64,000 nt of DNA from NCBI GenBank assembly GCA_025057155.1, contig JANWYD010000008.1, positions 1 through 64,000 of the forward strand. The letters run 5' to 3'. The DNA comes from Chloroflexaceae bacterium (GTDB lineage Bacteria; Chloroflexota; Chloroflexia; Chloroflexales; Chloroflexaceae). Numbering within the stretch: the first letter of the stretch is position 1; every line of letters starts with the position of its first letter. Positions 1-64,000 of this stretch are shown here, piece by piece. A model generated the notes under the pieces. It had not been told where the DNA came from, did no database searches, and saw only the letters and a program-made list of their open reading frames with translations. Both the position numbers and the translations under genes were made by a program.

Positions 1-90
1 GTCGTCCTCTTCCTTCCTCATCACCTTTTTCCCAGCGTTTGGATTTACTCTCTCGCGGTTCGGTGTGTGCTCTTCCTGGCACTTCAGGGC
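1..90 (+). promoter_or_regulatory. CRISPR leader (probable)
   Basis: Pyrimidine-rich non-coding DNA directly before the first CRISPR repeat, with no earlier repeat one spacer length upstream. It is read as the leader because the repeats decay at the other end of the array and because the repeat ends in ATTAAAAC, the usual 5' handle end when transcribed left to right. Any cas genes would lie to the left, outside the window. Confidence 0.5.
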
Positions 91-1490
91 GTCCGAATAA
101 CCTCAATCCCCGCGAGGGGATTAAAACTGTCAAGGACGCGCCGGGTGAGCGTACGCGTAAACCTCAGTCCGAATAACCTCAATCCCCGCGAGGGGATTAA
201 AACGCCGCGCTGGAGCCAGGCAAAATCGCCAGGAGGCCGCCCGGTCCGAATAACCTCAATCCCCGCGAGGGGATTAAAACCCGGCGAGAACCTCCGTCCA
301 TGACAGAGCATTAGGAATGGTCCGAATAACCTCAATCCCCGCGAGGGGATTAAAACGGAGAGAGGAGATATTTTCCATTACGTTCTAATCCTATTTGTCC
401 GAATAACCTCAATCCCCGCGAGGGGATTAAAACGCAATCCGAGCGGTGATGTCCTCGGCGGTCCAAGCGCTGTCCGAATAACCTCAATCCCCGCGAGGGG
501 ATTAAAACCGTATACCGCGTATGCATATCCCCCAGGCACGCCGCTATGTCCGAATAACCTCAATCCCCGCGAGGGGATTAAAACTCATCGTCATCACCCC
601 CAGCTACAATAATCCATCCTCATACCGTCCGAATAACCTCAATCCCCGCGAGGGGATTAAAACGCAAACTGCGCAACGACGATCGTTCGTGCGCTGCGAT
701 GCGGGTCCGAATAACCTCAATCCCCGCGAGGGGATTAAAACCCCCGCGCCAGCTCGTCCGAGGGTATCTCACCCTCGGGTCCGAATAACCTCAATCCCCG
801 CGAGGGGATTAAAACATGAATTTGACCGCGACGTAGGCGAGGTAGAGGATAATGTCCGAATAACCTCAATCCCCGCGAGGGGATTAAAACAGCAAATGGT
901 CGCGATCATTAACAGTCTCGGAGTACGTGGAGTCCGAATAACCTCAATCCCCGCGAGGGGATTAAAACGCGTGTGCTGAGCAACGTGCCGCTCGCTCTGC
1001 GTCCGAATAACCTCAATCCCCGCGAGGGGATTAAAACAGCAAATGGTCGCGATCATTAACAGTCTCGGAGTACGTGGAGTCCGAATAACCTCAATCCCCG
1101 CGAGGGGATTAAAACCGAGGCGATGCGCCTGTTCGCGTCGTGCCTGGACCACGGTCCGAATAACCTCAATCCCCGCGAGGGGATTAAAACTGCGCGCGCA
1201 GTCGAGCTGGACGCGCGTCAGCTCCAATGATGTCCGAATAACCTCAATCCCCGCGAGGGGATTAAAACGGAAGCCCCTCGAAGGAAGCCCCTCGAATCCC
1301 CCCCGTCCGAATAACCTCAATCCCCGCGAGGGGATTAAAATCTAAGGTCACGTGACCCTGGCCGAGCCGGAGCGAGGTTAGGTCCGAATAACCTCAATCC
1401 CCGCGAGGGGATTAAAACCTGCACCCGTCGAGTCTTTGCCGGGTATGCCGGCAGTCCGAATAACCTCAATCCCTGCTAAGGGCGTACAAT
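91..1490 (+). CRISPR. CRISPR array, 19 repeats of 37 bp, 18 spacers
   Basis: Repeats start at 91, 167, 244, 320, 397, 472, 548, 627, 705, 779, 854, 932, 1001, 1079, 1154, 1232, 1305, 1382 and 1454. The repeat starts GTCCGAATAACC and ends GGGGATTAAAAC; its centre is a 7-bp stem AATCCCC/GGGGATT closed by a GCGA (GNRA) loop. Spacers are 32 to 42 bp. The copy at 1305 ends in T instead of C, and the last copy (1454-1490) has a degraded 3' half, which marks the leader-distal end. Spacers 891-931 and 1038-1078 are identical. No cas gene is in the window, so the subtype is not assigned; the repeat form is common in type I and III systems. Confidence 0.98.
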
Positions 1491-1539
1491 CCCCCATCTC
1501 GCGCTTCCCGCTTCCTGCTCGCCGCTCCCTCCGCACACC

Positions 1540-1566
1540 CCTCAATCCTCGCAAGAGGGGTACAAT
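1540..1566 (+). repeat. Vestigial CRISPR half-repeat
   Basis: CCTCAATCCTCGCAAGAGG followed by GGTACAAT matches the second half of the CRISPR repeat with several changes and keeps the palindrome. It lies about 50 bp past the last array repeat and appears to be a decayed unit. It ends 45 bp before the next gene's start and, like the degenerate last repeat, ends in TACAAT. Confidence 0.6.
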
Positions 1567-1610
1567 GATTGTGGACCGAGGTCAGCTTGACTGCCTTCTG
1601 GAGACTCCCC

Positions 1611-2189
1611 ATGCCCACCACGATCTACCTGATCCGTCACGCGCACGCCGTGCGCACCCCGGAGGGCAAACGCGCCCTCTCGGCGGCCGGGCGCGCCGGG
1701 GCCGAGCACGTGGCGGGGCTGCTCGCCGGAAGGCCCATCGTTGCCCTCTACAGCAGCCCCTCCCGCCGCGCGCGCCAGACGCTCACGCCCCTGGCCCGCG
1801 CCCTCGGCCTTGAGGTGCTCGAACTCGACGACCTGCGCGAGCGCCAGCTCGGCGACGTGCCCGACGCGGAGCGCGAGGCGGCCACAGCCGTCACCTGGGC
1901 CGACCCCCAATACGCCTTTCCCGGCGGTGAATCCAACGCCGCGGCGCAACGGCGCGGCGTCGCGCTCATTGAGCACCTGGCGCGCCGCCACGCCGGCCAG
2001 CAGATCGCTGCCAGCACCCACGGCGCCCTGCTGGCGCTCATTCTCCAGCACGTTGACCCCACGGTGGACTTCGCCTTCCAGCAGCGCATGACCCTGCCTG
2101 ACCTCTACGCCCTGACCTTCGACGACGACGGCCAGGCCCGCGTCGCCCGGCTGTGGGATGCCGAAAATGCCTTCGTGCCCGCTACCTAG
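1611..2189 (+). CDS. Histidine phosphatase superfamily protein (SixA/PGM-like)
   Basis: A cytoplasmic phosphatase of the histidine phosphatase (phosphoglycerate mutase-like) clan, 192 residues. The N-terminal IRHAHA holds the phospho-accepting His. SSPSRRARQT supplies the second phosphate-binding Arg, RERQLGD the acidic residue, and ASTHGALL the second catalytic His near the C-terminus. The ATG at 1611 is preferred over upstream starts because GGAG lies at a proper distance and homologues begin right at the beta strand before RHAHA. The substrate cannot be told from sequence; small-molecule and phosphohistidine phosphatases both occur in this family. The gene sits directly behind the decayed end of the CRISPR array with no sign of a functional link. 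Confidence 0.9.
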   Translation: MPTTIYLIRHAHAVRTPEGKRALSAAGRAGAEHVAGLLAGRPIVALYSSPSRRARQTLTPLARALGLEVLELDDLRERQLGDVPDAEREAATAVTWADPQYAFPGGESNAAAQRRGVALIEHLARRHAGQQIAASTHGALLALILQHVDPTVDFAFQQRMTLPDLYALTFDDDGQARVARLWDAENAFVPAT

Positions 2190-2300
2190 GGCGCCGGCGA
2201 AGCGCCGGGCGCCGCCGCGCGAACCGGCAGGAAGAGCGGAGCTGCACGCCCCGCCTGAGCCCATGCGCGAGAAACCTGGCCTGTCGCGCCCGGCGAGGCT

Positions 2301-2328
2301 TTGCCGGCGCGCCTGCGCCGTGTACAAT
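2301..2328 (+). promoter_or_regulatory. Predicted sigma-70 promoter of the rhomboid gene
   Basis: TTGCCG and TACAAT are separated by 16 bp in the 332-bp gap between the phosphatase and the rhomboid gene. Nothing else could be recognised in this gap. Confidence 0.45.
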
Positions 2329-2521
2329 GAGACCGGAGCATCTCGGTGATTGGTGAACGATGTGCTCTGATAGCCGCCAGCCGTGTCATCCAGGCGCGCT
2401 TTAAGCAGAGATGCGTGACCCGGACGAACTCCGCGGTTCTCTACGTCCTCTGTGCCCCTGCAGTCAATATCAGAAAACATCGCTCACGATTAATGCGCTC
2501 GCGGCGCAGAAAGGCGGAGGC

Positions 2522-3211
2522 GTGATACCCATAGGCGACGAGAACCCGACGCACCACACCCCGATTGTCACCCGCATGCTGGTGATCATTAACGTCATCG
2601 TGTTCGCGCTTCAGTTGCTGCGCGGTATTGAGTTCACCCTGCGGTTCAGTTTTGTGCCGCTGGAGCTTACCGCCTGGCTGGAAGGACGCGGCACGCTCTG
2701 GGTGCTGGCCACCATTTTTACGGCCATGTTCCTGCACGGGAGCTTCGGGCACATTTTCGGCAATATGCTCTTCCTCTGGATTTTCGGCGATAATGTCGAG
2801 GATGTATTCGGACGCATTCCCTATCTGCTGTTCTACCTGATGTGCGGAGTTGCCGCTACAATGACCCAGTATGTCACCGGGCCGCTCTCGCCGATCCCCA
2901 ACCTGGGGGCCAGTGGAGCCATATCCGGCGTGCTGGGGGCCTACGTGTTAATGTTTCCGGCGGCGCGGGTCAATCTCTTCATCTGGCCGTTTTCGCTCAT
3001 TTTTGGCGTCTTCGGCGTCCCCGCCCTCCTGTGGATCGGATTCTGGTTCGTGATGCAACTTTTTCTGGGGATTCAGGATCTGGGGCAGATCACCGAGGGC
3101 GGCATCGCCTTCTGGGCCCACATCGGCGGCTTCGTCGCCGGTCTGGCCCTTACCCTGATCATGCCTCGCCGGCGCCGACGGGCCTATCCGGCGCCGCGCA
3201 TCTATCGTTGA
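2522..3211 (+). CDS. Rhomboid family intramembrane serine protease
   Basis: An integral membrane protease, 229 residues, that cleaves transmembrane helices within the membrane. The catalytic Ser is residue 131 in GASGAISG and the catalytic His is residue 200 in AHIGGF. The HGSFGHIFGNM segment near residues 72-82 provides the conserved His and Asn of the oxyanion region. Six or so hydrophobic helices are visible, followed by a basic tail. The GTG at 2522 is chosen because GGCGGAGG precedes it at the right spacing; the longer frame upstream has a non-rhomboid, low-complexity sequence. Natural substrates are unknown. Confidence 0.93.
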   Translation: MIPIGDENPTHHTPIVTRMLVIINVIVFALQLLRGIEFTLRFSFVPLELTAWLEGRGTLWVLATIFTAMFLHGSFGHIFGNMLFLWIFGDNVEDVFGRIPYLLFYLMCGVAATMTQYVTGPLSPIPNLGASGAISGVLGAYVLMFPAARVNLFIWPFSLIFGVFGVPALLWIGFWFVMQLFLGIQDLGQITEGGIAFWAHIGGFVAGLALTLIMPRRRRRAYPAPRIYR

Positions 3212-3314
3212 CCCTGACTCTCGATAGACGCTCGTAATACTCCTCGCGTATCATAGATAGCAGACGACTGGCGGCGATCCGGCAGCAGGGCAACCAGGGT
3301 TCCCTGCTTACGGC

Positions 3315-3350
3315 AATCCAGAATCCAAAATCCAAAATCCACAATCCGGA
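3315..3350. repeat. Heptad repeat (CCAAAAT)n
   Basis: About five imperfect copies of a 7-bp unit (AATCCAAAATCC type) in the gap between two co-directional genes. This is one of many copies of the same family in the window. Confidence 0.8.
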
Positions 3351-3376
3351 ATAGCTTCACCTGCCCGCGGGGATCA

Positions 3377-5626
3377 ATGAAGTCTGCAACCCACCCTCGA
3401 AGCCTGCCCCCGGCGATTGTCGCGTTACGGCGGAACCTGGCAGTGCCGATCATCCTGGGGATCTATTTTCTGTCGGGGTTCTGCGCCCTGCTCTATCAGA
3501 CCGCCTGGCAGCGGCTCCTGGGCCTGTTCACCGGCGCCGACGTGCGCTCGGTGACTATCATCGTGGCGGCCTATCTGGCCGGGCTGGGGGCCGGCAGTCT
3601 GATTGGCGGCGGCATCGCCGATCGGCTCTCCAGCCGGACGGCGGTGCGCCTGTTCGGGCTATGCAACCTGGGGATCGCCGCCTTCGCCCTCGTGGCGCGC
3701 CTGCTGTTCTACGATCTGCTGTTCCTGCGTCTGCACGCCCTGGCCGCCGGTCTGGCGGGTCTGATGACCGCTTCGTTCCTCACCCTGCTGATCCCCACCA
3801 CCCTGATGGGCCTGTCGCTGCCGCTCCTGGCGCGGGCGCTGGTGCGCTCGATTGATGAAGCGCCGCAGACCATCGGGCGTCTGGAGGCGATCAATATCAT
3901 CGGCGCGGCCCTGGGGGCGCTGGTGGGCGGATGCCTGCTCGTCGGCGCGCTGGGCTTCGATGGCGCCTCGTATGCCGGGGCCGTGCTCAGCGCCGTGGTC
4001 GGGGCGGCGGCGCTGGTTGTCGCGCCGGCCTTCGCCGCTGGCGACGGCCGCCGGCACGCGCGGCAGGGCGCGCCGGGCGGCCGCTCGGCGCGCCTGTGGT
4101 TCTGGAGCGCGCTCGTCTTTGTCTCCGGCTTTCTCGCCATTGGCTTGCAGGTGGTCTGGTTCCGTCTCCTCAGCGTGCCGCTGGAGTCCTTCGCCTACAC
4201 CTTCGCCATTCTGGTGGCCCTGGTGCTGCTCGGCGACGGGGTTGGCACGGCCCTCGGGGCCCGCCTGGTGCGGCGCGCCGCTGATCCTCGCCCGTGGTTC
4301 ATGCTGACCCAGGCGACCGTGATGCTCTACGTGCTCGCCTCGGCTCTGGCCCTCTCCGCCCTCGCCGCCCGCCTGAGCGCGCCGTCCGCGATGGCTGTCT
4401 CTTCCTTCGGCGCGTCTGTGTCTCTGCTGGCCTTCCTGCCGCTGGCGCTGCTGCTGCCCCCGAATCTGCTGATCGGCCTGACGCTGCCCTTCGTGCAAAA
4501 GGCGGTGCAGACCGAGACGGGCAGCGTCGGGCGCAACGTCGGCCTGCTCCAGATGGCGAACCTGCTCGGCAACGTGGCCGGGGCCACCCTCACCGGCACC
4601 ATCCTCCTCGACGCCTTCGGCACGAGCGGGGTGCTGGTTATCTTCGCCCTGGTCGGTCTGGGGTTCGCCCTCGGGGCGCTGGCGTGCGCCTTCCCGCGCC
4701 CGGGAGGCGCCCGCTGCGCGTTCCCCCTTGCCCTGGCCCTGGCGCTCGCTGCGCTCATCGCCCTTATGCCATCGAACAGCCGGCTCTGGGCCGCGCTGCA
4801 CGGCAGCGGGCAGGCCGGGGCGACGGTGGTGGAGGACTCCAGCGGCGTTACGGCGATCATCAGCCGCGGCGAACAGGCTGTCCTGTACTCCAGCGGCAAC
4901 GAGCAAGGCGCAGTGCCGTTCCTCGATGTGCACGTCATCCTCGGAGCGTTGCCGGCGCTGGCGCATCCGCATCCCCGCGAGATGCTGATCATCGGGATCG
5001 GCTCCGGCGGCACCCCCTACAGCGCGGGTCTGCGCCCGGAAACGCAGAGCATCCTGGCGGTCGAACTGATCGGATCGCAGCTTCCGGCGCTGACGACCTT
5101 CGCCCGGGAAACGGCCAGCGCGCCGCTCCAGGCCTTGCTTGGCGATCCCCGCTACCGCCTGGAGGTTGGCGATGGACGGCGCGCCCTGGCCCATTCCGAC
5201 CGGCGCTTCGATGTGATCCAGGCCGATGCCATCCAGCCCTGGCGCGCGGGCAGCGGCCTGCTCTACTCGCGCGAGTTCTTTGAACAGGCGCGCGCGCGCC
5301 TGGCCGCGGGCGGGCTGATGGCCCAGTGGATGCCCACCAGGCGCACCGGCGTCACCTTCCGCCAGGTCTTTCCCTACGGCGTCCAGATTGGCGACTTTAT
5401 GCTGCTTGGCAGCAACGAGCCGGTCGCCTACGAGCCGGAGGCGCTGCTGCGCCGCCTCGATGAGCCGGCAGTGCGCTCCCACCTCCAGCGGGGCGGGATC
5501 GATCCCGAACTGGTGCGCGCCTTCATCCGCTCCCAGCCGGCGACGTTCTGGACGCCGGAAACGCCGCGCCATGGCGAGATCAACACCGACCTGTTGCCGC
5601 GTGACGAGTACTTTCTTACCAACTGA
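3377..5626 (+). CDS. Fused MFS-type membrane / spermidine-synthase-like protein
   Basis: 749 residues. About 470 residues form a multi-spanning membrane part with two internally similar halves of transporter type; both begin with a YFLSGF/VFVSGF-like helix and contain AYLAGLGAGS- and LGDGVGTALGA-like loops. The C-terminal 230 residues are a Rossmann methyltransferase fold like polyamine aminopropyltransferases: GIGSGGTPYSAG is the nucleotide loop, VELIGSQ the acidic strand end, GDGRRAL and QADAIQP the downstream motifs. The family occurs widely as fused MFS/spermidine synthase; activity on putrescine is not proven for such fusions. The ATG at 3377 begins a typical charged N-terminus before the first helix. 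The gene appears to stand alone, between two heptad repeats. Confidence 0.85.
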   Translation: MKSATHPRSLPPAIVALRRNLAVPIILGIYFLSGFCALLYQTAWQRLLGLFTGADVRSVTIIVAAYLAGLGAGSLIGGGIADRLSSRTAVRLFGLCNLGIAAFALVARLLFYDLLFLRLHALAAGLAGLMTASFLTLLIPTTLMGLSLPLLARALVRSIDEAPQTIGRLEAINIIGAALGALVGGCLLVGALGFDGASYAGAVLSAVVGAAALVVAPAFAAGDGRRHARQGAPGGRSARLWFWSALVFVSGFLAIGLQVVWFRLLSVPLESFAYTFAILVALVLLGDGVGTALGARLVRRAADPRPWFMLTQATVMLYVLASALALSALAARLSAPSAMAVSSFGASVSLLAFLPLALLLPPNLLIGLTLPFVQKAVQTETGSVGRNVGLLQMANLLGNVAGATLTGTILLDAFGTSGVLVIFALVGLGFALGALACAFPRPGGARCAFPLALALALAALIALMPSNSRLWAALHGSGQAGATVVEDSSGVTAIISRGEQAVLYSSGNEQGAVPFLDVHVILGALPALAHPHPREMLIIGIGSGGTPYSAGLRPETQSILAVELIGSQLPALTTFARETASAPLQALLGDPRYRLEVGDGRRALAHSDRRFDVIQADAIQPWRAGSGLLYSREFFEQARARLAAGGLMAQWMPTRRTGVTFRQVFPYGVQIGDFMLLGSNEPVAYEPEALLRRLDEPAVRSHLQRGGIDPELVRAFIRSQPATFWTPETPRHGEINTDLLPRDEYFLTN

Positions 5627-5685
5627 TGGCGGTCGCTGTTGGATGGACGGCGCGCCCCTCGCCGCCAGGTCCCGCTGCGAAGCCA

Positions 5686-5724
5686 GATCCAAAATCCGAA
5701 ATCCGAAATCCAAAATCCGAAATC
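5686..5724. repeat. Heptad repeat (CCAAAAT/CCGAAAT)n
   Basis: Five to six tandem 7-bp units alternating ATCCAAA and ATCCGAA just before the hisN-like gene. Confidence 0.85.
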
Positions 5725-5772
5725 GCACGAGCATGGTACACTGGTGGCGGCTCGAGTCCTAAGGAGAGACCC

Positions 5773-6546
5773 ATGGGCGCCGAACTGCGCGAACTGCTCG
5801 ATTTTGCCACCCAGATCGCCATCCATGCTGGAAAGATCACCCTGCGTCACTTCCAGCGCGACCTGGTGGTAGAGCGCAAGACTGACGCCTCCCCGGTCAC
5901 CGTGGCCGACCGTGAGGCTGAAGCCTATCTGCGCGAGGCCATCCAGGGGCGCTACCGCAACCATGCCGTTCTCGGTGAAGAGGAGGGCCTCAGCGGCCCC
6001 CCCGGAGCGACCTATCGCTGGGTGCTTGACCCAATTGACGGAACGAAATCGTTCATCCATGGCGTGCCGCTCTACGGAGTGATGATTGGCATCCTGCGCG
6101 AGGGCGAGCCGGTGGCCGGGGTGGTGCACATGCCGGCCCTTGGCGAGATCGTCGCTGGCGCGCGCGGCCTGGGCTGCACCTGGAACGGGCGCCCATGCCG
6201 CGTCTCGACGGTGAAGACCCTGCGCGAGAGCCTGGTGGTGGCCACCGTTGCGGAGGGCTACGAGCGCTACGGCAAGGCCGAAGCGTTCGCCCGCATCCTC
6301 GGCGCCGCAGGGCTGTTTCGCACCTGGGGCGACTGCTACGGCTACATGCTGGTCGCCACCGGGCGAGCCGAGGTGGCCCTCGACCCGGTGATGAATGTCT
6401 GGGACGCCGCCGCGCTGCTCCCCATTCTCACCGAGGCCGGCGGCAGCTTCACCGACTGGAAGGGCGCGCCGACCATCGAGGGCGGCGAGGGCATCGGGGC
6501 CAACGGCGCCGTGCTCGACGAGGTGCTGCGCCTGATTGGAGCATAA
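5773..6546 (+). CDS. hisN: Inositol monophosphatase family, probable histidinol-phosphatase (HisN type)
   Basis: 257-residue Mg-dependent phosphatase. The metal-binding motifs of the inositol monophosphatase superfamily are present: LGEEEG near residue 70, DPIDGT at 86-91, and WDAAAL near residue 213. Start ATG 5773 follows AAGGAG. The product probably removes phosphate from L-histidinol phosphate, because the gene heads a tight cluster with a MazG-like gene (5-bp gap) and hisB. Inositol-phosphatase or sugar-phosphatase activity cannot be ruled out from sequence, so the symbol rests on context. Confidence 0.82.
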   Translation: MGAELRELLDFATQIAIHAGKITLRHFQRDLVVERKTDASPVTVADREAEAYLREAIQGRYRNHAVLGEEEGLSGPPGATYRWVLDPIDGTKSFIHGVPLYGVMIGILREGEPVAGVVHMPALGEIVAGARGLGCTWNGRPCRVSTVKTLRESLVVATVAEGYERYGKAEAFARILGAAGLFRTWGDCYGYMLVATGRAEVALDPVMNVWDAAALLPILTEAGGSFTDWKGAPTIEGGEGIGANGAVLDEVLRLIGA

Positions 6547-6551
6547 CAACG

Positions 6552-6872
6552 ATGGACGCCAATGAGCGCCGGCGCCTGGCCCTGCGCAGCGAGGCCCCGG
6601 GGCGCGACGAGCGCGCGCGCCTGCTCAATGCCGCCCTGGGCCTCGCCGGCGAGGCCGGCGAATTCAGCGACGCCCTCAAGAGACACCTCCATCCTCTGGA
6701 CGAGGGCGCGCTCCGCGCCGAACTCGGCGACGCACTCTGGTACGTCGCCCTCGCCCGTGACGCGCCTGACCGGCGCCTCGGCGAGGCGATGCGGGAGAAT
6801 ATCGAAAACCTGCGTCGCCGCTACCCTGATGGCTTCAGCAGCGCGCGCAGTCTCCGGCGCAAAGCCGAGTAG
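6552..6872 (+). CDS. MazG-like nucleotide pyrophosphohydrolase
   Basis: A 106-residue all-alpha NTP pyrophosphatase domain. [15 protein letters not shown] and [14 protein letters not shown] match the two metal-binding helices of the MazG/PRA-PH superfamily (acidic residues of GEAGE and ELGD). It is embedded between a histidinol-phosphatase-like gene and hisB with a 5-bp and a 13-bp gap, so it is probably co-transcribed with them. A role as phosphoribosyl-ATP pyrophosphatase (HisE function) is possible but not shown; a house-cleaning NTPase is the alternative. ATG 6552 is the first start after the upstream stop. Confidence 0.75.
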
Positions 6873-6885
6873 GGGGGCCGAACCT

Positions 6886-7482
6886 ATGCAAGCGCCGCGC
6901 ACCGCCAGTATTGAACGGGCCACCGGCGAGACGGAGATCAGTCTCAGCCTCAACCTCGACGGGAGCGGTCAGGCCGCCGTCAATACCGGCATCGGCTTTC
7001 TCGACCATATGCTGACCCTCTGGGCGAAGCATGGCCTGTTCGACCTGAGCGTGACCGCCCGCGGCGATCTGCACGTTGATGAGCACCACACGGCCGAGGA
7101 CACCTGCATCTGCCTGGGGCGCGCCCTCGACGCGGCCCTCGGCGAGCGCCGCGGCATCGTGCGCACCGCCCATAGCTTCGTGCCTATGGACGAGTCCCTG
7201 GCCCTCGTCGCCGTAGACCTGGGCGGGCGACCCTACTGCGTGGTGCAGGCCGAATTCGCCACCCCCCGCGTCGGCCAGCTCGGCACCGACCTGATCGCCC
7301 ATCTGCTCGAAAGCATCGCCATCCATGGCCGTCTGAACCTGCACGCCCGGGTGCTCTACGGCCACAACGACCACCACAAGGTCGAGGCCCTCTTCAAGGC
7401 CCTCGGGCGCGCTCTCGACGCCGCCACGCGCCATGATCCGCGCCTGGCCAGCGCCGTTCCCAGCACCAAGGGGGTGCTATGA
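6886..7482 (+). CDS. hisB: Imidazoleglycerol-phosphate dehydratase
   Basis: 198 residues, the normal length for monofunctional HisB. It carries out the sixth step of histidine synthesis, removing water from imidazoleglycerol phosphate. The manganese-binding motifs of the duplicated fold are clear: [15 protein letters not shown] and HNDHHKVEA. The downstream end STKGVL is the classic HisB C-terminus. ATG 6886 follows the G-rich stretch AGGGGGGCC. Third gene of the hisN-mazG-hisB cluster. Confidence 0.97.
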
Positions 7483-7524
7483 GGGCACCCTCGCCGCTAC
7501 GTCCCTCTCCCGGAGAAGCGCCCT

Positions 7525-8502
7525 ATGCCCTTTCTGATCGCCGTCCTGCTCAGCTTCGTACCCGCCCTGATCTATGCCGCGATTGTCTACTGGCTTGATC
7601 GCTTCGAGAAAGAACCGCTGCGACTGCTCGTCGGAGCCTTTGGCTGGGGAGCCTTTGTCGCAACTACCGGGGCAATCATCTGGGGCGCCGTGCTCCAATT
7701 AGGCTTCGAGATCTTCATCAACGACCCGTTCCTGATTGACCTGACCGGCGCCGCCCTGGTTGCGCCGCTGGTGGAGGAAACCCTCAAGGGCCTGGCCGTC
7801 GCGATAATCTTCGTCGCCTTTCCCCACGAATTCGACTCGATCCTCGATGGCATGGTCTACGGCGCGATCACCGCCCTGGGCTTTGCCGCCACCGAGAACG
7901 TGCTCTACCTCTACCTGGGGGGATATGTCCAGGACGGCTATCCGGGCATGATCGCGCTGTTTGTCCTGCGGGTCATCCTCGGCGGATGGGGCCACGCCGT
8001 CTACACCGCTTTCATCGGCATCGGCCTGGCCGTGGCGCGCCTGAGTCCCCGCTGGCCCATCAGGGTCATCGCCCCGTTGCTGGGATGGGCCATCGCCGTG
8101 TTCCTCCACGCCCTGCACAACGCCATGGCCACCGTTCTGGCGGGCAGTCTGGGCGGCCTGGTCGCCACCCTGATGGTGGACTGGGTAAGCTGGCTGGTGG
8201 TATTTGGGATCGTGATCGGGGAAATCCTGCGCGAACGGCGCTGGATGCGCGTCTACCTGCGCGAGGAGGTGGACCTGGGCATCATCAGCGAGGCGCACTA
8301 CCGCACGGCGATCTCGATCCGCCGGCAGGCGCGGGCGCGGATGCGCGGCAAAACGTGGCGGCGCTTCTACGGCGCCTGCGCTGAACTGGCGCAGAAAAAG
8401 CATCAGTTGGCGACCCTCGGTGAGGAGCGCGGCAACACGGCGCGCATCGCCGCGCTGCGCGCCCAGCTCAGTTCACTTGCTCCATCGGTTGGAACGGTGT
8501 AG
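7525..8502 (+). CDS. PrsW family intramembrane metalloprotease
   Basis: 325-residue membrane protein. Conserved motifs are VEETLKG (Glu84-Glu85), ENVLY at 124-128, GHAVYTA with His157, and HALHN around His195/His198; these are the glutamates and histidines of the CPBP/PrsW zinc-peptidase group. About eight helices fill residues 1-235; the C-terminal 90 residues are cytoplasmic, basic and helical. In Bacillus PrsW cuts an anti-sigma factor, but no sigma/anti-sigma pair is adjacent here, so the substrate is unknown. ATG 7525 follows GGAGA. Confidence 0.88.
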   Translation: MPFLIAVLLSFVPALIYAAIVYWLDRFEKEPLRLLVGAFGWGAFVATTGAIIWGAVLQLGFEIFINDPFLIDLTGAALVAPLVEETLKGLAVAIIFVAFPHEFDSILDGMVYGAITALGFAATENVLYLYLGGYVQDGYPGMIALFVLRVILGGWGHAVYTAFIGIGLAVARLSPRWPIRVIAPLLGWAIAVFLHALHNAMATVLAGSLGGLVATLMVDWVSWLVVFGIVIGEILRERRWMRVYLREEVDLGIISEAHYRTAISIRRQARARMRGKTWRRFYGACAELAQKKHQLATLGEERGNTARIAALRAQLSSLAPSVGTV

Positions 8503-8505
8503 TGT

Positions 8506-8526
8506 GATTTTGGATTTTGGATTGCC
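8506..8526. repeat. Heptad repeat (GGATTTT)n
   Basis: Short run of GGATTTT units between the convergent prsW-like gene and the next minus-strand gene. Confidence 0.75.
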
Positions 8527-8530
8527 GTAT

Positions 8531-9109
8531 TCAGCAACAAACCTCATCACCGACATACTGGCTGAGCAGGCGGCGACTGCGTTCGCTTGCCTGCAACGCC
8601 ATCTGCACGGCCATCCGCTCCGCGGTGTGCTGGCGACGCAACTCAACTTCCCAATCTGCGGTCTGCTCAATCGCCGCGGCGAGATCATCGGCGGCGGCGC
8701 GCAGCTCGGCGCGCAGTTCGGCGGCGAAAGGCGGAAGGGGCGCGACCACCTCCAGGGTCGCGGCGAGGCGGAGCACCTCCTGCAACAATGCGCTGGCGGT
8801 GTAGGCGTGATCAGCGTGGGTCGGGGCAAGCACGCGAGCATGGGCGGGGCTGTCGTGGTAGTAGCGTCGCAACTTGCGCCGGGCATCGGCGTAGATCCGC
8901 TGGGCGGCGACTTCGCACTGCCAGCGACGGGCAAGGGCGGCGCGCCAGGCGGTGAGCGCCTGCGCGCAGCGCGCGCGCTGCTCGGCCAGGGTGTCGCTCA
9001 GGCGCCGGTGTCGTTCGAGTTCCTCACCGAGTTGGGGAAACGCAGCACTGTGACGTTCCAGCAAAACGACCAGCCCTCTGGCAGCCTCAACAACGGGGAA
9101 GTGTTCCAT
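8531..9109 (-). CDS. Hypothetical coiled-coil protein
   Basis: 192 residues, not recognised. The sequence is Ala/Arg/Glu/Leu-rich and almost entirely helical with heptad-like spacing, so a coiled coil is likely. There is no signal peptide or membrane helix. It is convergent with the PrsW-like gene and separated from it by a heptad repeat. The start at 9109 is chosen because GAGG lies 9 bp upstream; ATG 9163 and GTG 9172 would give up to 21 extra residues. The overlapping plus-strand frame is rejected because it has the composition of an antisense shadow. Confidence 0.6.
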   Translation of the reverse strand: MEHFPVVEAARGLVVLLERHSAAFPQLGEELERHRRLSDTLAEQRARCAQALTAWRAALARRWQCEVAAQRIYADARRKLRRYYHDSPAHARVLAPTHADHAYTASALLQEVLRLAATLEVVAPLPPFAAELRAELRAAADDLAAAIEQTADWEVELRRQHTAERMAVQMALQASERSRRLLSQYVGDEVCC

Positions 9110-9364
9110 AGGGGAAAACCTCAAACACTGGCAGGCTTGTTCCGGATGACAGGAGCGACGCATACCTGCCACTGCTATGGTACGAACCCGGTTTCGAGCC
9201 GTCCATAGTACTTACGTGCTTGCTTGCCGTGGGACTTACTACGGGGCATCGGAGGGACGGTGTGCTAGAATAACGGTAGCTGCATCCCCGGTGCTCACCG
9301 GCGCGTCTTATTGGCAACCACGCGCAGACGCGCGCGCGATCAGCACGTCCAAGGAGGCGTCCCG

Positions 9365-9808
9365 ATGGGTTTGTTAGATCAGATTAGCCGCACCATCGCC
9401 CAGAGCGTTGACCGGGCCAGGTTCGAGGCCGAGAAGTTCCAGCGGACCACGCGCCTGCAGAGCGAAGCGAATGAGTTGCGTCGCCAGATAGACGCAAAGC
9501 TGAACGAACTGGGCCAGCGGGCCTACGAGTTGCTCCGCGCCGGCCAGATCCAGTCAGCCACCCTGGCGGAACTGAGCGCGGCGGTGGATCAGTTGCGCTC
9601 GGCGCTGGTCATGAAGGAAGAGGAACTGAAGCAGGCGCAGGCGGAGGTCTACGTCGAACCGCCCCCGCCGCCGCCTCCGAGGCAGTCGGCGCCGATTGAT
9701 TACGGCCCGCCTCCCGGCGCCCCCGCCACGAAGCAGTGCGGCGTCTGCGGCTTCCAGATGCCGGCAACGGCCATGTTCTGCCCCAACTGCGGCACGCGGG
9801 TGACGTAG
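9365..9808 (+). CDS. Coiled-coil zinc-ribbon protein
   Basis: 147 residues. Residues 1-95 are helical and likely a coiled coil. A proline-rich linker follows (a run of seven Pro), then a C-terminal zinc ribbon with two CxxC pairs, CGVCGF and CPNCGT. ATG 9365 has a strong ribosome-binding site AAGGAGG at 9350-9356. The function is unknown; the layout (helical rod plus double-Cys zinc ribbon) is common in small bacterial accessory proteins. Confidence 0.85.
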   Translation: MGLLDQISRTIAQSVDRARFEAEKFQRTTRLQSEANELRRQIDAKLNELGQRAYELLRAGQIQSATLAELSAAVDQLRSALVMKEEELKQAQAEVYVEPPPPPPPRQSAPIDYGPPPGAPATKQCGVCGFQMPATAMFCPNCGTRVT

Positions 9809-9844
9809 CGGTTCAGGGTCGCCTTTGCTACCGTTTCGGCTTCT

Positions 9845-9890
9845 CCACACCTCCACACAGACGGTCTGTGGAGGTGTGGAGGTGTGGCCT
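9845..9890. repeat. Octamer inverted repeat (possible bidirectional terminator)
   Basis: CACACCTCCACACAGAC is followed by GTCTGTGGAGGTGTGG, forming a nearly perfect hairpin made of GTGGAGGT octamers. It lies between the convergent zinc-ribbon gene and the next minus-strand gene. The same octamer family recurs at 52941-53072. Confidence 0.6.
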
Positions 9891-9895
9891 GCTCC

Positions 9896-10129
9896 TCAGG
9901 CGACCTGGCCGGTACGCCGTTCGCGGCCGAAGAGAAAATAGGCGATTGGCCCGACGAAGCTGATAAACGACACTCCGGCCCAGAGCCACTTGTTGCCGCG
10001 GATCTGCTCCTGCGGCCGGCGGACGATGTCAACCAGCGCTGCGGCCAGCAGGCTCACCTGGATGCTGCCCAGCACGAGGATGAGCCGCCGCGTGGTCGGG
10101 CTTAGTTCGCTCCAGCGTTTGCGTTGCAT
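9896..10129 (-). CDS. Small two-helix membrane protein (PLDc_N-like)
   Basis: 77 residues with two hydrophobic segments. The end PIAYFLFGRERR and the helix-turn-helix layout match the phospholipase-D-nuclease N-terminal-like family, which includes negative regulators of SigY and cardiolipin synthase N-termini. The ribosome-binding site is strong (AGGAGGAAGGT right before ATG 10129). No catalytic domain is attached, so a structural or regulatory membrane role is likely. Confidence 0.82.
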   Translation of the reverse strand: MQRKRWSELSPTTRRLILVLGSIQVSLLAAALVDIVRRPQEQIRGNKWLWAGVSFISFVGPIAYFLFGRERRTGQVA

Positions 10130-10328
10130 ACCTTCCTCCTCAGCATCTCACATTCTGCTGGTGTGGCATAGCATAGTAGCATACCGTTCGTATAGTTACT
10201 GGCGGCTGCGGCTGGTCGCATAACCCCGGTCCGAGCAAGCGCAATGCGGCAAGGTCGCCTTCCTCAGGACGATCACGATTGTCTGGTGAACACGCCGCAG
10301 AAATCCATCTAGAACTCAGGAATATCTC

Positions 10329-10754
10329 ATGCGCATTACGTTCCTGATCCTGTTTGTGACAATCGAGTTCGCCTGGCCCGTGGCCGCACAGGGCAACAAC
10401 CCGACGATTGCCGACATCCAGAGCAACCCGAGCGCTTTTCTGGGCCAGGTGGTCACCCTTTCCGGGACGGTCAGGACGGCGATTGACATGAATGAATTCC
10501 TGCTTGATGACGGCGCCGGCCAGATTATTGTAGACGCCGGCCCGCCGTGGTATCAGCGGATCAGCATCCCGACCGGCACGCCGGTGAAGGCTACCGGTAA
10601 GATTGACTGGATGGGACCGCCCGGCAACCGTCGCGGCATTGACCTCGACGCCTGCCGGATTGAGACCCCGAACCAGACGCTGAACATTCGCGACTGCGCC
10701 TTCGATGGCCCGCCGCCCTGGGCCGGTGGACCGAAACGCGGGGGGCGACCGTGA
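10329..10754 (+). CDS. Exported OB-fold protein
   Basis: 141 residues with a clear signal peptide (MRITFLILFVTIEFAWPVAA, likely cut after VAA). The mature part, residues 24-125, is a small beta-barrel: IADIQSNPSAFLGQVVTLSG, EFLLDDGAGQIIVDAG and PVKATGKIDW are typical of OB-fold (tRNA_anti/BOF-like) periplasmic proteins. It is followed by a Pro/Gly-rich tail. It probably acts outside the cytoplasmic membrane; the ligand is unknown. Confidence 0.8.
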   Translation: MRITFLILFVTIEFAWPVAAQGNNPTIADIQSNPSAFLGQVVTLSGTVRTAIDMNEFLLDDGAGQIIVDAGPPWYQRISIPTGTPVKATGKIDWMGPPGNRRGIDLDACRIETPNQTLNIRDCAFDGPPPWAGGPKRGGRP

Positions 10755-10805
10755 TCTGTACTGCCCAGGCGCATGTCAGCAACCATTCGACGGCGAAACG
10801 GATTA

Positions 10806-10938
10806 TCTGTGAACGAAGTTTCCTTGCATTTCCGCCCCACTCCCAGGCTTCCCCCAACGGGGGGAGGCGCCGCTCTCCCGCCCCCAGCGGGGGAGGGTTG
10901 GGAGGGGGAGGGGTTGAGCGAAAAACTATGTTTACAGA
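10806..10938. repeat. MITE-like element, copy 1
   Basis: 133-bp element. The left end TCTGTGAACGAAGTTTCC matches the inverted right end, which reads TCTGTAAACATAGTTTTT on the minus strand. Two GC-rich palindromes inside are of the CCCCCAACGGGGGG and CCCCCAGCGGGGG type. No reading frame of its own. Confidence 0.85.
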
Positions 10939-10970
10939 CCACTAATACGAACCTGTCAAAAGTTTCTGGC

Positions 10971-11026
10971 CCCTGAGAGCAATTCCAACGCAGCGCAGTC
11001 TGCGCTGGAATTATTCTCAGGGGCCT
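10971..11026. terminator. Long hairpin between convergent genes
   Basis: A strong stem: GGCCCCTGAGA, AATTCCA and CAGCGCAG pair with CTGCGCTG, GAATT and TCTCAGGGGCC around a one-base loop. There is no T-run, so it may be a terminator structure or a repeat of its own. It separates the OB-fold gene from the lrgB remnant. Together with MITE copy 1 it fills most of the 348-bp gap. Confidence 0.5.
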
Positions 11027-11102
11027 ATGCCATTGCGGATTGTGGATCGCCGTAGATGGAATCCCTGCATAGAGATGCTATCGCTATCAACAGTTACTGG
11101 CG

Positions 11103-11507
11103 TTAGTTTACCAGGACAGGCAGGAGCGCCGCTGTCAGCACCGCGTTGAGGATCATCCCCAGGGTGGCGAAGGCGCCCGCCTCGGCGTGGAGGTGCAGGG
11201 CCCGCGCGGCGCCGATGCCGTGAGCGGCCAGGCCCATGGCGAAGCCGCGAATGGCCGGCTCTTCGACCCGCAGGAGGCTGAGCAGGTCATCGGCGATGAG
11301 CGCGCCGATTATGCCCGTCAGGATAACTAGCGCCGCCGTGCGCGACGGCTCGCCGTCGATCGGTTCGGCCACGCCCATGGCGATCGGGGTCGTCACCGAA
11401 CGCGGCAGCAGCGAGCGCAGGGTCGCCGCATCAGGCTCCGGGCTCGGGGCGAGGAGCAGGGCGCCGCCGATGGCCGTCAGCGCGCCCGCGCCGAGGGCCA
11501 GGGCCAT
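11103..11507 (-). pseudogene. Truncated lrgB-like gene (C-terminal half)
   Basis: 134 residues remain, counted from the ATG at 11507; the open frame runs further upstream into lysS but loses similarity. [20 protein letters not shown] and [14 protein letters not shown] are the hallmark of the LrgB/CidB family (autolysis or metabolite-efflux regulators), and the last helices [17 protein letters not shown] to the C-terminus are intact. Full LrgB is about 230 residues, so the N-terminal helices are gone, and no lrgA partner is adjacent. It could still encode a shortened membrane protein, but a remnant is more likely. Confidence 0.65.
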
Positions 11508-11558
11508 GCGCCGCGCCTGGCTGATGGTCCAGACCTGCGCGGCGACAGGCGCAAGCGA

Positions 11559-11567
11559 TGGTATAAT
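11559..11567 (+). promoter_or_regulatory. Extended -10 promoter of lysS
   Basis: TGGTATAAT, a perfect -10 hexamer with the TGn extension, 55 bp before the lysS ATG. No good -35 box is visible, which fits an extended -10 promoter. It lies in the region where the lrgB frame loses similarity. Confidence 0.55.
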
Positions 11568-11622
11568 GAGGCGAGTGTGCCGCGTCGGCGTTGCTACCTG
11601 TTGTCTTCGACGAAACGCGCTT

Positions 11623-13095
11623 ATGGAGCTAAACGATCTGCAGGCCCAGCGGGCCGCCAAACTGGAACGGCTGCGCGCCGCGGGCATTGATCCGTATCCT
11701 CCCCGCGCCGCGCCTACCCACCAGGTGGCCGAAGTGCTGGCGCGCTTCGACGAACTTGCCGCCGCCGCGGCGCCGGTAACCATCGCCGGGCGCATTCTGG
11801 GCGCGCGCCGCATCATGGGCAAGATCGCCTTCGCCCATCTCGACGACGGCACGGGGACGCTGCAACTGTGGATCAGCCGGGCCGACCTGGGCGAGGTCTG
11901 GTTCGAGCGTTTCCGCGACGAACTCGACACCTTCGACATCGTGCAGGCCCGTGGCACGCTCCGCCGCACCAAAACGGGCGAAGCCTCCCTCTTCGTCAGC
12001 GAACTGGCGCTCCTGGCCAAGGCGATCAATCCCCCGCCTGAAAAATGGGCCGGCCTGCAGGATGTCGAAGAGCGCCACCGCCAGCGCTACCTCGATCTGA
12101 TCGTCAACCATGACGTGCGCGAGACCTTTCGCGCCCGGGCGCGGGCCATCACCGCAATGCGGCGCGTGCTCGACGCGCGGGGCTTCCTCGAAGTGGAAAC
12201 CCCGGTGCTCCAGCCGATCTACGGGGGGGCCGCGGCGCGACCGTTCACCACCTACCATAACGCTCTCGGCCAGGGCCTGTACCTGCGCATCGCCACCGAA
12301 CTCTACCTGAAGCGCCTGATTGTCGGGGGCTACCCCGCGGTTTACGAGATCGGCAAAAACTTTCGCAACGAGGGCGTTGACCGGAGCCACAACCCCGAGT
12401 TTACCATGATGGAGTGCTACCAGGCCTACGCCGATTACACCCATATGATGCTGCTGGTCGAGGAACTGTTGCGCGAGATGGCGATCGCCGCCACCGGCTC
12501 GCCGCGCGTGCGTTATCAAGGCCAGGAGCTTGACTTCGCGCGCCCGTGGGCGCGCATGACCATGGCCGAGGCGATCATTGAGCGAACCGGGATTGACATC
12601 CGCGAGGCGAGCACCCTCGGCGCCCTGCGCGAGGCCGTTGCAGCGGCTCATCTGAAGCTCGAACCCAAACCGACCTGGGGCAAACAGGTTGATGAGTTGT
12701 TCAGCGAGTATGTGCAACCCCATCTGGTGCAGCCGACCTTTATTCTCGACTACCCGGTGGAGCTTTCGCCGCTGGCGAAACGCAAGCCTGACGATCCCGC
12801 GTTTACCGAACGCTTCGAGGCCTTCGTCGCCGGGATGGAAGTGGGCAACGCCTTTACCGAGCTGAACGACCCCTTCGACCAGGAACAACGCTTTCTGGAA
12901 CAGGGCCGCGACTTCGCCGCCGGAGACGAAGAGGCCCACCAGATGGACGCCGATTTTCTCAACGCCCTGCTCTACGGCATGCCGCCGACGGGCGGCCTGG
13001 GAATGGGGATCGATCGGATTATGATGGTGCTGGCCGACCAGCCGAACATCCGTGAAGTGATCCTCTTTCCCCATATGCGGAAACGCGAAGAGTGA
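11623..13095 (+). CDS. lysS: Lysyl-tRNA synthetase, class II
   Basis: 490 residues, the usual length. It charges tRNA-Lys in the cytoplasm. The N-terminal OB-fold anticodon-binding domain runs to about residue 130 ([20 protein letters not shown], then [10 protein letters not shown]). Class II motif 1 surrounds [10 protein letters not shown], motif 2 is [20 protein letters not shown], and motif 3 is GGLGMGIDR near the C-terminus. ATG 11623 is chosen because the homologous sequence starts there; the longer frame upstream is antisense to lrgB. Single gene with its own promoter. Confidence 0.98.
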
Positions 13096-13122
13096 TCCTG
13101 ATTTTGGATTTTGGATTTTGGA
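13096..13122. repeat. Heptad repeat (GGATTTT)n
   Basis: Three to four perfect GGATTTT units immediately after the lysS stop codon. Confidence 0.85.
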
Positions 13123-13228
13123 GATGTGGCGGGGTGTTGTAGGATAAGGCAAGGCGGTTTATCTGGAGCGGCGGCGCTGCGACAGCGTCCGTGTCGTCGT
13201 CGGAAAGTCCGATGCAAGGAGTATGCCG

Positions 13229-13444
13229 ATGCCCCGATCGTTCACGGTCGAGCGTGAGAATCTGCCCCCGGTGGTGCAGGGGTGGTTGCGCGCCGTAGGT
13301 CTGGGAGAGGAGGAGATCGTCGAAATCGTCTTCACCGATCAAGAGGTGCTGCTGCGCCGCCCGATGAGCCCGCAGCTCCGCGCCTGGGCCAAAGAGGTGA
13401 GCGATAAGTACGACAAGGCCTTCCGCCAGATCGCCGGGCTGTAA
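13229..13444 (+). CDS. Putative antitoxin of a Doc-type pair
   Basis: 71 residues, not assignable to a family with certainty. FTVERENLPPVVQGWLRAVGL and EIVFTDQEVLLRRP resemble small antitoxins or transcription factors with a beta-rich N-terminus and a helical C-terminus that binds the toxin. It precedes a Doc-like gene by 47 bp, the usual antitoxin-toxin order. The ATG at 13229 is used rather than 13223 because AAGGAG (13216-13221) leaves only 1 bp to the first ATG and 7 bp to the second. Confidence 0.65.
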   Translation: MPRSFTVERENLPPVVQGWLRAVGLGEEEIVEIVFTDQEVLLRRPMSPQLRAWAKEVSDKYDKAFRQIAGL

Positions 13445-13491
13445 GCGTATGGACTGCCGGAGCAGCGCCGCCCCGGCAGATGGTTCGGAAC

Positions 13492-13875
13492 ATGAAGTAC
13501 CTCACCAGAGAAGAGCTTCTCGACCTGCATGCCTACGCTGTGGAACGCTATGGGGGCCTCCTTGGGATCAAGAGCCAGGACCGGTTGCTGACCGTGGTGA
13601 ATGCACCGCGTCAGGAGATGTTTGGCGCCGAGTTGTATCCCGATGTGTGCGCCAAGGCGGCTGTGCTGGTCTATTTGATCGTGAAGAGCCATCCGTTCGT
13701 AGGTGCGAATGAGGCGACGGCGTTGCTGGCCCTGCTGCGGTTTCTTGAATTGAACGGGGTTGCGCTAAAACCCGAGATCAGTTCCAGCGAACTTGCCTAT
13801 GTGTTCCGGGCGCTGAGCAACTCCGACATGGACAAAGAGGGTCTCGAGCAGTGGCTGCGCGACAGTGTTGCGTAG
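13492..13875 (+). CDS. Doc/Fic-fold toxin homologue with degenerate active site
   Basis: 127 residues with the complete Doc (death-on-curing) fold: YLTREELLDLHAYAVERYGG, GIKSQDRLLTVVNAPRQEMFG, AELYPDVCAKAAVLVYLIVKSHPF and FLELNGVAL all match the family. Doc proteins phosphorylate EF-Tu using HPFxDGNKRTA. Here the motif reads HPFVGANEATA, so the Asp, Lys and Arg are replaced. The protein is therefore probably catalytically dead or has another role. It forms a pair with the small upstream gene. ATG 13480 is an alternative start. Confidence 0.8.
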   Translation: MKYLTREELLDLHAYAVERYGGLLGIKSQDRLLTVVNAPRQEMFGAELYPDVCAKAAVLVYLIVKSHPFVGANEATALLALLRFLELNGVALKPEISSSELAYVFRALSNSDMDKEGLEQWLRDSVA

Positions 13876-13885
13876 GAGCAAGGCC

Positions 13886-14875
13886 ATGACCCGGGTTTTC
13901 ATCAACGGGATTGATGGGTTGCTCGGCGCGCGAGTGGCGGAGTTGATCAGCCGTGATCGCGAGGCGCGCATCGTCGGCCTGGGGCGCGCGCGCCCTCCCG
14001 CTCCCGTCGGACGCGCCGAATGGTTCGCCGCAAAGCTTTCGGGAAAGCAGTTCGTCGAGTTGCTGCGCGCCGAGGGGATCGAGGTGGTGGTGCATCTCGA
14101 CTTTGCCGGCGCGCAACGGCCGGCTGAGGATCGCGAACAGGCGGTTCAGCAGAATGTGATCGGCTCGATGGAGTTGTTCGGCGCCTGCGCCGCCGCGGGG
14201 GTCCGGCGCATCATTCTGCTCAGCCACGTCGGCGTCTATGGCGCCAGCGCCCTCAACCCTGCTATGATCACCGAGGAACGCCCCATCGCCCTCGCCACCC
14301 TCAGCGGCCTCCTGCGTGATTTTGCCGAGGTCGAGCAATTCGCCATGGATTTCGTCGCCCGGCGTCCGATGCTGCAAGTCGTGCCCATGCGCCTGGCTCC
14401 GCTCGTCGGCGGCTGGTCGCCGATGGTTGAGTATCTGACCGGTCCTGGCCCGCGGATGCTGGCGGGCTTCGATCCGCGCATCCAGTTGCTAGGGCTTGAT
14501 GACGCAGCCGAGGGCCTGGCGCGGGCCGCCCTCTCCAGCGTGGCCGGCCCGTTTAACCTGGCCTCCGATGATGTGCTGCGCCTCTCGCAGGCCATCCGCC
14601 TGGCCGGCCAGCAGCCCGTGGCCGTGCTCGAACCGGTGGTGGAGCTGGCGCTCTCGCTGGGCAATACCGGCATCCTCGGCCACTGGCCGTATGGCCCGAG
14701 CTTTCTGCGCTATAGCTGTGTGGTGGATACGCAGCGCGCGAAATGCGAGCTGGGCTGGGCGCCGACACGCAGCGCCGCCGAACTGATCCAGACGCTGCGC
14801 GCCAATGGCCACCTTGTTGAGGATCGCGCGGCGTCCGAGGCGGCGCTGCGCGAGTTCCTTGCCCGAAGGAGTTAG
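13886..14875 (+). CDS. NAD-dependent epimerase/dehydratase (extended SDR)
   Basis: 329 residues. The Rossmann fold starts at once: VFINGIDGLLGARVAELI holds the GxxGxxG-like dinucleotide loop (GIDGLLG). VVHLDFAG is the usual VxHxA strand, and SHVGVYGASA takes the place of the S...Y region. The catalytic YxxxK is not obvious, so it may be an atypical or non-catalytic SDR. ATG 13886 follows TAGGAGCAAGG. It ends 3 bp before the acyltransferase gene, so the two are co-transcribed; SDR/acyltransferase pairs of this kind often handle lipids or steroid-like substrates. Confidence 0.85.
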   Translation: MTRVFINGIDGLLGARVAELISRDREARIVGLGRARPPAPVGRAEWFAAKLSGKQFVELLRAEGIEVVVHLDFAGAQRPAEDREQAVQQNVIGSMELFGACAAAGVRRIILLSHVGVYGASALNPAMITEERPIALATLSGLLRDFAEVEQFAMDFVARRPMLQVVPMRLAPLVGGWSPMVEYLTGPGPRMLAGFDPRIQLLGLDDAAEGLARAALSSVAGPFNLASDDVLRLSQAIRLAGQQPVAVLEPVVELALSLGNTGILGHWPYGPSFLRYSCVVDTQRAKCELGWAPTRSAAELIQTLRANGHLVEDRAASEAALREFLARRS

Positions 14876-14878
14876 CCT

Positions 14879-16594
14879 GTGAGCGATGACACCAGCCCCA
14901 ACGGGCGCCCCACCGAGGCGCCTCCTGGCGATGCGACCGAGGGCCTCCCCGAGGCGGTCGCCTCTCCTGTGGATCAGATCGCCGCGCAGGATGCCGTTCC
15001 CAGTCCCGATGAGCCGGCGCCTGAACCCGCGCAGGACGCCGTGACCGACGGCGCACCCGCGCCCGAGGCTGCGCAAGAGGCCGTTCCCGGCCCCGATGAG
15101 CCCGTGCCTGCGCCTCTCGAGGCTGCTGCTCCGAAACAAAGCCCCCGGCGCGCCGCGTCGTCTGCTGCCACGAGCGGCAAAAGCAGCCGCAAGAATGCTG
15201 CGGCCCAGGCCGCCGGCGCCGCGAAGTCGAGCCGGGCGAAGCGGGGAGGTCAGGCGCAACAGGCGCCTGCGGCCGCAATGGAAGCGGCCCCCGGCGAGGA
15301 GGGGGCCATTCCCGCCGTAAAGGGCGCCGACGCGCCCGAGGAGCCGGCGCGCTCCGCTTCCGCGCCGAGCTGGTTCGATGTGCCTATAACCGAGGCCTCT
15401 CCCTCGCCAGGCGCTGCTCCAACCGCCGCCCCGTCCACGTCGTTCTGGTCCGAACGGCCCGTCGAAGTCTCTCCCCCTCCCTCTGCCGGGAGCCTCTACG
15501 AGGCCTCCAACGCCGAACGCGCCGCCGGCTCCGCCAATACGCTCTTCGAGTTCGAGGTCGAAGTGCGTAACAATGTGCCTGAGAGCCCTGCCAGCGAAGG
15601 AAACGAGATCCAGAACATGGCCAACGATCTGCTGCGGCTGATCAGCGAAAATTTGCGCCGCATGACCGACCAGCAGGTCGAGCGGGTCAATGAGATTCTG
15701 CGGAACATTGACCTGAAAGATTACCTTGATCCCGATTTCTGGAAGGGTATCGGCATGGTGCTGCGCTATCAGATCGACGAGCAGGTCGCTTTCATCAAGC
15801 GCCGGCTCAATGGCGAGTACAGCACCGATCCCTTTGGCATGGATCCCGAGGTGATCGCGGTGGTGCGGCCCTTCGTGCGCTTTATGTATCGCACCTGGTG
15901 GCGCGTCAAGGCCGAGGGGCTGGAGCATGTGCCGGCCACGGGGCGCGCGCTGCTGGTCGCCAACCACAGTGGCGTGCTGCCCTGGGACGGGGCCATGATC
16001 GCCGCGGCGGTGGCCGAGGACCATCCGGCGCAGAACGACCGCATCGTCCGCAGCCTGCACTTGCACTGGTTCACCACGCTGCCCTTCGTCGCGCCGACGC
16101 TGGCAGCGATGGGACAGGTGCCCGGGTTGCCTGAAAATGCCATTCGCCTCCTGCAGAACGATGAACTGGTCTGCGTCTTCCCGGAGGGTCTCAAGGGCGT
16201 GGGCAAACTCTACAAGGATCGCTACAAGCTGGCCCGCTTCGGCCGCGGCGGCTTCGTGCAGGCGGCTCTGCGCGCCCAGGCACCCATCGTGCCCGTGGCG
16301 GTGGTAGGCGCCGAAGAGATCTACCCCATGCTCGCCAATGCCCAGCCGATCGCCAAGCTCCTGGGGATGCCCTACTTCCCGATTACGCCCTTCTTCCCCT
16401 GGCTGGGCGTCTTCGGGGCTATTCCTCTGCCCACGCGCTGGTCAATCACCTTCTGCGAGCCGCTGCCGACCGACACCTACGACCCTTCCGAGGCTGACGA
16501 TCCCCTTACCGTTCTCGGCCTGACCGAGCTGGTCCGTGAGCGCATTCAGGCGACGATTGACGCCAAACTTGCCGAGCGGAAGACGATTTTTTAG
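14879..16594 (+). CDS. Lysophospholipid acyltransferase (PlsC-like) with long low-complexity N-terminus
   Basis: 571 residues from GTG 14879, with AAGGAG upstream. Residues 1-220 are Ala/Pro/Glu/Ser-rich and disordered, and include a loose repeat of the PDEPAPEPAQDAV type. A helical segment follows (220-320). The acyltransferase domain begins near residue 340: ANHSGVLPWDG is the catalytic His...Asp motif, FPEGLKGVGK the acyl-acceptor binding motif, and VPVAVVGAEE the conserved strand. It probably acylates a lysophospholipid at the membrane. It lies 3 bp behind the SDR gene. Confidence 0.88.
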   Translation: MSDDTSPNGRPTEAPPGDATEGLPEAVASPVDQIAAQDAVPSPDEPAPEPAQDAVTDGAPAPEAAQEAVPGPDEPVPAPLEAAAPKQSPRRAASSAATSGKSSRKNAAAQAAGAAKSSRAKRGGQAQQAPAAAMEAAPGEEGAIPAVKGADAPEEPARSASAPSWFDVPITEASPSPGAAPTAAPSTSFWSERPVEVSPPPSAGSLYEASNAERAAGSANTLFEFEVEVRNNVPESPASEGNEIQNMANDLLRLISENLRRMTDQQVERVNEILRNIDLKDYLDPDFWKGIGMVLRYQIDEQVAFIKRRLNGEYSTDPFGMDPEVIAVVRPFVRFMYRTWWRVKAEGLEHVPATGRALLVANHSGVLPWDGAMIAAAVAEDHPAQNDRIVRSLHLHWFTTLPFVAPTLAAMGQVPGLPENAIRLLQNDELVCVFPEGLKGVGKLYKDRYKLARFGRGGFVQAALRAQAPIVPVAVVGAEEIYPMLANAQPIAKLLGMPYFPITPFFPWLGVFGAIPLPTRWSITFCEPLPTDTYDPSEADDPLTVLGLTELVRERIQATIDAKLAERKTIF

Positions 16595-16597
16595 CTT

Positions 16598-16645
16598 GCT
16601 ACTCGGAAGGTCGGCAAGACTTCGCTCTACCGGCCTTCCGAGTAG
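16598..16645 (+). terminator. Hairpin terminator candidate
   Basis: GCTACTCGGAAGG and CCTTCCGAGTAGC form a perfect 13-bp stem around a loop of about 20 bases, four bases after the acyltransferase stop. There is no long T-run. Confidence 0.5.
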
Positions 16646-16757
16646 CGGTAGCGCAGCACCCTCCAATGTGTCGCCAGGGGGCGATCCTTTTGCCCCACCT
16701 GGCGCTATGGTATCCTGACTCCAGGGACCGATCATCTGGAAAGGATACCTCACCCTC

Positions 16758-17999
16758 ATGCCGGGACGGCTTGTTATCGCCTTGCTCGTTATTGGACTTC
16801 TGGCGGGCTGCGGGGCGGCTTTCGGGGCCGCGCCGGTTCCCACATCTACCCTGGCCCGCCCCCCGGCGACCCCCGCCGCGCCCGCGGCTCGCGCCACCTC
16901 CGCCGCGCCCGCCGGGGATGTCGAACGACTCTCCCCGCGCCTGGCGCCGGTCGTCCAGGGTCTGCGCCGGCCCACCCACGTGACCGGCGCGGGTGACGGC
17001 AGCGGGCGGCTCTTCGTGGTTGAACAGGTCGGGCGGGTGCGCATTGTGCGTGATGGGCGGTTGTTGCCCCGGCCCTTTCTCGACATCGAAGGGCTGGTCG
17101 GTTCGCGAGCCAATGAGCAGGGCTTGCTCAGCATCGCCTTCCATCCCCGTTTCGCCGAAAACGGGTTCTTTTTCGTTAACTACACCAACCGCAACGGTCA
17201 TACCGTCGTAGCGCGCTACCGCGTCAGCCGGGACGACCCCGACCGCGCCGATCCGTCCAGCGCCGCCGTGCTGCTGAGGATCGAACAACCCGCGGCTAAC
17301 CATAACGGGGGCCTGTTGAAGTTTGGCCCTGATGGTTACCTCTACATCGGAACCGGCGACGGCGGGGCCGCTGGCGACCCCTGGAACAACGGGCAGCGCC
17401 TTGATACGCTGCTCGGGAAACTGCTGCGTATAGATGTGGATGGGGCCGCGCCCTACGCTATTCCTCCCGACAACCCCATGCTTAACCGCGCTGGCGCCCG
17501 TCCAGAGATCTGGGCCTATGGGCTGCGGAATCCATGGCGCTTCTCCTTCGATCGCGCCACGGGCGACCTGTTCATCGCCGATGTGGGCCAGAACGCCTGG
17601 GAAGAGGTCCACTTTCAGCCCGCCGGCAGCCGCGGCGGCGAGAACTATGGCTGGAGGATTATGGAGGGCAGGGAATGCTTTCGCGCCGAGAGGTGCGATC
17701 AGAGCGGCCTGGAATTGCCCATTGCGGTCTACAGCCATGGTTCGCCCGGCGGGGGCTGTTCGATCACCGGAGGTTATGTTTATCGCGGCGCAGCCTTTCG
17801 GCAACTCACAGGGGTATACCTGTACGCCGATTATTGCAGCGGCAACCTGTGGGGGTTGCGCGCTGCCGGCGGCGGATGGGGCGGCGCGCTGCTGGGAGTT
17901 CTGAATATTCGCGCCAGTTCCTTCGGGGAGGACGACGCCGGGGAGCTCTACCTGACCGACCATGGCGGCGGGGGGCTGTACCGCCTGGTGGTGGAGTAG
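16758..17999 (+). CDS. PQQ-dependent sugar dehydrogenase-like lipoprotein
   Basis: 413 residues. A type II signal peptide with lipobox LLAGC (Cys18) anchors it outside the membrane, followed by an Ala/Pro-rich linker to about residue 52. The rest is a six-bladed beta-propeller of the glucose/sorbosone dehydrogenase family: RRPTHVTGAGDGSGRLFVVE, GLLSIAFHP, NHNGGLLKFGPDGYLYIGTG, IWAYGLRNPWRFSFD, and DVGQNAWEE with ENYGW. The family is quinone (PQQ) and calcium dependent; the sugar substrate is not known. Expressed alone, with a hairpin before it. Confidence 0.93.
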   Translation: MPGRLVIALLVIGLLAGCGAAFGAAPVPTSTLARPPATPAAPAARATSAAPAGDVERLSPRLAPVVQGLRRPTHVTGAGDGSGRLFVVEQVGRVRIVRDGRLLPRPFLDIEGLVGSRANEQGLLSIAFHPRFAENGFFFVNYTNRNGHTVVARYRVSRDDPDRADPSSAAVLLRIEQPAANHNGGLLKFGPDGYLYIGTGDGGAAGDPWNNGQRLDTLLGKLLRIDVDGAAPYAIPPDNPMLNRAGARPEIWAYGLRNPWRFSFDRATGDLFIADVGQNAWEEVHFQPAGSRGGENYGWRIMEGRECFRAERCDQSGLELPIAVYSHGSPGGGCSITGGYVYRGAAFRQLTGVYLYADYCSGNLWGLRAAGGGWGGALLGVLNIRASSFGEDDAGELYLTDHGGGGLYRLVVE

Positions 18000-18108
18000 G
18001 GCTAGCGCCGGGAGCAGCGGCGAGACATGTTTCGCCTGAACGCAGGTTCATCACATGCGTTGCCGTTTGCAGCGTTCCGCCCTCCTCGCCCACTCTCTCT
18101 AGGATTTG

Positions 18109-19185
18109 CTACTCGCAGGCCTGGGCAATAACGTTATCCCACTGCTTTATATGCCAGCGCCCGTGAAGATAGTGCAGATCGGCGCGGAAACAGGCCTGGC
18201 CGCGCTCGTAGACGACGCGGGCGTAGCCCACTCGATAGCGCAGGCTCTCGTCGAAGGTGGGGATCAGTTCGTAGCGCTGGAAGGCGCCATACGACGACTC
18301 GTTGGCCTTGACCACATAATCGGTCAAGAACGCCAGGGTTCGGAACATGCTCTGGCGCCGTTCGGCATCATCAGCGATCAGGAAGGTTTCGGCACGAGCA
18401 GAGTCGCCGCCGAACATCGCCGCGACCCACTCGGCGAGGGTGTCGTCGGCCTCGGCGAGGGCTGCCTCGGCGGGAAGGGGGCCAGGCAAGTGCTGGTCAA
18501 TATATTCGTCGCAGACCTTCACGCCAGGCTCCCACTCGACGACGCGCCAGGCCCCGGGGACGCGCACGAGGCGCGTGGCGAAACAGGAACTGCCGCGGGC
18601 GAACAGGACCTTGCTCAGGCCAATGCGTTCCTGCTCATCGGCGCCGGGAACCACCCCAAGGGCCTCGAAGCGACCCAGATACGGCCCGACAAGGCTGACC
18701 AGGCTGCCGAACTTCAGCCAGGTCGCTGTCACCTCCAGTTGCTTGCGAACGTGCTCGGCGCGGCGTTCGGGATCAGGCTCAGCCGCAATGGCCAGGGCCT
18801 CCGTTTCGTTGCCAGAGAGCATGGCCAGCACCCAGCGGTGATGGACCTCTTCGGCTTCGGGGTCGGTCGCCGCGGCGACCGGCGCATCCCCGGCGGCGGG
18901 GGCGGCAGCCGGGGGGACGGGCAAAGCAGCGGGGGCGGGCACGGCGGCGCCCTCCGGGGCGCCGGCAGGCGACGGCGGGGCGTCAGGCACAGGAGCTGTG
19001 GGGCGTTCGGGCAAAGCGGCGGGGTCGGGCGATGCGGCGACCTGCGCGGTGGCGCCCTCCGGGGCGCCGGCGGGCGGCGGAGCGGGGGCGCAGGCGACAA
19101 GCAGCGCGGCGCAGGCGCCGCACGCGGCGAGGAACGATGCCCGGCGACGCAGGCGCGGCAACCAGCGGGCGCATCGAGACGACAT
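18109..19185 (-). CDS. Lipoprotein with duplicated domain
   Basis: 358 residues, unrecognised. A basic N-terminus and a lipobox (LLVAC, Cys32) indicate a lipoprotein, followed by an Ala/Pro-rich linker of about 80 residues. Two similar domains of about 110 residues follow: the first starts HHRWVLAMLSGNETEALAIA and the second LAEWVAAMFGGDSARAETFL; each ends in a beta strand pair, LVRVPGAWRVVEWEPG and LHYLHGRWHIKQWDN. The pattern suggests a duplicated NTF2-like or similar small alpha+beta fold. ATG 19185 has GGAGGA upstream. It converges with the sugar dehydrogenase. Confidence 0.82.
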   Translation of the reverse strand: MSSRCARWLPRLRRRASFLAACGACAALLVACAPAPPPAGAPEGATAQVAASPDPAALPERPTAPVPDAPPSPAGAPEGAAVPAPAALPVPPAAAPAAGDAPVAAATDPEAEEVHHRWVLAMLSGNETEALAIAAEPDPERRAEHVRKQLEVTATWLKFGSLVSLVGPYLGRFEALGVVPGADEQERIGLSKVLFARGSSCFATRLVRVPGAWRVVEWEPGVKVCDEYIDQHLPGPLPAEAALAEADDTLAEWVAAMFGGDSARAETFLIADDAERRQSMFRTLAFLTDYVVKANESSYGAFQRYELIPTFDESLRYRVGYARVVYERGQACFRADLHYLHGRWHIKQWDNVIAQACE

Positions 19186-19817
19186 GGGAAATCCTCCATC
19201 TTCCTGTACGCGGGACCACACCGTATGTACCGCTTCAGGCAAGGGGAGGATACGGTCATTGCACACCGTCGTGGCGGCGCGGGGCCGCCACGCGGTTCCG
19301 GGCGGCGGCGTGCGCGCCAGGCGCGGACGGCCGCGCCCCCCGGCAGCGAAACGGCCCATCCGTTCGGTGGAATGACGGCCCGGCGGCGATACGCGGAACG
19401 GCCCGGCGGCCATCCGCCCACCCGTCCGGCGGCCATGCGGCCCCGGGGCGAACCGTAGAGACGGCCCGGCGGAACGTCTCTACGTCGCCAATGGGATGGG
19501 CACGCGGTTATGGGCGGTGGCCGGCCCCACGTCGCCCCCAGGCGGGCGCGCGATGATGGGGGGCGGGGGGTGAAACCGTCGCCGGCAGGGTCACGTTTGC
19601 GTGGACGCCGGGCGAACCAGTTACCACACACATGCGTTCGTGTTTATCCAGGGTTGTTGTAACGAATGTTCGATGTAGGTATACTGATTCGCGGGAAGGT
19701 TGCCTGGCACATTTTCAGGCAACCCGTTTGTACGATTTTGGATTTTAGATTTTGGATTTTAGATTTGCGCTGCGCCAGATCAACAATCCGCAATCGCACC
19801 GGACCGGAGGAACAGGC
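19186..19817. other. 632-bp gene-free stretch with GC-rich repeats
   Basis: No credible gene. 19375-19480 contains several GGCCCGGCGG units and a GTAGAGACGGCCCGGCG/CGTCTCTAC palindrome like the one at 54655-54735. 19733-19766 is a heptad repeat of GGATTTT/AGATTTT units. The rest is GC-rich and featureless. Confidence 0.7.
19733..19766. repeat. Heptad repeat (GGATTTT/AGATTTT)n
   Basis: Four to five 7-bp units upstream of the Uma2 gene. Confidence 0.8.
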
Positions 19818-20435
19818 ATGCCAACCGATCTGCGAGACGCGCCTATGCACCTTGTGCGCGAGAGCGATGGGGTCTCGATTTCTCTGGCGCCGCTGCAGGG
19901 GCACTGGACGGCTGAACAGTACCTGCGGTTGACCGATCACACCCGGCACCTGGTGGAGTTCACCGATGGCCGCATTGAGGTCCTGCCAATGCCAACCCAG
20001 CAGCACCAGCTCATCCTCGGGTTCCTGTATCGCGCCTTCTTCGCCTTTCTCCAACCGCTCGGGGGCATCGTGCTGTTCGCGGCCCTGCGTCTCCAGATCC
20101 GTCCCGAGAAGTTTCGGGAGCCGGATTTGCTGGCGCTGCGACGGGCGGACGATCCGCGGGCGCAGAACCGCTACTGGCTCGGGGCGGATCTGGTGGCGGA
20201 GATCGTCAGCGCCGATGACCCTGAGCGGGATACGGTGGAGAAGGTCGCCGACTACGCCGAGGCGGGCATCCCTGAATACTGGATCGTCAACCCGCTGGAT
20301 GAGACGGTGACGGTGCTGGTCCTGGAGGAGGGGACCTACGTGGAGCACGGCGTCTTCCGCCGGGGTGCGCAGGCAACGTCGCGACTCCTCGCCGGCTTCA
20401 GCGTGAGCGTGGACGAGGTGTTCGCAGCGGGGTAG
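19818..20435 (+). CDS. Uma2 family endonuclease (DUF820)
   Basis: 205 residues. It has the PD-(D/E)XK-type nuclease fold of the Uma2 family: VEFTDGRIEVLPMPTQQHQ, LRLQIRPEKFREPDLL, LVAEIVSADDPERDTVEKVADYAEAGIPEYWIVNP. The acidic residues of EPDLL and AEIVS with the Lys of EKVADY form the likely catalytic set. Such genes are very abundant in Chloroflexota and cyanobacteria, usually as singletons, and their role is unsettled. ATG 19818 follows GGAGG. It is convergent with the NACHT-FGE gene. Confidence 0.92.
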   Translation: MPTDLRDAPMHLVRESDGVSISLAPLQGHWTAEQYLRLTDHTRHLVEFTDGRIEVLPMPTQQHQLILGFLYRAFFAFLQPLGGIVLFAALRLQIRPEKFREPDLLALRRADDPRAQNRYWLGADLVAEIVSADDPERDTVEKVADYAEAGIPEYWIVNPLDETVTVLVLEEGTYVEHGVFRRGAQATSRLLAGFSVSVDEVFAAG

Positions 20436-20461
20436 GGTGGGAGGTTCGGCACCTGAATGCG

Positions 20462-23400
20462 CTAACTACTCTGAGAGTTTTTCGATAACTCCGCCCCCTC
20501 CCCAACCCTCCCCCGCTGGGGGAGGGAGTCCGGCGCCTCCCCCCAACGGGGGGAGGCTGGGAGGGGGGCGGAACTGCTGTGCGAGCAAGGGGCCGCACAC
20601 ACCCGCAAACCCCAGCTGAGGTAGGCGTTGTCAGGACGACTCCTGGACCGTGCATTGCAGCGAACAGTTGTACTATTAGTCCGCCACGACCCGCCTCGCA
20701 GCGGCGCATCGTAATCGCCAGGTGTAAAGTCTTTCACCAACATCCCACTCCCTGCCGGGTAGCCCGCAGAGCTGCTCGCGGTCCACTCCCACACGTTGCC
20801 GGCCAGGTCCAGCGCCCCGCAGGCCGCCGCCCCCGCCGGGCAGCAACCCACCGGCGCGGGCCGGCCCAGGCCGCTGGCGTCGTAGATTGCCAGCTCCGGG
20901 GTCGGCTCCGCCGCGCCCCAGGGGTAGGGGCGGCGCCCGCCCTGCCCGTCCCATGCCGCCGCGGCCTCCCATTCGGCCTCGGTGGGCAGGCGCACCTCGT
21001 AGCCCGCCGGCAGGGCGTCCCCGAGCTGCTCGCTCAGCCAGGCGCAGAAGGCCGCGGCCTCGTACCAGGTCACCCCGATCACCGGCTGGTTGGGGGCATT
21101 ATACCCTGACTCCCCCCACGACCAGGGTTCGGTGCGCTGCAGCGACCGTTTCCACTCCCAGCCCTCCGGCGTCCACCAGCGTTCAGCCTCGGGGCCGTAG
21201 CCCACCGCCACGAACGGTTTGTACTGGGCCACGGTGATGGGGTAGCGAGCGATCCAGAAGGCGGCCAGCGGCACGTCCGCCGCTGCGTCATCGTCCCACC
21301 CGCCGATGCGGTAGGTCCCCGCGGGCAGGTAGCACCAGTAGCCGGCGGGCTGGCCGAAGGTCGCGGTGCGCCGGGCCAGTTCCGCGCGCCATTGTTCCAT
21401 CGTTACGGGGAAGCGCGGGTCGCCCAGGTCGCCGAGGAGTTCGCCGGCGCGCAGCCGCTCGGCGAGGGGGAGCGGCTGGTCGCGGTCGGCCAGCAGGGTG
21501 GCGAGGCCCTGTTTGAGCTCGCGCTGCCAGCGGTCCACCCGGATCTGCGGCCGGGTGCGCAGGTAGGTCCAGTCGCGATCCGCGCCAAGCTCGGCGGCCA
21601 GGATGAGGTCACGGTACCAGCGGGCCGCTGGCTTCGGCGCCCCGCCCTCCTCGCGCTCGATCAGGTCGCCCAGCAGCCGGTCGAGCACCAGCGGCGCGGC
21701 CAGCCCGGCCCCCAGGAAGATCGGCTCGCGCCAGCGATCGTCGTCGCGGTGGCGCATGATGAGCGCCACCGGGTCGTCGGTATTCAGCGCAATCTCGCGC
21801 CCGGCGCAGTGTTCCTGCAATGTCAGGTGGGCGAAGACGAACGAGTCGCGCTCATCGGCCACCAGCAAGCCGCTGCGCTGCTCGAAGTAGTCCAGGCAGT
21901 TCAGGGCGGCGTCGCCCGGCCCGCTGACCCGGGCTTGCTGGAAGAAGTCGATCAGCGCCGTGTAGACGTCGCCGCGCGCCAGGCGCCCGCGCCCGTCAGC
22001 CGAGGTGGCGCGCGCATGGGCCTGGTAGGAGAGCCGGTCGAGGAGCGGGCGAATGTAGCTGCTATCCCACTCCGGCTTGCCGATCGCCTGGCCCAGGCTC
22101 TGGCCGTCGCGCACCAGGTCCCACTGGCCGAGCAGCAGGTCGAGGATGCGCTCGTAGAGCTGGGGCCGGTCACGGGGCAGCTCACCCCGGTTGTAGATCA
22201 CCAGGGCCATCATCGTCAGCAGCAGAGGCGTCTCGGCCATCTGGCGCAACCGGGGGCGGGCCGGGTCCTCGATGGCGGCGATGAGCCGGGCGCTGAGCCC
22301 TTCGGCCTGGGCCTGGTCGATCTGGCCCCTGGCGACCAGTTCGCGGTGCCAGGCCGGCACGAAGTGGCGCATCTGGCCCAGGGTGAAGGGGGCCAGGGTC
22401 TCGACCGGCCAGTTCAGTTCGGCGTGCACCTCTTTGGTGAACGCCCGCACGCGGCAGGTGACCACCGCCGGGCAGGCGGGGTAGCGCCGGGTGATGGCGC
22501 GCACCGCCTGGAGCGTTGTCAGGCGATCGGCGACGCCGGGGGCGCCGGCCAGCGGCGTCTCATCGAGGCCATCGAAGAGCAGCAGCGCCGCCCCGCGCGA
22601 GAGAGCGGCGCTGAGGGCATCGTCCACCTGGTGGGTGCAGCAGGCGTGCAACTCGTCGCGGAGGGCGGCGTAGACGGTCGTATTGCTGTTGCCATCGCGG
22701 GCGATGCGGCCAGCCAGCGCGCGCAGCGGCACGAGGATCGGCAGCAGCGCGCGATCGTCTCCGCCGGCGAGCGGGGGCGCCCGCTCCGGGTCCAGTTCTC
22801 GCCGGGCCAGCGCCCAGGCGAGGTAGCGCAGGAAGGTGGACTTGCCGCTGCCGGGGGCGCCGAGGAGGATCAGGCGCCTATGGCGCCGCAGGGCCTCGAC
22901 CGCAGTCAAGGCGCGCTCGAGGACGATCGCATCGGCGCTTCCGGCGTCGCGCCGGTAGAGGGCCGCATCGGGCAGGGCGTGGTCGGGGTCAAACTCCCGC
23001 TTGAGGGGCCGCCGCGGGTCATCGTTCTGGAAATAGGCGCGCAGTTGGCTGGCCGGGCCGCGGGCGACCTCGACACGATGGGTGGTGGCCAGGGCGACAT
23101 AGACGCGGGGCAACTCGAGGCTCTGGCCGCGACTGAGGCGCTCGTCGAGGCCGCGCAGGGGCAGGTGGACCAGCTTCGCGGCCAGCCCTTCCAGATACCA
23201 GACCAGGCGGCGCCGCTCGTCCTCCTCCGGCGTGCGCCCGTAGATGATCGTGCCCAGGTTAACGCCGACGGCGATGTGGCCCTTCAGCACATCGCGCCCG
23301 GCAATGTCGCCGATCGACACATCACCAAACTGGTTCCCCTCGCCGAAGAAGACCAGGGCCTCAACACGGGCGCGCTGGTCAGAGGACAGGCCGAGTTCAG

Positions 23401-23506
23401 CGGCCCTCTTTTCAAACGCGGCGCGGGCGGTGGCCGCATCGAACTCGGTACACAGGTCGCGCAGGCGACGGATCAGGGCGGCGAGATCGTCGGGATGGGC
23501 CGACAC
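20462..23506 (-). CDS. NACHT STAND NTPase fused to C-terminal FGE-sulfatase (C-type lectin-like) domain
   Basis: 1014 residues. Residues 1-50 are a helical adaptor. Residues 57-90 are a glycine-rich strand repeat (GDVSIGDIAGRDVLKGHI) seen before STAND modules. The NACHT NTPase has Walker A GAPGSGKST at 216-224 and Walker B LLLFDGLDE at 308-316, then winged-helix and helical parts to about 710. Residues 722-971 are a formylglycine-generating-enzyme-like domain (WIARYPITVAQYKPFV, GVTWYEAAAFCAWLSE, RLPTEAEWEAAA, DLAGNVWEWT, RGGSW). The end of this domain (937-970) looks like a retroelement-diversified ligand-binding face. Residues 976-1014 are encoded by a MITE-like repeat. Probable role: sensor of a conflict or self/non-self system; the effector is not evident. 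Confidence 0.9.
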   Translation of the reverse strand: MSAHPDDLAALIRRLRDLCTEFDAATARAAFEKRAAELGLSSDQRARVEALVFFGEGNQFGDVSIGDIAGRDVLKGHIAVGVNLGTIIYGRTPEEDERRRLVWYLEGLAAKLVHLPLRGLDERLSRGQSLELPRVYVALATTHRVEVARGPASQLRAYFQNDDPRRPLKREFDPDHALPDAALYRRDAGSADAIVLERALTAVEALRRHRRLILLGAPGSGKSTFLRYLAWALARRELDPERAPPLAGGDDRALLPILVPLRALAGRIARDGNSNTTVYAALRDELHACCTHQVDDALSAALSRGAALLLFDGLDETPLAGAPGVADRLTTLQAVRAITRRYPACPAVVTCRVRAFTKEVHAELNWPVETLAPFTLGQMRHFVPAWHRELVARGQIDQAQAEGLSARLIAAIEDPARPRLRQMAETPLLLTMMALVIYNRGELPRDRPQLYERILDLLLGQWDLVRDGQSLGQAIGKPEWDSSYIRPLLDRLSYQAHARATSADGRGRLARGDVYTALIDFFQQARVSGPGDAALNCLDYFEQRSGLLVADERDSFVFAHLTLQEHCAGREIALNTDDPVALIMRHRDDDRWREPIFLGAGLAAPLVLDRLLGDLIEREEGGAPKPAARWYRDLILAAELGADRDWTYLRTRPQIRVDRWQRELKQGLATLLADRDQPLPLAERLRAGELLGDLGDPRFPVTMEQWRAELARRTATFGQPAGYWCYLPAGTYRIGGWDDDAAADVPLAAFWIARYPITVAQYKPFVAVGYGPEAERWWTPEGWEWKRSLQRTEPWSWGESGYNAPNQPVIGVTWYEAAAFCAWLSEQLGDALPAGYEVRLPTEAEWEAAAAWDGQGGRRPYPWGAAEPTPELAIYDASGLGRPAPVGCCPAGAAACGALDLAGNVWEWTASSSAGYPAGSGMLVKDFTPGDYDAPLRGGSWRTNSTTVRCNARSRSRPDNAYLSWGLRVCAAPCSHSSSAPLPASPRWGEAPDSLPQRGRVGEGAELSKNSQSS
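20470..20582. repeat. MITE-like element, copy 2 (inside the NACHT-FGE 3' end)
   Basis: Core with two palindromic GC blocks (CCCCCGCTGGGGG and CCCCCCAACGGGGGG types). The left end CTGAGAGTTTTTCG is a worn terminal repeat. It overlaps the last 38 or so codons of the NACHT-FGE gene. Confidence 0.8.
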
Positions 23507-23583
23507 GGCAGGCTCCTGGACGCGAATGGCGATTCTGGAGCAGTTATACCGCTTGCGCGGGGGGATGGCAAGGGGGGTAATAG

Positions 23584-23622
23584 CATTTTGGATTTTGGAT
23601 TTTGGATTTTGGATTTTGGATT
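23584..23622. repeat. Heptad repeat (GGATTTT)n, perfect
   Basis: Five perfect consecutive GGATTTT units, the cleanest copy in the window, upstream of the NACHT-FGE start. Confidence 0.9.
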
Positions 23623-23681
23623 GGTGTATTGGCGTCGCAATAAGGCGTGGCGATGCGGCATGGCGCTATGGATGTCTTTTG

Positions 23682-23758
23682 CCCCCCTCCCAGCCTCCCC
23701 CCGCTGGGGGGAGGAGCGCGGTTCCCTTCCCCAGCAGGGGAGGGTCAGGGAGGGGGCA
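23682..23758. repeat. MITE-like element core, copy 3
   Basis: CCTCCCAGCCTCCCCCC, a palindrome, then CCCTTCCCCAGCAGGGG with GGGAGGGGG. Same layout as the other copies but without recognisable terminal repeats. Confidence 0.7.
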
Positions 23759-23866
23759 GGACGACACGGGCCGGAAGCGGGCTCGGCGCCCCGGAACAAC
23801 CCTGGCGTGCGTTTCGCGTATTGGATAGGGGCAGGGGCCTGGGGAAACCTGGTTTCCCCATCCACC

Positions 23867-24811
23867 TCACACCTTCAACCGCGGGTCAAGGGCGTCGCGG
23901 AGGCCGTCGCCGAGGAGGTTGAAGCCCAGGACGGTGAGCATGATCGCCAGGCCGGGGAAGAAGACCAGGTGCGGGGCGGTGAAGACCTGGTTGCGCTCGG
24001 CGCTGAGCATGGAGCCCCACTCGGGGGTGGGGGGCTGCGCGCCCAGGCCGAGGAAGGAGAGCGCCGCGACCTCGATGATCGCCGTGCCGATGCCCAGGGT
24101 GGCCTGCACGATCAGCGGCGAGATGGCGTTGGGCAGAATGTGCCCGAAGAGGATGGCCAGCGGCCCCAGGCCGATGGTACGGGCCGCCAGCACGTACTCC
24201 TCTTCGCGCGCCGAGAGCACGCTGGCGCGGATCACCCGCGCGTAGGCGGGGATGGAGACGATGGCGATGCCCAGCATGGCGTTGAGCAGGCCGGGACCGA
24301 GCACGCTCACGATGGCGATGGCCAGCAGCAAGAAGGGAAAGGCCAGCACCACGTCGAGGACGCGCATGATCACATTGTCTACCCAGCCGCCGACGAAGCC
24401 CGCCACGGCCCCCAGGAGCACGCCGACGGCCACCGAGATTGACACGGTGACGAAGCCGATGAACAGCGACAGCCGCGCGCCGTAGATCACGCGGCTGAAG
24501 AGGTCGCGGAAGTTCCCGTCCACCCCCATGATGTGCTGGGGCTGGTCGGGCGGGCAGCCGAAGAGGTGGATGCACGGCCCGGAGCGTTTCTGAATGCCCT
24601 CTTGCTTGCCCAGCAGGACCTCGGTGGGGTCAAAGGGGGCGATCCAGGGGGCGAAGATGGCGGTGAAGACGAGCACGCCAATGATGGCCATGCCGATGAT
24701 CGCCGAACGCTGGCGGATGAACTGGCGCCATGCTCGGCGCCAGGGACCTTCGGCGGGGCGCATGGGGGTGACCAGGGTCACCGCTGTGGTGGTGGTTGAC
24801 GTGCTGCTCAT
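23867..24811 (-). CDS. Peptide ABC transporter permease, DppC/OppC type
   Basis: 314 residues. An inner-membrane permease of the binding-protein-dependent importer family. Six helices are seen. The N-terminal OppC signature (FIRQRSAIIGMAIIGVLV) is followed by the periplasmic loop and ASVLSAREEEYVLAARTIGL, the EAA loop that contacts the ATPase. The C-terminus LLGDGLRDALDPRLKV is diagnostic for DppC/OppC. ATG 24811 is used; the extra N-terminal sequence of the longer frame is not family-like. Last gene of a binding protein-permease-permease set; no ATPase gene follows. Confidence 0.94.
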   Translation of the reverse strand: MSSTSTTTTAVTLVTPMRPAEGPWRRAWRQFIRQRSAIIGMAIIGVLVFTAIFAPWIAPFDPTEVLLGKQEGIQKRSGPCIHLFGCPPDQPQHIMGVDGNFRDLFSRVIYGARLSLFIGFVTVSISVAVGVLLGAVAGFVGGWVDNVIMRVLDVVLAFPFLLLAIAIVSVLGPGLLNAMLGIAIVSIPAYARVIRASVLSAREEEYVLAARTIGLGPLAILFGHILPNAISPLIVQATLGIGTAIIEVAALSFLGLGAQPPTPEWGSMLSAERNQVFTAPHLVFFPGLAIMLTVLGFNLLGDGLRDALDPRLKV

Positions 24812-24883
24812 AGGCTGTGGTGCGGTCAGGGGCGCAAGGGGTTGCGCCCCTGACCCCGGGACTGTAATAAGGATCATTTCCGG

Positions 24884-24945
24884 GAGGGCGCAGCCCTCCC
24901 GGACCCTCCCCTGGGCAAGGGATAGGAGGGCTGCGCTCCTGCGAA
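24884..24945. repeat. GGGAGGGC-GCCCTCCC palindrome
   Basis: CGGGAGGGCGCAGCCCTCCCGGA, a palindromic unit in the short space between the two permease genes. Similar units occur at 29244-29290, 33178-33230, 36727-36760, 43860-43925 and 62455-62480. Confidence 0.6.
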
Positions 24946-24952
24946 ACCTCTG

Positions 24953-26029
24953 CTAGTATCTGATCCGCGGATCGAGAAACCCATAGGACAGATCCACCAG
25001 CAAATTGATCATCACATAGCTGAACGCAATCGCCAGGGTAAAGCCCTGAATAATCGGGTAATCGCGGGTGGAGATGGCATCGTAGAGGATGCGGCCCACC
25101 CCGGCGAGGTTGAAGATCGTCTCGGTCAGCACGGCGCCGCTGAAGATCGTGCCCAGTTGCAGGCCGATGATCGTCACCACCGGCAGGAGAGCATTGCGCA
25201 GGGCGTGGCGGATGGTGACCACCACGTCGGCCAGGCCCTTGGCGCGGGCAGTGCGCACGTAGTCGCGGCCGAGGACCTCGAGCATCGAGGAGCGGGTCAT
25301 GCGGGCGATGATGGCCATGGGGATGGTGCCGAGGGCCATGGCCGGCAGGATCAGGTGGCGCAGGGCGTCGCGGAAGACCTCCCACTGGAAGGTGATCAGG
25401 CTGTTGAAGAGGTACATGTTGGCGAGGAACTGCAACACCTGCCCGAAGCCCGATTTGAGATCAACCTCCCACCCCCAGACGACGTAGAAGGGCACGCTGG
25501 TGACGCCAGCGGTCAGGCGTCCCGAGGGCGGCAACTGGAAGGGGGTGTCCTTGAGCAGCAGGGCGAAGATGTAGGCCAGCATCAGCCCCAGCCAGAACAC
25601 GGGCATGGAGACGCCGATGTTGGAGATGACCATGGTCGCCACGTCAATCGCCGAGTTGCGGCGCAGCGCGGCGATGATGCCCAGCGGCACCCCCACGATG
25701 CAGGCCAGCAGCAGGGCGAAGAAGCCCAGCTCCAGGGTAACCGGCAGGCGCTCGGCGATCAACTGGGTGACGGGGCGGTTGAAGCGGATGGAGGTCCCCA
25801 GGTCGCCCTGCAACACGTCGCGGATGTAGATGCCGAACTGCACCGGGATGGGCTTGTCGAGGCCCTTCTCGGCATTGAAGCGGGCGCAGATGGCCTCGGT
25901 GGCCTTCTCGCCGAGCTGGGCGGTGCAGGGGTCGCCGGGGATCAGGCGCACCAGCACGAAGGTGACCAGCAGCACGCCGAAGAGCACGGGCACGGCCACG
26001 ATCAGACGGCGAAGGGTGTAGCGGAGCAT
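24953..26029 (-). CDS. Peptide ABC transporter permease, DppB/OppB type
   Basis: 358 residues. It starts MLRYTLRRLIVAVPVLFGV, the typical DppB N-terminus, followed by FVLVRLIPGDP. The EAA loop is RSSMLEVLGRDYVRTARAKG, and the end VDLSYGFLDPRIRY is the family C-terminus. It forms the heteromeric channel with the downstream DppC-type protein. ATG 26029 is used although the longer frame extends through the MITE-like repeat upstream. No strong ribosome-binding site is visible. Confidence 0.95.
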   Translation of the reverse strand: MLRYTLRRLIVAVPVLFGVLLVTFVLVRLIPGDPCTAQLGEKATEAICARFNAEKGLDKPIPVQFGIYIRDVLQGDLGTSIRFNRPVTQLIAERLPVTLELGFFALLLACIVGVPLGIIAALRRNSAIDVATMVISNIGVSMPVFWLGLMLAYIFALLLKDTPFQLPPSGRLTAGVTSVPFYVVWGWEVDLKSGFGQVLQFLANMYLFNSLITFQWEVFRDALRHLILPAMALGTIPMAIIARMTRSSMLEVLGRDYVRTARAKGLADVVVTIRHALRNALLPVVTIIGLQLGTIFSGAVLTETIFNLAGVGRILYDAISTRDYPIIQGFTLAIAFSYVMINLLVDLSYGFLDPRIRY

Positions 26030-26138
26030 GGTCTTAATTTCGAGGTTAGCGCGTTTGTCGCAGCGTTTAACGCAAAGGCACAAGGAACTGGCGGCGCTGA
26101 TTGCAACGCTTTGAGTCTTTGCGCCATTCGTGGCGTCC

Positions 26139-26215
26139 GGCCCCCTCCCCAACCCTCCCCCGCTGGGGGAGGGTGTCCGGCGCCTCGCTCCAACGGGGGG
26201 AGGCTGGGAGGGGGC
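26139..26215. repeat. MITE-like element core, copy 4
   Basis: CCCCCTCCCCAACCCTCCCC, a palindrome GCTGGGGGAGGG, then CTCCAACGGGGGGAGG. It lies in the 242-bp space between the binding-protein and DppB-type genes. Confidence 0.75.
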
Positions 26216-26271
26216 CGTGCCCTCGCACCTGGCAAGAAGGGGCCCGGGGAAACATGGTTTCCCCAACCTCC

Positions 26272-28062
26272 TTACTCCGCCGGGGCGTTCAGGAAGCCGC
26301 CCCAGAGCGCCGAGAAGTAGGTGTAACTGCCGTCGCGGCCCTTGTGGAGCGGGTTGGCGGCGTCCCACTGCACGGCCCAGGACATGACGACGTCGTTGGC
26401 GTCGAGTTCGGAGCCGTCGTGGAACTTCACGCCCGAGCGGAGCTTGCATGTCCACACGGTCAGGTCGGCGTTGGGGGTGCATTCCTCGGCCAGGCCGGGC
26501 ACCACCTCGGTGCCGCCGATCTCGTAGGAGAGCAGCGCCTCGGTCACCTGCTCGCAGACGCGCAGGGCCTCGCCGTCGGTCTCGTCGGCGCAGTAGATGC
26601 CGGCCGGCTCGGCGTTCTGCATCCAGACAAAGGTGTCACGCCCGCCGGGGTCCATCACGGCGAAGTACTCGTTGCCCAGAGGACTGGCATGAGCGCCCTT
26701 AACGTCAGCCTTGTAGGCCACGCCCGAGCCGCCGTGGGCGATGGGCACCATCGGCACATACTTCTTGATCAGGTTGTTGGCCTCGACGTAGAACGGCTCG
26801 CGCTCGGCGTCGTCGGCCCGCGAGGCGCCCTGCTTCAGCGCCTCGACCAGGTCGGGGAACTTGTCGCCGAACTGCTTCGAGGCCCCGGCGCCGAAGTGGA
26901 AGTCGAGGAAGTTGGTCATATCGGGGTAGTCGGCGCCCCAGCCCAGCAGGTGCAGGCCCTTCAACTCGCCGGCGTCGGCCTTGTCGAGGAAGGTGCCCGA
27001 CTCAATCACGTTGATCGTCACCTTGATGCCGATCTCGGCAAGCTGGGCCTGGATGTCCTCGGCCACGCGCCCCGGCTCGGGCAGGTAGCCGCGCACCACG
27101 TCGCGGTACTCCAGCACGGTCTCGAAGCCGTTGGGGAAGCCGGCTTCGGCGAGCAGTTTCTTGGCCAACTCCGGGTCGTACTTGTACCACTCCTCGCCGA
27201 CGCAGGCATTGGGGATGGCGCAGGGCGTGAAGTGGCTCGCCACCTCGGAGCCGGGCGGGTAGAAGTTGTCAACGATGCGCTGGCGGTCAATGCCCATGGC
27301 GATAGCCTGGCGCACCTTCTCGTTGTCGAACGGCGGGGAGGTATTGTTCATGCCGACGTAGAAGACGTTGAGGGCCTCGCGCTCGATCAGTTGCAGGTTC
27401 GGGTCGGCGGCGACCACCTCGAAGGCGTCGGGGGCGATGTTGTCAATGCCGTCCACAGTGCCCGACTGCAACTCCAGCAGGCGCTGGGCGGCCTCGGCGC
27501 TCCAGCGGAAGATCAGCGTCTCGGTCTTCGCCGGATCGCCCCAGTAGTCGTCGAAACGCTTGAGGGTGATATTATCGCCGCGGGTCCAGCTCTCGACCTG
27601 GTAGGGGCCGGTGCCGATGGGCCGCTCGATCAGCTCGCCGGTCCCGCCGGTGGACTCGAGGTACTCGCTGGGCAGGATGGAGAAGGGGGTAAAGGCGGCC
27701 TTGGCGCGGAAGGCCGGATCGGGCACGCAGAAGGTAAAGCGGACCGTCAGCGGGTCCACCGCGGCGATCTCCTTGAGCAGGCCGGTGTAATCGCCGCCGC
27801 ACTCGACGGCAGCAACGGTCATCAGGCCGTTCTCGGTGGTGTAGACCGCCTGGCTCTCGGCGGCGGGTTCGGTGGGCGCGGCGGTCGCCGCGGGCGCGGT
27901 GGTGGCCGCGGGCGCGGCAGTGGGCGCCGCGGTGGGCGCGGGCGCAGTGGTGGGGGCCTGGGTGGCCGGGGCGCCGCCGCAGGCGGCGATCACCGGGACG
28001 AGCAGGGCCAGGAGCATGGCGACGACAAGCGCCCGTCGTCGCACAGGGGTGTCTGTTTGCAT
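26272..28062 (-). CDS. Peptide ABC transporter substrate-binding lipoprotein, circularly permuted
   Basis: 596 residues. Signal peptide with lipobox VIAAC (Cys28) and an Ala/Thr/Pro linker to about residue 70. The body matches family 5 binding proteins (DppA/OppA) but in rotated order. Residues 95-475 correspond to DppA from VDDNTVQF onward (PLTVRFTFCVPDPAF, PIGTGPYQVESW, FDDYWG, KVRQAIAMGIDRQRIV). Residues 476-596 correspond to the normal N-lobe (VCEQVTEALLSYEIGGTEVV, LRSGVKFHDGSELDANDVV, NPLHKGRDGSYTYF). The ATG at 28062 follows GAAGG by 8 bp; GTG 28071 is an alternative. First gene of the importer operon. Confidence 0.92.
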   Translation of the reverse strand: MQTDTPVRRRALVVAMLLALLVPVIAACGGAPATQAPTTAPAPTAAPTAAPAATTAPAATAAPTEPAAESQAVYTTENGLMTVAAVECGGDYTGLLKEIAAVDPLTVRFTFCVPDPAFRAKAAFTPFSILPSEYLESTGGTGELIERPIGTGPYQVESWTRGDNITLKRFDDYWGDPAKTETLIFRWSAEAAQRLLELQSGTVDGIDNIAPDAFEVVAADPNLQLIEREALNVFYVGMNNTSPPFDNEKVRQAIAMGIDRQRIVDNFYPPGSEVASHFTPCAIPNACVGEEWYKYDPELAKKLLAEAGFPNGFETVLEYRDVVRGYLPEPGRVAEDIQAQLAEIGIKVTINVIESGTFLDKADAGELKGLHLLGWGADYPDMTNFLDFHFGAGASKQFGDKFPDLVEALKQGASRADDAEREPFYVEANNLIKKYVPMVPIAHGGSGVAYKADVKGAHASPLGNEYFAVMDPGGRDTFVWMQNAEPAGIYCADETDGEALRVCEQVTEALLSYEIGGTEVVPGLAEECTPNADLTVWTCKLRSGVKFHDGSELDANDVVMSWAVQWDAANPLHKGRDGSYTYFSALWGGFLNAPAE

Positions 28063-28287
28063 AGGAAGCACCTTCGTTTAGATTGCGGATTGTGGATTGC
28101 CGATTGAGGGCGGTGGCGATGGAACCCGGCCGGACGAGCCGGAGGTCGCGCCGCTGCCCCGACCGAATCAACTGAAACCGCAATGCAAGGCTCCGCCAGG
28201 GAACGGGGGACCGGCGATAGGCATCACCTCCTCGGATGCTCATGAGAATGCGGGAGCGATCACGAGCAGCGCGTGGAAGGCTCACTG

Positions 28288-28425
28288 GTCTGTAAAGTTA
28301 AGTTTCCCGGCCTTTCCGCCCCCCTCCCGGTCTCCCCCCGTTGGGGGAGGCGGTGGGCGCCCTCCCCCAGCGAGGGAGGGTTGGGGAGGGGGTTGGGGAT
28401 TCAGGGAAAAACTTTGTTTACAGAC
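28288..28425. repeat. MITE-like element, copy 5 (most complete)
   Basis: 138 bp. The left end GTCTGTAAAGTTAAGTTTCC pairs with the right end, which reads GTCTGTAAACAAAGTTTTTC on the minus strand. Two inner palindromes are CCCCCCGTTGGGGGAGG and CCCTCCCCCAGCGAGGGAGGG. Non-coding. Confidence 0.88.
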
Positions 28426-28716
28426 TGCTCACCTTCCACGTGGGAATAATCGGCGGCGACGTCCAGGCGAGGCGGGGTCGCGCGCGGCGACTGTATAGCA
28501 GTGATGGGCGGGATTATAGCAGCAGAGATGCGTGAGCGTCAAAGGGGCGCAGCAGGATCACCGCAGAGGGCGCGGAGGAGGGGCCGTTTCAAGCCCTCCG
28601 CGCCCATCCGCGCTCTCTGTGGTAACCTGAACAAGCCGTTCTGACTGCCGGACGTCAGGTGGCGCGGGGCGAGCGGGTTGCCCGGCGTTTTTATGGTACC
28701 CTATGGCCTGATGCGA

Positions 28717-28786
28717 TTTTTGGATTTTGGATTGCTGTCTACAGTGTCCCGATGCCGCTTCCAATCCAAAATCCAAAATCCGAAAT
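28717..28786. repeat. Inverted pair of heptad repeats
   Basis: TTTTTGGATTTTGGATTG on the left arm and CCAATCCAAAATCCAAAATC on the right arm flank about 24 bp, so the pair could fold into a stem upstream of fabZ. Confidence 0.75.
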
Positions 28787-28805
28787 GGTACGAGAGGACT
28801 ACCCG

Positions 28806-29234
28806 ATGCTATCCACCCAGGAGATCATGGCGATCATCCCGCATCGCTATCCCTTCTTGCTGATTGACCGCGTTCTGGAGCTTGAGCCGGGGGCGCGGGC
28901 GGTGGCCGAGAAGCTGGTCAGCGCCAATGAGCCGCACTTCGCCGGCCACTTCCCCGGCAACCCGATCATGCCCGGGGTGCTGATTGTCGAGGCCCTGGCC
29001 CAGACGGGGGCCGTCGCCGCCATGAGCCTGCCCGAGCACCGGGGGAAGCTGGCGGTCTTCGCCGGGATTGACGAGTGCCGCTTCCGGCGGGTAGTGCGCC
29101 CCGGGGATGTGCTGCGGCTGGAAGTCAGCGTCGAGAAGTTCCGGCGCGGGGTGGGCAAGGCCCGGGGCCGCGCCATGGTCGAGGGAGACGTGGCCTGCGA
29201 GGCCGGGCTGCTGTTTGCAATCACCGAGGGGTGA
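28806..29234 (+). CDS. fabZ: 3-hydroxyacyl-ACP dehydratase
   Basis: 142 residues, normal FabZ length. It removes water from 3-hydroxyacyl-ACP in type II fatty-acid synthesis. The hot-dog fold motifs are complete: [30 protein letters not shown] with catalytic His48, and [10 protein letters not shown] with Glu62. ATG 28806 is used; the upstream part of the frame is translated heptad repeat. It stands alone without other fab genes nearby. Confidence 0.97.
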
Positions 29235-29263
29235 GAGAACGTTTCCGGGAGGGCTGCGCCCTC

Positions 29264-29351
29264 CCGGACCCTCCCGCGCGGGGAGCATGTGTCATCTACA
29301 GCGCTGACAACGACACTGCCATCCCCGGACCCTCCCGCGCGGGGAGCATGT
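29264..29351. repeat. 27-bp direct repeat pair
   Basis: The unit CGGACCCTCCCGCGCGGGG followed by AGCATGT occurs at 29264-29290 and 29325-29351, with a GGGAGGGC palindrome just before. The second copy ends 19 bp before the proS start. Confidence 0.75.
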
Positions 29352-29370
29352 TCATATCAGGAGACCCACT

Positions 29371-31065
29371 ATGCGCCTTTCCTCACTGCTCGGTCGCACG
29401 CTCCGCGAGCCTCCAGCGGAAGCCGAACAGATCGGCCACCAGTTGGCGCTGCGCGCCGGACTGGCGCGGGCGCTGGCCCCCGGCAGCTTCGCCCTGCTGC
29501 CCCTCGGCCTGGCTGCCACGCGGCGCATTGAAGCGCTGATGCGCGAAGAACTAACGCGCCTAGGCGGCCAGGAGGCGCGCCTCCCGCTGGTACTGCCGGT
29601 CGCATTCTGGGAACGGACCGGACACGACGCCGTCTATGGCCCGCTGATGCTCAGGCTGCGCGATCGCGCCGAGCGGCCCCTGGCGCTCGCCCCGACCCAC
29701 GAGGCGGCGCTCGTCGAACTGGCCCGGCGCGAGATCGGCTCCTACCGCCAGTTGCCGGCACTGGTCTACGCCATCCAGCCGGTCTACCGCGACGAGGCGC
29801 GCGTCCGGGGCGGCCTGCTGGGCCTGCGCGAGTTCACCCTTCTGACAGCCTGCTCCTTCGATGCCGATCCCGCCGGCCTTGATGCGGCCTTCACACGTGT
29901 CGGGGCGGCCTTTGAGCGCGTCTTTGCCCGCTGCGGGGTGCGCTGCGTCGCCGTCGAGGCCGCTGGCAGCGCGCCGGACGAGGGCGAGGCCCGGGCGTAT
30001 ATGGCCCTCTCGCCGTTCGGCGACGACACGCTCGCGGTGTGCAGGGCCTGCGGCTACGGGGCTGCCATCGAGGTCGCCGCATGCGCGCGGACAACGCCGC
30101 CGCCACCCGCTGAGGCGCCGCCGCTGGAGGAGGTAGCCACGCCCGGGGCGTCCACCATCGCCGGCCTGGCGGCCTTCCTGGGCATCAGCGAGGCGGCGAC
30201 GGCCAAGGCGGTGTTCTTCGACACCCCCGAGCGGGGCCTGCTCTTCGTGGTCATTCGCGGCGATCTGGAGGTGAACGAGGCCCGCCTGCGGGCCGCCGCC
30301 GGGGTGAGCGAACTGCGCCCTGCCGAACCCGAGCACATCGCCGCTACCGGCACGACCCCCGGCTATGCCTCGCCGGTGGGCCTGAAGGGGGTCTTCGTCG
30401 TCGCCGACCGTTCGGTGGTCGAGGCCGGGCCGCTGGTGGCCGGGGCCAACCGCCCGGGCTACCATCTGCGTAACGTGGTCCACGGGCGCGACTGGCATGC
30501 CACCCTGGTGGCCGACATCGCCGCGGTGCGGGCAGGCGACCCCTGCGCCCGCTGCGGCGCGCCCCTGCGGCTGGAGCAGGGCGTGGAGATCGGCCACATT
30601 CGCAAGGTGGGCACGGGGTACAGCCAGGTCCTGGGGGCGACCTGCCTCGATGAGCGGGGCTTAGCGCGCCCGCTGGCGCTGGGAGCGTATGTAATCGGCG
30701 TCGAGCGGCTGCTGCAAATGGTGATCGAACAGCACCACGACGAGCGCGGCATCATCTGGCCGGCCGCTGTGGCCCCCGCCGATGTGCACATCATCGCCCT
30801 GGGCAAAGGGGAGGCCCCGCGGGTCGAGGCGGCGCGGCTGTACGACGAACTGGCCGCGGCGGGGCTGCGCCCGCTGCTCGACGACCGCGACGAGAGCGCC
30901 GGGGTCAAGTTCAACGACGCCGACCTGATCGGCCTGCCGCTGCGCCTGGTGGTGGGCGAAAAGCTCCTCGCCACGGGCGAGGTCGAATTGAAGCCCCGGC
31001 GCGGCGAGGCGGCGCGGGTGGCGCGGGCGGAGGCGGTGGAGGCGATCCGCGGGGCGCTGGCGTAG
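29371..31065 (+). CDS. proS: Prolyl-tRNA synthetase, bacterial type with editing domain
   Basis: 564 residues. It attaches proline to tRNA-Pro. The class II core starts SSLLGRTLREPPAEAE. Motif 2 region: PVYRDEARVRGGLLGLREF. The insertion of about residues 225-395 is the YbaK-like editing domain that hydrolyses alanyl-tRNA-Pro (SEAATAKAVFF, VIRGDLEVNEARL, GYASPVGL). Motif 3 lies around ALGAYVIGVERLL, followed by the HGTP anticodon-binding domain (DVHIIALGKGE to the end). Also visible are two CxxC-like pairs (CRACG, CARCG) of a possible zinc site. Single gene. Confidence 0.96.
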   Translation: MRLSSLLGRTLREPPAEAEQIGHQLALRAGLARALAPGSFALLPLGLAATRRIEALMREELTRLGGQEARLPLVLPVAFWERTGHDAVYGPLMLRLRDRAERPLALAPTHEAALVELARREIGSYRQLPALVYAIQPVYRDEARVRGGLLGLREFTLLTACSFDADPAGLDAAFTRVGAAFERVFARCGVRCVAVEAAGSAPDEGEARAYMALSPFGDDTLAVCRACGYGAAIEVAACARTTPPPPAEAPPLEEVATPGASTIAGLAAFLGISEAATAKAVFFDTPERGLLFVVIRGDLEVNEARLRAAAGVSELRPAEPEHIAATGTTPGYASPVGLKGVFVVADRSVVEAGPLVAGANRPGYHLRNVVHGRDWHATLVADIAAVRAGDPCARCGAPLRLEQGVEIGHIRKVGTGYSQVLGATCLDERGLARPLALGAYVIGVERLLQMVIEQHHDERGIIWPAAVAPADVHIIALGKGEAPRVEAARLYDELAAAGLRPLLDDRDESAGVKFNDADLIGLPLRLVVGEKLLATGEVELKPRRGEAARVARAEAVEAIRGALA

Positions 31066-31069
31066 GGCC

Positions 31070-31094
31070 GAAGGATTGGCTGCGCCAATCCTTC
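31070..31094. terminator. Bidirectional terminator hairpin
   Basis: GAAGGATTGGC and GCCAATCCTTC form a perfect 11-bp stem with a three-base loop between the convergent proS and the membrane-protein gene. Confidence 0.65.
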
Positions 31095-31806
31095 ACTCGG
31101 CGGCCACATACAGTTGCACCACGATCAGATGGGCATAAACGAGGGCCGCCATGGTCAACCAGACCCCCAGGGCGAAAACGAGGGCCTGGCCGGGGAAGCG
31201 CATGGAGGCCAGGCCCCAGGTAAGACCGGCGATGAGCGTGGCCGGCAGGTAGGCCGGCAGAGAGGCCAGGCGCGCCCGCAGGAAGCGACCCCGCTGCGGG
31301 GGCGTCAGGGCTTCGCGCAGAGTGGCCAGGTCGAGCGCCTCTTCGATGCGCCCCTCGCGGGCGAAGCGCAGCCGGCCCACCGGCGCCGCCCCGGCGACGA
31401 ACATCAGCAACACGACCAGGGCGGTCAGCAGCGCGATGGCGGTCAGCAGCCAGGGCAGGATCGGGGCGACCGGCGGGCCGGCGACGAGGAAGGCCAGGCT
31501 CACGCCGACCATCAGCATGCCGCCGATGAGCAGAGGCAGGACGAAGAAGGCAAAGTCGATCAGCAGGGCAAAGAGACCGGTGAGGACGCGCAGGAAGGGG
31601 TCGCTCCAGGGCGGCAGGGGCGTAGGGTAGCCGCGACGGCTGTTGTCGAGACTCTCCATCACGAAGCCTGCAGCCAGGGGCAGGCCCAGACCGGTGGCGG
31701 CGGCGGCCCCGTAGCCGAGGCACTTCAGCCACCACCGCCGGTCCCGATGCACCACGGCCAGGGCCGCACCGAGGCGAATGCCGGACGCCGCGGGCGCTGG
31801 CCTCAA
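31093..31806 (-). CDS. Multi-pass membrane protein (DUF4013-like)
   Basis: 237 residues with about six hydrophobic segments. The N-terminal RRWWLKCLGYGAAAATGLGL and later the RPSREG-like turn (GRLRFAREGRIEEALDL) resemble DUF4013 proteins of unknown function. The start is a TTG at 31806 that overlaps the TGA of the upstream cinA-like gene (TTGA), so translation is probably coupled. No enzyme motif is visible. Confidence 0.75.
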   Translation of the reverse strand: MRPAPAASGIRLGAALAVVHRDRRWWLKCLGYGAAAATGLGLPLAAGFVMESLDNSRRGYPTPLPPWSDPFLRVLTGLFALLIDFAFFVLPLLIGGMLMVGVSLAFLVAGPPVAPILPWLLTAIALLTALVVLLMFVAGAAPVGRLRFAREGRIEEALDLATLREALTPPQRGRFLRARLASLPAYLPATLIAGLTWGLASMRFPGQALVFALGVWLTMAALVYAHLIVVQLYVAAE

Positions 31807-32993
31807 GCCGCGTCTCCCAACAGGTAGCGCCGGGTGAGGTCGAGGGCCAGGGTGGCGACGAACTCCCAGCCCTCGGGCTGGCGGAGGTCGTAGCGGCGGG
31901 TCACCTCGCGGCTGCCTTCGGGGGTGACCAGGGCGACGCAGACGGGCGTGAGGCCGCTCGGATCGGGGGTGGAAGCGGCCTGCGCCCCCAGGGCCAGGGT
32001 CGCGCCCTGGCGCGCGGCAGCCTCACGGGCGCCGACGAGGGCCAGGGCGGCAGCGGCGGACTCATCGGCGGGCTGATCCAGCGGATGGACGATCAGGCCG
32101 CGCAGGCGCTGCAAGGCGTTGGGAACACGGGCCAGGGCGCGGTAGATCGGCGCCTCGGCGGCGCCCTCGAACAGCGCGAGGGTGAGATTGCGCTCGCGCA
32201 GGAGGCGCACTACCGTCTCCGCCAGCGGCTCGTCGCCGGTGAGGTGGGGACCCAGGCGCTCGCGAATGGTCGCCTCGGCCCGGGCGATAAGCGCCTCGGC
32301 CTCGGCGCGGCTGGAGGCGCGGGCGCCGATGCGCAGTTCGTAACGCGCCTGTTTGGCGGAGATGCCCAGGGTGGGGTTGGCCTGCTGCATCAGGTCGGCC
32401 AGGAGTTCGCCGATCACGCTTTCGCCGAGGCCAGCAGCGTGGAGCGTTTTGACCAGGATCACATCGGTGACGCCGCGCTCCTCGCGCAGATAGGGCAACA
32501 CGGCGTGTTCAAACAGGTAGCGCAGTTCGTAAGGCACGCCGGGAAGCACGATCACCGTGCCACGGGCGTCTTCAACGATGAAGGCGGGCGCGGTGCCGCG
32601 GGGATTGGGGATAGGACGGGCGCCGGCGGGCACATAGGCCTGGCGGCGATTGCTCTCGCTCATGGTGCGGCCCATGGCGCTGAAGCGGGCCTGGATCTGG
32701 TCGAGCAACTCCTGGCGAAACTCCAGCGGGCGGCCGAGGGCCAGGGCGACCGCCTCGCGGGTCACATCGTCGGGCGTGGGGCCAAGACCGCCAGAGCAGA
32801 TCACCAGATCGGCGCGGCCAAGGGCCTCGCGGATGCACTGGGCGATACGATCGGCATTATCGCCCACCACCGTCTTGCGATAGAGATTGACGCCGGCAGC
32901 GGCCAGTTCACGGGCCAGGTAGGCGCTATTGGTGTCAATCGTGGCGCCAAGGAGCAACTCGGAGCCAATAGCGATGATCTCGGCATCCATCAT
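31803..32993 (-). CDS. cinA: CinA family protein with degenerate C-terminal domain
   Basis: 396 residues. Residues 1-175 are the MoaB/MogA-type domain with the family signatures EIIAIGSELLLG, VGDNADRIAQCI, SGGLGPTPDDVTREA and LPGVPYELRYLF (COG1058 ADP-ribose pyrophosphatase-type). The C-terminal PncC-like region is present in length, but the TAESCTGG catalytic loop of NMN deamidases is replaced by LALFEGAAEA, so that activity is probably lost. The start is ATG 32993 (ATGATG). It overlaps the following membrane-protein gene by 4 bp. Confidence 0.85.
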   Translation of the reverse strand: MMDAEIIAIGSELLLGATIDTNSAYLARELAAAGVNLYRKTVVGDNADRIAQCIREALGRADLVICSGGLGPTPDDVTREAVALALGRPLEFRQELLDQIQARFSAMGRTMSESNRRQAYVPAGARPIPNPRGTAPAFIVEDARGTVIVLPGVPYELRYLFEHAVLPYLREERGVTDVILVKTLHAAGLGESVIGELLADLMQQANPTLGISAKQARYELRIGARASSRAEAEALIARAEATIRERLGPHLTGDEPLAETVVRLLRERNLTLALFEGAAEAPIYRALARVPNALQRLRGLIVHPLDQPADESAAAALALVGAREAAARQGATLALGAQAASTPDPSGLTPVCVALVTPEGSREVTRRYDLRQPEGWEFVATLALDLTRRYLLGDAA

Positions 32994-33016
32994 TGAGAGC
33001 TTTCAGGATTAAGTAC

Positions 33017-33125
33017 TCTGTGAACCAAGTTTTTTGGCAACTCCTCCCCCTTCCCAACCCTCGCCCGCTGGGGGAGGGGGTCCGGCTCCTCCCCCCGTTG
33101 GGGGGAGGTTGGGAGGTGGGCGGGG
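33017..33125. repeat. MITE-like element, copy 6 (right end lost)
   Basis: The left end TCTGTGAACCAAGTTTTTTG is followed by the two GC palindromes (CCCGCTGGGGGAGGGGG and CCCCCCGTTGGGGGGAGG). The right terminal repeat cannot be found. It lies upstream of the cinA-like gene. Confidence 0.8.
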
Positions 33126-33267
33126 ATGTAGCGATACAAACGATCAAGCAGATATTCGAATGCCAGGGGCATCCGTCAAGGAGGGCTATGCCCGCCCTGA
33201 CCCTCCCGGCAGGCGGGAGCGTGGGCCACCCGGGGCTCCCCACCTTCCTCCAGACGACCGGGGCGGG

Positions 33268-33708
33268 CTAGAAAAGCGGCTCTTCAGGCTTCGGGGGGGG
33301 AGGCTGGAGCGCCTCGGACACCTGGCGGCGATATCGCTCCCAGAGCTCCTCCTCACGGCTCTGCGCGGCGCGGCGGCCCGCCTCAAGGGCCTGTTTGAAG
33401 CGCTCGGCAAGCGACCCGCGAGCGGCGGAGGCCTGGGCGGTGAGGCCGAGGCGCGTCTCCTCGCTGGCGCGCTGGTTGGCGACATAGACCGTCAGGGCGC
33501 CGGCAGTCGCGCCGAGCAGCATGCCGAAGACGAACCGTCCGGAGGCCGCCCTGCGCCGGCGTGCGGTTTCCTGCCGCAGCGCCTTGATGATCTCCAGAAC
33601 GGCCTGACGTTCGGCAGCCAGGGCCTCGAGGGTGCTCTGGCGCTCGGCGCGAATGGTCTCGCTAAAGCGACGGGCGATATCGGCGAGCGTGTCGGACTCC
33701 AGTGCCAT
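33268..33708 (-). CDS. Coiled-coil membrane-anchored protein (YtxH-like)
   Basis: 146 residues. Residues 1-52 are a helical, charged coiled coil (ETIRAERQSTLEALAAERQA). One glycine-rich hydrophobic segment follows (RFVFGMLLGATAGALTVYVA), then a long Glu/Arg-rich helix and a Pro-rich tail. The glycine-rich helix with a following amphipathic helix resembles YtxH/gas-vesicle-type stress proteins. AGGAG precedes ATG 33708. Downstream of thrS on the same strand. Confidence 0.72.
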   Translation of the reverse strand: MALESDTLADIARRFSETIRAERQSTLEALAAERQAVLEIIKALRQETARRRRAASGRFVFGMLLGATAGALTVYVANQRASEETRLGLTAQASAARGSLAERFKQALEAGRRAAQSREEELWERYRRQVSEALQPPPPKPEEPLF

Positions 33709-33786
33709 ACCTGACGCTCCTGCAAGTGAACCGAAGTGAAAGCAGATTCTACCAGGCGCCCACCTTGATCGTTGCTCCGCAGCCGC

Positions 33787-35580
33787 TCAGGCGGCCCGAG
33801 TGCGAACCTCCTCCAGCGCGCGCTCAACGAATGCCGCCAGCGGCATTGCGCCCAGATCTTCGCCCGCGCGGGTGCGCACAGCCACAGACCCGGTCTCCTG
33901 TTCCCTGGCGCCGATTATAAGCATATACGGCACCTTCTGCAACTGCGCCCGGCGGATCTTGCCCTGCATGCGGTCGCGGCTGTCATCGAGTTCGACGCGC
34001 AGGCCCGCATCGGTCAGGCGCTGGCGCACCTGGGAGGCATACTCCATCTGCTTATCGGTAATGGGAATGATGCTGACCTGCACGGGAGCGAGCCAGAGGG
34101 GAAAAGCCCCGGCGAAATGCTCGATGAGCACGCCCAGGAAGCGTTCCATACTTCCCATAAGCGCACGGTGAACCATGTAGGGGCGATGGGGCTGGCCATC
34201 CTCGCCAATATACTCCAGATCGAAGCGTTCGGGCAGATTGAAGTCGAACTGGATGGTGCTCAACTGCCATTCGCGGCCCAGGGCGTCGTTGACCTTCAGG
34301 TCAATCTTGGGGCCATAGAAGGCGCCGCCACCCTCATCGCGCTTGTAGGGCAGCGCATGGGCCTCGATGGCCCGCTCAAGGGCAGCGGTGGCCCGCTCCC
34401 AGTCTTCGGGCCGCCCGACGTACTTCTCGGGGCGGGTCGAGAGGTAGGCGGTGAACTCGCTCAGGCCAAATGAACGCAGGATGTAGAGCGAAAAATCGAG
34501 GGCCCGGCCGATCTCCTCCTCTACCTGATCGGGCCGGCAGAAGATGTGCGCGTCGTCCTGGGTGAAGCCGCGCACACGGGTCAGGCCGTGGAGCACGCCG
34601 CTCTTCTCGAAGCGATAGACCGTGCCATACTCAGCGTAGCGCCGCGGCAAATCGCGGTACGAGCGCAAATGAGACTTATAGATCTGAATGTGAAAAGGAC
34701 AATTCATCGGCTTAACGTAGTACGTGTCACCTTCAACATCCATCGGAGCATACATGTTCTCCTTGTAAAAATCGAGATGGCCGGACGTCTCCCAGAGGTG
34801 GGCGCGGCCCACGTGGGGCGAGAAGACCCACTCGTAGCCAGCGTTGAGATGGGCCTGCCGGCAGAAATCCTCGGCGATCACGCGGATCATGGCTCCTCTG
34901 GGATGCCAGAGGATCAGCCCGGGACCCACCTCGTCGGAGATGCTGAAGAGGTCAAGCTCCTTGCCCAGGCGGCGATGGTCACGCTTCCTGGCCTCTTCGA
35001 GGCGCCAGAGGTACTGTTCAAGCTCAGCGCGATTGTTCCAGGCGGTGCCGTAGATGCGTTGGAGCTGCGGATTCTTCTCATTGCCCCGCCAGTAGGCGCC
35101 GGCGACGCTCAACAGCTTGAAGGCCTCGGGGTCAATCTGGCCGGTATGCTCCAGATGGGGTCCACGGCAGAGATCCTCAAAGGTGTCCTGGCGGTAGGTT
35201 GAGATGATCGTACCGCCGGGGCGAGCGCCGTTGCCCTCGGAGCGCTCGCCATACTCATCGGCGCCCTGGATGAGACCCTCGATCAACTCGAGTTTGTAGG
35301 GCTGATCTTTAAACAGCTCACGGGCCTCTTCCGGGCTGACAACGCGGTAGATGAACGGATGGTTGCCGCTGATGATCCGGCGCATGCGCGCCTCGATCTC
35401 GACCAGATCCTCGGGCGTGAGGGCGCGGGGCAGATCGAAATCGTAGTAGAACCCGTTCTCAATCGGCGGGCCGATGGCGATTTTGCCCTCCGGGAACAAC
35501 TCAAGCACGGCCTGGGCCATCACGTGGGCCAGGGAGTGGCGCAGGCGATAGTATGGATCGTCGTTGGGATTGACGGGCAT
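33787..35580 (-). CDS. thrS: Threonyl-tRNA synthetase without TGS domain
   Basis: 597 residues. It charges tRNA-Thr. It starts directly with the editing-domain region (YYRLRHSLAHVMAQAVLELF, containing an HxxxH zinc-binding pattern), so the N-terminal TGS domain of about 60 residues present in most bacterial ThrRS is missing. The DLCRGPHLEHTG editing motif is complete. The catalytic core has NCPFHIQIYKS and RYAEYGTVYRFEKSGVLHGL (motif 2), RVRGFTQDDAHIFC and the motif 3 region YMVHRALMGSMERF. The anticodon-binding domain ends the protein. A threonine T-box lies upstream, across one intervening gene. Confidence 0.97.
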   Translation of the reverse strand: MPVNPNDDPYYRLRHSLAHVMAQAVLELFPEGKIAIGPPIENGFYYDFDLPRALTPEDLVEIEARMRRIISGNHPFIYRVVSPEEARELFKDQPYKLELIEGLIQGADEYGERSEGNGARPGGTIISTYRQDTFEDLCRGPHLEHTGQIDPEAFKLLSVAGAYWRGNEKNPQLQRIYGTAWNNRAELEQYLWRLEEARKRDHRRLGKELDLFSISDEVGPGLILWHPRGAMIRVIAEDFCRQAHLNAGYEWVFSPHVGRAHLWETSGHLDFYKENMYAPMDVEGDTYYVKPMNCPFHIQIYKSHLRSYRDLPRRYAEYGTVYRFEKSGVLHGLTRVRGFTQDDAHIFCRPDQVEEEIGRALDFSLYILRSFGLSEFTAYLSTRPEKYVGRPEDWERATAALERAIEAHALPYKRDEGGGAFYGPKIDLKVNDALGREWQLSTIQFDFNLPERFDLEYIGEDGQPHRPYMVHRALMGSMERFLGVLIEHFAGAFPLWLAPVQVSIIPITDKQMEYASQVRQRLTDAGLRVELDDSRDRMQGKIRRAQLQKVPYMLIIGAREQETGSVAVRTRAGEDLGAMPLAAFVERALEEVRTRAA

Positions 35581-35677
35581 GATGAGACTCCTTATTTCAT
35601 CTGGCAGGGGCCGGGAAAACCAGGTTCTCCGGTTCTCCTCCGTTGCGCGGCGCGCATGGCCCGCGGGTGGGCGGCAA

Positions 35678-36274
35678 TCAACTGGTAACCAGGATCAGGC
35701 GGCCCTCTTCGATACGCACTACGTCAATGCGCCGCCCCTGGGCAGTCAGTTCGGCATTGAGCCGTTCGGCCAGCAGACGCGCCAGTTCGTTGGCGGAGAG
35801 CACATAGGCGAGCGGCGGTTCCAGGCGCGCGCCGGTCACCACAAGGCGACCCTGTTCGGCGGCGAGGGAGACGCTGGCGACGCTGACTACCCCGTAGGCG
35901 CGAATAGCGGCGCTGGCGCGACCCTCGCTAAAGCTCAGGCGCGCCGCTTCGAGGGGCGCAAGGGCGTCCGGGCGGGCGGCGAGAAACTCATTGGCGCGTT
36001 CCTCGGTCAACACCACCTCACCAGGCGGCAGGGCGGCGATCGCGGTGGGCAGGAGACCGTCCACGCGCCCGCCGCCATCGGCGGCCATAGCCGTCGCCAC
36101 GGGGAGAGGCGCGATCCGGTCGGCCACGGCGCGGCTTAGCATAGGGCGCAGCCCAAAGGCATATACCAGCAAGAGCAGGGCGGCGATAAACAGCAACGCC
36201 GCGCTGCCGCGCAGACATCCGCGGCGGGCGCCGGCAACGCGAGCAGCTTGTGGACGCCGATACGATGAGCGCAT
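35678..36274 (-). CDS. Membrane-anchored hypothetical protein between T-box and thrS
   Basis: 198 residues, unrecognised. A basic N-terminus and one membrane helix (GSAALLFIAALLLLVYAFGL) are followed by an extracytoplasmic part rich in short strands and one long helix (ANELARLLAERLNAELTAQG), reminiscent of DUF2993/LmeA-type lipid-contacting domains. It lies between the T-box leader and thrS, 97 bp before thrS, so it is probably part of the threonine-controlled transcript. ATG 36274 is assumed. Confidence 0.7.
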   Translation of the reverse strand: MRSSYRRPQAARVAGARRGCLRGSAALLFIAALLLLVYAFGLRPMLSRAVADRIAPLPVATAMAADGGGRVDGLLPTAIAALPPGEVVLTEERANEFLAARPDALAPLEAARLSFSEGRASAAIRAYGVVSVASVSLAAEQGRLVVTGARLEPPLAYVLSANELARLLAERLNAELTAQGRRIDVVRIEEGRLILVTS

Positions 36275-36394
36275 AGGGATGCCTCATGCGGCTTCGCCGC
36301 ACAAAAAGAACGACACCTCCTGCGAGGGGGCAACGTTCACAAACCCGCCTACCGGTCGCGCCTGGCCGCCGGGACGCCGGCGAGGACGGCGCGT

Positions 36395-36674
36395 ATCAAC
36401 AAAAAACCCCTCTTCCCAATGGGACGAAGGGTTGCCTCGTGGTTCCACCCATCTTTAATGCCTTCCACGGCAGCGGAAGACATCCTCGTGGAGCGCTGTA
36501 ACGGGCGCTTCCCGGATCCCCATACTGGCCATTCGACGTTGAGGGGACCGCTCCGAGGGGGTTTTCACCAGGCCGTGCAGAGGTGCGCTTCCAGTCGCGA
36601 CGCACCCTCCCTGACTGCAGTCGCCGGGCTACTCGTCCTCATCACCGCGTTCCAAGCCAGCGTTGTGATGTGCC
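36395..36674 (-). ncRNA. T-box leader, threonine specific
   Basis: Read on the minus strand. The Stem I AGTA motif is at 36633-36630, the AGGGAG bulge with an apical CTGGAAG loop lies near 36609-36585, and GTGAAAACC at 36568-36560 has the putative specifier codon ACC (Thr) at 36562-36560. The T-box core GGGTGGAACC is at 36450-36441 and the terminator with an A/T run at 36433-36401. The UGGA bulge calls for a U discriminator base in the tRNA, as in many tRNA-Thr. Uncharged tRNA-Thr should stabilise the antiterminator and switch on the downstream genes. Confidence 0.85.
36401..36433 (-). terminator. T-box intrinsic terminator
   Basis: On the minus strand AACCCTTCGTCCC, a short loop and GGGAAGAGGGG are followed by TTTTTT. 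It is mutually exclusive with the antiterminator that uses the T-box core. Confidence 0.85.
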
Positions 36675-36680
36675 GCCTGA

Positions 36681-36709
36681 ATGATACTACCGCGCTGATC
36701 GAACGTCAA
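36681..36709 (-). promoter_or_regulatory. Sigma-70 promoter of the T-box transcript
   Basis: On the minus strand TTGACG (36709-36704) and TATCAT (36686-36681) are separated by 17 bp, immediately upstream of the T-box leader. Confidence 0.7.
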
Positions 36710-37414
36710 GGCGTGAGAAGGTTTCTGTGAGAGGGCGGAGGGCGGAGCCCTCCCACACCCTGCCCTTCAGCAAGGCCGGGCGGCCGCGCCCTTCCAGGGG
36801 CAAGGGGGCCAGGGAGGCCAGGATTCCCCACCAGAGATCCGGCGGCCGCTGCTCAGTAGTCTGTGAACGAAGGTTTCCGCTAACCCCGCTCCTTCCCCAA
36901 CCCTCCTCCCGTTGGGGGGAGGCTGGGAGGGGGGCAGACTGCGAGGAAACTCCGTTCACAGACCTCTCAGCCGGCTTTGTGGGAGAATTAACAAACATCT
37001 AATAGAGGATTAATCAGGTTCTAATCTGGATGGTTTATACTCCCATCGGCTTATGAGGGATGCACGATTTGCGGTGGTCGTCGCCCAGCACAGCCAATCC
37101 TCCACCAACTCACACCGCCTCCCTTTTCCCCCACGGCTGCTCGTTATGAGCAGCCGTTGCCGCTTTAGCGCATTGCTCGGAAAGGTTGACGCAAAGGCGC
37201 GAAGGCGCAACGAGTTCGTGGTGGCCATGCCGGCCTTTGCGCGGTTGCATCCCAGGGGTCACGAACGATTGGGAAGCCTCGGTTGAAGATGTGCGAGCAA
37301 TGCCGCACAGGCTACGCGCTCAAAACGGAGAGACAGCACAGGATTATTTTGAGAGCTTCGCCCTTCCGCACGCTCCGGGTGAATGTGGGGTCATCTGGCT
37401 TCCGCACGTTGGCC
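36710..37414. other. 705-bp gene-free stretch
   Basis: Contains a GGAGGGCGGAGCCCTCCC palindrome (36727-36760), MITE copy 7 (36859-36963) and a short ACGCAAAGGCGCGAAGGCG unit (37187-37206) that recurs at 59818-59840 and, inverted, near 47958-47980. The small frames here show no family resemblance. Confidence 0.65.
36859..36963. repeat. MITE-like element, copy 7 (short form)
   Basis: 105 bp with the best terminal match: GTCTGTGAACGAAGGTTTCC on the left and, on the minus strand at the right, GTCTGTGAACGGAGTTTCC. It has only one of the two inner GC palindromes. Confidence 0.88.
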
Positions 37415-38176
37415 TCAACGAGCCGGCGAGGCCACGACGATCAGGCGCGGGCTATTGCTGTCGTACTCGTTGAGATCGTAGGAGCCGTAGACTGCGCGCG
37501 TCATGAATCCCGTCCGGGCGAGGAGATGCTCGACCTCGAAGCGGTAGAGCCAGCGCAGGACGAAGCGCAGCGTGCGGCGGGTGACGCGGCCATCGGCGTC
37601 GGTTTCATCATAAAGCAGGGTCACGCGGCTGATTTGAGCAGCGATGTCGCTGTCAATGGCTACGAACTTCTGCACGTGCCGCCCGTCGAGCTCGTATTCG
37701 CGCTCAAGCACCAGGCGGTTATCCTCACGGAGGATCTCTGTGGGATTGGGGTTAAAAAGGTCAATGATCAGCATGCCATGACGCTGCAAGGCCCTCCGGA
37801 CATTGGTCAGGCAGGCTAGCTGGTCGCGCACGGTTTCGAGGTGCATGAACGAATTGACTGCGATGAAGGCCAGGCTGAAGGCGCCGGCAGGCAGAGTGAC
37901 ATCGCGCACATCACCCTGAAGAAGCGTTATCCGGTCGTCCAGCCCGGCCTCTTGCACACGGGCGCGGGCGATGTCCAGCATTGCCGGCGAGCTGTCAACT
38001 CCCGTAATGGTGAAGCCCGCCTCGGCCAGAGGAAGCAGCAGGCGCCCGGTACCGCACATCAATTCGAGCAACGGACCATCGGCGCGGCGCGCCATCTCGC
38101 GGAGGAAGGGGAGATCCTCATGAAAATCGCGCAGATCGGCGTCGTAGTACCGGGCCAGCACGTCGTAGGCGTTCAT
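37415..38176 (-). CDS. Class I SAM-dependent methyltransferase
   Basis: 253 residues. The Rossmann fold has LLELMCGTGRLLLPLAEAGF (SAM motif I), ITGVDSSPAMLDIAR (motif II), GDVRDVTLPAG (motif III) and AFIAVNSFMHLE. The start YDVLARYYD is typical of small-molecule methyltransferases (methyltransferase 25 type). Preceded on the same strand, 33 bp away, by a membrane-protein gene. The substrate is unknown. Confidence 0.92.
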   Translation of the reverse strand: MNAYDVLARYYDADLRDFHEDLPFLREMARRADGPLLELMCGTGRLLLPLAEAGFTITGVDSSPAMLDIARARVQEAGLDDRITLLQGDVRDVTLPAGAFSLAFIAVNSFMHLETVRDQLACLTNVRRALQRHGMLIIDLFNPNPTEILREDNRLVLEREYELDGRHVQKFVAIDSDIAAQISRVTLLYDETDADGRVTRRTLRFVLRWLYRFEVEHLLARTGFMTRAVYGSYDLNEYDSNSPRLIVVASPAR

Positions 38177-38209
38177 GAGTTATGACCAATGGACGCTCTT
38201 CGTAGCGGC

Positions 38210-38692
38210 CTATGGCAGGGCGCCGGCCAGTACGAGGAAGAACAGGGTCAGCGCCCCCAGGATTACCAGACCGGCGATCCCCGCGGCGAAAATGCGCGGA
38301 TCGATGATCGGCTCGAAACGGGGCGGTCTGGGAAGTTGTTCCTGCCCGCCGGGCAGGCGGGCGCGGGGGAGATTGGTGGAGGGGATCGTAGGGGGCCAGG
38401 GTGGCGCGGCGGGTTTCGGCGGGGCCGAGGGCTGGGGAGGCAGGGGCAGCGACGAAGGGAGACGAGACCGGCCCGAAGTGCCGGATCGTCCCGCGGCGCG
38501 CACCAGCGAACCGCCGATGCTCACTACGACGGCCAGAACGGTGAAGGCAATGATCAGCATCGGCACCGTGATTGTGATACCGGTGACCTGGGTGAGCCAG
38601 TTAGCGATCGGCGGCAAAAACCGGAAACCGAAGATCAGCAAAAAGAAGATAAGCCAGCCGACCCAGCCGCCCCCTCGTTCACTGCGCTGCAT
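38210..38692 (-). CDS. Membrane protein with proline-rich loop
   Basis: 160 residues, not recognised. Two N-terminal hydrophobic helices are followed by a loop of about 60 residues very rich in Pro and Ser, then a third C-terminal helix. ATG 38692 follows GGAGGAAGG. Probably co-transcribed with the methyltransferase. Confidence 0.65.
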   Translation of the reverse strand: MQRSERGGGWVGWLIFFLLIFGFRFLPPIANWLTQVTGITITVPMLIIAFTVLAVVVSIGGSLVRAAGRSGTSGRSRLPSSLPLPPQPSAPPKPAAPPWPPTIPSTNLPRARLPGGQEQLPRPPRFEPIIDPRIFAAGIAGLVILGALTLFFLVLAGALP

Positions 38693-38848
38693 AGCCTTCC
38701 TCCACAGGACCGTCGCAACCGCCGGGATCGCAAACTACGTCCGGGTCAGGTACGGTGTGATTGTATTGTAGCACGTCGGATATATAGCAAGCAGGTTGCC
38801 CGTCGCAACCCGGAGGATTGCGCTACAGCCCGCTACGAAGCGCCCCGT

Positions 38849-41800
38849 TCAGGGAAGATGAGGGGTTACAACCGCCACCTCCGGCGCGGGCAGGCCATCG
38901 GGTCCGACGATGGCGACGTGCAGAAACCAGAACCAGGGTTCTTCGCCTGCGGGGCGATCGCTGGCGATGAGCAGCACGTTCGCGCCAGGACGCAGCGTGG
39001 CGGGAATGGTGCGCGACCAGCGGGGATTAACCTTGTTGACAGCGCAGGGCGTGAAGCTCTCGGTCATCAACTCGACGCCATTGAGCCAGACCCGCACGAG
39101 ACGGGGCGACTGGTAGGCGACGCGCGCCTCAAGGGCGGTCGGAGCGCGGAGTTCAGCCACGGCGTAGCCAACCAGCGCAGCATCGCGGTTGGCACGGGCG
39201 TACTGGCTCAGGGGTACAGGGAACGGTTCGGTGAGACTCCGCATCTCATCAGGCGCTGAGGCGAGGGTGTGATGATCCCAGGGCAGTTCGCGGCGCGGCG
39301 CGCCAGCCAGGTCGAGCAGCGCATCAAGGCTCAGGGGCGAAATCGCCGGGGTGGCGAGGGTGCGCCAGGCGCTAACGGCAGGAAAGAGGGTCGCCGAGGT
39401 AAAGCTGTACGCGATGGCGTGGCCGCGCCAGTGGAGGCGCAGATCCAGCGACCAGCGGCAGGTGGCGGATGAGCCGTCCCAGGCGAAGGGAGCATACACA
39501 ATGGTATCGGCGTAGAGATCGCCAGGGTCGCAGGGGATCTCGGCGACCCCCCCAGGGCCGTGGAGGCGCCAGTGGCCGGCAACCCGGACGGGCGCTCCGT
39601 CGCGGGGCGCAGCGACGACCAGTGCGCCAAGGGTTCGAGCGGCATCTTCGGGGGTAGTGTACTCAAAGACGCGGGCGAACGGCCCGCCGAGCCGCGCGAG
39701 GGCATGGCGGTGCGCGGCGGTGTCGCCGGCGAGAGCTGCGGCCAGCAACGTCTCGCTGGCGGCGTCGGGAAGCCGGAGCAGCCGCCGCGCGTCGGCCAGG
39801 CGCAGGGCGGCGTTGCGCTCGTCGCCAGCAAAGGTGAGCGGCGCGTCACCCTGGACGACGAGTGAGGTGGAGATGGTCCTGGGGCGGGCCGTGATGTCAA
39901 CGATGATCGTCTGCGTGGCCGCATCGTAGCGCCAGCCGGCGTGCTCCCTTCCGTCGAGCCACACCCTGGTCGGCGGGCGGCAATGCTCAAACCGCACCGT
40001 GATTGCCCGCTCCGGCGGGAGAGCCGGACAATGGCCCTCAGCCGGGCCAATCGAAACCTCGACGGTCCGGCCACCATCGGCAGAGCGCGCCTCGACCGGG
40101 GTCCACTCATACTCATTCTGGCGATAGGCCTCGCCCTCGCCCGCATCTTCATACAGGCGCAGCATCCCGTGTTCTCCGGGGAAGATCGCCAGGATCAGCC
40201 GATCATGTGCCTGCTGGTGGCTGCGGGATGTTACGGGGGCCAGAGGCAGAATGCCGCCAGCGCGCACAAGTTGGGGAATGGCGTGAAGATCGCCCACCAG
40301 GCGCATCCAGGCCGGGCCGCGGAACCGTTCGCCGGAAGCGCGCTCGATCCATTCGCCCGGCGGAACCCAGACGTCGGCGGGGGCCAGGCCGGTTGAGGGG
40401 TCGGAGGGATGGACGATAGGGGCGACTATTATCTGGTCGCCGAGAGCGAACTGCTCGCGAGCGACATAGGCGGCCTCAGCGTCGGGCCATTCATAGTAGA
40501 GCGGACGGCAGGGCGCCAGGCCGGTGTCGGTGTGGATGCGCGCGAGAGTGTAGAGGTAAGGCAGCAGGGCGTAGCGCGCCTGAAAGGCCGCGCGGGCGGC
40601 GTCGCGCGCAGCGGGGGGAAAGGCCCAGGGGCGCCGTTCGGCGGCGAGGTCCTTCGTGGAGTGGAGGCGCAGAATGGGACTGAAGGCCCCGAACTGCACC
40701 CAGCGGGTGTAGAGTTCCGGTTCAGCGGCATCGAAGTGCCCGCCGATGTCGTGGCTCCACCAGCCATAGAGCACATTGGCGGCGCTGGCGGTAAAGTACG
40801 GCTGAAAGCGCAGGGCCTCCCAGGTGGCATAGGTATCGCCGGAAAAGCCGACCGGGTAGCGATGGTTGCCCAGGCCGCCCCAGCGTGACAGGATGATGGG
40901 CCGGCGATCCCTGCGGCGTCGCATGTCGCTGAAATGCAGATGGTTGAGCCAGGGCAAGGGGTCGAGTCCTGGAACTTCACACGCGCGCCCCTGTTGCCAG
41001 TCTATCCACCAGAAGTCCACGCCCTGATCTTCAAGGGGATGGTGCAGGAGGTGGAAGTAGTTGCGAGCGAAGCGCGCGTCGCCGATGCGAAAGGGCACTC
41101 CCTGGCCGGGTTCGACCTCCATGGCTGCGGCAAAGGCGGGATAGACGGCTTCGTGGGGCTGGACCCCGTCAGCGGGATGCAGATTGAGGGTTACGCGCAG
41201 CCCCTGCTCGTGGAGCCAGGCAAGGAAGGCGGACGGGTCGGCAAACAGGTCGGTATTCCAGGTGTAACCCGTCCACCCGTGGGGCGTGTGCCAGTCCATA
41301 TCAATCACCAGCACATCGAGGGGGAAGTCGTGGGCGGCAAAAGCGGCCGCCAGGTCGCGAAGCTCCTGCTCGCTGTAGGCATAATAGCGTGACCACCAGG
41401 CCCCCAGCGCCCAGCGGGGGATGAGCGGCACAGCGCCGCCGAAGCGGGCATACTCGGCCAGAGCGCCCCGGAAGTCGTGACCATAGCCGAAGAAGTACCA
41501 GTCCTGGCGGGGCGGCTCCGGACGCGGTTGCACCCAGCCGGTCCGGGGATCGAAACGCACGGCGGCGCTATCATCGTGCAGCGCCCACCCAGAGCGGGAG
41601 AGCAACCCCGGCTCAATGGCCGCCTGCCCGTGACAGCCATCGAGGGTGCGCCGGGCGCCGCGGAGGTTGAGCGGGTCGGGCGTGCCGGGGGTCCAGCGGG
41701 CAATCCTGCCGGCGACGGGCAGTTCCAGGCTAAGGTTGTCGGAAGTATGCGGCCCGCGCATCCCGATACGCTGGAGGCGAAGGGCGCCGGTATCAATAGT

Positions 41801-42097
41801 CAGGGTCTCGCCAGACGCTCTGAGGTGGAAGGGAGGGACGGGGGCGCGGCGAGTGGGAAAGGCGTAGGTCGCGCGGTCGTCGAAGGCGCCGTCGGGCGCC
41901 CACTCGATGCGGATCAGGCGCGGAGTAAGGATGGTAAAGCGCGTCTCGCCGTGAACGACGCTGGCAGAGGGATCGGCGACCGGCTCCCCGTGCAGGCCCA
42001 CACGGGCGAAAAACTCCTGGGCGGACACGGCAGCGAATACCTTTCTAGGCGCTCGCGGGCGCGAATGGTCCTTGCCCTTCCCACTCCTCCGCTTCAC
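38849..42097 (-). CDS. Glycoside hydrolase family 31 (alpha-glycosidase)
   Basis: 1082 residues, larger than typical GH31. The N-terminal beta-sandwich covers about residues 30-220; the TIM barrel starts near IPRWALGAWWSRYYAYSEQE (about 226). The nucleophile should lie in VDFWWIDWQQG, where most GH31 enzymes have WxDMNE, and the acid/base Asp is in GFSGDTYATWE. YGWWSHDIGGH and RWVQFGAFSPILRLHS are family signatures. Two C-terminal beta domains follow, the last carbohydrate-binding-like. It likely removes alpha-linked sugars; the specificity is unknown. The GTG start at 42097 is uncertain; no signal peptide is seen. Confidence 0.9.
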   Translation of the reverse strand: MKRRSGKGKDHSRPRAPRKVFAAVSAQEFFARVGLHGEPVADPSASVVHGETRFTILTPRLIRIEWAPDGAFDDRATYAFPTRRAPVPPFHLRASGETLTIDTGALRLQRIGMRGPHTSDNLSLELPVAGRIARWTPGTPDPLNLRGARRTLDGCHGQAAIEPGLLSRSGWALHDDSAAVRFDPRTGWVQPRPEPPRQDWYFFGYGHDFRGALAEYARFGGAVPLIPRWALGAWWSRYYAYSEQELRDLAAAFAAHDFPLDVLVIDMDWHTPHGWTGYTWNTDLFADPSAFLAWLHEQGLRVTLNLHPADGVQPHEAVYPAFAAAMEVEPGQGVPFRIGDARFARNYFHLLHHPLEDQGVDFWWIDWQQGRACEVPGLDPLPWLNHLHFSDMRRRRDRRPIILSRWGGLGNHRYPVGFSGDTYATWEALRFQPYFTASAANVLYGWWSHDIGGHFDAAEPELYTRWVQFGAFSPILRLHSTKDLAAERRPWAFPPAARDAARAAFQARYALLPYLYTLARIHTDTGLAPCRPLYYEWPDAEAAYVAREQFALGDQIIVAPIVHPSDPSTGLAPADVWVPPGEWIERASGERFRGPAWMRLVGDLHAIPQLVRAGGILPLAPVTSRSHQQAHDRLILAIFPGEHGMLRLYEDAGEGEAYRQNEYEWTPVEARSADGGRTVEVSIGPAEGHCPALPPERAITVRFEHCRPPTRVWLDGREHAGWRYDAATQTIIVDITARPRTISTSLVVQGDAPLTFAGDERNAALRLADARRLLRLPDAASETLLAAALAGDTAAHRHALARLGGPFARVFEYTTPEDAARTLGALVVAAPRDGAPVRVAGHWRLHGPGGVAEIPCDPGDLYADTIVYAPFAWDGSSATCRWSLDLRLHWRGHAIAYSFTSATLFPAVSAWRTLATPAISPLSLDALLDLAGAPRRELPWDHHTLASAPDEMRSLTEPFPVPLSQYARANRDAALVGYAVAELRAPTALEARVAYQSPRLVRVWLNGVELMTESFTPCAVNKVNPRWSRTIPATLRPGANVLLIASDRPAGEEPWFWFLHVAIVGPDGLPAPEVAVVTPHLP

Positions 42098-42391
42098 CGG
42101 CCGTGGAGCGAAAGGGCGCGCCGAGAACGGCGAGGCGCAGCAGAGTGAGGAACAATGCCCCTGCCGGCAGGGAGGTCGTTCCGGGTGCGGGTCGTTAAAC
42201 CCGCCTGGTGATGCACGGCATGCTATGATACCGCGGAACGGGAGCCTGTGGGATCGCGGCGAGGAGGATCGGGTTCACATATCCACTGAATACAGTGGCA
42301 CCGCAGAGGTTGCGGAGGGGCGCAAGGGGCTTCAAAAAGCGCATCCTCTGCGTGCTCCGCGGCAAATCCAATTACGCAAGGAGAACCGCTC

Positions 42392-43744
42392 ATGGAGCGT
42401 CTGGTATACGTGGTCAGCGATCTGCACCTGGGGCCGGGCTGGCTGCCCAACGGCGAGCCTGACCCGCTGGAGGATTTTACGGCTGATGCTGATTTCGCCC
42501 GCTTTCTGGACACGATTGGCACGACCGGCAGGCCGGTGGAACTGGTGATCGCGGGCGATTTTCTGGAGTACTGCCAGACGCTGCCCGAAATCGGCCTGGC
42601 CTCGCCGGAAGACGACCTGGGCAGCACGGAGGAAGAGTCCATCCGTCGCACCGATGTAATCCTGGGGCGATCGCCGTGGATCGCCTCGGGGCACTCAGAA
42701 GTCTTCGCGGCCCTGCGGCGGTTCATGGTCGAGGGCAATTCGATCACGATCATCGCGGGAAACCACGACATTGATCTGTTATGGCCGGGGGTTTGGGCGC
42801 GCATATTCGAGGCGATCTACCCGCCCGGCGCAGCGGGCGATCTGCGCCGGGTGCGTTACGCCTACACCGTGGGCGAAGGCCCGCGCGGGCGCGTACATAT
42901 CGAGCATGGGCACGAGCACGACCGAGCCAACCGTTTTGGGGAGCGCATGGAGCAGCCTTTCGGCATTGACCGCATGGGGGTGCGCCGGCTGAAGCGCTGC
43001 TGGGGCACGCTGTTTGTGGACAAGGTCTATAACCAGTTGGAGCGGCAACGCTGGTTCATTGACAATGTGAAACCCATCCTGCGCGTGGTGAAGCTGGGGT
43101 TGCGGCATGACCCGATCTTCACCGCCACGGCGCTGGGCCTGGTGGCGCGCTTCCTGCTCACCAGCGGTCTCCCGCCGCTGCTAGGGTGGAGCGAAGCGGA
43201 AGCAGGAGCAGCGCCGGAGGTCGAGGATATTGTGGCCGCCCTGGCCGATCCCGACTTGCGGGAGGTGCTCGAGAGGCGGATTGCTGAACCGGCGTTTCGC
43301 GAAGAGTTTGAGCGCAGCGTCCTGGGAGCGAGGAGCGGCGACCTGGCGCTGGCCCTGAGCGGCGCAGCGCCCCAACTGACCCTGGACGAGACGGAAATCG
43401 CCACCGGGGGCGAAGTGGTGCTTGGCGGCATAGGCGGCGACGCCTTTCGCAACGCGGCGCTCGCGGTGCTGGAGGAGGATCCGCGCGTGGGTGCGGTGGT
43501 GATGGGACATACGCACGTAGCGCTCAATGGTCTGACCGATCCGCTTATCCTGAGCGACGGGCGACAGGGGTACTACTTTAACAGCGGAACCTGGACATTA
43601 CACCTCAAAGACGAGCAGCAACTGAGCTATACCTGGGCGGAGATCGCCGACGAGGCGAACTACACGGCGACCTACACCTACGTGCTCCTGGAACCTGACG
43701 GGCATGGCGGGTACCGCCCCCGGTTGGAGGAGTGGAAAGCGTAG
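42392..43744 (+). CDS. Metallophosphoesterase
   Basis: 450 residues. The calcineurin-like motifs are all present: SDLHLG near residue 10, GDFLEY (block II), GNHDID (block III), HGHEHDR (block IV) and MGHTHVAL near residue 370. The insertion between blocks IV and V is long, about 190 residues, mostly helical and acidic. It probably hydrolyses a phosphodiester or phosphomonoester in the cytoplasm. The start at 42392 follows AAGGAG. Confidence 0.92.
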   Translation: MERLVYVVSDLHLGPGWLPNGEPDPLEDFTADADFARFLDTIGTTGRPVELVIAGDFLEYCQTLPEIGLASPEDDLGSTEEESIRRTDVILGRSPWIASGHSEVFAALRRFMVEGNSITIIAGNHDIDLLWPGVWARIFEAIYPPGAAGDLRRVRYAYTVGEGPRGRVHIEHGHEHDRANRFGERMEQPFGIDRMGVRRLKRCWGTLFVDKVYNQLERQRWFIDNVKPILRVVKLGLRHDPIFTATALGLVARFLLTSGLPPLLGWSEAEAGAAPEVEDIVAALADPDLREVLERRIAEPAFREEFERSVLGARSGDLALALSGAAPQLTLDETEIATGGEVVLGGIGGDAFRNAALAVLEEDPRVGAVVMGHTHVALNGLTDPLILSDGRQGYYFNSGTWTLHLKDEQQLSYTWAEIADEANYTATYTYVLLEPDGHGGYRPRLEEWKA

Positions 43745-43745
43745 G

Positions 43746-43766
43746 GGATTTTGGATTTTGGATTGG
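43746..43766. repeat. Heptad repeat (GGATTTT)n
   Basis: Two to three GGATTTT units directly after the metallophosphoesterase stop. Confidence 0.75.
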
Positions 43767-43974
43767 CCGAACAGGTCTCCTGGAACGGAATCGGCCTCTG
43801 GAGAAGCCGGTCTGGCCGTCGGGCGTTCCGGTTTGCGTATCGCTCCAATCAGGATGGTCCGGGAGGGCATAGCTTGCCGGGCTCTCATTATGTGCGGCGC
43901 AGCCGCAGGGGTTGTACCCTCCCTGGCAGATAGAGTGGCGCTATGGTTTCACGACAACAGGGGGAACAGCAATC

Positions 43975-44919
43975 ATGAAGTACCGCAGGCTGGGCGATGC
44001 GGGGATGAAAGTCAGCGTTGTGGCGCTGGGAGGCTGGATCAACTTTGGAGAGGGCAAGGTTGCTCCGGAGGTGGCGCGGCGCGTGGTCGAGCGGGCCTAC
44101 GAGCGGGGTATCAATTACTACGATCTGGCCGACATCTATGGCAAAGGCGAAGCCGAGGCGCAGATGGGCGCGATCCTGCGGCAATTCCCGCGTCACACGC
44201 TGGTGATCGCCACCAAGGTGTTCTGGCCCATGAGCGACGATGTGAACGACCGGGGTCTATCACGCAAGCACATCTTTGAGAGCATTGATAAGAGCCTGCG
44301 GCGGCTGGGCGCCGACTACGTGGATATCTACTTCTGCCACCGTCCTGATCCCGAGACCCCGATTGAGGAAACGGCACAGGCGATGCACGACCTGGTGCGG
44401 ATGGGCAAGATCTTGTACTGGGGCACCTCGGAGTGGAGCGCAGCCGAGATCGTCGAAGCGCACGCGATCTGCGAGCGCTACGGGTGGGCGAAGCCGAAGG
44501 TGGAACAGCCCCAGTACTCCATGCTCTGGCGCGAACGGGTGGAGCGCGAGATCGCCCCGGTAACGCGCCCCCGGGGGATCGGCCTGGTGGTCTGGTCGCC
44601 CCTGGCCATGGGGATGCTGACGGGCAAGTATGACGAGGGGGTTCCGGAGGGTACGCGCTTCTGGCGCGAGGAGTGGGCGCGGGAGCGCTACCTGACCGCG
44701 GCGAACGCGGAGCGGGTGCGGCGGTTGAAGCCGATCGCCGATGGGTTAGGCGTCTCGCGGGCGCAACTGGCGCTGGCCTGGGCGCTGCGGGGGCCGGAGG
44801 TGAGCAGCGTGATCATCGGGGCCACGCGGCCCGAGCAGATCGACGACAACGCCGGCGCGGCAGAGATCACCCTGAGCGCGGAGGCGCTGGAAGCGATTGA
44901 GGAAGTTTTAGCGAGCTAG
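43975..44919 (+). CDS. Aldo/keto reductase (KCNAB/YghZ type)
   Basis: 314 residues. An NADPH-dependent oxidoreductase of the AKR superfamily. The catalytic tetrad is complete: Asp50 and Tyr55 in YYDLADIYGKGE, Lys81 in ATKVFW, His122 in YFCHRPD. VWSPLAMGMLTGKY and the C-terminal SSVIIGATRPEQIDDN give the cofactor site. The closest group is the voltage-gated potassium-channel beta-subunit-like AKR6. ATG 43975 is chosen at the family start (MKYRRLG). Confidence 0.94.
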   Translation: MKYRRLGDAGMKVSVVALGGWINFGEGKVAPEVARRVVERAYERGINYYDLADIYGKGEAEAQMGAILRQFPRHTLVIATKVFWPMSDDVNDRGLSRKHIFESIDKSLRRLGADYVDIYFCHRPDPETPIEETAQAMHDLVRMGKILYWGTSEWSAAEIVEAHAICERYGWAKPKVEQPQYSMLWRERVEREIAPVTRPRGIGLVVWSPLAMGMLTGKYDEGVPEGTRFWREEWARERYLTAANAERVRRLKPIADGLGVSRAQLALAWALRGPEVSSVIIGATRPEQIDDNAGAAEITLSAEALEAIEEVLAS

Positions 44920-44945
44920 GGCACGTTACAGATGCGCAAAAACCA

Positions 44946-46097
44946 TCAGCCGGAGGCGGCGAGGGTCAGGAGCAGCAGCGCCTGCATACCGCGACCGAGA
45001 TTGGCCGGCTGAATATACTCATCGTGGCGGTGGGCGTTGCCGCCATCGGTCAACCCGATGCAGACCGAGGGGATGCCCTCGCTGAGGGGAATATTCGCGT
45101 CGGTGCTGCTCTGCTGGAAACTGACCGTCGCGCCAACGTACTGAAAGGCGGCCACGGCCGCCTGGACCAGCGGATGGTCGCGCTCAATCGCTCCGGAGGG
45201 ACGGTTGCCAACCATCTGCACGCGCACCTGCACATCGGGATGATCGCCAGCAGCAGCGGCGATGAGACGATCCACCTGGGCGATGAGGTGGTCGAGGGCA
45301 GTGGCGCTGACCGAGCGCATATCGAGGAGCATGCTGGCCGACTCGGCGATCGAGTTGACCGACGTGCCGCCCTCGATGACCCCGATATTGTAGGTGGTGC
45401 GGGGCGAGCGCGGCACCTGGATGTCGGTAATGCGCGCGGCGAGCCGCACGAGGGTATGGATGGCGCTGGGGGTGCCATAGTTGCCCCAGGAATGACCGCC
45501 GGGGGCGCTCACCTCGATGCGATAGCGGCGCACGCCGATGGCCTGGTGGTGGAGGGTGCCGAAATCGCAGCCTTCGAGGACAATAACGGCGCCGATGCGA
45601 TCCCTGAGGCGGTTGACGGCGGCCCTGATCCCCCGCAGATCGCCGAGACCCTCCTCACCGACATTGGCAACGAACCAGATATCACCGCCATTGGGCAGAT
45701 CGTGGCGCTGCAGGGCCTGCGCGAGATGGATGAGACCGGCCACGCCGATGCTGTTGTCGCCGAGGCCGGGTCCGTAGACTCGATCGCCTTCGTAGCGCAG
45801 GCGCAGATCGGTTTCGCGGGGAAAGACCGTATCAAGGTGGGCCGAAATGAGCACAGCGGGGCGGGGCGCGCGGCCAGGACGGCGAGCATAGACATTGCCG
45901 ATCGCATCGCTGGCGACATCGCTCAGGCCCAGGGCCCGCAGGCGATCCAGCACCAGCGCCGCGCGCTCACCCTCATCGAAGGTCGGCGCGGGCACCTGCT
46001 GCACGGCAATGGCAGTTTCGAGCACGGGCCGGTAATCGGCCAGTTCGGACAGGGCGCGCCGCACGGCTGGAACATCGCACCACCGCAGGATCTCCAT
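44946..46097 (-). CDS. M20 family metallopeptidase
   Basis: 383 residues. The di-zinc site residues are visible: SAHLDTVFP, GPGLGDNSIGVAGL, VANVGEEGLGDL, and HRHDEYIQP near the end. The dimerisation (lid) domain lies between about 190 and 300 (SAPGGHSWGNYG). The family includes dipeptidases, aminoacylases and carboxypeptidases; the exact substrate is unknown. ATG 46097 is preferred, with GTG 46103 as an alternative. It is convergent with the aldo/keto reductase. Confidence 0.9.
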   Translation of the reverse strand: MEILRWCDVPAVRRALSELADYRPVLETAIAVQQVPAPTFDEGERAALVLDRLRALGLSDVASDAIGNVYARRPGRAPRPAVLISAHLDTVFPRETDLRLRYEGDRVYGPGLGDNSIGVAGLIHLAQALQRHDLPNGGDIWFVANVGEEGLGDLRGIRAAVNRLRDRIGAVIVLEGCDFGTLHHQAIGVRRYRIEVSAPGGHSWGNYGTPSAIHTLVRLAARITDIQVPRSPRTTYNIGVIEGGTSVNSIAESASMLLDMRSVSATALDHLIAQVDRLIAAAAGDHPDVQVRVQMVGNRPSGAIERDHPLVQAAVAAFQYVGATVSFQQSSTDANIPLSEGIPSVCIGLTDGGNAHRHDEYIQPANLGRGMQALLLLTLAASG

Positions 46098-46418
46098 AAG
46101 CACCTGGCAGACAAAGCACTTGCAGATTGCCGGTTATAGATCGCGCAATGGAACAGCGCATCCGGGCACGGTCGGCATCGCGCTGACGCCCGAACAGGTC
46201 GCCTGGAACCACGCTAAGACCAGGCTATAAGCAGCTTGATCTTCACCTCCACAACCCTGCACACTCTGTTGGCAACTCCGCGGAGGTAGTCAGGTCATTA
46301 CCTGGATCCATGATTCACAAATTATCACCGATGAACGCGAGGCTGTCAATTTGCCAGGCTCTGGAACTCATGGCATACTGACGCAGAAAAGCGTGTAGAT
46401 GCCATCGAGGAGCGTGCT
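46098..46418. other. 321-bp divergent gap before asnS
   Basis: No gene. A promoter-like pair TTGCCA (46351-46356) and CATACT (46374-46379) with 17 bp between them points toward asnS. No T-box was found. Confidence 0.5.
46351..46379 (+). promoter_or_regulatory. Predicted promoter of asnS
   Basis: TTGCCA, 17-bp spacer, CATACT; 40 bp upstream of the asnS ATG. Confidence 0.5.
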
Positions 46419-47741
46419 ATGTCTCTGCTGCCAACCGCTTCCGTTGCCGCCATCGGGGCCTTCGAGGGCGAACGGGTGACCCTGGCGGGCTGGGTGTACC
46501 ACAAAACCGAGAAAGGCAAATTGATCTTTATCCAGTTGCGCGATGGCAGCGGAACCATGCAGTGCGTGGTGTTCAAACCCCAGGTGAGCGAGGCGGTATT
46601 CGCGCGGGCCCAGAGCCTGACGCAGGAGACATCACTGCGCATTATCGGGACGGTGCGGTCCGACGCCCGGGCCCCCGGCGGCTACGAACTCAACGTAGAG
46701 GATCTGGAGATCATCGGTCAGAGCGTGGACTACCCGATCACTCCGAAGGAGCACGGGGTCGAGTTTCTGATGGAGCACCGCCACCTCTGGGTGCGGTCGG
46801 CGAAGCAGCATGCCCTGCTGCGAGTGCGGGCCGAAGTGATCGCCGCGGCGCAGGAGTGGTTGAACGCCCAGGGGTTCGTGCGCTTCGACACCCCCATCCT
46901 GACCGCGACTGCCGCAGAGGGCACCACGAACCTCTTCGCCACCGAGTACTTCGACCTGGGCAAGGCCTATCTGGCGCAGACCGGCCAGCTCTATGTCGAG
47001 GCGGGGATGATGGCCTTCGGCAAGGTCTACTGTTTTGGGCCCACCTTCCGGGCGGAAAAGAGCAAGACCCGGCGCCATCTGACCGAGTTCTGGATGATCG
47101 AGCCAGAGGTGGCCTTCGCCACTCACGAAGACAACCTGGCGTTGCAGGAACAGTTCGTCAGCGCGATTGTCCAGCGGGTGCTGGAGCGCCGGGCCGAGGA
47201 CCTGAAGGCGCTAGGGCGAGACACGGCGCCGCTGGAGCGCTGCGTCCCGCCCTTCCCGCGGATCACCTACGACGAGGCGCTGCGCATCATCGCCGACCAC
47301 CAGGGAGAGGTGGAGGGGGCCGATCCGCTGCCGTGGGGGGAGGATTTCGGCGCGCCTCACGAGCAACTGATCGCCTCGCGCTTTGACCGGCCCGTTTTCG
47401 TCGAGCGCTTTCCGGCGGCGATCAAGGCTTTTTACATGCAACCCGACCCGGAGCGTCCCGAGGTGGCGCTGTGCGCGGATCTGCTTGCCCCCGAGGGCTA
47501 CGGCGAGATCATCGGCGGCTCGCAGCGCATTCACGATCCGGAGTTGCTGGAACGGCGCATTCGCGCGTATGGGCTGAACGTCGAGGACTACCAGTGGTAC
47601 CTCGACCTGCGACGCTACGGCACGGTACCGCACAGCGGCTTCGGCATGGGGATCGAACGCGCGGTGTGCTGGATCACCGGCACCCGGCACATCCGCGAGG
47701 CCATTCCCTTCCCGCGTATGCTCTACCGCATCTACCCTTAA
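46419..47741 (+). CDS. asnS: Asparaginyl-tRNA synthetase
   Basis: 440 residues. N-terminal OB-fold ([20 protein letters not shown] and [11 protein letters not shown]). The class IIb core has [41 protein letters not shown] (motif 2) and [15 protein letters not shown] (motif 3). The AEGTTNLF segment and the end [18 protein letters not shown] point to AsnRS rather than AspRS. gatC is also present 0.8 kb away, so the organism probably still uses the amidotransferase for tRNA-Gln. Single gene. Confidence 0.96.
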
Positions 47742-47744
47742 GTA

Positions 47745-47766
47745 GTCTGTGAACTACGTTTCCCGG
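47745..47766. repeat. Solo MITE terminal repeat
   Basis: AGTAGTCTGTGAACTACGTTT at 47741-47761, followed by CCC, matches the MITE left end, but the GC-rich body is missing. A TCACGCTGAGCGAAGGGCTC unit follows at about 47783-47802. Confidence 0.7.
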
Positions 47767-47914
47767 TATTTCGCTCGCCCGGTCACGCTGAGCGAAGGGC
47801 TCGGAGTGACAGAGAGAAGGAATTGAGCACCGCGCACTCGGCGCGCAGATGAGACGCGCCACAGCATTGCGTACATAGCTCAAACCTGGACTGCTTGCTT
47901 ACAGGTCCGAATCA

Positions 47915-47957
47915 CGACGCAAGGAGGTTGCGGTACGAATGCAACCTCCTTGCGTCG
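47915..47957. terminator. Perfect 17-bp stem between convergent genes
   Basis: CGACGCAAGGAGGTTGC (47915-47931) and GCAACCTCCTTGCGTCG (47941-47957) around a 9-base loop, between the convergent asnS and the next minus-strand gene. No T-run. Confidence 0.6.
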
Positions 47958-47983
47958 TTGCGCCTTCGCGTCAACGAAGGGTT

Positions 47984-48424
47984 TTAGCGCACAAAGGTAC
48001 GGCGCACGTTGATGGCGAGGGAGCGGGCCATATCCAGGTAAACATTGTAGACGTTGGCGCGCCCGAAGATGAGGGGGGTGGCCACGGCCACCAGGATGAG
48101 GGCCGGAATCCAGAAGAAGACGCCAAAGAACTGTGTCAGCCAGGCGAAGATCAACCCGCCGCCGACCATCACGTTGAGCAGGGCCGTGCTGCCGCGCTGT
48201 CCGTAGCTATTGCCAAGGAGTTCGCGGAGATTGGCTATCAGGAGCAGGACGCCAGCGTAGGCGCTGAAGTGCATAACCAGGCTGGTGCTCAGAAAGCGCA
48301 TGACCAGATAGATAACCACCAGCAAGACAACCGCTGCGGCGATGTAGAGATAGACGGGCTTGATGGGAACCCCGGCGATGCGGGTGTATCGGCCGCCGTT
48401 GTTTGATCCATTCCCGTTGTACAT
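47984..48424 (-). CDS. Small four-helix membrane protein
   Basis: 146 residues, unrecognised. An Asn/Gly-rich N-terminus (MYNGNGSNNGGRYTRIAGVP), three to four hydrophobic helices and a positive C-terminus (NVRRTFVR). ATG 48424 has AAAGGA upstream; the longer frame above it is not supported. It lies downstream of gatC on the same strand. Confidence 0.75.
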   Translation of the reverse strand: MYNGNGSNNGGRYTRIAGVPIKPVYLYIAAAVVLLVVIYLVMRFLSTSLVMHFSAYAGVLLLIANLRELLGNSYGQRGSTALLNVMVGGGLIFAWLTQFFGVFFWIPALILVAVATPLIFGRANVYNVYLDMARSLAINVRRTFVR

Positions 48425-48587
48425 TGGCGATCCTTTCGTTGATGGTCGGCTGCAGTCGGCGCGAACCGTGTCGTGCTTTCCTGCTGCTTTGACGGGCCCG
48501 CTGGCGGCAATGTTGCGCGGGAGGCGGAAGATCACCAGAACAGACGGCGAAAATCCCCTTCCCTCAGCGCAACGGCGCCGAGGCGCC

Positions 48588-48878
48588 TCACTCATCGAAC
48601 ACGGCGCGCACGCGGAACATGCCATCGCGCTGATCGGGGGCGTTGGCCAGAGCCGCCTCGCGACTGAGCTCTTCGGTGACCTCGTCAGGCCGCAGCACGG
48701 TGACCAGTTCGGTCACCTGGGCCGTCGGCGGCACGCCGGAGACGTCAACTTCCTGCAACATGGCGATGTGATCAAGGATCGCCGAGAGTTGCGAACGCAT
48801 GCGCTCAAGCTCTTCAGGATCGAGGCGCAGGCGGGCGAGGCGGGCAACATGGAGGACTTCCTGGTGTGACAGCGCCAT
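48588..48878 (-). CDS. gatC: Aspartyl/glutamyl-tRNA amidotransferase subunit C
   Basis: 96 residues, the usual GatC size. LSHQEVLHVARLARLRLDPE at the N-terminus and LREDEV-like LRPDEVTEELSREAALANAP near the C-terminus are characteristic, and it ends FRVRAVFDE. It stabilises the GatA/GatB complex that converts Glu-tRNA-Gln (or Asp-tRNA-Asn) to the amidated form. gatA and gatB are not in the window. asnS is encoded nearby, so the Gln pathway is the more likely one. Confidence 0.95.
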   Translation of the reverse strand: MALSHQEVLHVARLARLRLDPEELERMRSQLSAILDHIAMLQEVDVSGVPPTAQVTELVTVLRPDEVTEELSREAALANAPDQRDGMFRVRAVFDE

Positions 48879-48990
48879 GAGGAAATCTCCTTGTATGTGC
48901 AGGTTTAGAATGGCCGGCCAGGTTTTCAGACCGTTCCATCACCTTCTCCGCACATAATAGCAGAGGTTCGTCCGATCCGCACTGCCATCC

Positions 48991-49974
48991 TCACCCCGGC
49001 GGAAGCCCCAGCAGCATCAACGGGGCCAGACCGGCGATGCGCACTGCCTTTATGGCCGCGCAGGCCTGGCGGACGGCGCGGGGTTCGTAGCGCCGGATAC
49101 GCGGCAGTATGTACAGGCTGACCGGCAGCGCCACGCAGACCAGCAGCGCCGCCGGGTAGAGCGGCGTAACACCGGCAAGCCAGGCAGGCGCTGTGGCGCA
49201 GAGCAGGGCCAGAACGATCAACCCGCGGAAGAGCCGCAACGCAGGCTCAACCCCGAAGTAGACCGCGGTGGTCATGATCCCGGCCCGCGCGTCGCCATCT
49301 ACGTCGTCAACGGTGTACAACACCTCCTGAGCCAGAGAGTACAGGAAACTCATACCCGCCACCGCCCAGACCACGGTGGAGACGCCTCCCGCCGCCAGCC
49401 CGCCGAACACCAGGATCGAACTGTTGAGCAGGGCAACCGTGGCGTTGCCGATCAGCACGGTGCGTTTGAGCACCAGGGCGTAAGCCGTGGTCAGGGCCAG
49501 ATTAAGGATTGCAATGGCTTGCAGCACAACGGGTGCGAAGAGGATCAGCACGGCGGTCAGGCCGGCCAGGAGGCGCGCAAGCGCCACGGCCTGGGAGCGA
49601 GAGATAGCGCCGGAGGGAATGGGGCGTTCGGGTTTGGTCAGGCGATCAATGTCTGCATCAGCATAGTCGTTGATAACGAACCCGAAGGCCACTACCACGG
49701 CTACGATCAGGGCGGCGAGAGCGGTGAGCGGCGTGAGGGTGAACCGGGGGCCGGCGCTCAGATAGGCCCCGAGAAAGGTGTAGGCAGCCGCCTGCGCGGC
49801 GACGTGGGGGCGAAGCACGTGCAGGAGCGCGGCCAGGCGAAGGGGAGAGCTGTACACGACCGTTGCACCCCTCTCACATACCGCGTCCGAGCTTCGTTGC
49901 CGCGTCGGCTGAAGCACTGGCTCCGCGAATGCTTCGGCCATACACCCCGGACGCCGGTCATCGTTCCTGAGCAT
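48991..49974 (-). CDS. UbiA family prenyltransferase
   Basis: 327 residues from ATG 49974. Eight to nine helices. The first Asp-rich motif is NDYADADIDRLTKPERPIPSG (given here as 49.3-49.4 kb) and the second is YTVDDVDGD; both bind Mg-prenyl diphosphate. The family transfers polyprenyl groups to aromatics, chlorophyllide or glycerol-1-phosphate ethers. The start lies one base after the stop of the CDP-alcohol phosphatidyltransferase, so the two are coupled. A later start near 49944 is possible because the first 40 residues are not family-like. Confidence 0.88.
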   Translation of the reverse strand: MLRNDDRRPGCMAEAFAEPVLQPTRQRSSDAVCERGATVVYSSPLRLAALLHVLRPHVAAQAAAYTFLGAYLSAGPRFTLTPLTALAALIVAVVVAFGFVINDYADADIDRLTKPERPIPSGAISRSQAVALARLLAGLTAVLILFAPVVLQAIAILNLALTTAYALVLKRTVLIGNATVALLNSSILVFGGLAAGGVSTVVWAVAGMSFLYSLAQEVLYTVDDVDGDARAGIMTTAVYFGVEPALRLFRGLIVLALLCATAPAWLAGVTPLYPAALLVCVALPVSLYILPRIRRYEPRAVRQACAAIKAVRIAGLAPLMLLGLPPG

Positions 49975-49975
49975 G

Positions 49976-50590
49976 TCACCGGATCGAGGGCAGGCGCTCG
50001 GCGCCACTGCGGCTCCGCATCCAGACTCGCACTGAACGCTGCAGCGCGCTCAGGTGGGAGAAGATCGCGAGAATCCAGAGACCCGCCATTGTCCAGCCGG
50101 TAATCAGGCTCATCCCCAGGATAAGCACCCGTTCCGGGCGTTCGAGCAGCCCGCCGCGGCCGTTGAATCCCAGGGCCTCGGCCCGCGCGCGGATATAACT
50201 GGTCAGTATGGACCCGGTGGCGGCAAGGAAGAGCAACACCGTGACGAGGAGCGAGTCGCTGCTTGCACGCTGGTAGTGGATCAGCAATCCTAGAAAGACC
50301 AGTAACTCGGAGTAGCGATCCACGGTCGAGTCGAGAAAGGCGCCGAAGGGTGTGGCTGCTCGTCTGGCGCGAGCGACGGCGCCGTCGAGCATATCGAAGG
50401 CGCTGGCGACGAGGAAAAGCGCCCCGGCCCACTGAAGCGATCCCTGCACGATCAGCGCTACTACGCCAATGGTGAGCGCGAGGGTCATACCGGTGAGAGT
50501 ATTGGGACTGAGGCTGTGGAGCGCCGGCACACGCGTGACCAGGATCTCAACCCGTGATCGCACCGTCTGCTCGAGTCGTCTGCGCAGCAT
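49976..50590 (-). CDS. CDP-alcohol phosphatidyltransferase
   Basis: 204 residues, multi-pass membrane enzyme. The signature D-x2-D-G-x2-A-R-x8-G-x3-D-x3-D is complete in DMLDGAVARARRAATPFG followed by AFLDSTVDRYSE. It transfers a phosphatidyl group from CDP-diacylglycerol to an alcohol (glycerol-3-phosphate, inositol or similar); the acceptor is not identifiable. ATG 50590 is preferred over GTG/ATG further upstream. Coupled with the UbiA-type gene. Confidence 0.92.
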   Translation of the reverse strand: MLRRRLEQTVRSRVEILVTRVPALHSLSPNTLTGMTLALTIGVVALIVQGSLQWAGALFLVASAFDMLDGAVARARRAATPFGAFLDSTVDRYSELLVFLGLLIHYQRASSDSLLVTVLLFLAATGSILTSYIRARAEALGFNGRGGLLERPERVLILGMSLITGWTMAGLWILAIFSHLSALQRSVRVWMRSRSGAERLPSIR

Positions 50591-50707
50591 AGTCGCACCC
50601 CTTGACACGGCGGAGAAATGCACCAGTAGTTCATCGCGGAGCGCCGGTCGCGCCGGGTCGCCCGGGTTAGAAAGGTACAGGAGACATACTCAGGCACCGG
50701 CGCCCCG

Positions 50708-50846
50708 ACCGGCCCGGTCCGGCCCCCTGCTTCCAAATCCAAAATCTAAAATCCACAATCCACAATCGTCTGCCCTACCCGGCCCGGTCCGGCCCCCTGC
50801 TTCCAAACCCAAAATCTAAAATCCAAAATCCAAAATCCACAATCGT
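50708..50846. repeat. Two heptad runs within a tandem duplication
   Basis: CCGGCCCGGTCCGGCCCCCT GCTTCCAAATCC-type segments followed by CAAAATCTAAAATCC heptads occur twice, at about 50707-50765 and 50777-50846, as a direct repeat of about 70 bp. Downstream of parB. Confidence 0.8.
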
Positions 50847-50851
50847 TTGCC

Positions 50852-51958
50852 CTACCTGCTCAGGCGGTCATACAGCGCCTGGAGTTGTTCATCACTGTAG
50901 AGGGTTATGGTCAGGCGAATGGCATTGCCGCTGCGCGAAAGCTGCACAGGGGTCTCGAGGATCTCCTCGAACATTCGCTGGGCCTCGGCATCTTCCGGCG
51001 ACTGGACGCGGGACCGCGTCCGGCGCGTCTCGGATTGGGCGCCGCGGGGATCACGCTGGCGGCGCCCTGGTTCACCGGCAGTGAGGGGCGGGCGCACGCG
51101 CGCCAGGGCTTGCTCCAGGGGCAATCCGCTATTAACGAGATCGGCCAGGACAGCGGTCTCGCGCTCATCGCACCCCACCGCAGTAATCCGCTCCAGCACG
51201 AGCACTTGCAGGTCCGCATCTTCAATCCGCGCCAGGGCCTCGGCCTGAGCGAGGCTGATCTGGCCGCGCAAGAGGGCGCTGCGGGTCGCGGAGGCCAGGG
51301 CGGGCTGGTTGGCGATGTCGCCGAGGCGTTCGGCCTCGCGCACGCTGAAGTCGCGCTGCCGCACCAGGCGGAAGGCCGCCTCCTGGTCCGCGGGGTCCTC
51401 AAAGCGCAGCAGGGCGCGACCGTGCCCGGCGCTGAGGGCGCCGTCGAGCAGGGCCTGGCGCGCCGGGGCCACGAGCCGGATGAGCCGGCGGGTATTCACC
51501 ACTGCCACGCGGCTCTTGCCCACCCGCCGGGCGATCTCGTCGTCAGTCAGGCCGAACTCGTCTTTGAGGGTCTGGTAGGCCAGCCCCTCCTCCAGCGGGT
51601 TGAGGTCGGCCCGCTGGACATTCTCGACCAGGGCGATCTCCAGCACCTGTTGCGGGGTGACATCCTTCACGATAACCGGAACTTCGCGCAACCCGGCGCG
51701 GCGCGCGGCGCGCAGGCGACGCTCGCCGGCAATCAGCTCGTAGCCGCCGTCGGCGGCTTCGCTGACGATCAAGGGCTGGATCAGGCCGTGTTCGCGGATG
51801 GAGGCCGCCAGTTCGTCCAGGGCCTGCTCGTCGAACACGGTGCGCGGCTGGTTGCGGTTCTCGCGAATGGCCTCGATCGGCGCCTGGCGCACCAGGTCGC
51901 CCGCGGCGCCGGGGATGAGCGCGTCCAGTCCGCTTCCTAGGCCTCGGCGGCGATTCAT
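50852..51958 (-). CDS. parB: Chromosome partitioning protein ParB
   Basis: 368 residues. The N-terminal CTP-hydrolase domain has [28 protein letters not shown] (the GERR box). Then the helix-turn-helix that reads parS ([26 protein letters not shown]) and a C-terminal dimerisation domain after a charged linker. It is longer than the common 280-300 residues because of a loop rich in Arg/Pro between 290 and 330. It overlaps parA by 4 bp (ATGA), so translation is coupled. It loads at parS and, with ParA, moves origins apart. Confidence 0.97.
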
Positions 51959-52725
51959 TGGCGGCGCTCCTTTCGCTGGAGTACTTCGTCGGCAAGGGCG
52001 GCGTAGGCTTGCGCGCCACGACCTGCGGGGTCGTATTCGGTAATCAGCTTGCCGTGGCTGGGCGCCTCGGAGAGGCGCACGCTGCGGTGGATGATGGTGC
52101 GAAAGATGAGCCGGGGAAAATGGCGCTGCACTTCGTCAACCACCTCATGGGCCAGGTTGGTGCGGCCATCGTACATGGTCATGAGCACGCCGAGGATATG
52201 CAGCCGCGGGTTCAGACTGGCGCGCACCCGTTCCAGGGTGGTTTTGAGCTGGGCGAGGCCCTCGAGGGGCAGATACTCGCACTGGAGGGGAATGAGCACG
52301 CTGTCGGCGGCGCACAGGGCGTTGAGGGTGAGCAGGCCCAGGGAGGGCGGGCAATCAATGATGATGTAGTCGTAGGCGTCGGCGCTGCGCAGGGCGGTTG
52401 CCAGGCGTTGTTCGCGCTGCGGGGCGCTGGCGAGTTCAACGGGGGCGCCGGCCAGATCCTGGTCCGCCGGCACGAGCATGAGGCGCTCACGGCCGGTGGC
52501 CATTACCGCCGCCTCCACCTCGCCGCCGAGCAACAGGTCGTAGGTGGTGGCTGCGAGATTGCGTTTGGAAATACCCAGACTGGTGGTAGCATTCCCCTGC
52601 GGATCGGCGTCAATCAGGAGGACGCGATACCCGCGCCGCACCAGTTCGCCGCTGAGGTTCACGGCGGTAGTGGTCTTGCCAACGCCGCCTTTCTGGTTGG
52701 CAATCGCGATCGTGTACGGGGCCAT
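51955..52725 (-). CDS. parA: Chromosome partitioning ATPase ParA
   Basis: 256 residues, chromosomal Soj-type length. Walker A is QKGGVGKTTT (residues 11-20), A' is IDADPQGNAT, and IIIDCPPSLGLLT is Walker B. It ends in RGAQAYAALADEVL. ATG 52725 is used; the extra N-terminal part of the frame is translated parS and repeat DNA. It binds DNA as an ATP dimer and is stimulated by ParB. The parS site 14 bp upstream suggests ParB can influence its expression. Confidence 0.97.
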   Translation of the reverse strand: MAPYTIAIANQKGGVGKTTTAVNLSGELVRRGYRVLLIDADPQGNATTSLGISKRNLAATTYDLLLGGEVEAAVMATGRERLMLVPADQDLAGAPVELASAPQREQRLATALRSADAYDYIIIDCPPSLGLLTLNALCAADSVLIPLQCEYLPLEGLAQLKTTLERVRASLNPRLHILGVLMTMYDGRTNLAHEVVDEVQRHFPRLIFRTIIHRSVRLSEAPSHGKLITEYDPAGRGAQAYAALADEVLQRKERRQ

Positions 52726-52738
52726 AGCGCCACCACCC

Positions 52739-52754
52739 TGTTTCACGTGAAACA
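52739..52754. promoter_or_regulatory. parS site
   Basis: TGTTTCACGTGAAACA, a perfect 16-bp palindrome identical to the consensus ParB binding site found near bacterial origins. It lies 14 bp before the parA start. Confidence 0.95.
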
Positions 52755-52940
52755 CCCCTGGGTACGCCGGTTTCGCATATATACCGCAGAGACGCAGAGT
52801 ACGCCGAGAGTCGCGCCGTCGGTTTAGGGACGGCATCCTGACAGTGACATCCCAATCCAGAATCTGCAATCGAACCAGCCCCATTGTATCACGGACAGGG
52901 CCGCTTCAGCCTGTCACCCCGGCGAGCCGCATAGTAGCCC

Positions 52941-53072
52941 TGTGGAGGTGTAGAGGTGTGGAGGTGTGGAGATGTGGAGGTGAAGGTCAATTGGTCATGC
53001 GGGATTGCCCGACCCGGTCCCGACCATTCCCCTATGCCTCCACACCTCTACACCTCCACACCTCCACACACG
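52941..53072. repeat. Octamer inverted repeat (GTGGAGGT)n
   Basis: Five GTGGAGGT-type octamers at 52941-52981 are mirrored by CCACACCTCTACACCTCCAC units at 53041-53072, separated by about 60 bp that include CGACCCGGTCCCG. It occupies most of the gap between the parA promoter region and the peptidase gene. Confidence 0.8.
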
Positions 53073-53081
53073 CCCGATCCC

Positions 53082-54575
53082 TCACGGCAGAAACCGCAAC
53101 GGGTTCACCGCCCGGCCGTTGACCAGCACGCTGAAGTGCAGATGCACCCCCGTTGCGTACCCGCCGCCGCGCCGGTCGTAGGTGCTCCCCATGTGGCCGA
53201 TCACCTGCCCCGCCGCTACCTCCGCGCCGACCGCGACCACCGGACGGTTCAGCAGGTGGCCGTAGATCGTCTCGATGCCCCCGGCATGGCCCAGCCGCAC
53301 GCAGTAGCCGTAGCCCCGGCACCAGCCGGCCTCCAGCACCCGCCCCGCCCGGGCGGCCACAATCGGCGTCCCGGCCCGGTTGGCGATGTCAATGCCGTTG
53401 TGAAAGCCGCCCCAGCGCGGGCCAAAGCCCGAGGTGATCCTGCCCCGCGCTGGCCACACCCAGCGTTCCGGCGGCGGCGGCACGTCGTTGGCGATCGGCA
53501 TCGCCGCCAGTCGCTCGGCGGTAAGCTCCAACAGATCGGCGCGCATCCAGGCCCGCCGCCCGCCATGCTCGACCTGAACCCAGTCGCCGTGACGCCCCAG
53601 CAGCGCCACCCGCCGCCCGCCGGCCAACTGCCCCACCCGTTCGTATTCCACGCCCGGTCCCGCCCGCAGGTTCGCCGGCCCCGCCCTGACCACCGCCGCT
53701 GGCGCCGGTTCCCGCCGCGCCAGCCCCTCTATCCCGCCAACCGCCCGCAACCACCCTTCAGGCAGCTCCAGTCGCTCGCTGGGAATGAAGATTTCGCTCC
53801 CTGCTGTTAAACCGCCGTCAGCGTCGATCCGATTCGCCGGAAAGGCAACAATCGCCTCGTAGGGCACCCCGAAGCGCGCCGCCAGGTCGAATACCGTCTC
53901 GCCCGCCACAACCACGTGGGGAAAGCCGGACACCCGCGGGATGCGCAGCGCCTGGCCCACCACCAGGGCGTCGCCCTGCTCCAGCCCGTTCGCCAGCACC
54001 AGCGCCTCGAGCCGCGCCTGGTAGCGCGCGGCGATGGCCCCCAGCGTCTCACCTTCCTCCAGGTAATGGATCGCCTGGTAGGCGCTCGGCACGAGCCGCG
54101 GCCGCTGCATGGGCGGCGCCAGGGCTTCATGCCGCCGCTCCAGGACGATTGGCCCGGCCCCCAGCGGCCCCGCCGCCGCCACAACCCCTTCCAACGGCTG
54201 CGGGTCGCGGAGGGTATGCCGCGGCCCCGCCGCCGGCGCGCCCCGCCATCCGCCGAGCTCCGCTGCCAGGACCAGCGCCACCAGCGCCGTTACCCAGGCG
54301 TGGCTCCACAGCCGCAACGCCAGGTCGCCCCGCGGCCAGCGCAGCGCCATTCGCGGGCCTTCCCTGCCCGGCTCCGCCAGGCGCCCGACCTTCGCCGCCT
54401 CGCCGCGGAGCCGGGCCAGCGCCGCGCGGGCCAGCGCGCCCCGGCGTCGAAGCGCCCGGCGCCGCGGCGCCGGCAGCGCGCCGGATCGTAACCGCAAGGA
54501 AGGGAAATGCGAAGCTCCAGGATCGCCCACTGCCGCTACGTGCCAGTTCCAGGGTTTGCGGAAAGGCCAGTGCAT
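53082..54575 (-). CDS. M23 peptidase with LysM and SH3 domains
   Basis: 497 residues from ATG 54575. A basic N-terminus and one membrane helix (WVTALVALVLAAEL, near 95-110) anchor it, with the rest outside. Two LysM repeats follow: HYLEEGETLGAIAARYQ and VVVAGETVFDLAARFG. Then a bacterial SH3 domain (ANLRAGPGVEYERVGQLAGG) and a C-terminal M23 domain with HNGIDIANRAGTPIVAARAG and GYATGVHLHFSVLVNG; the zinc ligands His, Asp and HLH are present. Role: peptidoglycan endopeptidase or cell-wall remodelling. ATG 54602 is an alternative start. Confidence 0.88.
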   Translation of the reverse strand: MHWPFRKPWNWHVAAVGDPGASHFPSLRLRSGALPAPRRRALRRRGALARAALARLRGEAAKVGRLAEPGREGPRMALRWPRGDLALRLWSHAWVTALVALVLAAELGGWRGAPAAGPRHTLRDPQPLEGVVAAAGPLGAGPIVLERRHEALAPPMQRPRLVPSAYQAIHYLEEGETLGAIAARYQARLEALVLANGLEQGDALVVGQALRIPRVSGFPHVVVAGETVFDLAARFGVPYEAIVAFPANRIDADGGLTAGSEIFIPSERLELPEGWLRAVGGIEGLARREPAPAAVVRAGPANLRAGPGVEYERVGQLAGGRRVALLGRHGDWVQVEHGGRRAWMRADLLELTAERLAAMPIANDVPPPPERWVWPARGRITSGFGPRWGGFHNGIDIANRAGTPIVAARAGRVLEAGWCRGYGYCVRLGHAGGIETIYGHLLNRPVVAVGAEVAAGQVIGHMGSTYDRRGGGYATGVHLHFSVLVNGRAVNPLRFLP

Positions 54576-54654
54576 CGCCCCGTGAGAAGTGGGGGCGAGC
54601 ATACCGCCAGTGGGCCGATTTGTCAATTGCGTAATCCCGTGGCCCGGCGGCGGC

Positions 54655-54735
54655 GTAGAGATGGCCCGGCGTGGTAGAGACGGCCCGGCGTAGAGACGGC
54701 CCGGCGGGTCGTCTCTACTACGCCGGGCCGTTTCA
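54655..54735. repeat. GTAGAGACGGCCCGGCG repeat cluster
   Basis: Three near copies of GTAGAGACGGCCCGGCG in tandem followed by their reverse complement (CGTCTCTACTACGCCGGGCC), forming a long stem. Also found at 19440-19480. Confidence 0.8.
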
Positions 54736-55185
54736 CGCCCCAAACACCACCACCACAAACAACGCCGCGAATGCCGCGCTGCCAATGCCGAAGGCCGCCA
54801 GCGCCACCCGCAACCCGATCAGCTTGCGCGCCATCAGCGCCCGAAACACGCGCTCCCGCTGGGTCTGGCTGGCCCGGGCGTAGCGGTAGGCCCCCGGCAG
54901 CACCACCACCAGCGCGGCCAGCAATGCCGCCAGGTAGCCCAGCACCACCACGACGCCCAGAACGCGCACGCTGGGCCGCGCCAGGTAGGCCGGCAGGGGA
55001 TCGCTGGCCAGGGCCAGAATGCCGAAGATCACCCCGTAGAGCGCGCTCACCAGGGTAATGATCTGCTTCGCGCCCTCCTCCAGATGCTTCGGCGGGTCCT
55101 TCTCCTGCTGCTCGAACCAGCGGTTCAGCGCCTCCTCCTCGGGCGTCGGCGGGCGCTGCCGCACGGCGCGGATCTCCTCAGGCAT
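54733..55185 (-). CDS. Small membrane protein linked to zinc ribbon and CHAT genes
   Basis: 150 residues, unrecognised. An acidic N-terminus (EEEALNRWFEQQEKDPPKHL) is followed by a first hydrophobic helix (QIITLVSALYGVIFGILAL), a second (VLGVVVVLGYLAALLAALVV), a basic cytoplasmic-type stretch (RYARASQTQRERVFRALMAR) and a third helix ending FVVVVFGA. It overlaps the zinc-ribbon gene by 8 bp. A role as membrane partner of the neighbouring STAND system is only a guess from position. Confidence 0.78.
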   Translation of the reverse strand: MPEEIRAVRQRPPTPEEEALNRWFEQQEKDPPKHLEEGAKQIITLVSALYGVIFGILALASDPLPAYLARPSVRVLGVVVVLGYLAALLAALVVVLPGAYRYARASQTQRERVFRALMARKLIGLRVALAAFGIGSAAFAALFVVVVFGA

Positions 55186-55381
55186 GGCCGCGCTCCTCGA
55201 AGGTGACCTCGAGCATCTCCACGTTGCCGCAGTTGGGACACGCCAGGCGAAAGGTTTCGACCCGCAGCCGGTTGTTGTCACGGTACAGCACCCGCTCCGC
55301 CCGGCCCAGCCGCGCCAGGTCCACCGTCCGGCGATGGCCGCAGCGCCGGCAGATCACCGTCCTCTCCAGCGGTTTCGTCAT
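55178..55381 (-). CDS. Small zinc-ribbon protein
   Basis: 67 residues. Two Cys pairs, ICRRCGH and ACPNCGN, form a single zinc ribbon; the C-terminal strand VEMLEVTFEE pairs with it. ATG 55381 follows GGAGGCGC. It overlaps the downstream membrane-protein gene, so the two are co-translated. The function is unknown; nucleic-acid or protein binding is typical for such ribbons. Confidence 0.82.
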   Translation of the reverse strand: MTKPLERTVICRRCGHRRTVDLARLGRAERVLYRDNNRLRVETFRLACPNCGNVEMLEVTFEERGHA

Positions 55382-55689
55382 GGGGAGCGCCTCCTCCCTG
55401 TGTTGGATTTCGGATTTTGGATTTTGGATTTTACTACCGTTGTGTTTCGCCTACTATCGCCCCGGTCGTGCCGCCCGCGGTCCCGGTCGTGCCGCCCGCG
55501 GCCCGTCATACCGCGCACGGCCCCTGTCATTCTGAGCCCTGCGGCGGAGTGTGCCCTGAGCGCAGCCGCAGGGCTCGGGGTGATAGTCGGCGCCGGCGTA
55601 CGTGAGGACAAGGACAATGTACAACTGTTAGGAAAGTTGCGTATACAAGATACGACGTCCCATCAGGACACCGCAACGCCAATCCAAAA
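55382..55689. other. 308-bp gap with repeats
   Basis: No gene. A heptad run (55403-55432), a direct repeat of CCCGGTCGTGCCGCCCGCGG-type units (55459-55503) and a CTGAGCCCTGCGGCG palindromic unit are seen. A short CCAAAATC unit sits at 55679-55692. Confidence 0.7.
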
Positions 55690-58101
55690 TCATACGAGTT
55701 CGCCCGACTCGAGATCGGCAATCATCTCCCGCACCTGCTGCGCCCCCCGCGCCATGCCCAGGCGCTCGAAGATCGCCAGGCCCTCGCGGTAGCGCGTCAG
55801 GGCCGTCGCGCCATCGCCCCGGGCCCGGGCCACCTGACCCAGCTTGACGGTAGTGAAGGCGATCCCGCTCTGATCCTTGAGCCGGCGGGCCAGGGCGAGG
55901 GCCTCGGTAAGCGCCGCCTCTGCCGCGTCCCACTCCTGGCGCGCCATGTGCACATTTGCCATCTCGCCGAGCGTGGCGCTCTTGCCCTTGAGGTCCTTCA
56001 GCGCCTCTGTGATCGCCAGGCTCTCTTCGTAGAGCGCCATCGCCCGCCCCAGCTCCCCCTGCACCACATAGATGTTGGCCAGCTCGTGGAGCAACGCGCC
56101 GCGGGTAGCCGTCGCCGGCGCGGCAGCCTCCCGCGCCGCTTCCAGTTCTTCCCGCGCCCGGTCGAGGGCCCCGAAGTGCCGGCGGAAGTTCGCCAGGCGC
56201 ACCAGGTGCCGCAGCCGCTCCTCGCCGGTCAGCGTATGGGTGGCGGCCTCCAGCGCGGGCATGCTGCGGTATACCAGGTTCGCCAGGGCCGCCGAGCGCC
56301 CCAGTTCGCCATGGGCCCGCCTGGCCAGCCACGCGCCGTAGGCGGCGTAGCCCGCCGGCATCGGCGCGCCGGGGTGGCTCCGCCGCAGCAGTTCCTGGCC
56401 CAGCGCCGGCTGGAAGCGGTAGATGGCCGGCCGGTCGGTCAGGTTCCCCTCGTCGTCGTTGAAATAGCTCTCGACCTGCAACAGGCTGCGGCGGGTGAAA
56501 TCGCCCAGAACGCGCCGCGCTGTTTCCAGGGCCTCCCCGGTGGGCGCGCCGTTGCCGTCGGTGGGCAGGCCCCAGAGCAGCGCCGCCGCCTCGGCGAAGA
56601 AGGGGAAGTCCAGCCGCGCCAGCGCCAGTAGCCGCTCCCGGTCCTCCTCGGCCAGCGGCCGCAGGCTGAACTCGACCGCGGCGGCAAAGCAGGCATGCCG
56701 CGGGTCGGGCATGCGCGCCTTCGCCTCGGCCAGCATGCGCGGCCATTCCGCCAGAAAGCGTTGGGGTTCGCCATCGTAGGCTTCGTAGGCGGCGGCCAGC
56801 AACTGTACGGCGATCGGGTAGCCTTCGGTCTCCTCCGCCACCCGCGCGGCGACCTGCCGGTGCGTCGCCCCATCCCGCGCCCGTGGGCAGTGCTGGAGAA
56901 ACAGCGCCAGCGCCGCGTCGCGCGCCAGCCCGCCCATCCCTTCGCGGCTCGGGATCAGGCGCTCTCCCGGCAGCCCGGCGGGCCGGGCCCGACTGGTCAG
57001 CAGGAGCTTCGCGCCCCGGTCGAGCAATAGCCAGGGCAGGCGGGCCACCGCCTCGGCCGCCTCCTCGCCTCCGGGGTCGGGGGTCAGTACGCTCTCGTAG
57101 TTGTCGAAGAGCGCCAGATCGCCGGGCTGGACCAGCGCCGTGAGCGTGGCGCGCAGCCGGGCGGCCATGCCGGCCTGATCGCCCCCCTCCAGCGCCGCCT
57201 GGAGCGCCTGGGGGCCGGCCAGCCGCTCGATCAGCTCGCGGCACACCCGCGCCTCGTCCACCGGCGCGCCGGCGAAGCTCACCCCCACCACCCGCCGGAA
57301 GCGCCAGCCGAAGCGCCGTGCGAACGCCGCCGCCAGGGCGGTCTTGCCCATGCCCCCGGCCCCCGCCACCGTCGCCACGGCGCTTTCGTCCAGCGCCCGG
57401 GCCAGCGCCGCCAGTTCGCGGTTGCGGCCCAGCAGCCCGCCGGCGGGCGGTATGACGTTCTCCGGCAGGCTCAGGCGCGCGGGCAGCGCCAGGTCGCAGT
57501 CGGGCGCGCCGCCGGGCAGCGGCAGGGCGCTCCAGGCCGCGTGGCAGGCGTAGGCCACCAGCAGCCCCATCTTGGCCGGGTGGGCCCCGGCCATGCTGAG
57601 GCGCGCCTGCCGCACCGCCTCGGCCACGTCGTTGCCGGAGCACAGGTAGCGGTAGAAGGCCGCCGCCAGCTCGTCGCTCAGCGGGTCGGGGAAGTTGTGC
57701 TGCATCCCCAGGGCCACCGGCACGCCATCGCGGGCCAGGGTGCGGGCCAGCGGCGCGCTCTGGCAGGCGCTCAGCAGCGCCAGGCGCAGGCTGCCCCGCG
57801 GCGCCGCCCGCAGCAGGTCGCGCCCCAGCAGCGGCTGAAGCTCGCCGTACTCGTTTTCGAGCGCCAGCGCGACATCCTGGCGCATACTGCCATCGGCCTC
57901 CCGCACCTCGACCAGACGGCCGTGGCAGGAGAAGTGCAGCAGGCTGGGACCATCGGCCAGGGCGGCGCGCAACTCCGCGGGGGTGGGCGCAACGCGGCGC
58001 GCGGTCAGCGTCCGGGGACTGGCCTCCAGCGCCCGGCGCAGCGCGGCCAGCTCGCGCTCAAAATCGAGGGCGAAGGCCGGCAGCGCGCCATCGGGGTACA
58101 C
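55690..58101 (-). CDS. CHAT protease / NB-ARC / TPR protein (main open frame)
   Basis: 803 residues from the GTG at 58101; the true N-terminus is in the next frame (see 58058-58519). CHAT (caspase-like) domain with His60 in LLHFSCHG and Cys113 in LLSACQS. NB-ARC/STAND NTPase: P-loop GAGGMGKT at 247-254, Walker B LALFDNYE at 329-336, helical and winged parts to about 560. From about 640 on there are tetratricopeptide repeats (ANIYVVQGELGRAMALYEES, ANVHMARQEWDAAEAALTEA and further copies). Such proteins act as signal-dependent death or defence proteases. The downstream zinc-ribbon and membrane genes lie 309 bp away on the same strand. Confidence 0.88.
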   Translation of the reverse strand: MYPDGALPAFALDFERELAALRRALEASPRTLTARRVAPTPAELRAALADGPSLLHFSCHGRLVEVREADGSMRQDVALALENEYGELQPLLGRDLLRAAPRGSLRLALLSACQSAPLARTLARDGVPVALGMQHNFPDPLSDELAAAFYRYLCSGNDVAEAVRQARLSMAGAHPAKMGLLVAYACHAAWSALPLPGGAPDCDLALPARLSLPENVIPPAGGLLGRNRELAALARALDESAVATVAGAGGMGKTALAAAFARRFGWRFRRVVGVSFAGAPVDEARVCRELIERLAGPQALQAALEGGDQAGMAARLRATLTALVQPGDLALFDNYESVLTPDPGGEEAAEAVARLPWLLLDRGAKLLLTSRARPAGLPGERLIPSREGMGGLARDAALALFLQHCPRARDGATHRQVAARVAEETEGYPIAVQLLAAAYEAYDGEPQRFLAEWPRMLAEAKARMPDPRHACFAAAVEFSLRPLAEEDRERLLALARLDFPFFAEAAALLWGLPTDGNGAPTGEALETARRVLGDFTRRSLLQVESYFNDDEGNLTDRPAIYRFQPALGQELLRRSHPGAPMPAGYAAYGAWLARRAHGELGRSAALANLVYRSMPALEAATHTLTGEERLRHLVRLANFRRHFGALDRAREELEAAREAAAPATATRGALLHELANIYVVQGELGRAMALYEESLAITEALKDLKGKSATLGEMANVHMARQEWDAAEAALTEALALARRLKDQSGIAFTTVKLGQVARARGDGATALTRYREGLAIFERLGMARGAQQVREMIADLESGELV

Positions 58102-58519
58102 CAGGGTCGGCGCAGACCACCAGCAGGCGCGGCGGCTGGTCGAGCCTGCTCAGCCGCGGCGCGCGCGGTTCGAGGCGGAGCATGGCGTAATCGCAGGCCA
58201 GAAAGCGCCGCGCCGCCGTCGCCGCGTACTCCCAGGGCACGCCCGCCGCCGCGTCGTCGCACTCCAGGAGCAGCAGGCCATCATCACTCGCGTCGAGCAT
58301 GCGCCAGAGGGCCTCGCCGCCGAGAGCGGCGAAGAGCCGGTACCCGGCCCCGTAGGGGTCGCCCTGGCGGCCCCCCGCCGCGCCGGGCGGGTCGCCGAGC
58401 ACATCGGCCATCGTCGGCAACTCGGCGCGGGGCGTCTCGGCCAGCGGCGCGCCCGGCGCATCCGCCAGGCTCACCCGGCACCGCTCCTCGTCACAGGCTA
58501 TCTGGAGGTGAACTGGCAT
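58058..58519 (-). pseudogene. N-terminal part of the CHAT protein, cut off by a frameshift
   Basis: From ATG 58519 (AGGAG upstream) the frame encodes the start of a CHAT domain: MPVHLQIACDEERCRVSLAD to WRMLDASDDGLLLLE, GVPWEYAATAARRFLA and LDQPPRLLVVCADPG. It then shifts out of frame. Removing one base from the run of four G (plus strand 58093-58096) joins GVP directly to DGALPAFALDFERELAALRR of the main frame, which is what the family shows. So the two pieces are one gene of about 940 codons, broken by +1 base (real mutation, sequencing error or slippage). Confidence 0.8.
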
Positions 58520-58908
58520 GCAAGGCTCCTGGGATTTTGGATTTGGGATTTTGGATTGTACGTGTTCACGCTTCTCCTGGGAGCGAGGGCATCTGGCCCT
58601 CGAATCCCGACGAGGGCGTCCCGCTCTCGCTCCCAGGTCTGCGGGGTTACTCCAACTCTGAACACGTAACTCTGGATTGGCGCATACGGCACCCTCGAGA
58701 GAACGAGCAATGATGCGTGCGCACCGTGTCCAACAGGAATGACAAGGTCGGCGGAGAAGATTTCTGGGAAGGCGCGGCCCTTCCAGAAGCTCAAGCATAC
58801 TATACACTATGTTAAACGGGTCTTCAGGTGAATTTTTAGCAGAAAAACACCCTGCGGGCCCCGCCGCATCATCGCATGACCAGCCCCGCCCCCCACGCCA
58901 GACCCGCT

Positions 58909-58966
58909 CCAAAATCCCAAATCCCAAATCCCAAATCCCAAATCCCAAATCCCAAATCCCCAACCG
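58909..58966. repeat. Heptad repeat (CCCAAAT)n
   Basis: Seven or more consecutive CCCAAAT units, the longest heptad run in the window. It uses the variant CCCAAAT instead of CCAAAAT. Confidence 0.9.
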
Positions 58967-58988
58967 CCCCGCGCGCTCCCGCGATTGC

Positions 58989-59018
58989 TTGACGTACCCT
59001 TTCAGTACGTGCTAAGAT
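58989..59018 (+). promoter_or_regulatory. Promoter of the bifunctional-nuclease gene
   Basis: TTGACG, 18-bp spacer, TAAGAT, 87 bp upstream of the start codon. Confidence 0.65.
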
Positions 59019-59104
59019 GTCTGCGTATACCAGGCAGAAAACCCGGCGCGTCTCGTCGCGCCGCGTGGGGTTCGCCGAGCAATCTTTTCAGGAAGGGCCG
59101 ACAG

Positions 59105-59677
59105 ATGATACGCGTCGTCGTAGATAGTATCCGTGTCAGCCTGCTGACACAACACCGTGTCGTGGTGCTGCGCGAGACCGACAGCAAGCGCTATCTCCCG
59201 ATCTGGATCGGGCCGTTCGAGGCTGACGCGATCGCAATGGCAATCCAGGGCCACGAGCCGCAGCGCCCGATGACCCACGATTTGCTCAAGGCGACGATCA
59301 TCGATCTGGACGGTCAGATCAGCCATATCTTCATCAACGACATTCAGGACAACACCTTCTTCGCCCGGATCGTCATCGAGCAGCGCGGGCGCACCGTCGA
59401 GATTGACGCCCGCCCCAGCGACGCCATCGCCCTCGCCGTCCGCACCGACGTGCCCATCTTCGTCGAGTCGCACGTGCTCGAGCAGGCCGGCGTCTTCTTC
59501 GATGAGGAGGAACAGGCCGCCGCCGCCGAAACTCCGGCGACGCCCCGCGAGGCGGTCGAGGAAACCGAAGCCGACAGTGAGCCTGACCTGAATGACGAGT
59601 CGATGTCAATCTTCCGTAATTTCATCAATACCCTCAACCTTGACAACCCCCCTAAAGGCGGGCAAGAAAACTCCTGA
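59105..59677 (+). CDS. Bifunctional nuclease family protein (DUF151)
   Basis: 190 residues. The BFN domain covers residues 1-135: VVVDSIRVSLLTQHRVVVLR, YLPIWIGPFEADAIAMAIQG, RPMTHDLL and the DARPSDAIALAVRTDVPIFV motif that names the family. An acidic tail and a short helix follow. Related domains have been reported with DNase and RNase activity in plants, but the bacterial function is unsettled. ATG 59105 follows AGGAAGGG. Ends at a strong terminator. Confidence 0.93.
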   Translation: MIRVVVDSIRVSLLTQHRVVVLRETDSKRYLPIWIGPFEADAIAMAIQGHEPQRPMTHDLLKATIIDLDGQISHIFINDIQDNTFFARIVIEQRGRTVEIDARPSDAIALAVRTDVPIFVESHVLEQAGVFFDEEEQAAAAETPATPREAVEETEADSEPDLNDESMSIFRNFINTLNLDNPPKGGQENS

Positions 59678-59715
59678 GTCTTTCGATGTTCAGGCTGCAC
59701 TGCGCTGATTGAGCG

Positions 59716-59764
59716 CGCCGGACAGTCGAAACGCCGGGACGCCTTGTGGCTGTCCGGCGTTTTG
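59716..59764 (+). terminator. Rho-independent terminator
   Basis: CGCCGGACAG (59716-59725) and CTGTCCGGCG (59750-59759) form a perfect 10-bp stem followed by TTTT, 39 bp after the bifunctional-nuclease stop. Confidence 0.9.
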
Positions 59765-60039
59765 CTGTGATTCGGAGGAGTGCGCAGCAAGCCGCCAGAG
59801 CATTTCTCAGAAAGGTTGACGCAAGGGCGCGAAGGCGCAACGGGTACGTAGGGTATTGATGCCAGCCCTGTGCGCCATTGCGTCCTGGCGGTCAGTCGGG
59901 ACGACCCGGTTCAAGATATTCGAGCAATGCTGGAGAGCAGGGGGCAGGCCGGGGCGACCCGTGAAAGAGTCTCTCCGGCCCTCCGCGTCCTTGCCGGTCA
60001 AGAAATGCCAGCCACGCGCAGAGACCGCGCCCGTTCCCG

Positions 60040-60290
60040 CGACTTATCCACCACCGCTTTGTGGATAAGTCGCCAGTATTTGTGGATAACCCATGCCCTT
60101 TGTGGATAAACCGTCGCTTTTCTGGTGGAAAGGCTGTGTACGAGGAGCGGGTTTTCCGCCGGCGCGCCCCTTGCCATCAGGTTTTGTGGACGAGCGTCCA
60201 CACCTTCTCCCCGCAGAATACGGTGCGCCCACAAGCGGCATCCGGGCATTTTTCCACCCTGTCCACAACTCTACGATGATTGCTGGACTC
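60040..60290. other. oriC: Candidate replication origin (DnaA-box cluster)
   Basis: Three perfect DnaA boxes TGTGGATAA at 60060-60068, 60081-60089 and 60101-60109 (20-21 bp spacing, same orientation), an inverted TTATCCACC at 60044-60052, a palindrome TGTGGACGAGCGTCCACA at 60185-60202 and CTGTCCACA at 60259-60267. An AT-richer stretch follows. parS and parAB lie 7.3 kb away, as is usual near origins. dnaA itself is not in the window, so this stays a candidate. Confidence 0.72.
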
Positions 60291-60453
60291 TCTACCTACT
60301 CTATGAACTTTACATGGGTGAAAAGCGGAGAGGGTTTTATCCTGCCAGACAGGTTGTTGCCGATTCTGGCCCTTACACCACATCGTTCCTGCCGGTGCGT
60401 ATGCGGTATGAACACCATCGCTTTACCATCGTCCGTCACAGGGCAACGGAATG

Positions 60454-60462
60454 TGGTATAAT
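60454..60462 (+). promoter_or_regulatory. Extended -10 promoter of the SRP RNA
   Basis: TGGTATAAT (60454-60462), the same TGn-TATAAT form as for lysS, about 6 bp before the RNA start. Confidence 0.65.
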
Positions 60463-60467
60463 CACCG

Positions 60468-60562
60468 TTGGCACCGAAGAACGGCAGATACTTGCTGAAC
60501 CCCGCCAGGGCCGAAAGGCAGCAACGGTAGGCGAGTTCCTCTGGGTGTTCTGAGGTGCCCCT
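60468..60562 (+). ncRNA. ffs: Signal recognition particle RNA, small bacterial type
   Basis: About 95 nt. The terminal stem GGCACC pairs with GGTGCC. The conserved apical part is clear: CTGAACCCCGCCAGGGCCG, then AAAGGCAGCAACGGTAGGCG, matching the SRP domain IV asymmetric loop and GNRA-type tip. CCCCTTTAT follows as a termination signal. The RNA joins Ffh to target nascent membrane proteins. Confidence 0.9.
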
Positions 60563-60570
60563 TTATGCTA

Positions 60571-60718
60571 TTTGGGATTTTGGATTTCGGATTTTGGATT
60601 GCTGCATCTGGTGCGTCAACAAAGCCATGGCCGGAGCCAGGGTTCCCGAGAAGGTGCAAACCCCTAATCTCCCAATCCCTCCCGCCAAAATCCCAAATCC
60701 CCAATCCCAAATCCCACT
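60571..60718. repeat. Inverted pair of heptad repeats
   Basis: Left arm GGGATTTTGGATTTCGG-type units (60571-60602), right arm CCAAAATCCCAAATCCCC-type units (60668-60718), about 65 bp apart, between the SRP RNA and the cdd stop. Confidence 0.75.
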
Positions 60719-61100
60719 ATCCTTTCCCCGGCAGCAGTTCCTCCGGCGTGGCGAGGCGCTGCTTGCCATCAATGCTCAGCAGCACCACCGTGCACCCCGG
60801 AGCCAGTTCGAGCATCACCTGCCGGCAGAAGCCGCACGGGCTGGCCACGGTCGGCGTGGGAGTTACGACGGCAATGGCCCTGATCTCGCGCTCGCCGGCG
60901 GCGAAGGCGCTCAGCATGGCCACCCGCTCGGCGCACACGGTGGCCTGCAGGGCGCGGTTCTCAACGTTGCCGCCCCGAAAGATCGCCCCCGAGGCCGTAA
61001 GCACCGCCGCGCCCACCCGGAACTGCGAGTAGGGCGCATAAGCCAGATCACGCGCCGCGAAGGCTGCGGCGACCAGGGCCGTGTAGTCAGGTTGCTCCAT
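60717..61100 (-). CDS. cdd: Cytidine deaminase
   Basis: 127 residues, the tetrameric class. The zinc site is TVCAERVA (Cys and the proton-shuttle Glu) and SPCGFCRQVM (two Cys). AYAPYSQFRVGAAVL and GGNVENRAL are family signatures. It converts cytidine and deoxycytidine to uridine forms in pyrimidine salvage. ATG 61100 overlaps the end of the CNNM-type gene by 14 bp, so the two are co-transcribed. Confidence 0.97.
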   Translation of the reverse strand: MEQPDYTALVAAAFAARDLAYAPYSQFRVGAAVLTASGAIFRGGNVENRALQATVCAERVAMLSAFAAGEREIRAIAVVTPTPTVASPCGFCRQVMLELAPGCTVVLLSIDGKQRLATPEELLPGKG

Positions 61101-62397
61101 GGGCCTTCCCCGTGGCCAGCACGCCATTGGTGGTCGGATCAGGCGCGGGCCTGCGCCGTTGAATGCGCAGTTTATGCGCCCGCATACCCTTGATGGACTG
61201 CACCGTCACCAGCACCTCCCCCAGGTCCACCTGATCGCCCTGGCGCGGCACGCGTCCCAGGTGTTCGTAGACCAGACCGCCGATCCGCTCGGCCGTCTCG
61301 GAGGTCAGGTGCGTATCAAGCAGGTCATTCACATCTTCGATCGGCAGGCGTGCGTCAACGATGAACTCATCATCGCTCACCGGCTGCACCGAGGGATCTT
61401 CGGTGTCATACTCGTCCTGGATCTCGCCGACGATCTGTTCGATCAGGTCCTCAATGGTGGCCAGGCCCGCCGTACCTCCGTACTCGTCCACAATAATCGC
61501 CATGTGCACCTTGCGGCGCTGCAGGTCCTCGAGCAGGGCATTAACCTTCATCGTTTCCGGCACGAAGTGCGCCGGTCGCAGCATCGAAGCGATTGGTTTG
61601 CTCCGGTCATTCTGGCGCAGCGCGGGGATCAGGTCCTTGGCGTAGAGGATGCCGATCACCCGGTCAATCGTGCCCTCGTAGACCGGGATGCGCGAATGGC
61701 CGCTGGAACTGACTACATCGAGCGCCTGTTCAAGGGTGCTGTCGCTCTCCAGGGCCACAATGTCAACCCGGGGCACCATGATCTCGCGCACGAGGGTGTT
61801 GCCGAAGGCTATGACGCCCTCGATCATCTCGCGCTCTTCCTGCTCGATCAGCCCCTGTTCTTCGCTAACGTTCATCAACAGGCGCAGTTCCTCCTCGGCC
61901 TCTATTGGCGCTGTGGGTGCGGCCTGCCCGCTCAGCCGTGTGAACACGCCGCGCACCGGGATCAGCGCCGGCCACAGGAGCGTTGCTATGATCATAACCG
62001 GCCCCGCCAGCAGGCGCGCGACGCCCTCGGGATGGCGGATGGCCCAGGCCCGCGGCAGCAGTTCGCCGAACGCCAGCACGGCGATAAGCAGTGCGGCCAG
62101 GCTGGCGACGCGCCCTGCCATTCCGTACCCGGCGCTGAGGGCGATGGTGAAGGCCGTGGCCGCGATCAATGCAACGGTCTTGAGCAGGATGATGGTGGCA
62201 GTAAAGAAGTAGGGGTCCTCGATCAGCCTGGCGATCGCGCGCTGAAAACGGTGGTTGCTCCGCGATCCTGCCAGCAGTGTGCCAGGCCGGTGGCGCCCGA
62301 GCGCGCTCAGTGCGGCGTCAATCGCCGACATACACGCCAGCGCCAGCAAACACAGCGTGATGCCGATGATCGTATAACCAGGTTCGGGTTCCTCCAA
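61087..62397 (-). CDS. CNNM/CorC-type transporter with CBS domains
   Basis: 436 residues. Four membrane helices in a CNNM (DUF21) domain to about 140, then two CBS domains (VREIMVPRVDIVALESDSTL and AHFVPETMKVNALLEDLQRR, with VDEYGGTAGLATIEDLIEQI), and a C-terminal CorC_HlyC domain (VSDDEFIVDARLPIEDVNDL). The group includes magnesium-exporting MgtE-independent CNNM/CorB proteins; the old name haemolysin is misleading. The start at 62397 is ATG. It overlaps cdd. Confidence 0.92.
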   Translation of the reverse strand: MEEPEPGYTIIGITLCLLALACMSAIDAALSALGRHRPGTLLAGSRSNHRFQRAIARLIEDPYFFTATIILLKTVALIAATAFTIALSAGYGMAGRVASLAALLIAVLAFGELLPRAWAIRHPEGVARLLAGPVMIIATLLWPALIPVRGVFTRLSGQAAPTAPIEAEEELRLLMNVSEEQGLIEQEEREMIEGVIAFGNTLVREIMVPRVDIVALESDSTLEQALDVVSSSGHSRIPVYEGTIDRVIGILYAKDLIPALRQNDRSKPIASMLRPAHFVPETMKVNALLEDLQRRKVHMAIIVDEYGGTAGLATIEDLIEQIVGEIQDEYDTEDPSVQPVSDDEFIVDARLPIEDVNDLLDTHLTSETAERIGGLVYEHLGRVPRQGDQVDLGEVLVTVQSIKGMRAHKLRIQRRRPAPDPTTNGVLATGKAHGAT

Positions 62398-62569
62398 GGA
62401 ATCACTCCTTCACTAAAGCTATCTCATGCCCTCGTAAGAAAAAGGATTTTCCTGGAAGGGACGGACCCTCCCGGTTTCTCCCCTCGCCGAGGCGCGCACC
62501 GACAGGATTGCATTTCCAGGTAGGCCGCAGCCTGCCCAGGCCCTCCCATGCAGCAGGGGCGTGAGGTAG

Positions 62570-63508
62570 CTATGAGAACAGGGCGCTCAGGGAAAGATCT
62601 TTGTGAATGCGCATGATCGCCTCTGCAAAGAGCGGCGCCACGCTGATGGCGCGAACGCGAGCCGCCGCCGCAGCCGCGCTCTGGGGAATGGTATTGGTGA
62701 CGATGGTCTCGATCAGGTCCGAGCGGGCAATGAGTTCTAGCGCATCAGCCGCGAAGATTCCGTGGGTGGCGCAGGCGTATACTTTTTTCGCGCCGCGCTC
62801 AACCAGGGCCTGCGTCGCCTCGATCAGCGTGCCCCCGGTGGAGATCATGTCATCCACAATAATCGCCGTCTTGCCCTCAACTTCGCCGACCATCTCGATC
62901 ACCTCGGCCGTATCCGGCTCAGGGCGTTGCTTGGCGATGATGGCCAGGGCCGCGCCGATGCGTTCGCGAAAGCGATTGGCGCGGCCCACCCCGCCCGCGT
63001 CCGGCGAGACGACCACCGGGTTCTGCAGGTTCAGGCTGCGGATATAGTCCGACAGGAGAGGAGCGGCCTGCAGGTGATCCACCGGGATGTCGAAGAAGCC
63101 TTCAATCGCTGGCGCGTGCAGGTCCATCGTCAGCACCCGGTCAGCGCCGGCGGTGCGGATGAGATTGGCCACCAGCTTGGCCGAGATCGGCTCGCGACCG
63201 GCGGTCTTCTTCTCCTGCTTGGCGTAGCCGTAGTAGGGAATCACCGCGGTCACTCGACGGGCCGAGGCCCGTCGCACTGCGTCAATCATCAGCAGCAGCT
63301 CCATCAGGTTGTGGTCAACCGGGGTGCAGGTCGGCTGGATGATAAAGACGTCGCAACCGCGCACATTGTCGTGGATCTTGATCCGCGTCTCGCCGTTCTT
63401 GAATTCACCGACCATCGCGCGGCCCAGAGTCATGCGCAGGTTTGCCGCAATCTCTCTGGCCAGGCCGGGGTTGGCATTGCCGCTGAAGATAAGCAGACGA
63501 CCGTCCAT
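62570..63508 (-). CDS. prs: Ribose-phosphate pyrophosphokinase
   Basis: 312 residues, the normal length. It makes PRPP for nucleotides, histidine and tryptophan. The start LLIFSGNANPGLAREIAANL, the ATP loop VFIIQPTCTPVDHNLMELLL, the divalent-ion/PRPP motifs (RASARRVTAVIPYYGYAKQE, TMDLHAPAIEGFFDIPVDHL) and the PRPP-binding loop AIIVDDMISTGGT are all intact. ATG 63508 is preferred over 63547. Single gene on the minus strand. Confidence 0.97.
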   Translation of the reverse strand: MDGRLLIFSGNANPGLAREIAANLRMTLGRAMVGEFKNGETRIKIHDNVRGCDVFIIQPTCTPVDHNLMELLLMIDAVRRASARRVTAVIPYYGYAKQEKKTAGREPISAKLVANLIRTAGADRVLTMDLHAPAIEGFFDIPVDHLQAAPLLSDYIRSLNLQNPVVVSPDAGGVGRANRFRERIGAALAIIAKQRPEPDTAEVIEMVGEVEGKTAIIVDDMISTGGTLIEATQALVERGAKKVYACATHGIFAADALELIARSDLIETIVTNTIPQSAAAAAARVRAISVAPLFAEAIMRIHKDLSLSALFS

Positions 63509-63729
63509 ACTGCAGTTCCAGGCGACCTGTTGGCGCGTCAGCGGCATCTCATGCGATGCCTAGCGCCTGATCCGAAGTTCGCAATCGCCGGCGTTCCGGG
63601 TCCGCAGGCACTGAAAACGGCAGTGAAGCCACGCCCCACTGCCGCTCGGTTCACCAGCGGTACGGCAAACAGGCTGTTCCCCCCTGTTTCGTTGCCTGGT
63701 ACACGTTGTTGGCGCTCGTTGGTGAATTA

Positions 63730-63803
63730 TGGCTGCCGGGCCAGGACTCGAACCTGGACAGACGGATCCAAAGTCCGTAGTGCTACCATTACACAACCCG
63801 GCA
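63730..63803 (-). tRNA. tRNA-Gln (anticodon TTG)
   Basis: 74 nt on the minus strand with encoded CCA. The acceptor stem TGCCGGG pairs with CCCGGCA, the discriminator is G, the anticodon loop is CTTTGGA, and the T arm is CCAGG-TTCGAGT-CCTGG. The TTG anticodon reads CAA and CAG. Confidence 0.96.
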
Positions 63804-63844
63804 ACGCATGATGATTATACCACATCTGTCTCGCGCTTCGCGCG

Positions 63845-63853
63845 TGCTATAAT
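63845..63853 (+). promoter_or_regulatory. Extended -10 promoter
   Basis: TGCTATAAT at 63845-63853, 76 bp before the GTG start of the last gene. Same TGn-TATAAT type as at 11559 and 60454. Confidence 0.55.
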
Positions 63854-63929
63854 CTGGAGCCGGTGCGACGCTGGAAAAAGTCCGTTGAATACGGCAATGC
63901 GATAGTTGACGAGCAGGAGGAGGTCCGTC

Positions 63930-64000
63930 GTGCCGCTTCGGAACGATCTGGGGGTTGCGTTCCATACCGTGCGTGAAATTAATGTCTCGGCCATTCGTGA
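63930..64000 (+). CDS. Start of a gene cut off by the window edge
   Basis: GTG 63930 follows GGAGGAGGTCC, a strong ribosome-binding site. Only about 23 residues are inside the window (PLRNDLGVAFHTVREINVSA and on). The sequence does not allow a family assignment. Confidence 0.5.
   Translation, partial: MPLRNDLGVAFHTVREINVSAIR

Follow-up and report, generated by a model that had tools for sequence, protein, structure and literature searches.

Natural circular permutation in an ABC transporter binding protein has been described for TpMglB-2 (Tp0684), a glucose-binding lipoprotein for which the available part of PMC4990184 proposes the name 'Cluster Bc' and whose permuted order is common to a family of relatives. 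The Discussion of the same paper, as far as it was available, proposes that the permutation may serve membrane tethering. In the open-licence PMC literature, TpMglB-2 alone stood out, in the portions of text accessible, as a naturally permuted ABC binding protein; an imelysin-like protein for which circular permutation is mentioned (accessible part of PMC3143127) and permuted ribose-binding halves (accessible part of PMC9815098) were also found there. No naturally permuted solute-binding protein (SBP) of family 5 was among the matches listed for this open-licence literature. The conventional system to be compared is E. coli DppA (1dpp, 1dpe; NF043070), whose R383 and D436 bind the two ends of the dipeptide according to the available text of PMC12136057.

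The window, by which we mean the whole stretch of 64,000 nucleotides analysed, harbours an intact ORF on its minus strand (26272-28062; ATG at 28062, 596 aa, stop codon at 26272-26274), with an alternative GTG start at 28071 (599 aa). We read its product as a naturally circularly permuted SBP_bac_5 (cluster C) lipoprotein, nearest to DppA and still a two-lobed peptide binder, and give this whole explanation, including the later moves of the termini discussed below, a probability of roughly 0.87. The parts of the gene and the adjoining permease genes are the following:

27979..28062, minus strand, signal peptide ending in the lipobox-like VIAA-C (Cys28) (translation, residue check, motif scan)
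27847..27978, minus strand, Ala/Pro/Thr-rich tether, residues 29-72 (translation)
27787..27846, minus strand, new N-terminal leader, residues 73-92, including Cys88 (core position 14) (translation, alignment)
26659..27783, minus strand, residues 94-468, equivalent to mature DppA 122-502 (from the middle part through the C-lobe to the old C-terminus) (phmmer, structural alignment)
26638..26658, minus strand, joint between the old C-terminus and the old N-terminus, residues 469-475 (VMDPGGR, 7 residues) (phmmer, alignment)
26275..26637, minus strand, residues 476-596, old N-terminal part of the N-lobe and new C-terminus (phmmer, model)
27091..27093, minus strand, Arg324, equivalent to E. coli DppA Arg355 (mature) or Arg383 (precursor), contact to the dipeptide carboxylate (alignment)
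26929..26931, minus strand, Asp378, equivalent to E. coli DppA Asp408 (mature) or Asp436 (precursor), contact to the dipeptide amino group (alignment)
24953..26029, minus strand, DppB-like permease, 358 aa, with Glu-Lys at residues 41-42 (sequence search, alignment)
23867..24877, minus strand, DppC-like permease (sequence search)

The protein shares with E. coli DppA the fold (over 381 residues), the ligand-binding Arg and Asp and the adjoining DppB-like and DppC-like permeases. It differs in its rotated parts, 7-residue joint and lipoprotein tether, in an identity of about 30%, and in missing the cut-off of the DppA equivalog NF043070 (231.6 bits against a curated value of 1005). Like TpMglB-2, it is a tethered ABC binding protein with a natural circular permutation common to a family of relatives; unlike TpMglB-2 (cluster B, sugar-binding, one permuted topology described in the available part of PMC4990184), it belongs to cluster C, and the termini in its superfamily appear to have shifted on three or more occasions, one of them in a gene that was permuted before. 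The sugar-type Peripla_BP domain of a TpMglB-2-like Cluster Bc protein was not found in it. The kind of rearrangement is known from TpMglB-2; new, as far as the open-licence PMC literature goes, are the protein family concerned, the repeated and serial relocation of the termini, and the scar-like joint described below.

SBP_bac_5 (PF00496) was the sole Pfam family detected in the protein at E <= 0.01; its score of 288.8 bits (cut-off 32.4) came from two stretches. In a genome profile search, profile positions 62-366 mapped to C8:26878-27786 and positions 1-53 to C8:26350-26508, both on the minus strand, so that the start of the profile is placed downstream. The phmmer comparison with E. coli DppA (1dpe) paired residues 94-468 with DppA 122-502 (i-E 3e-49) and residues 509-586 with DppA 35-118 (i-E 6e-12); the two matches did not overlap and their order was swapped. 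The protein was confirmed to carry the DppA parts in the order leader, 122-502, 7-residue joint, 35-118. Because homology and fold agree with SBP_bac_5 and the collinear order alone is lost, it is a permuted variant of this family. These results bear out the preliminary description, in which all the parts of a DppA/OppA-family protein were present in rotated order, with the usual N-lobe part at residues 476-596 behind the usual C-terminal region, the original termini joined near residues 470-480, and the signal peptide and linker, also seen in our translation, kept in front.

Judged by motif, the protein is a bacterial lipoprotein, with a signal peptide and a lipobox Cys. The pattern applied to it and its relatives was a filter of our own, based on what we take to be the lipobox motif. 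Cys88 and Cys112 (core positions 14 and 38) were both present in 73 of the 77 rows of the window-type alignment, two of the remaining rows being gapped and two having another residue at core position 14. This alignment comprised the window protein and 76 of the 80 related loci; excluded were L019, which contains a run of N, the short L053 and L075, and L077 with its different order. The Cys pair may staple the new N-terminus of the window-type proteins.

The Arg and Asp of the ligand site and a nearby Tyr were kept in all 77 rows. The DppB-like and DppC-like genes downstream, described earlier as normal-looking permeases and confirmed here, did not reach the equivalog cut-offs; the DppB scoop residues were Glu41-Lys42, compared to Glu41-Arg42 in E. 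coli DppB. No DppD or DppF homologue was detected among the ORFs of at least 150 aa in the 64-kb window, using as queries the ATPases of a second permuted family (see below), which carry the Pfam domains ABC_tran and oligo_HPY, and the ATPase of this importer is presumably supplied from elsewhere. Most likely, the protein performs ordinary capture of dipeptides or short peptides for DppB/DppC: the usual two-lobed fold would be kept, closing on the peptide like a flytrap and handing it over to the permeases. Alternatively, the permuted protein might no longer be chiefly a transporter subunit, acting instead as a ligand sensor or scaffold, as the members fused behind caspase-HEAT-FHA domains and a hydrophobic segment (L188), behind Peripla_BP_6 (L006, L008) or behind SBP_bac_3 (L018, L023, L025, L045) might suggest, together with two loci (L018 and L064) in which no DppB/C/D/F match was found within 4.6 and 4.2 kb downstream, respectively. 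However, at least one DppB/DppC-like gene lay downstream in 74 of the 80 loci (the full B-C-D-F series in 14 of these 74), four of the six loci lacking a permease had less than 750 bases of sequence left downstream, and the ligand residues were invariant in the alignment, which makes a sensor or scaffold unlikely.

The rotated order was not restricted to this genome. Among 80 loci from other genomes, 79 showed the order of the window protein (middle part, C-part, N-part; M-C-N), several of them clipped by contig ends, and one (L077) the order C-N-M. A part-profile order test of 125 ORFs, in which duplicates from overlapping loci were kept, gave 103 M-C-N, 17 N-M-C, one C-N-M (L077) and four partial results. 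When 155 ORFs, duplicates removed, were compared with a profile of 16 conventional proteins, 111 were rotated at the cut of the window protein, 20 at a second cut, and 24 (the 16 profile proteins included) were conventional or single-piece; E. coli DppA, which is outside the 16-protein profile, came out conventional. The search for homologues of the same order in other Chloroflexota, proposed in the preliminary description, returned a full-length permuted match (756-990 bits) in at least 22 of 151 sampled genomes, one of which had an extra permuted match of 465 bits. The next rows reached at most 329 bits and covered the middle and C-part alone; the eight of these that were fetched (L117-L124, 253-329 bits against the permuted profile), the best-scoring unpermuted relatives in our set, are set apart by their conventional N-M-C order. 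The class of Ilumatobacter nonamiensis, which we take to be Acidimicrobiia, had a full-length permuted match (759-912 bits) in at least 19 of 198 genomes, plus one partial match. With 20 further draws around G400, at least five of 21 genomes had a window-type match, and no new form appeared. All of these genome counts are lower bounds, few candidates having been scored per genome in most searches.

The permutation of the window protein is therefore old and inherited, and most likely goes back to a single event at the base of the family in Chloroflexota and Acidimicrobiia. In such an event the short joint would have fused the old termini, the N-lobe would have been opened between the equivalents of DppA 118 and 122 to give the new ends, and the signal peptide, lipobox and tether would have come to lie ahead of the new start; probably the gene was first duplicated in tandem and in frame, and then trimmed.

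Membrane tethering as the cause of the permutation, the idea put forward in the available part of PMC4990184, could be checked in our set and was rejected. Of the 111 window-type proteins, 94 had a lipobox-like motif, as did 16 of the 20 proteins with the second cut and 19 of the 24 conventional ones (the misses include some proteins that start at a contig end and, among the conventional ones, the E. coli control). These frequencies are similar across the groups, so lipoprotein status is not distinctive of the permuted proteins.

A second permuted protein is encoded in the same genome:

G000 C8:185855-187834, plus strand, second permuted SBP_bac_5 lipoprotein (L092, L125, L189), 660 aa, outside the window (profile search)

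This protein begins with the C-part (from just before GDPKVRQA), continues with the N-part and the middle part, and ends at the strand before that loop; its cut lies near position 343/344 of the conventional profile. It heads a DppBCDF-like operon of its own (B-C-D-F). Near-full-length relatives numbered 18 proteins in at least 17 of 201 Chloroflexota genomes, an eighteenth genome giving a partial match to a conventional protein. Phylogenetic trees were built from 33 hand-picked window-type rows (30 of the 77 alignment rows plus L187, L188 and L190), nine of the 18 second-family proteins, the two re-permuted proteins described below and 18 conventional proteins; the careful tree contained five of these 18 and no second-family rows. 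The nine sampled second-family members formed a separate branch, and, going by the sequences, this second family-5 lineage is permuted independently of the window's family. A single clade of all the permuted proteins was rejected (p-AU 2.9e-90; quick tree, long branches). A candidate split-gene intermediate in G166 (L144, L185) was also rejected:

L185:2928-4073 (G166), ORF with the second-family C-part, a short stretch like the end of the middle part, and an unrelated tail

This composition reads as a probable gene remnant.

In the order Thermoflexales, a third arrangement was found:

L077:1851-3602, re-permuted member, order C-N-M (part-profile order test)
L186:1134-2927, re-permuted member, order C-N-M (part-profile order test)

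L077 and its relative L181/L186 (90% identity) come from two genomes, G400 and G404, so that re-permuted genes occur in at least two of the five Thermoflexales genomes searched. Over the C-N part, L077 is 63% identical to the window protein, and it shares 40-65% identity with 38 window-type rows. A re-permuted query gave no full-length match among the matches listed for 400 sampled Chloroflexota genomes, and this form consequently looks rare. On the careful tree, the re-permuted pair was nested within the window-type clade beside L187, a window-type protein that also comes from Thermoflexales (100/97), and permuted and conventional rows were separated at 100/100 (long branches). Forcing the window-type rows together was rejected at p-AU 0.0013, in a test where the clade was chosen after the tree had been seen and branches are long. 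Both cut forms of the window's family share the fused joint of the old termini. The N-M joint of the re-permuted pair reads EVPPATATDTKYEAPNCDYGG; its first part resembles the C-terminal tail of window-type proteins and its last part their leader, and the conventional relatives aligned (four of L117-L124) have a shorter loop where the window type is cut. This scar-like joint appears to retain traces of both old termini of the first permuted form, which is the leftover expected if a permuted gene had been duplicated in frame and then trimmed. On this reading, a window-type gene of Thermoflexales, permuted once before, underwent a second permutation.

The two cut forms might instead have arisen separately from conventional ancestors. 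The re-permuted cut falls at conventional-profile position 346/347, nearly matching that of the independent second family (about 343/344), and this near coincidence indicates that the loop may be a preferred site. Nevertheless, the joint common to both forms, the nested position on the tree and the scar-like stretch argue against separate origins, which we regard as quite unlikely. With serial permutation as the preferred reading, the window's cut, the separately cut second family and the re-permuted pair point to at least three moves of the termini of family-5 binding proteins. It is likely that the ends of these proteins are mobile in Chloroflexota, moving probably by duplication and trimming, with the loop that just precedes the VRQA helix used twice and with one move made in a permuted gene, where a readable scar of the intermediate was left. 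If so, conventional, permuted and re-permuted proteins form a natural series in which the ligand site is unchanged. Since all three forms occur in one superfamily and keep the same key residues, they allow direct tests of how protein ends can be moved, at what cost and to what use. Domain searches that give a single best stretch conceal permuted proteins.

Structure prediction, also proposed in the preliminary description, gave one compact and confident body for core residues 75-596 of the window protein (AlphaFold2, 77-row alignment; pLDDT 95.5, pTM 0.92). Model residues 18-399 superposed on DppA (1dpp_A, 120-507) over 381 residues (rmsd 1.7 Å, Z 31.6; Foldseek, VIA-align 2), which agrees with the cluster C fold of DppA. 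Residues 402-522 of the model were left unaligned by these programs, as expected from a permutation; since the aligners preserve sequence order, this segment was placed by its sequence and by the single-body model, both of which suggest that it fills the place of DppA 1-118. At first glance, a segment behind the normal C-terminal end could also be an extra domain that resembles an N-lobe by chance on an otherwise ordinary SBP, a case for which the preliminary description had named a conventional N-lobe at residues 70-200. However, residues 94-240 make up the fold's middle part, just about 20 residues lie between the tether and the DppA-122 match, with no conventional N-lobe upstream, and the model is a single body, so an extra domain is very improbable. 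An assembly or binning artefact (a rotated or chimaeric contig) can practically be dismissed: most of the 80 locus records are titled MAG, but 79 of them show the rotated order in frame, two records not marked MAG are included (Chloroflexales bacterium ZM16-3, L003; Ilumatobacter nonamiensis YM16-303, L056), and two genomes carry the re-permuted form in copies 90% identical to each other. For the re-permuted protein, the model was poor (pLDDT 63.6, pTM 0.54), its alignment lacking depth over the M part; M fragments were excluded from it, and a version with the fragments, which misaligned them, was set aside.

Several permuted proteins are fused to other modules. In the product of L188:1908-5165, caspase (Peptidase_C14), HEAT and FHA domains precede a permuted SBP of the window type and are separated from it by one strongly hydrophobic segment; this protein might span the membrane as a receptor whose caspase lies in the cytosol. 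The second binding domain ahead of the permuted SBP is Peripla_BP_6 in two loci and SBP_bac_3 in the other four named above. Less certainly, the new N-terminus may have offered a port for the fusion of further binding and signalling modules.

The window contains five copies of a GC-rich repeat, about 96 nt long and palindromic in parts (20476-20571, 23664-23759, 26123-26218, 28301-28396 and 33028-33123), and one copy flanks the SBP gene on each side. Directly downstream of the permease genes, positions 20465-23506 encode a protein with NACHT and FGE-sulfatase domains.
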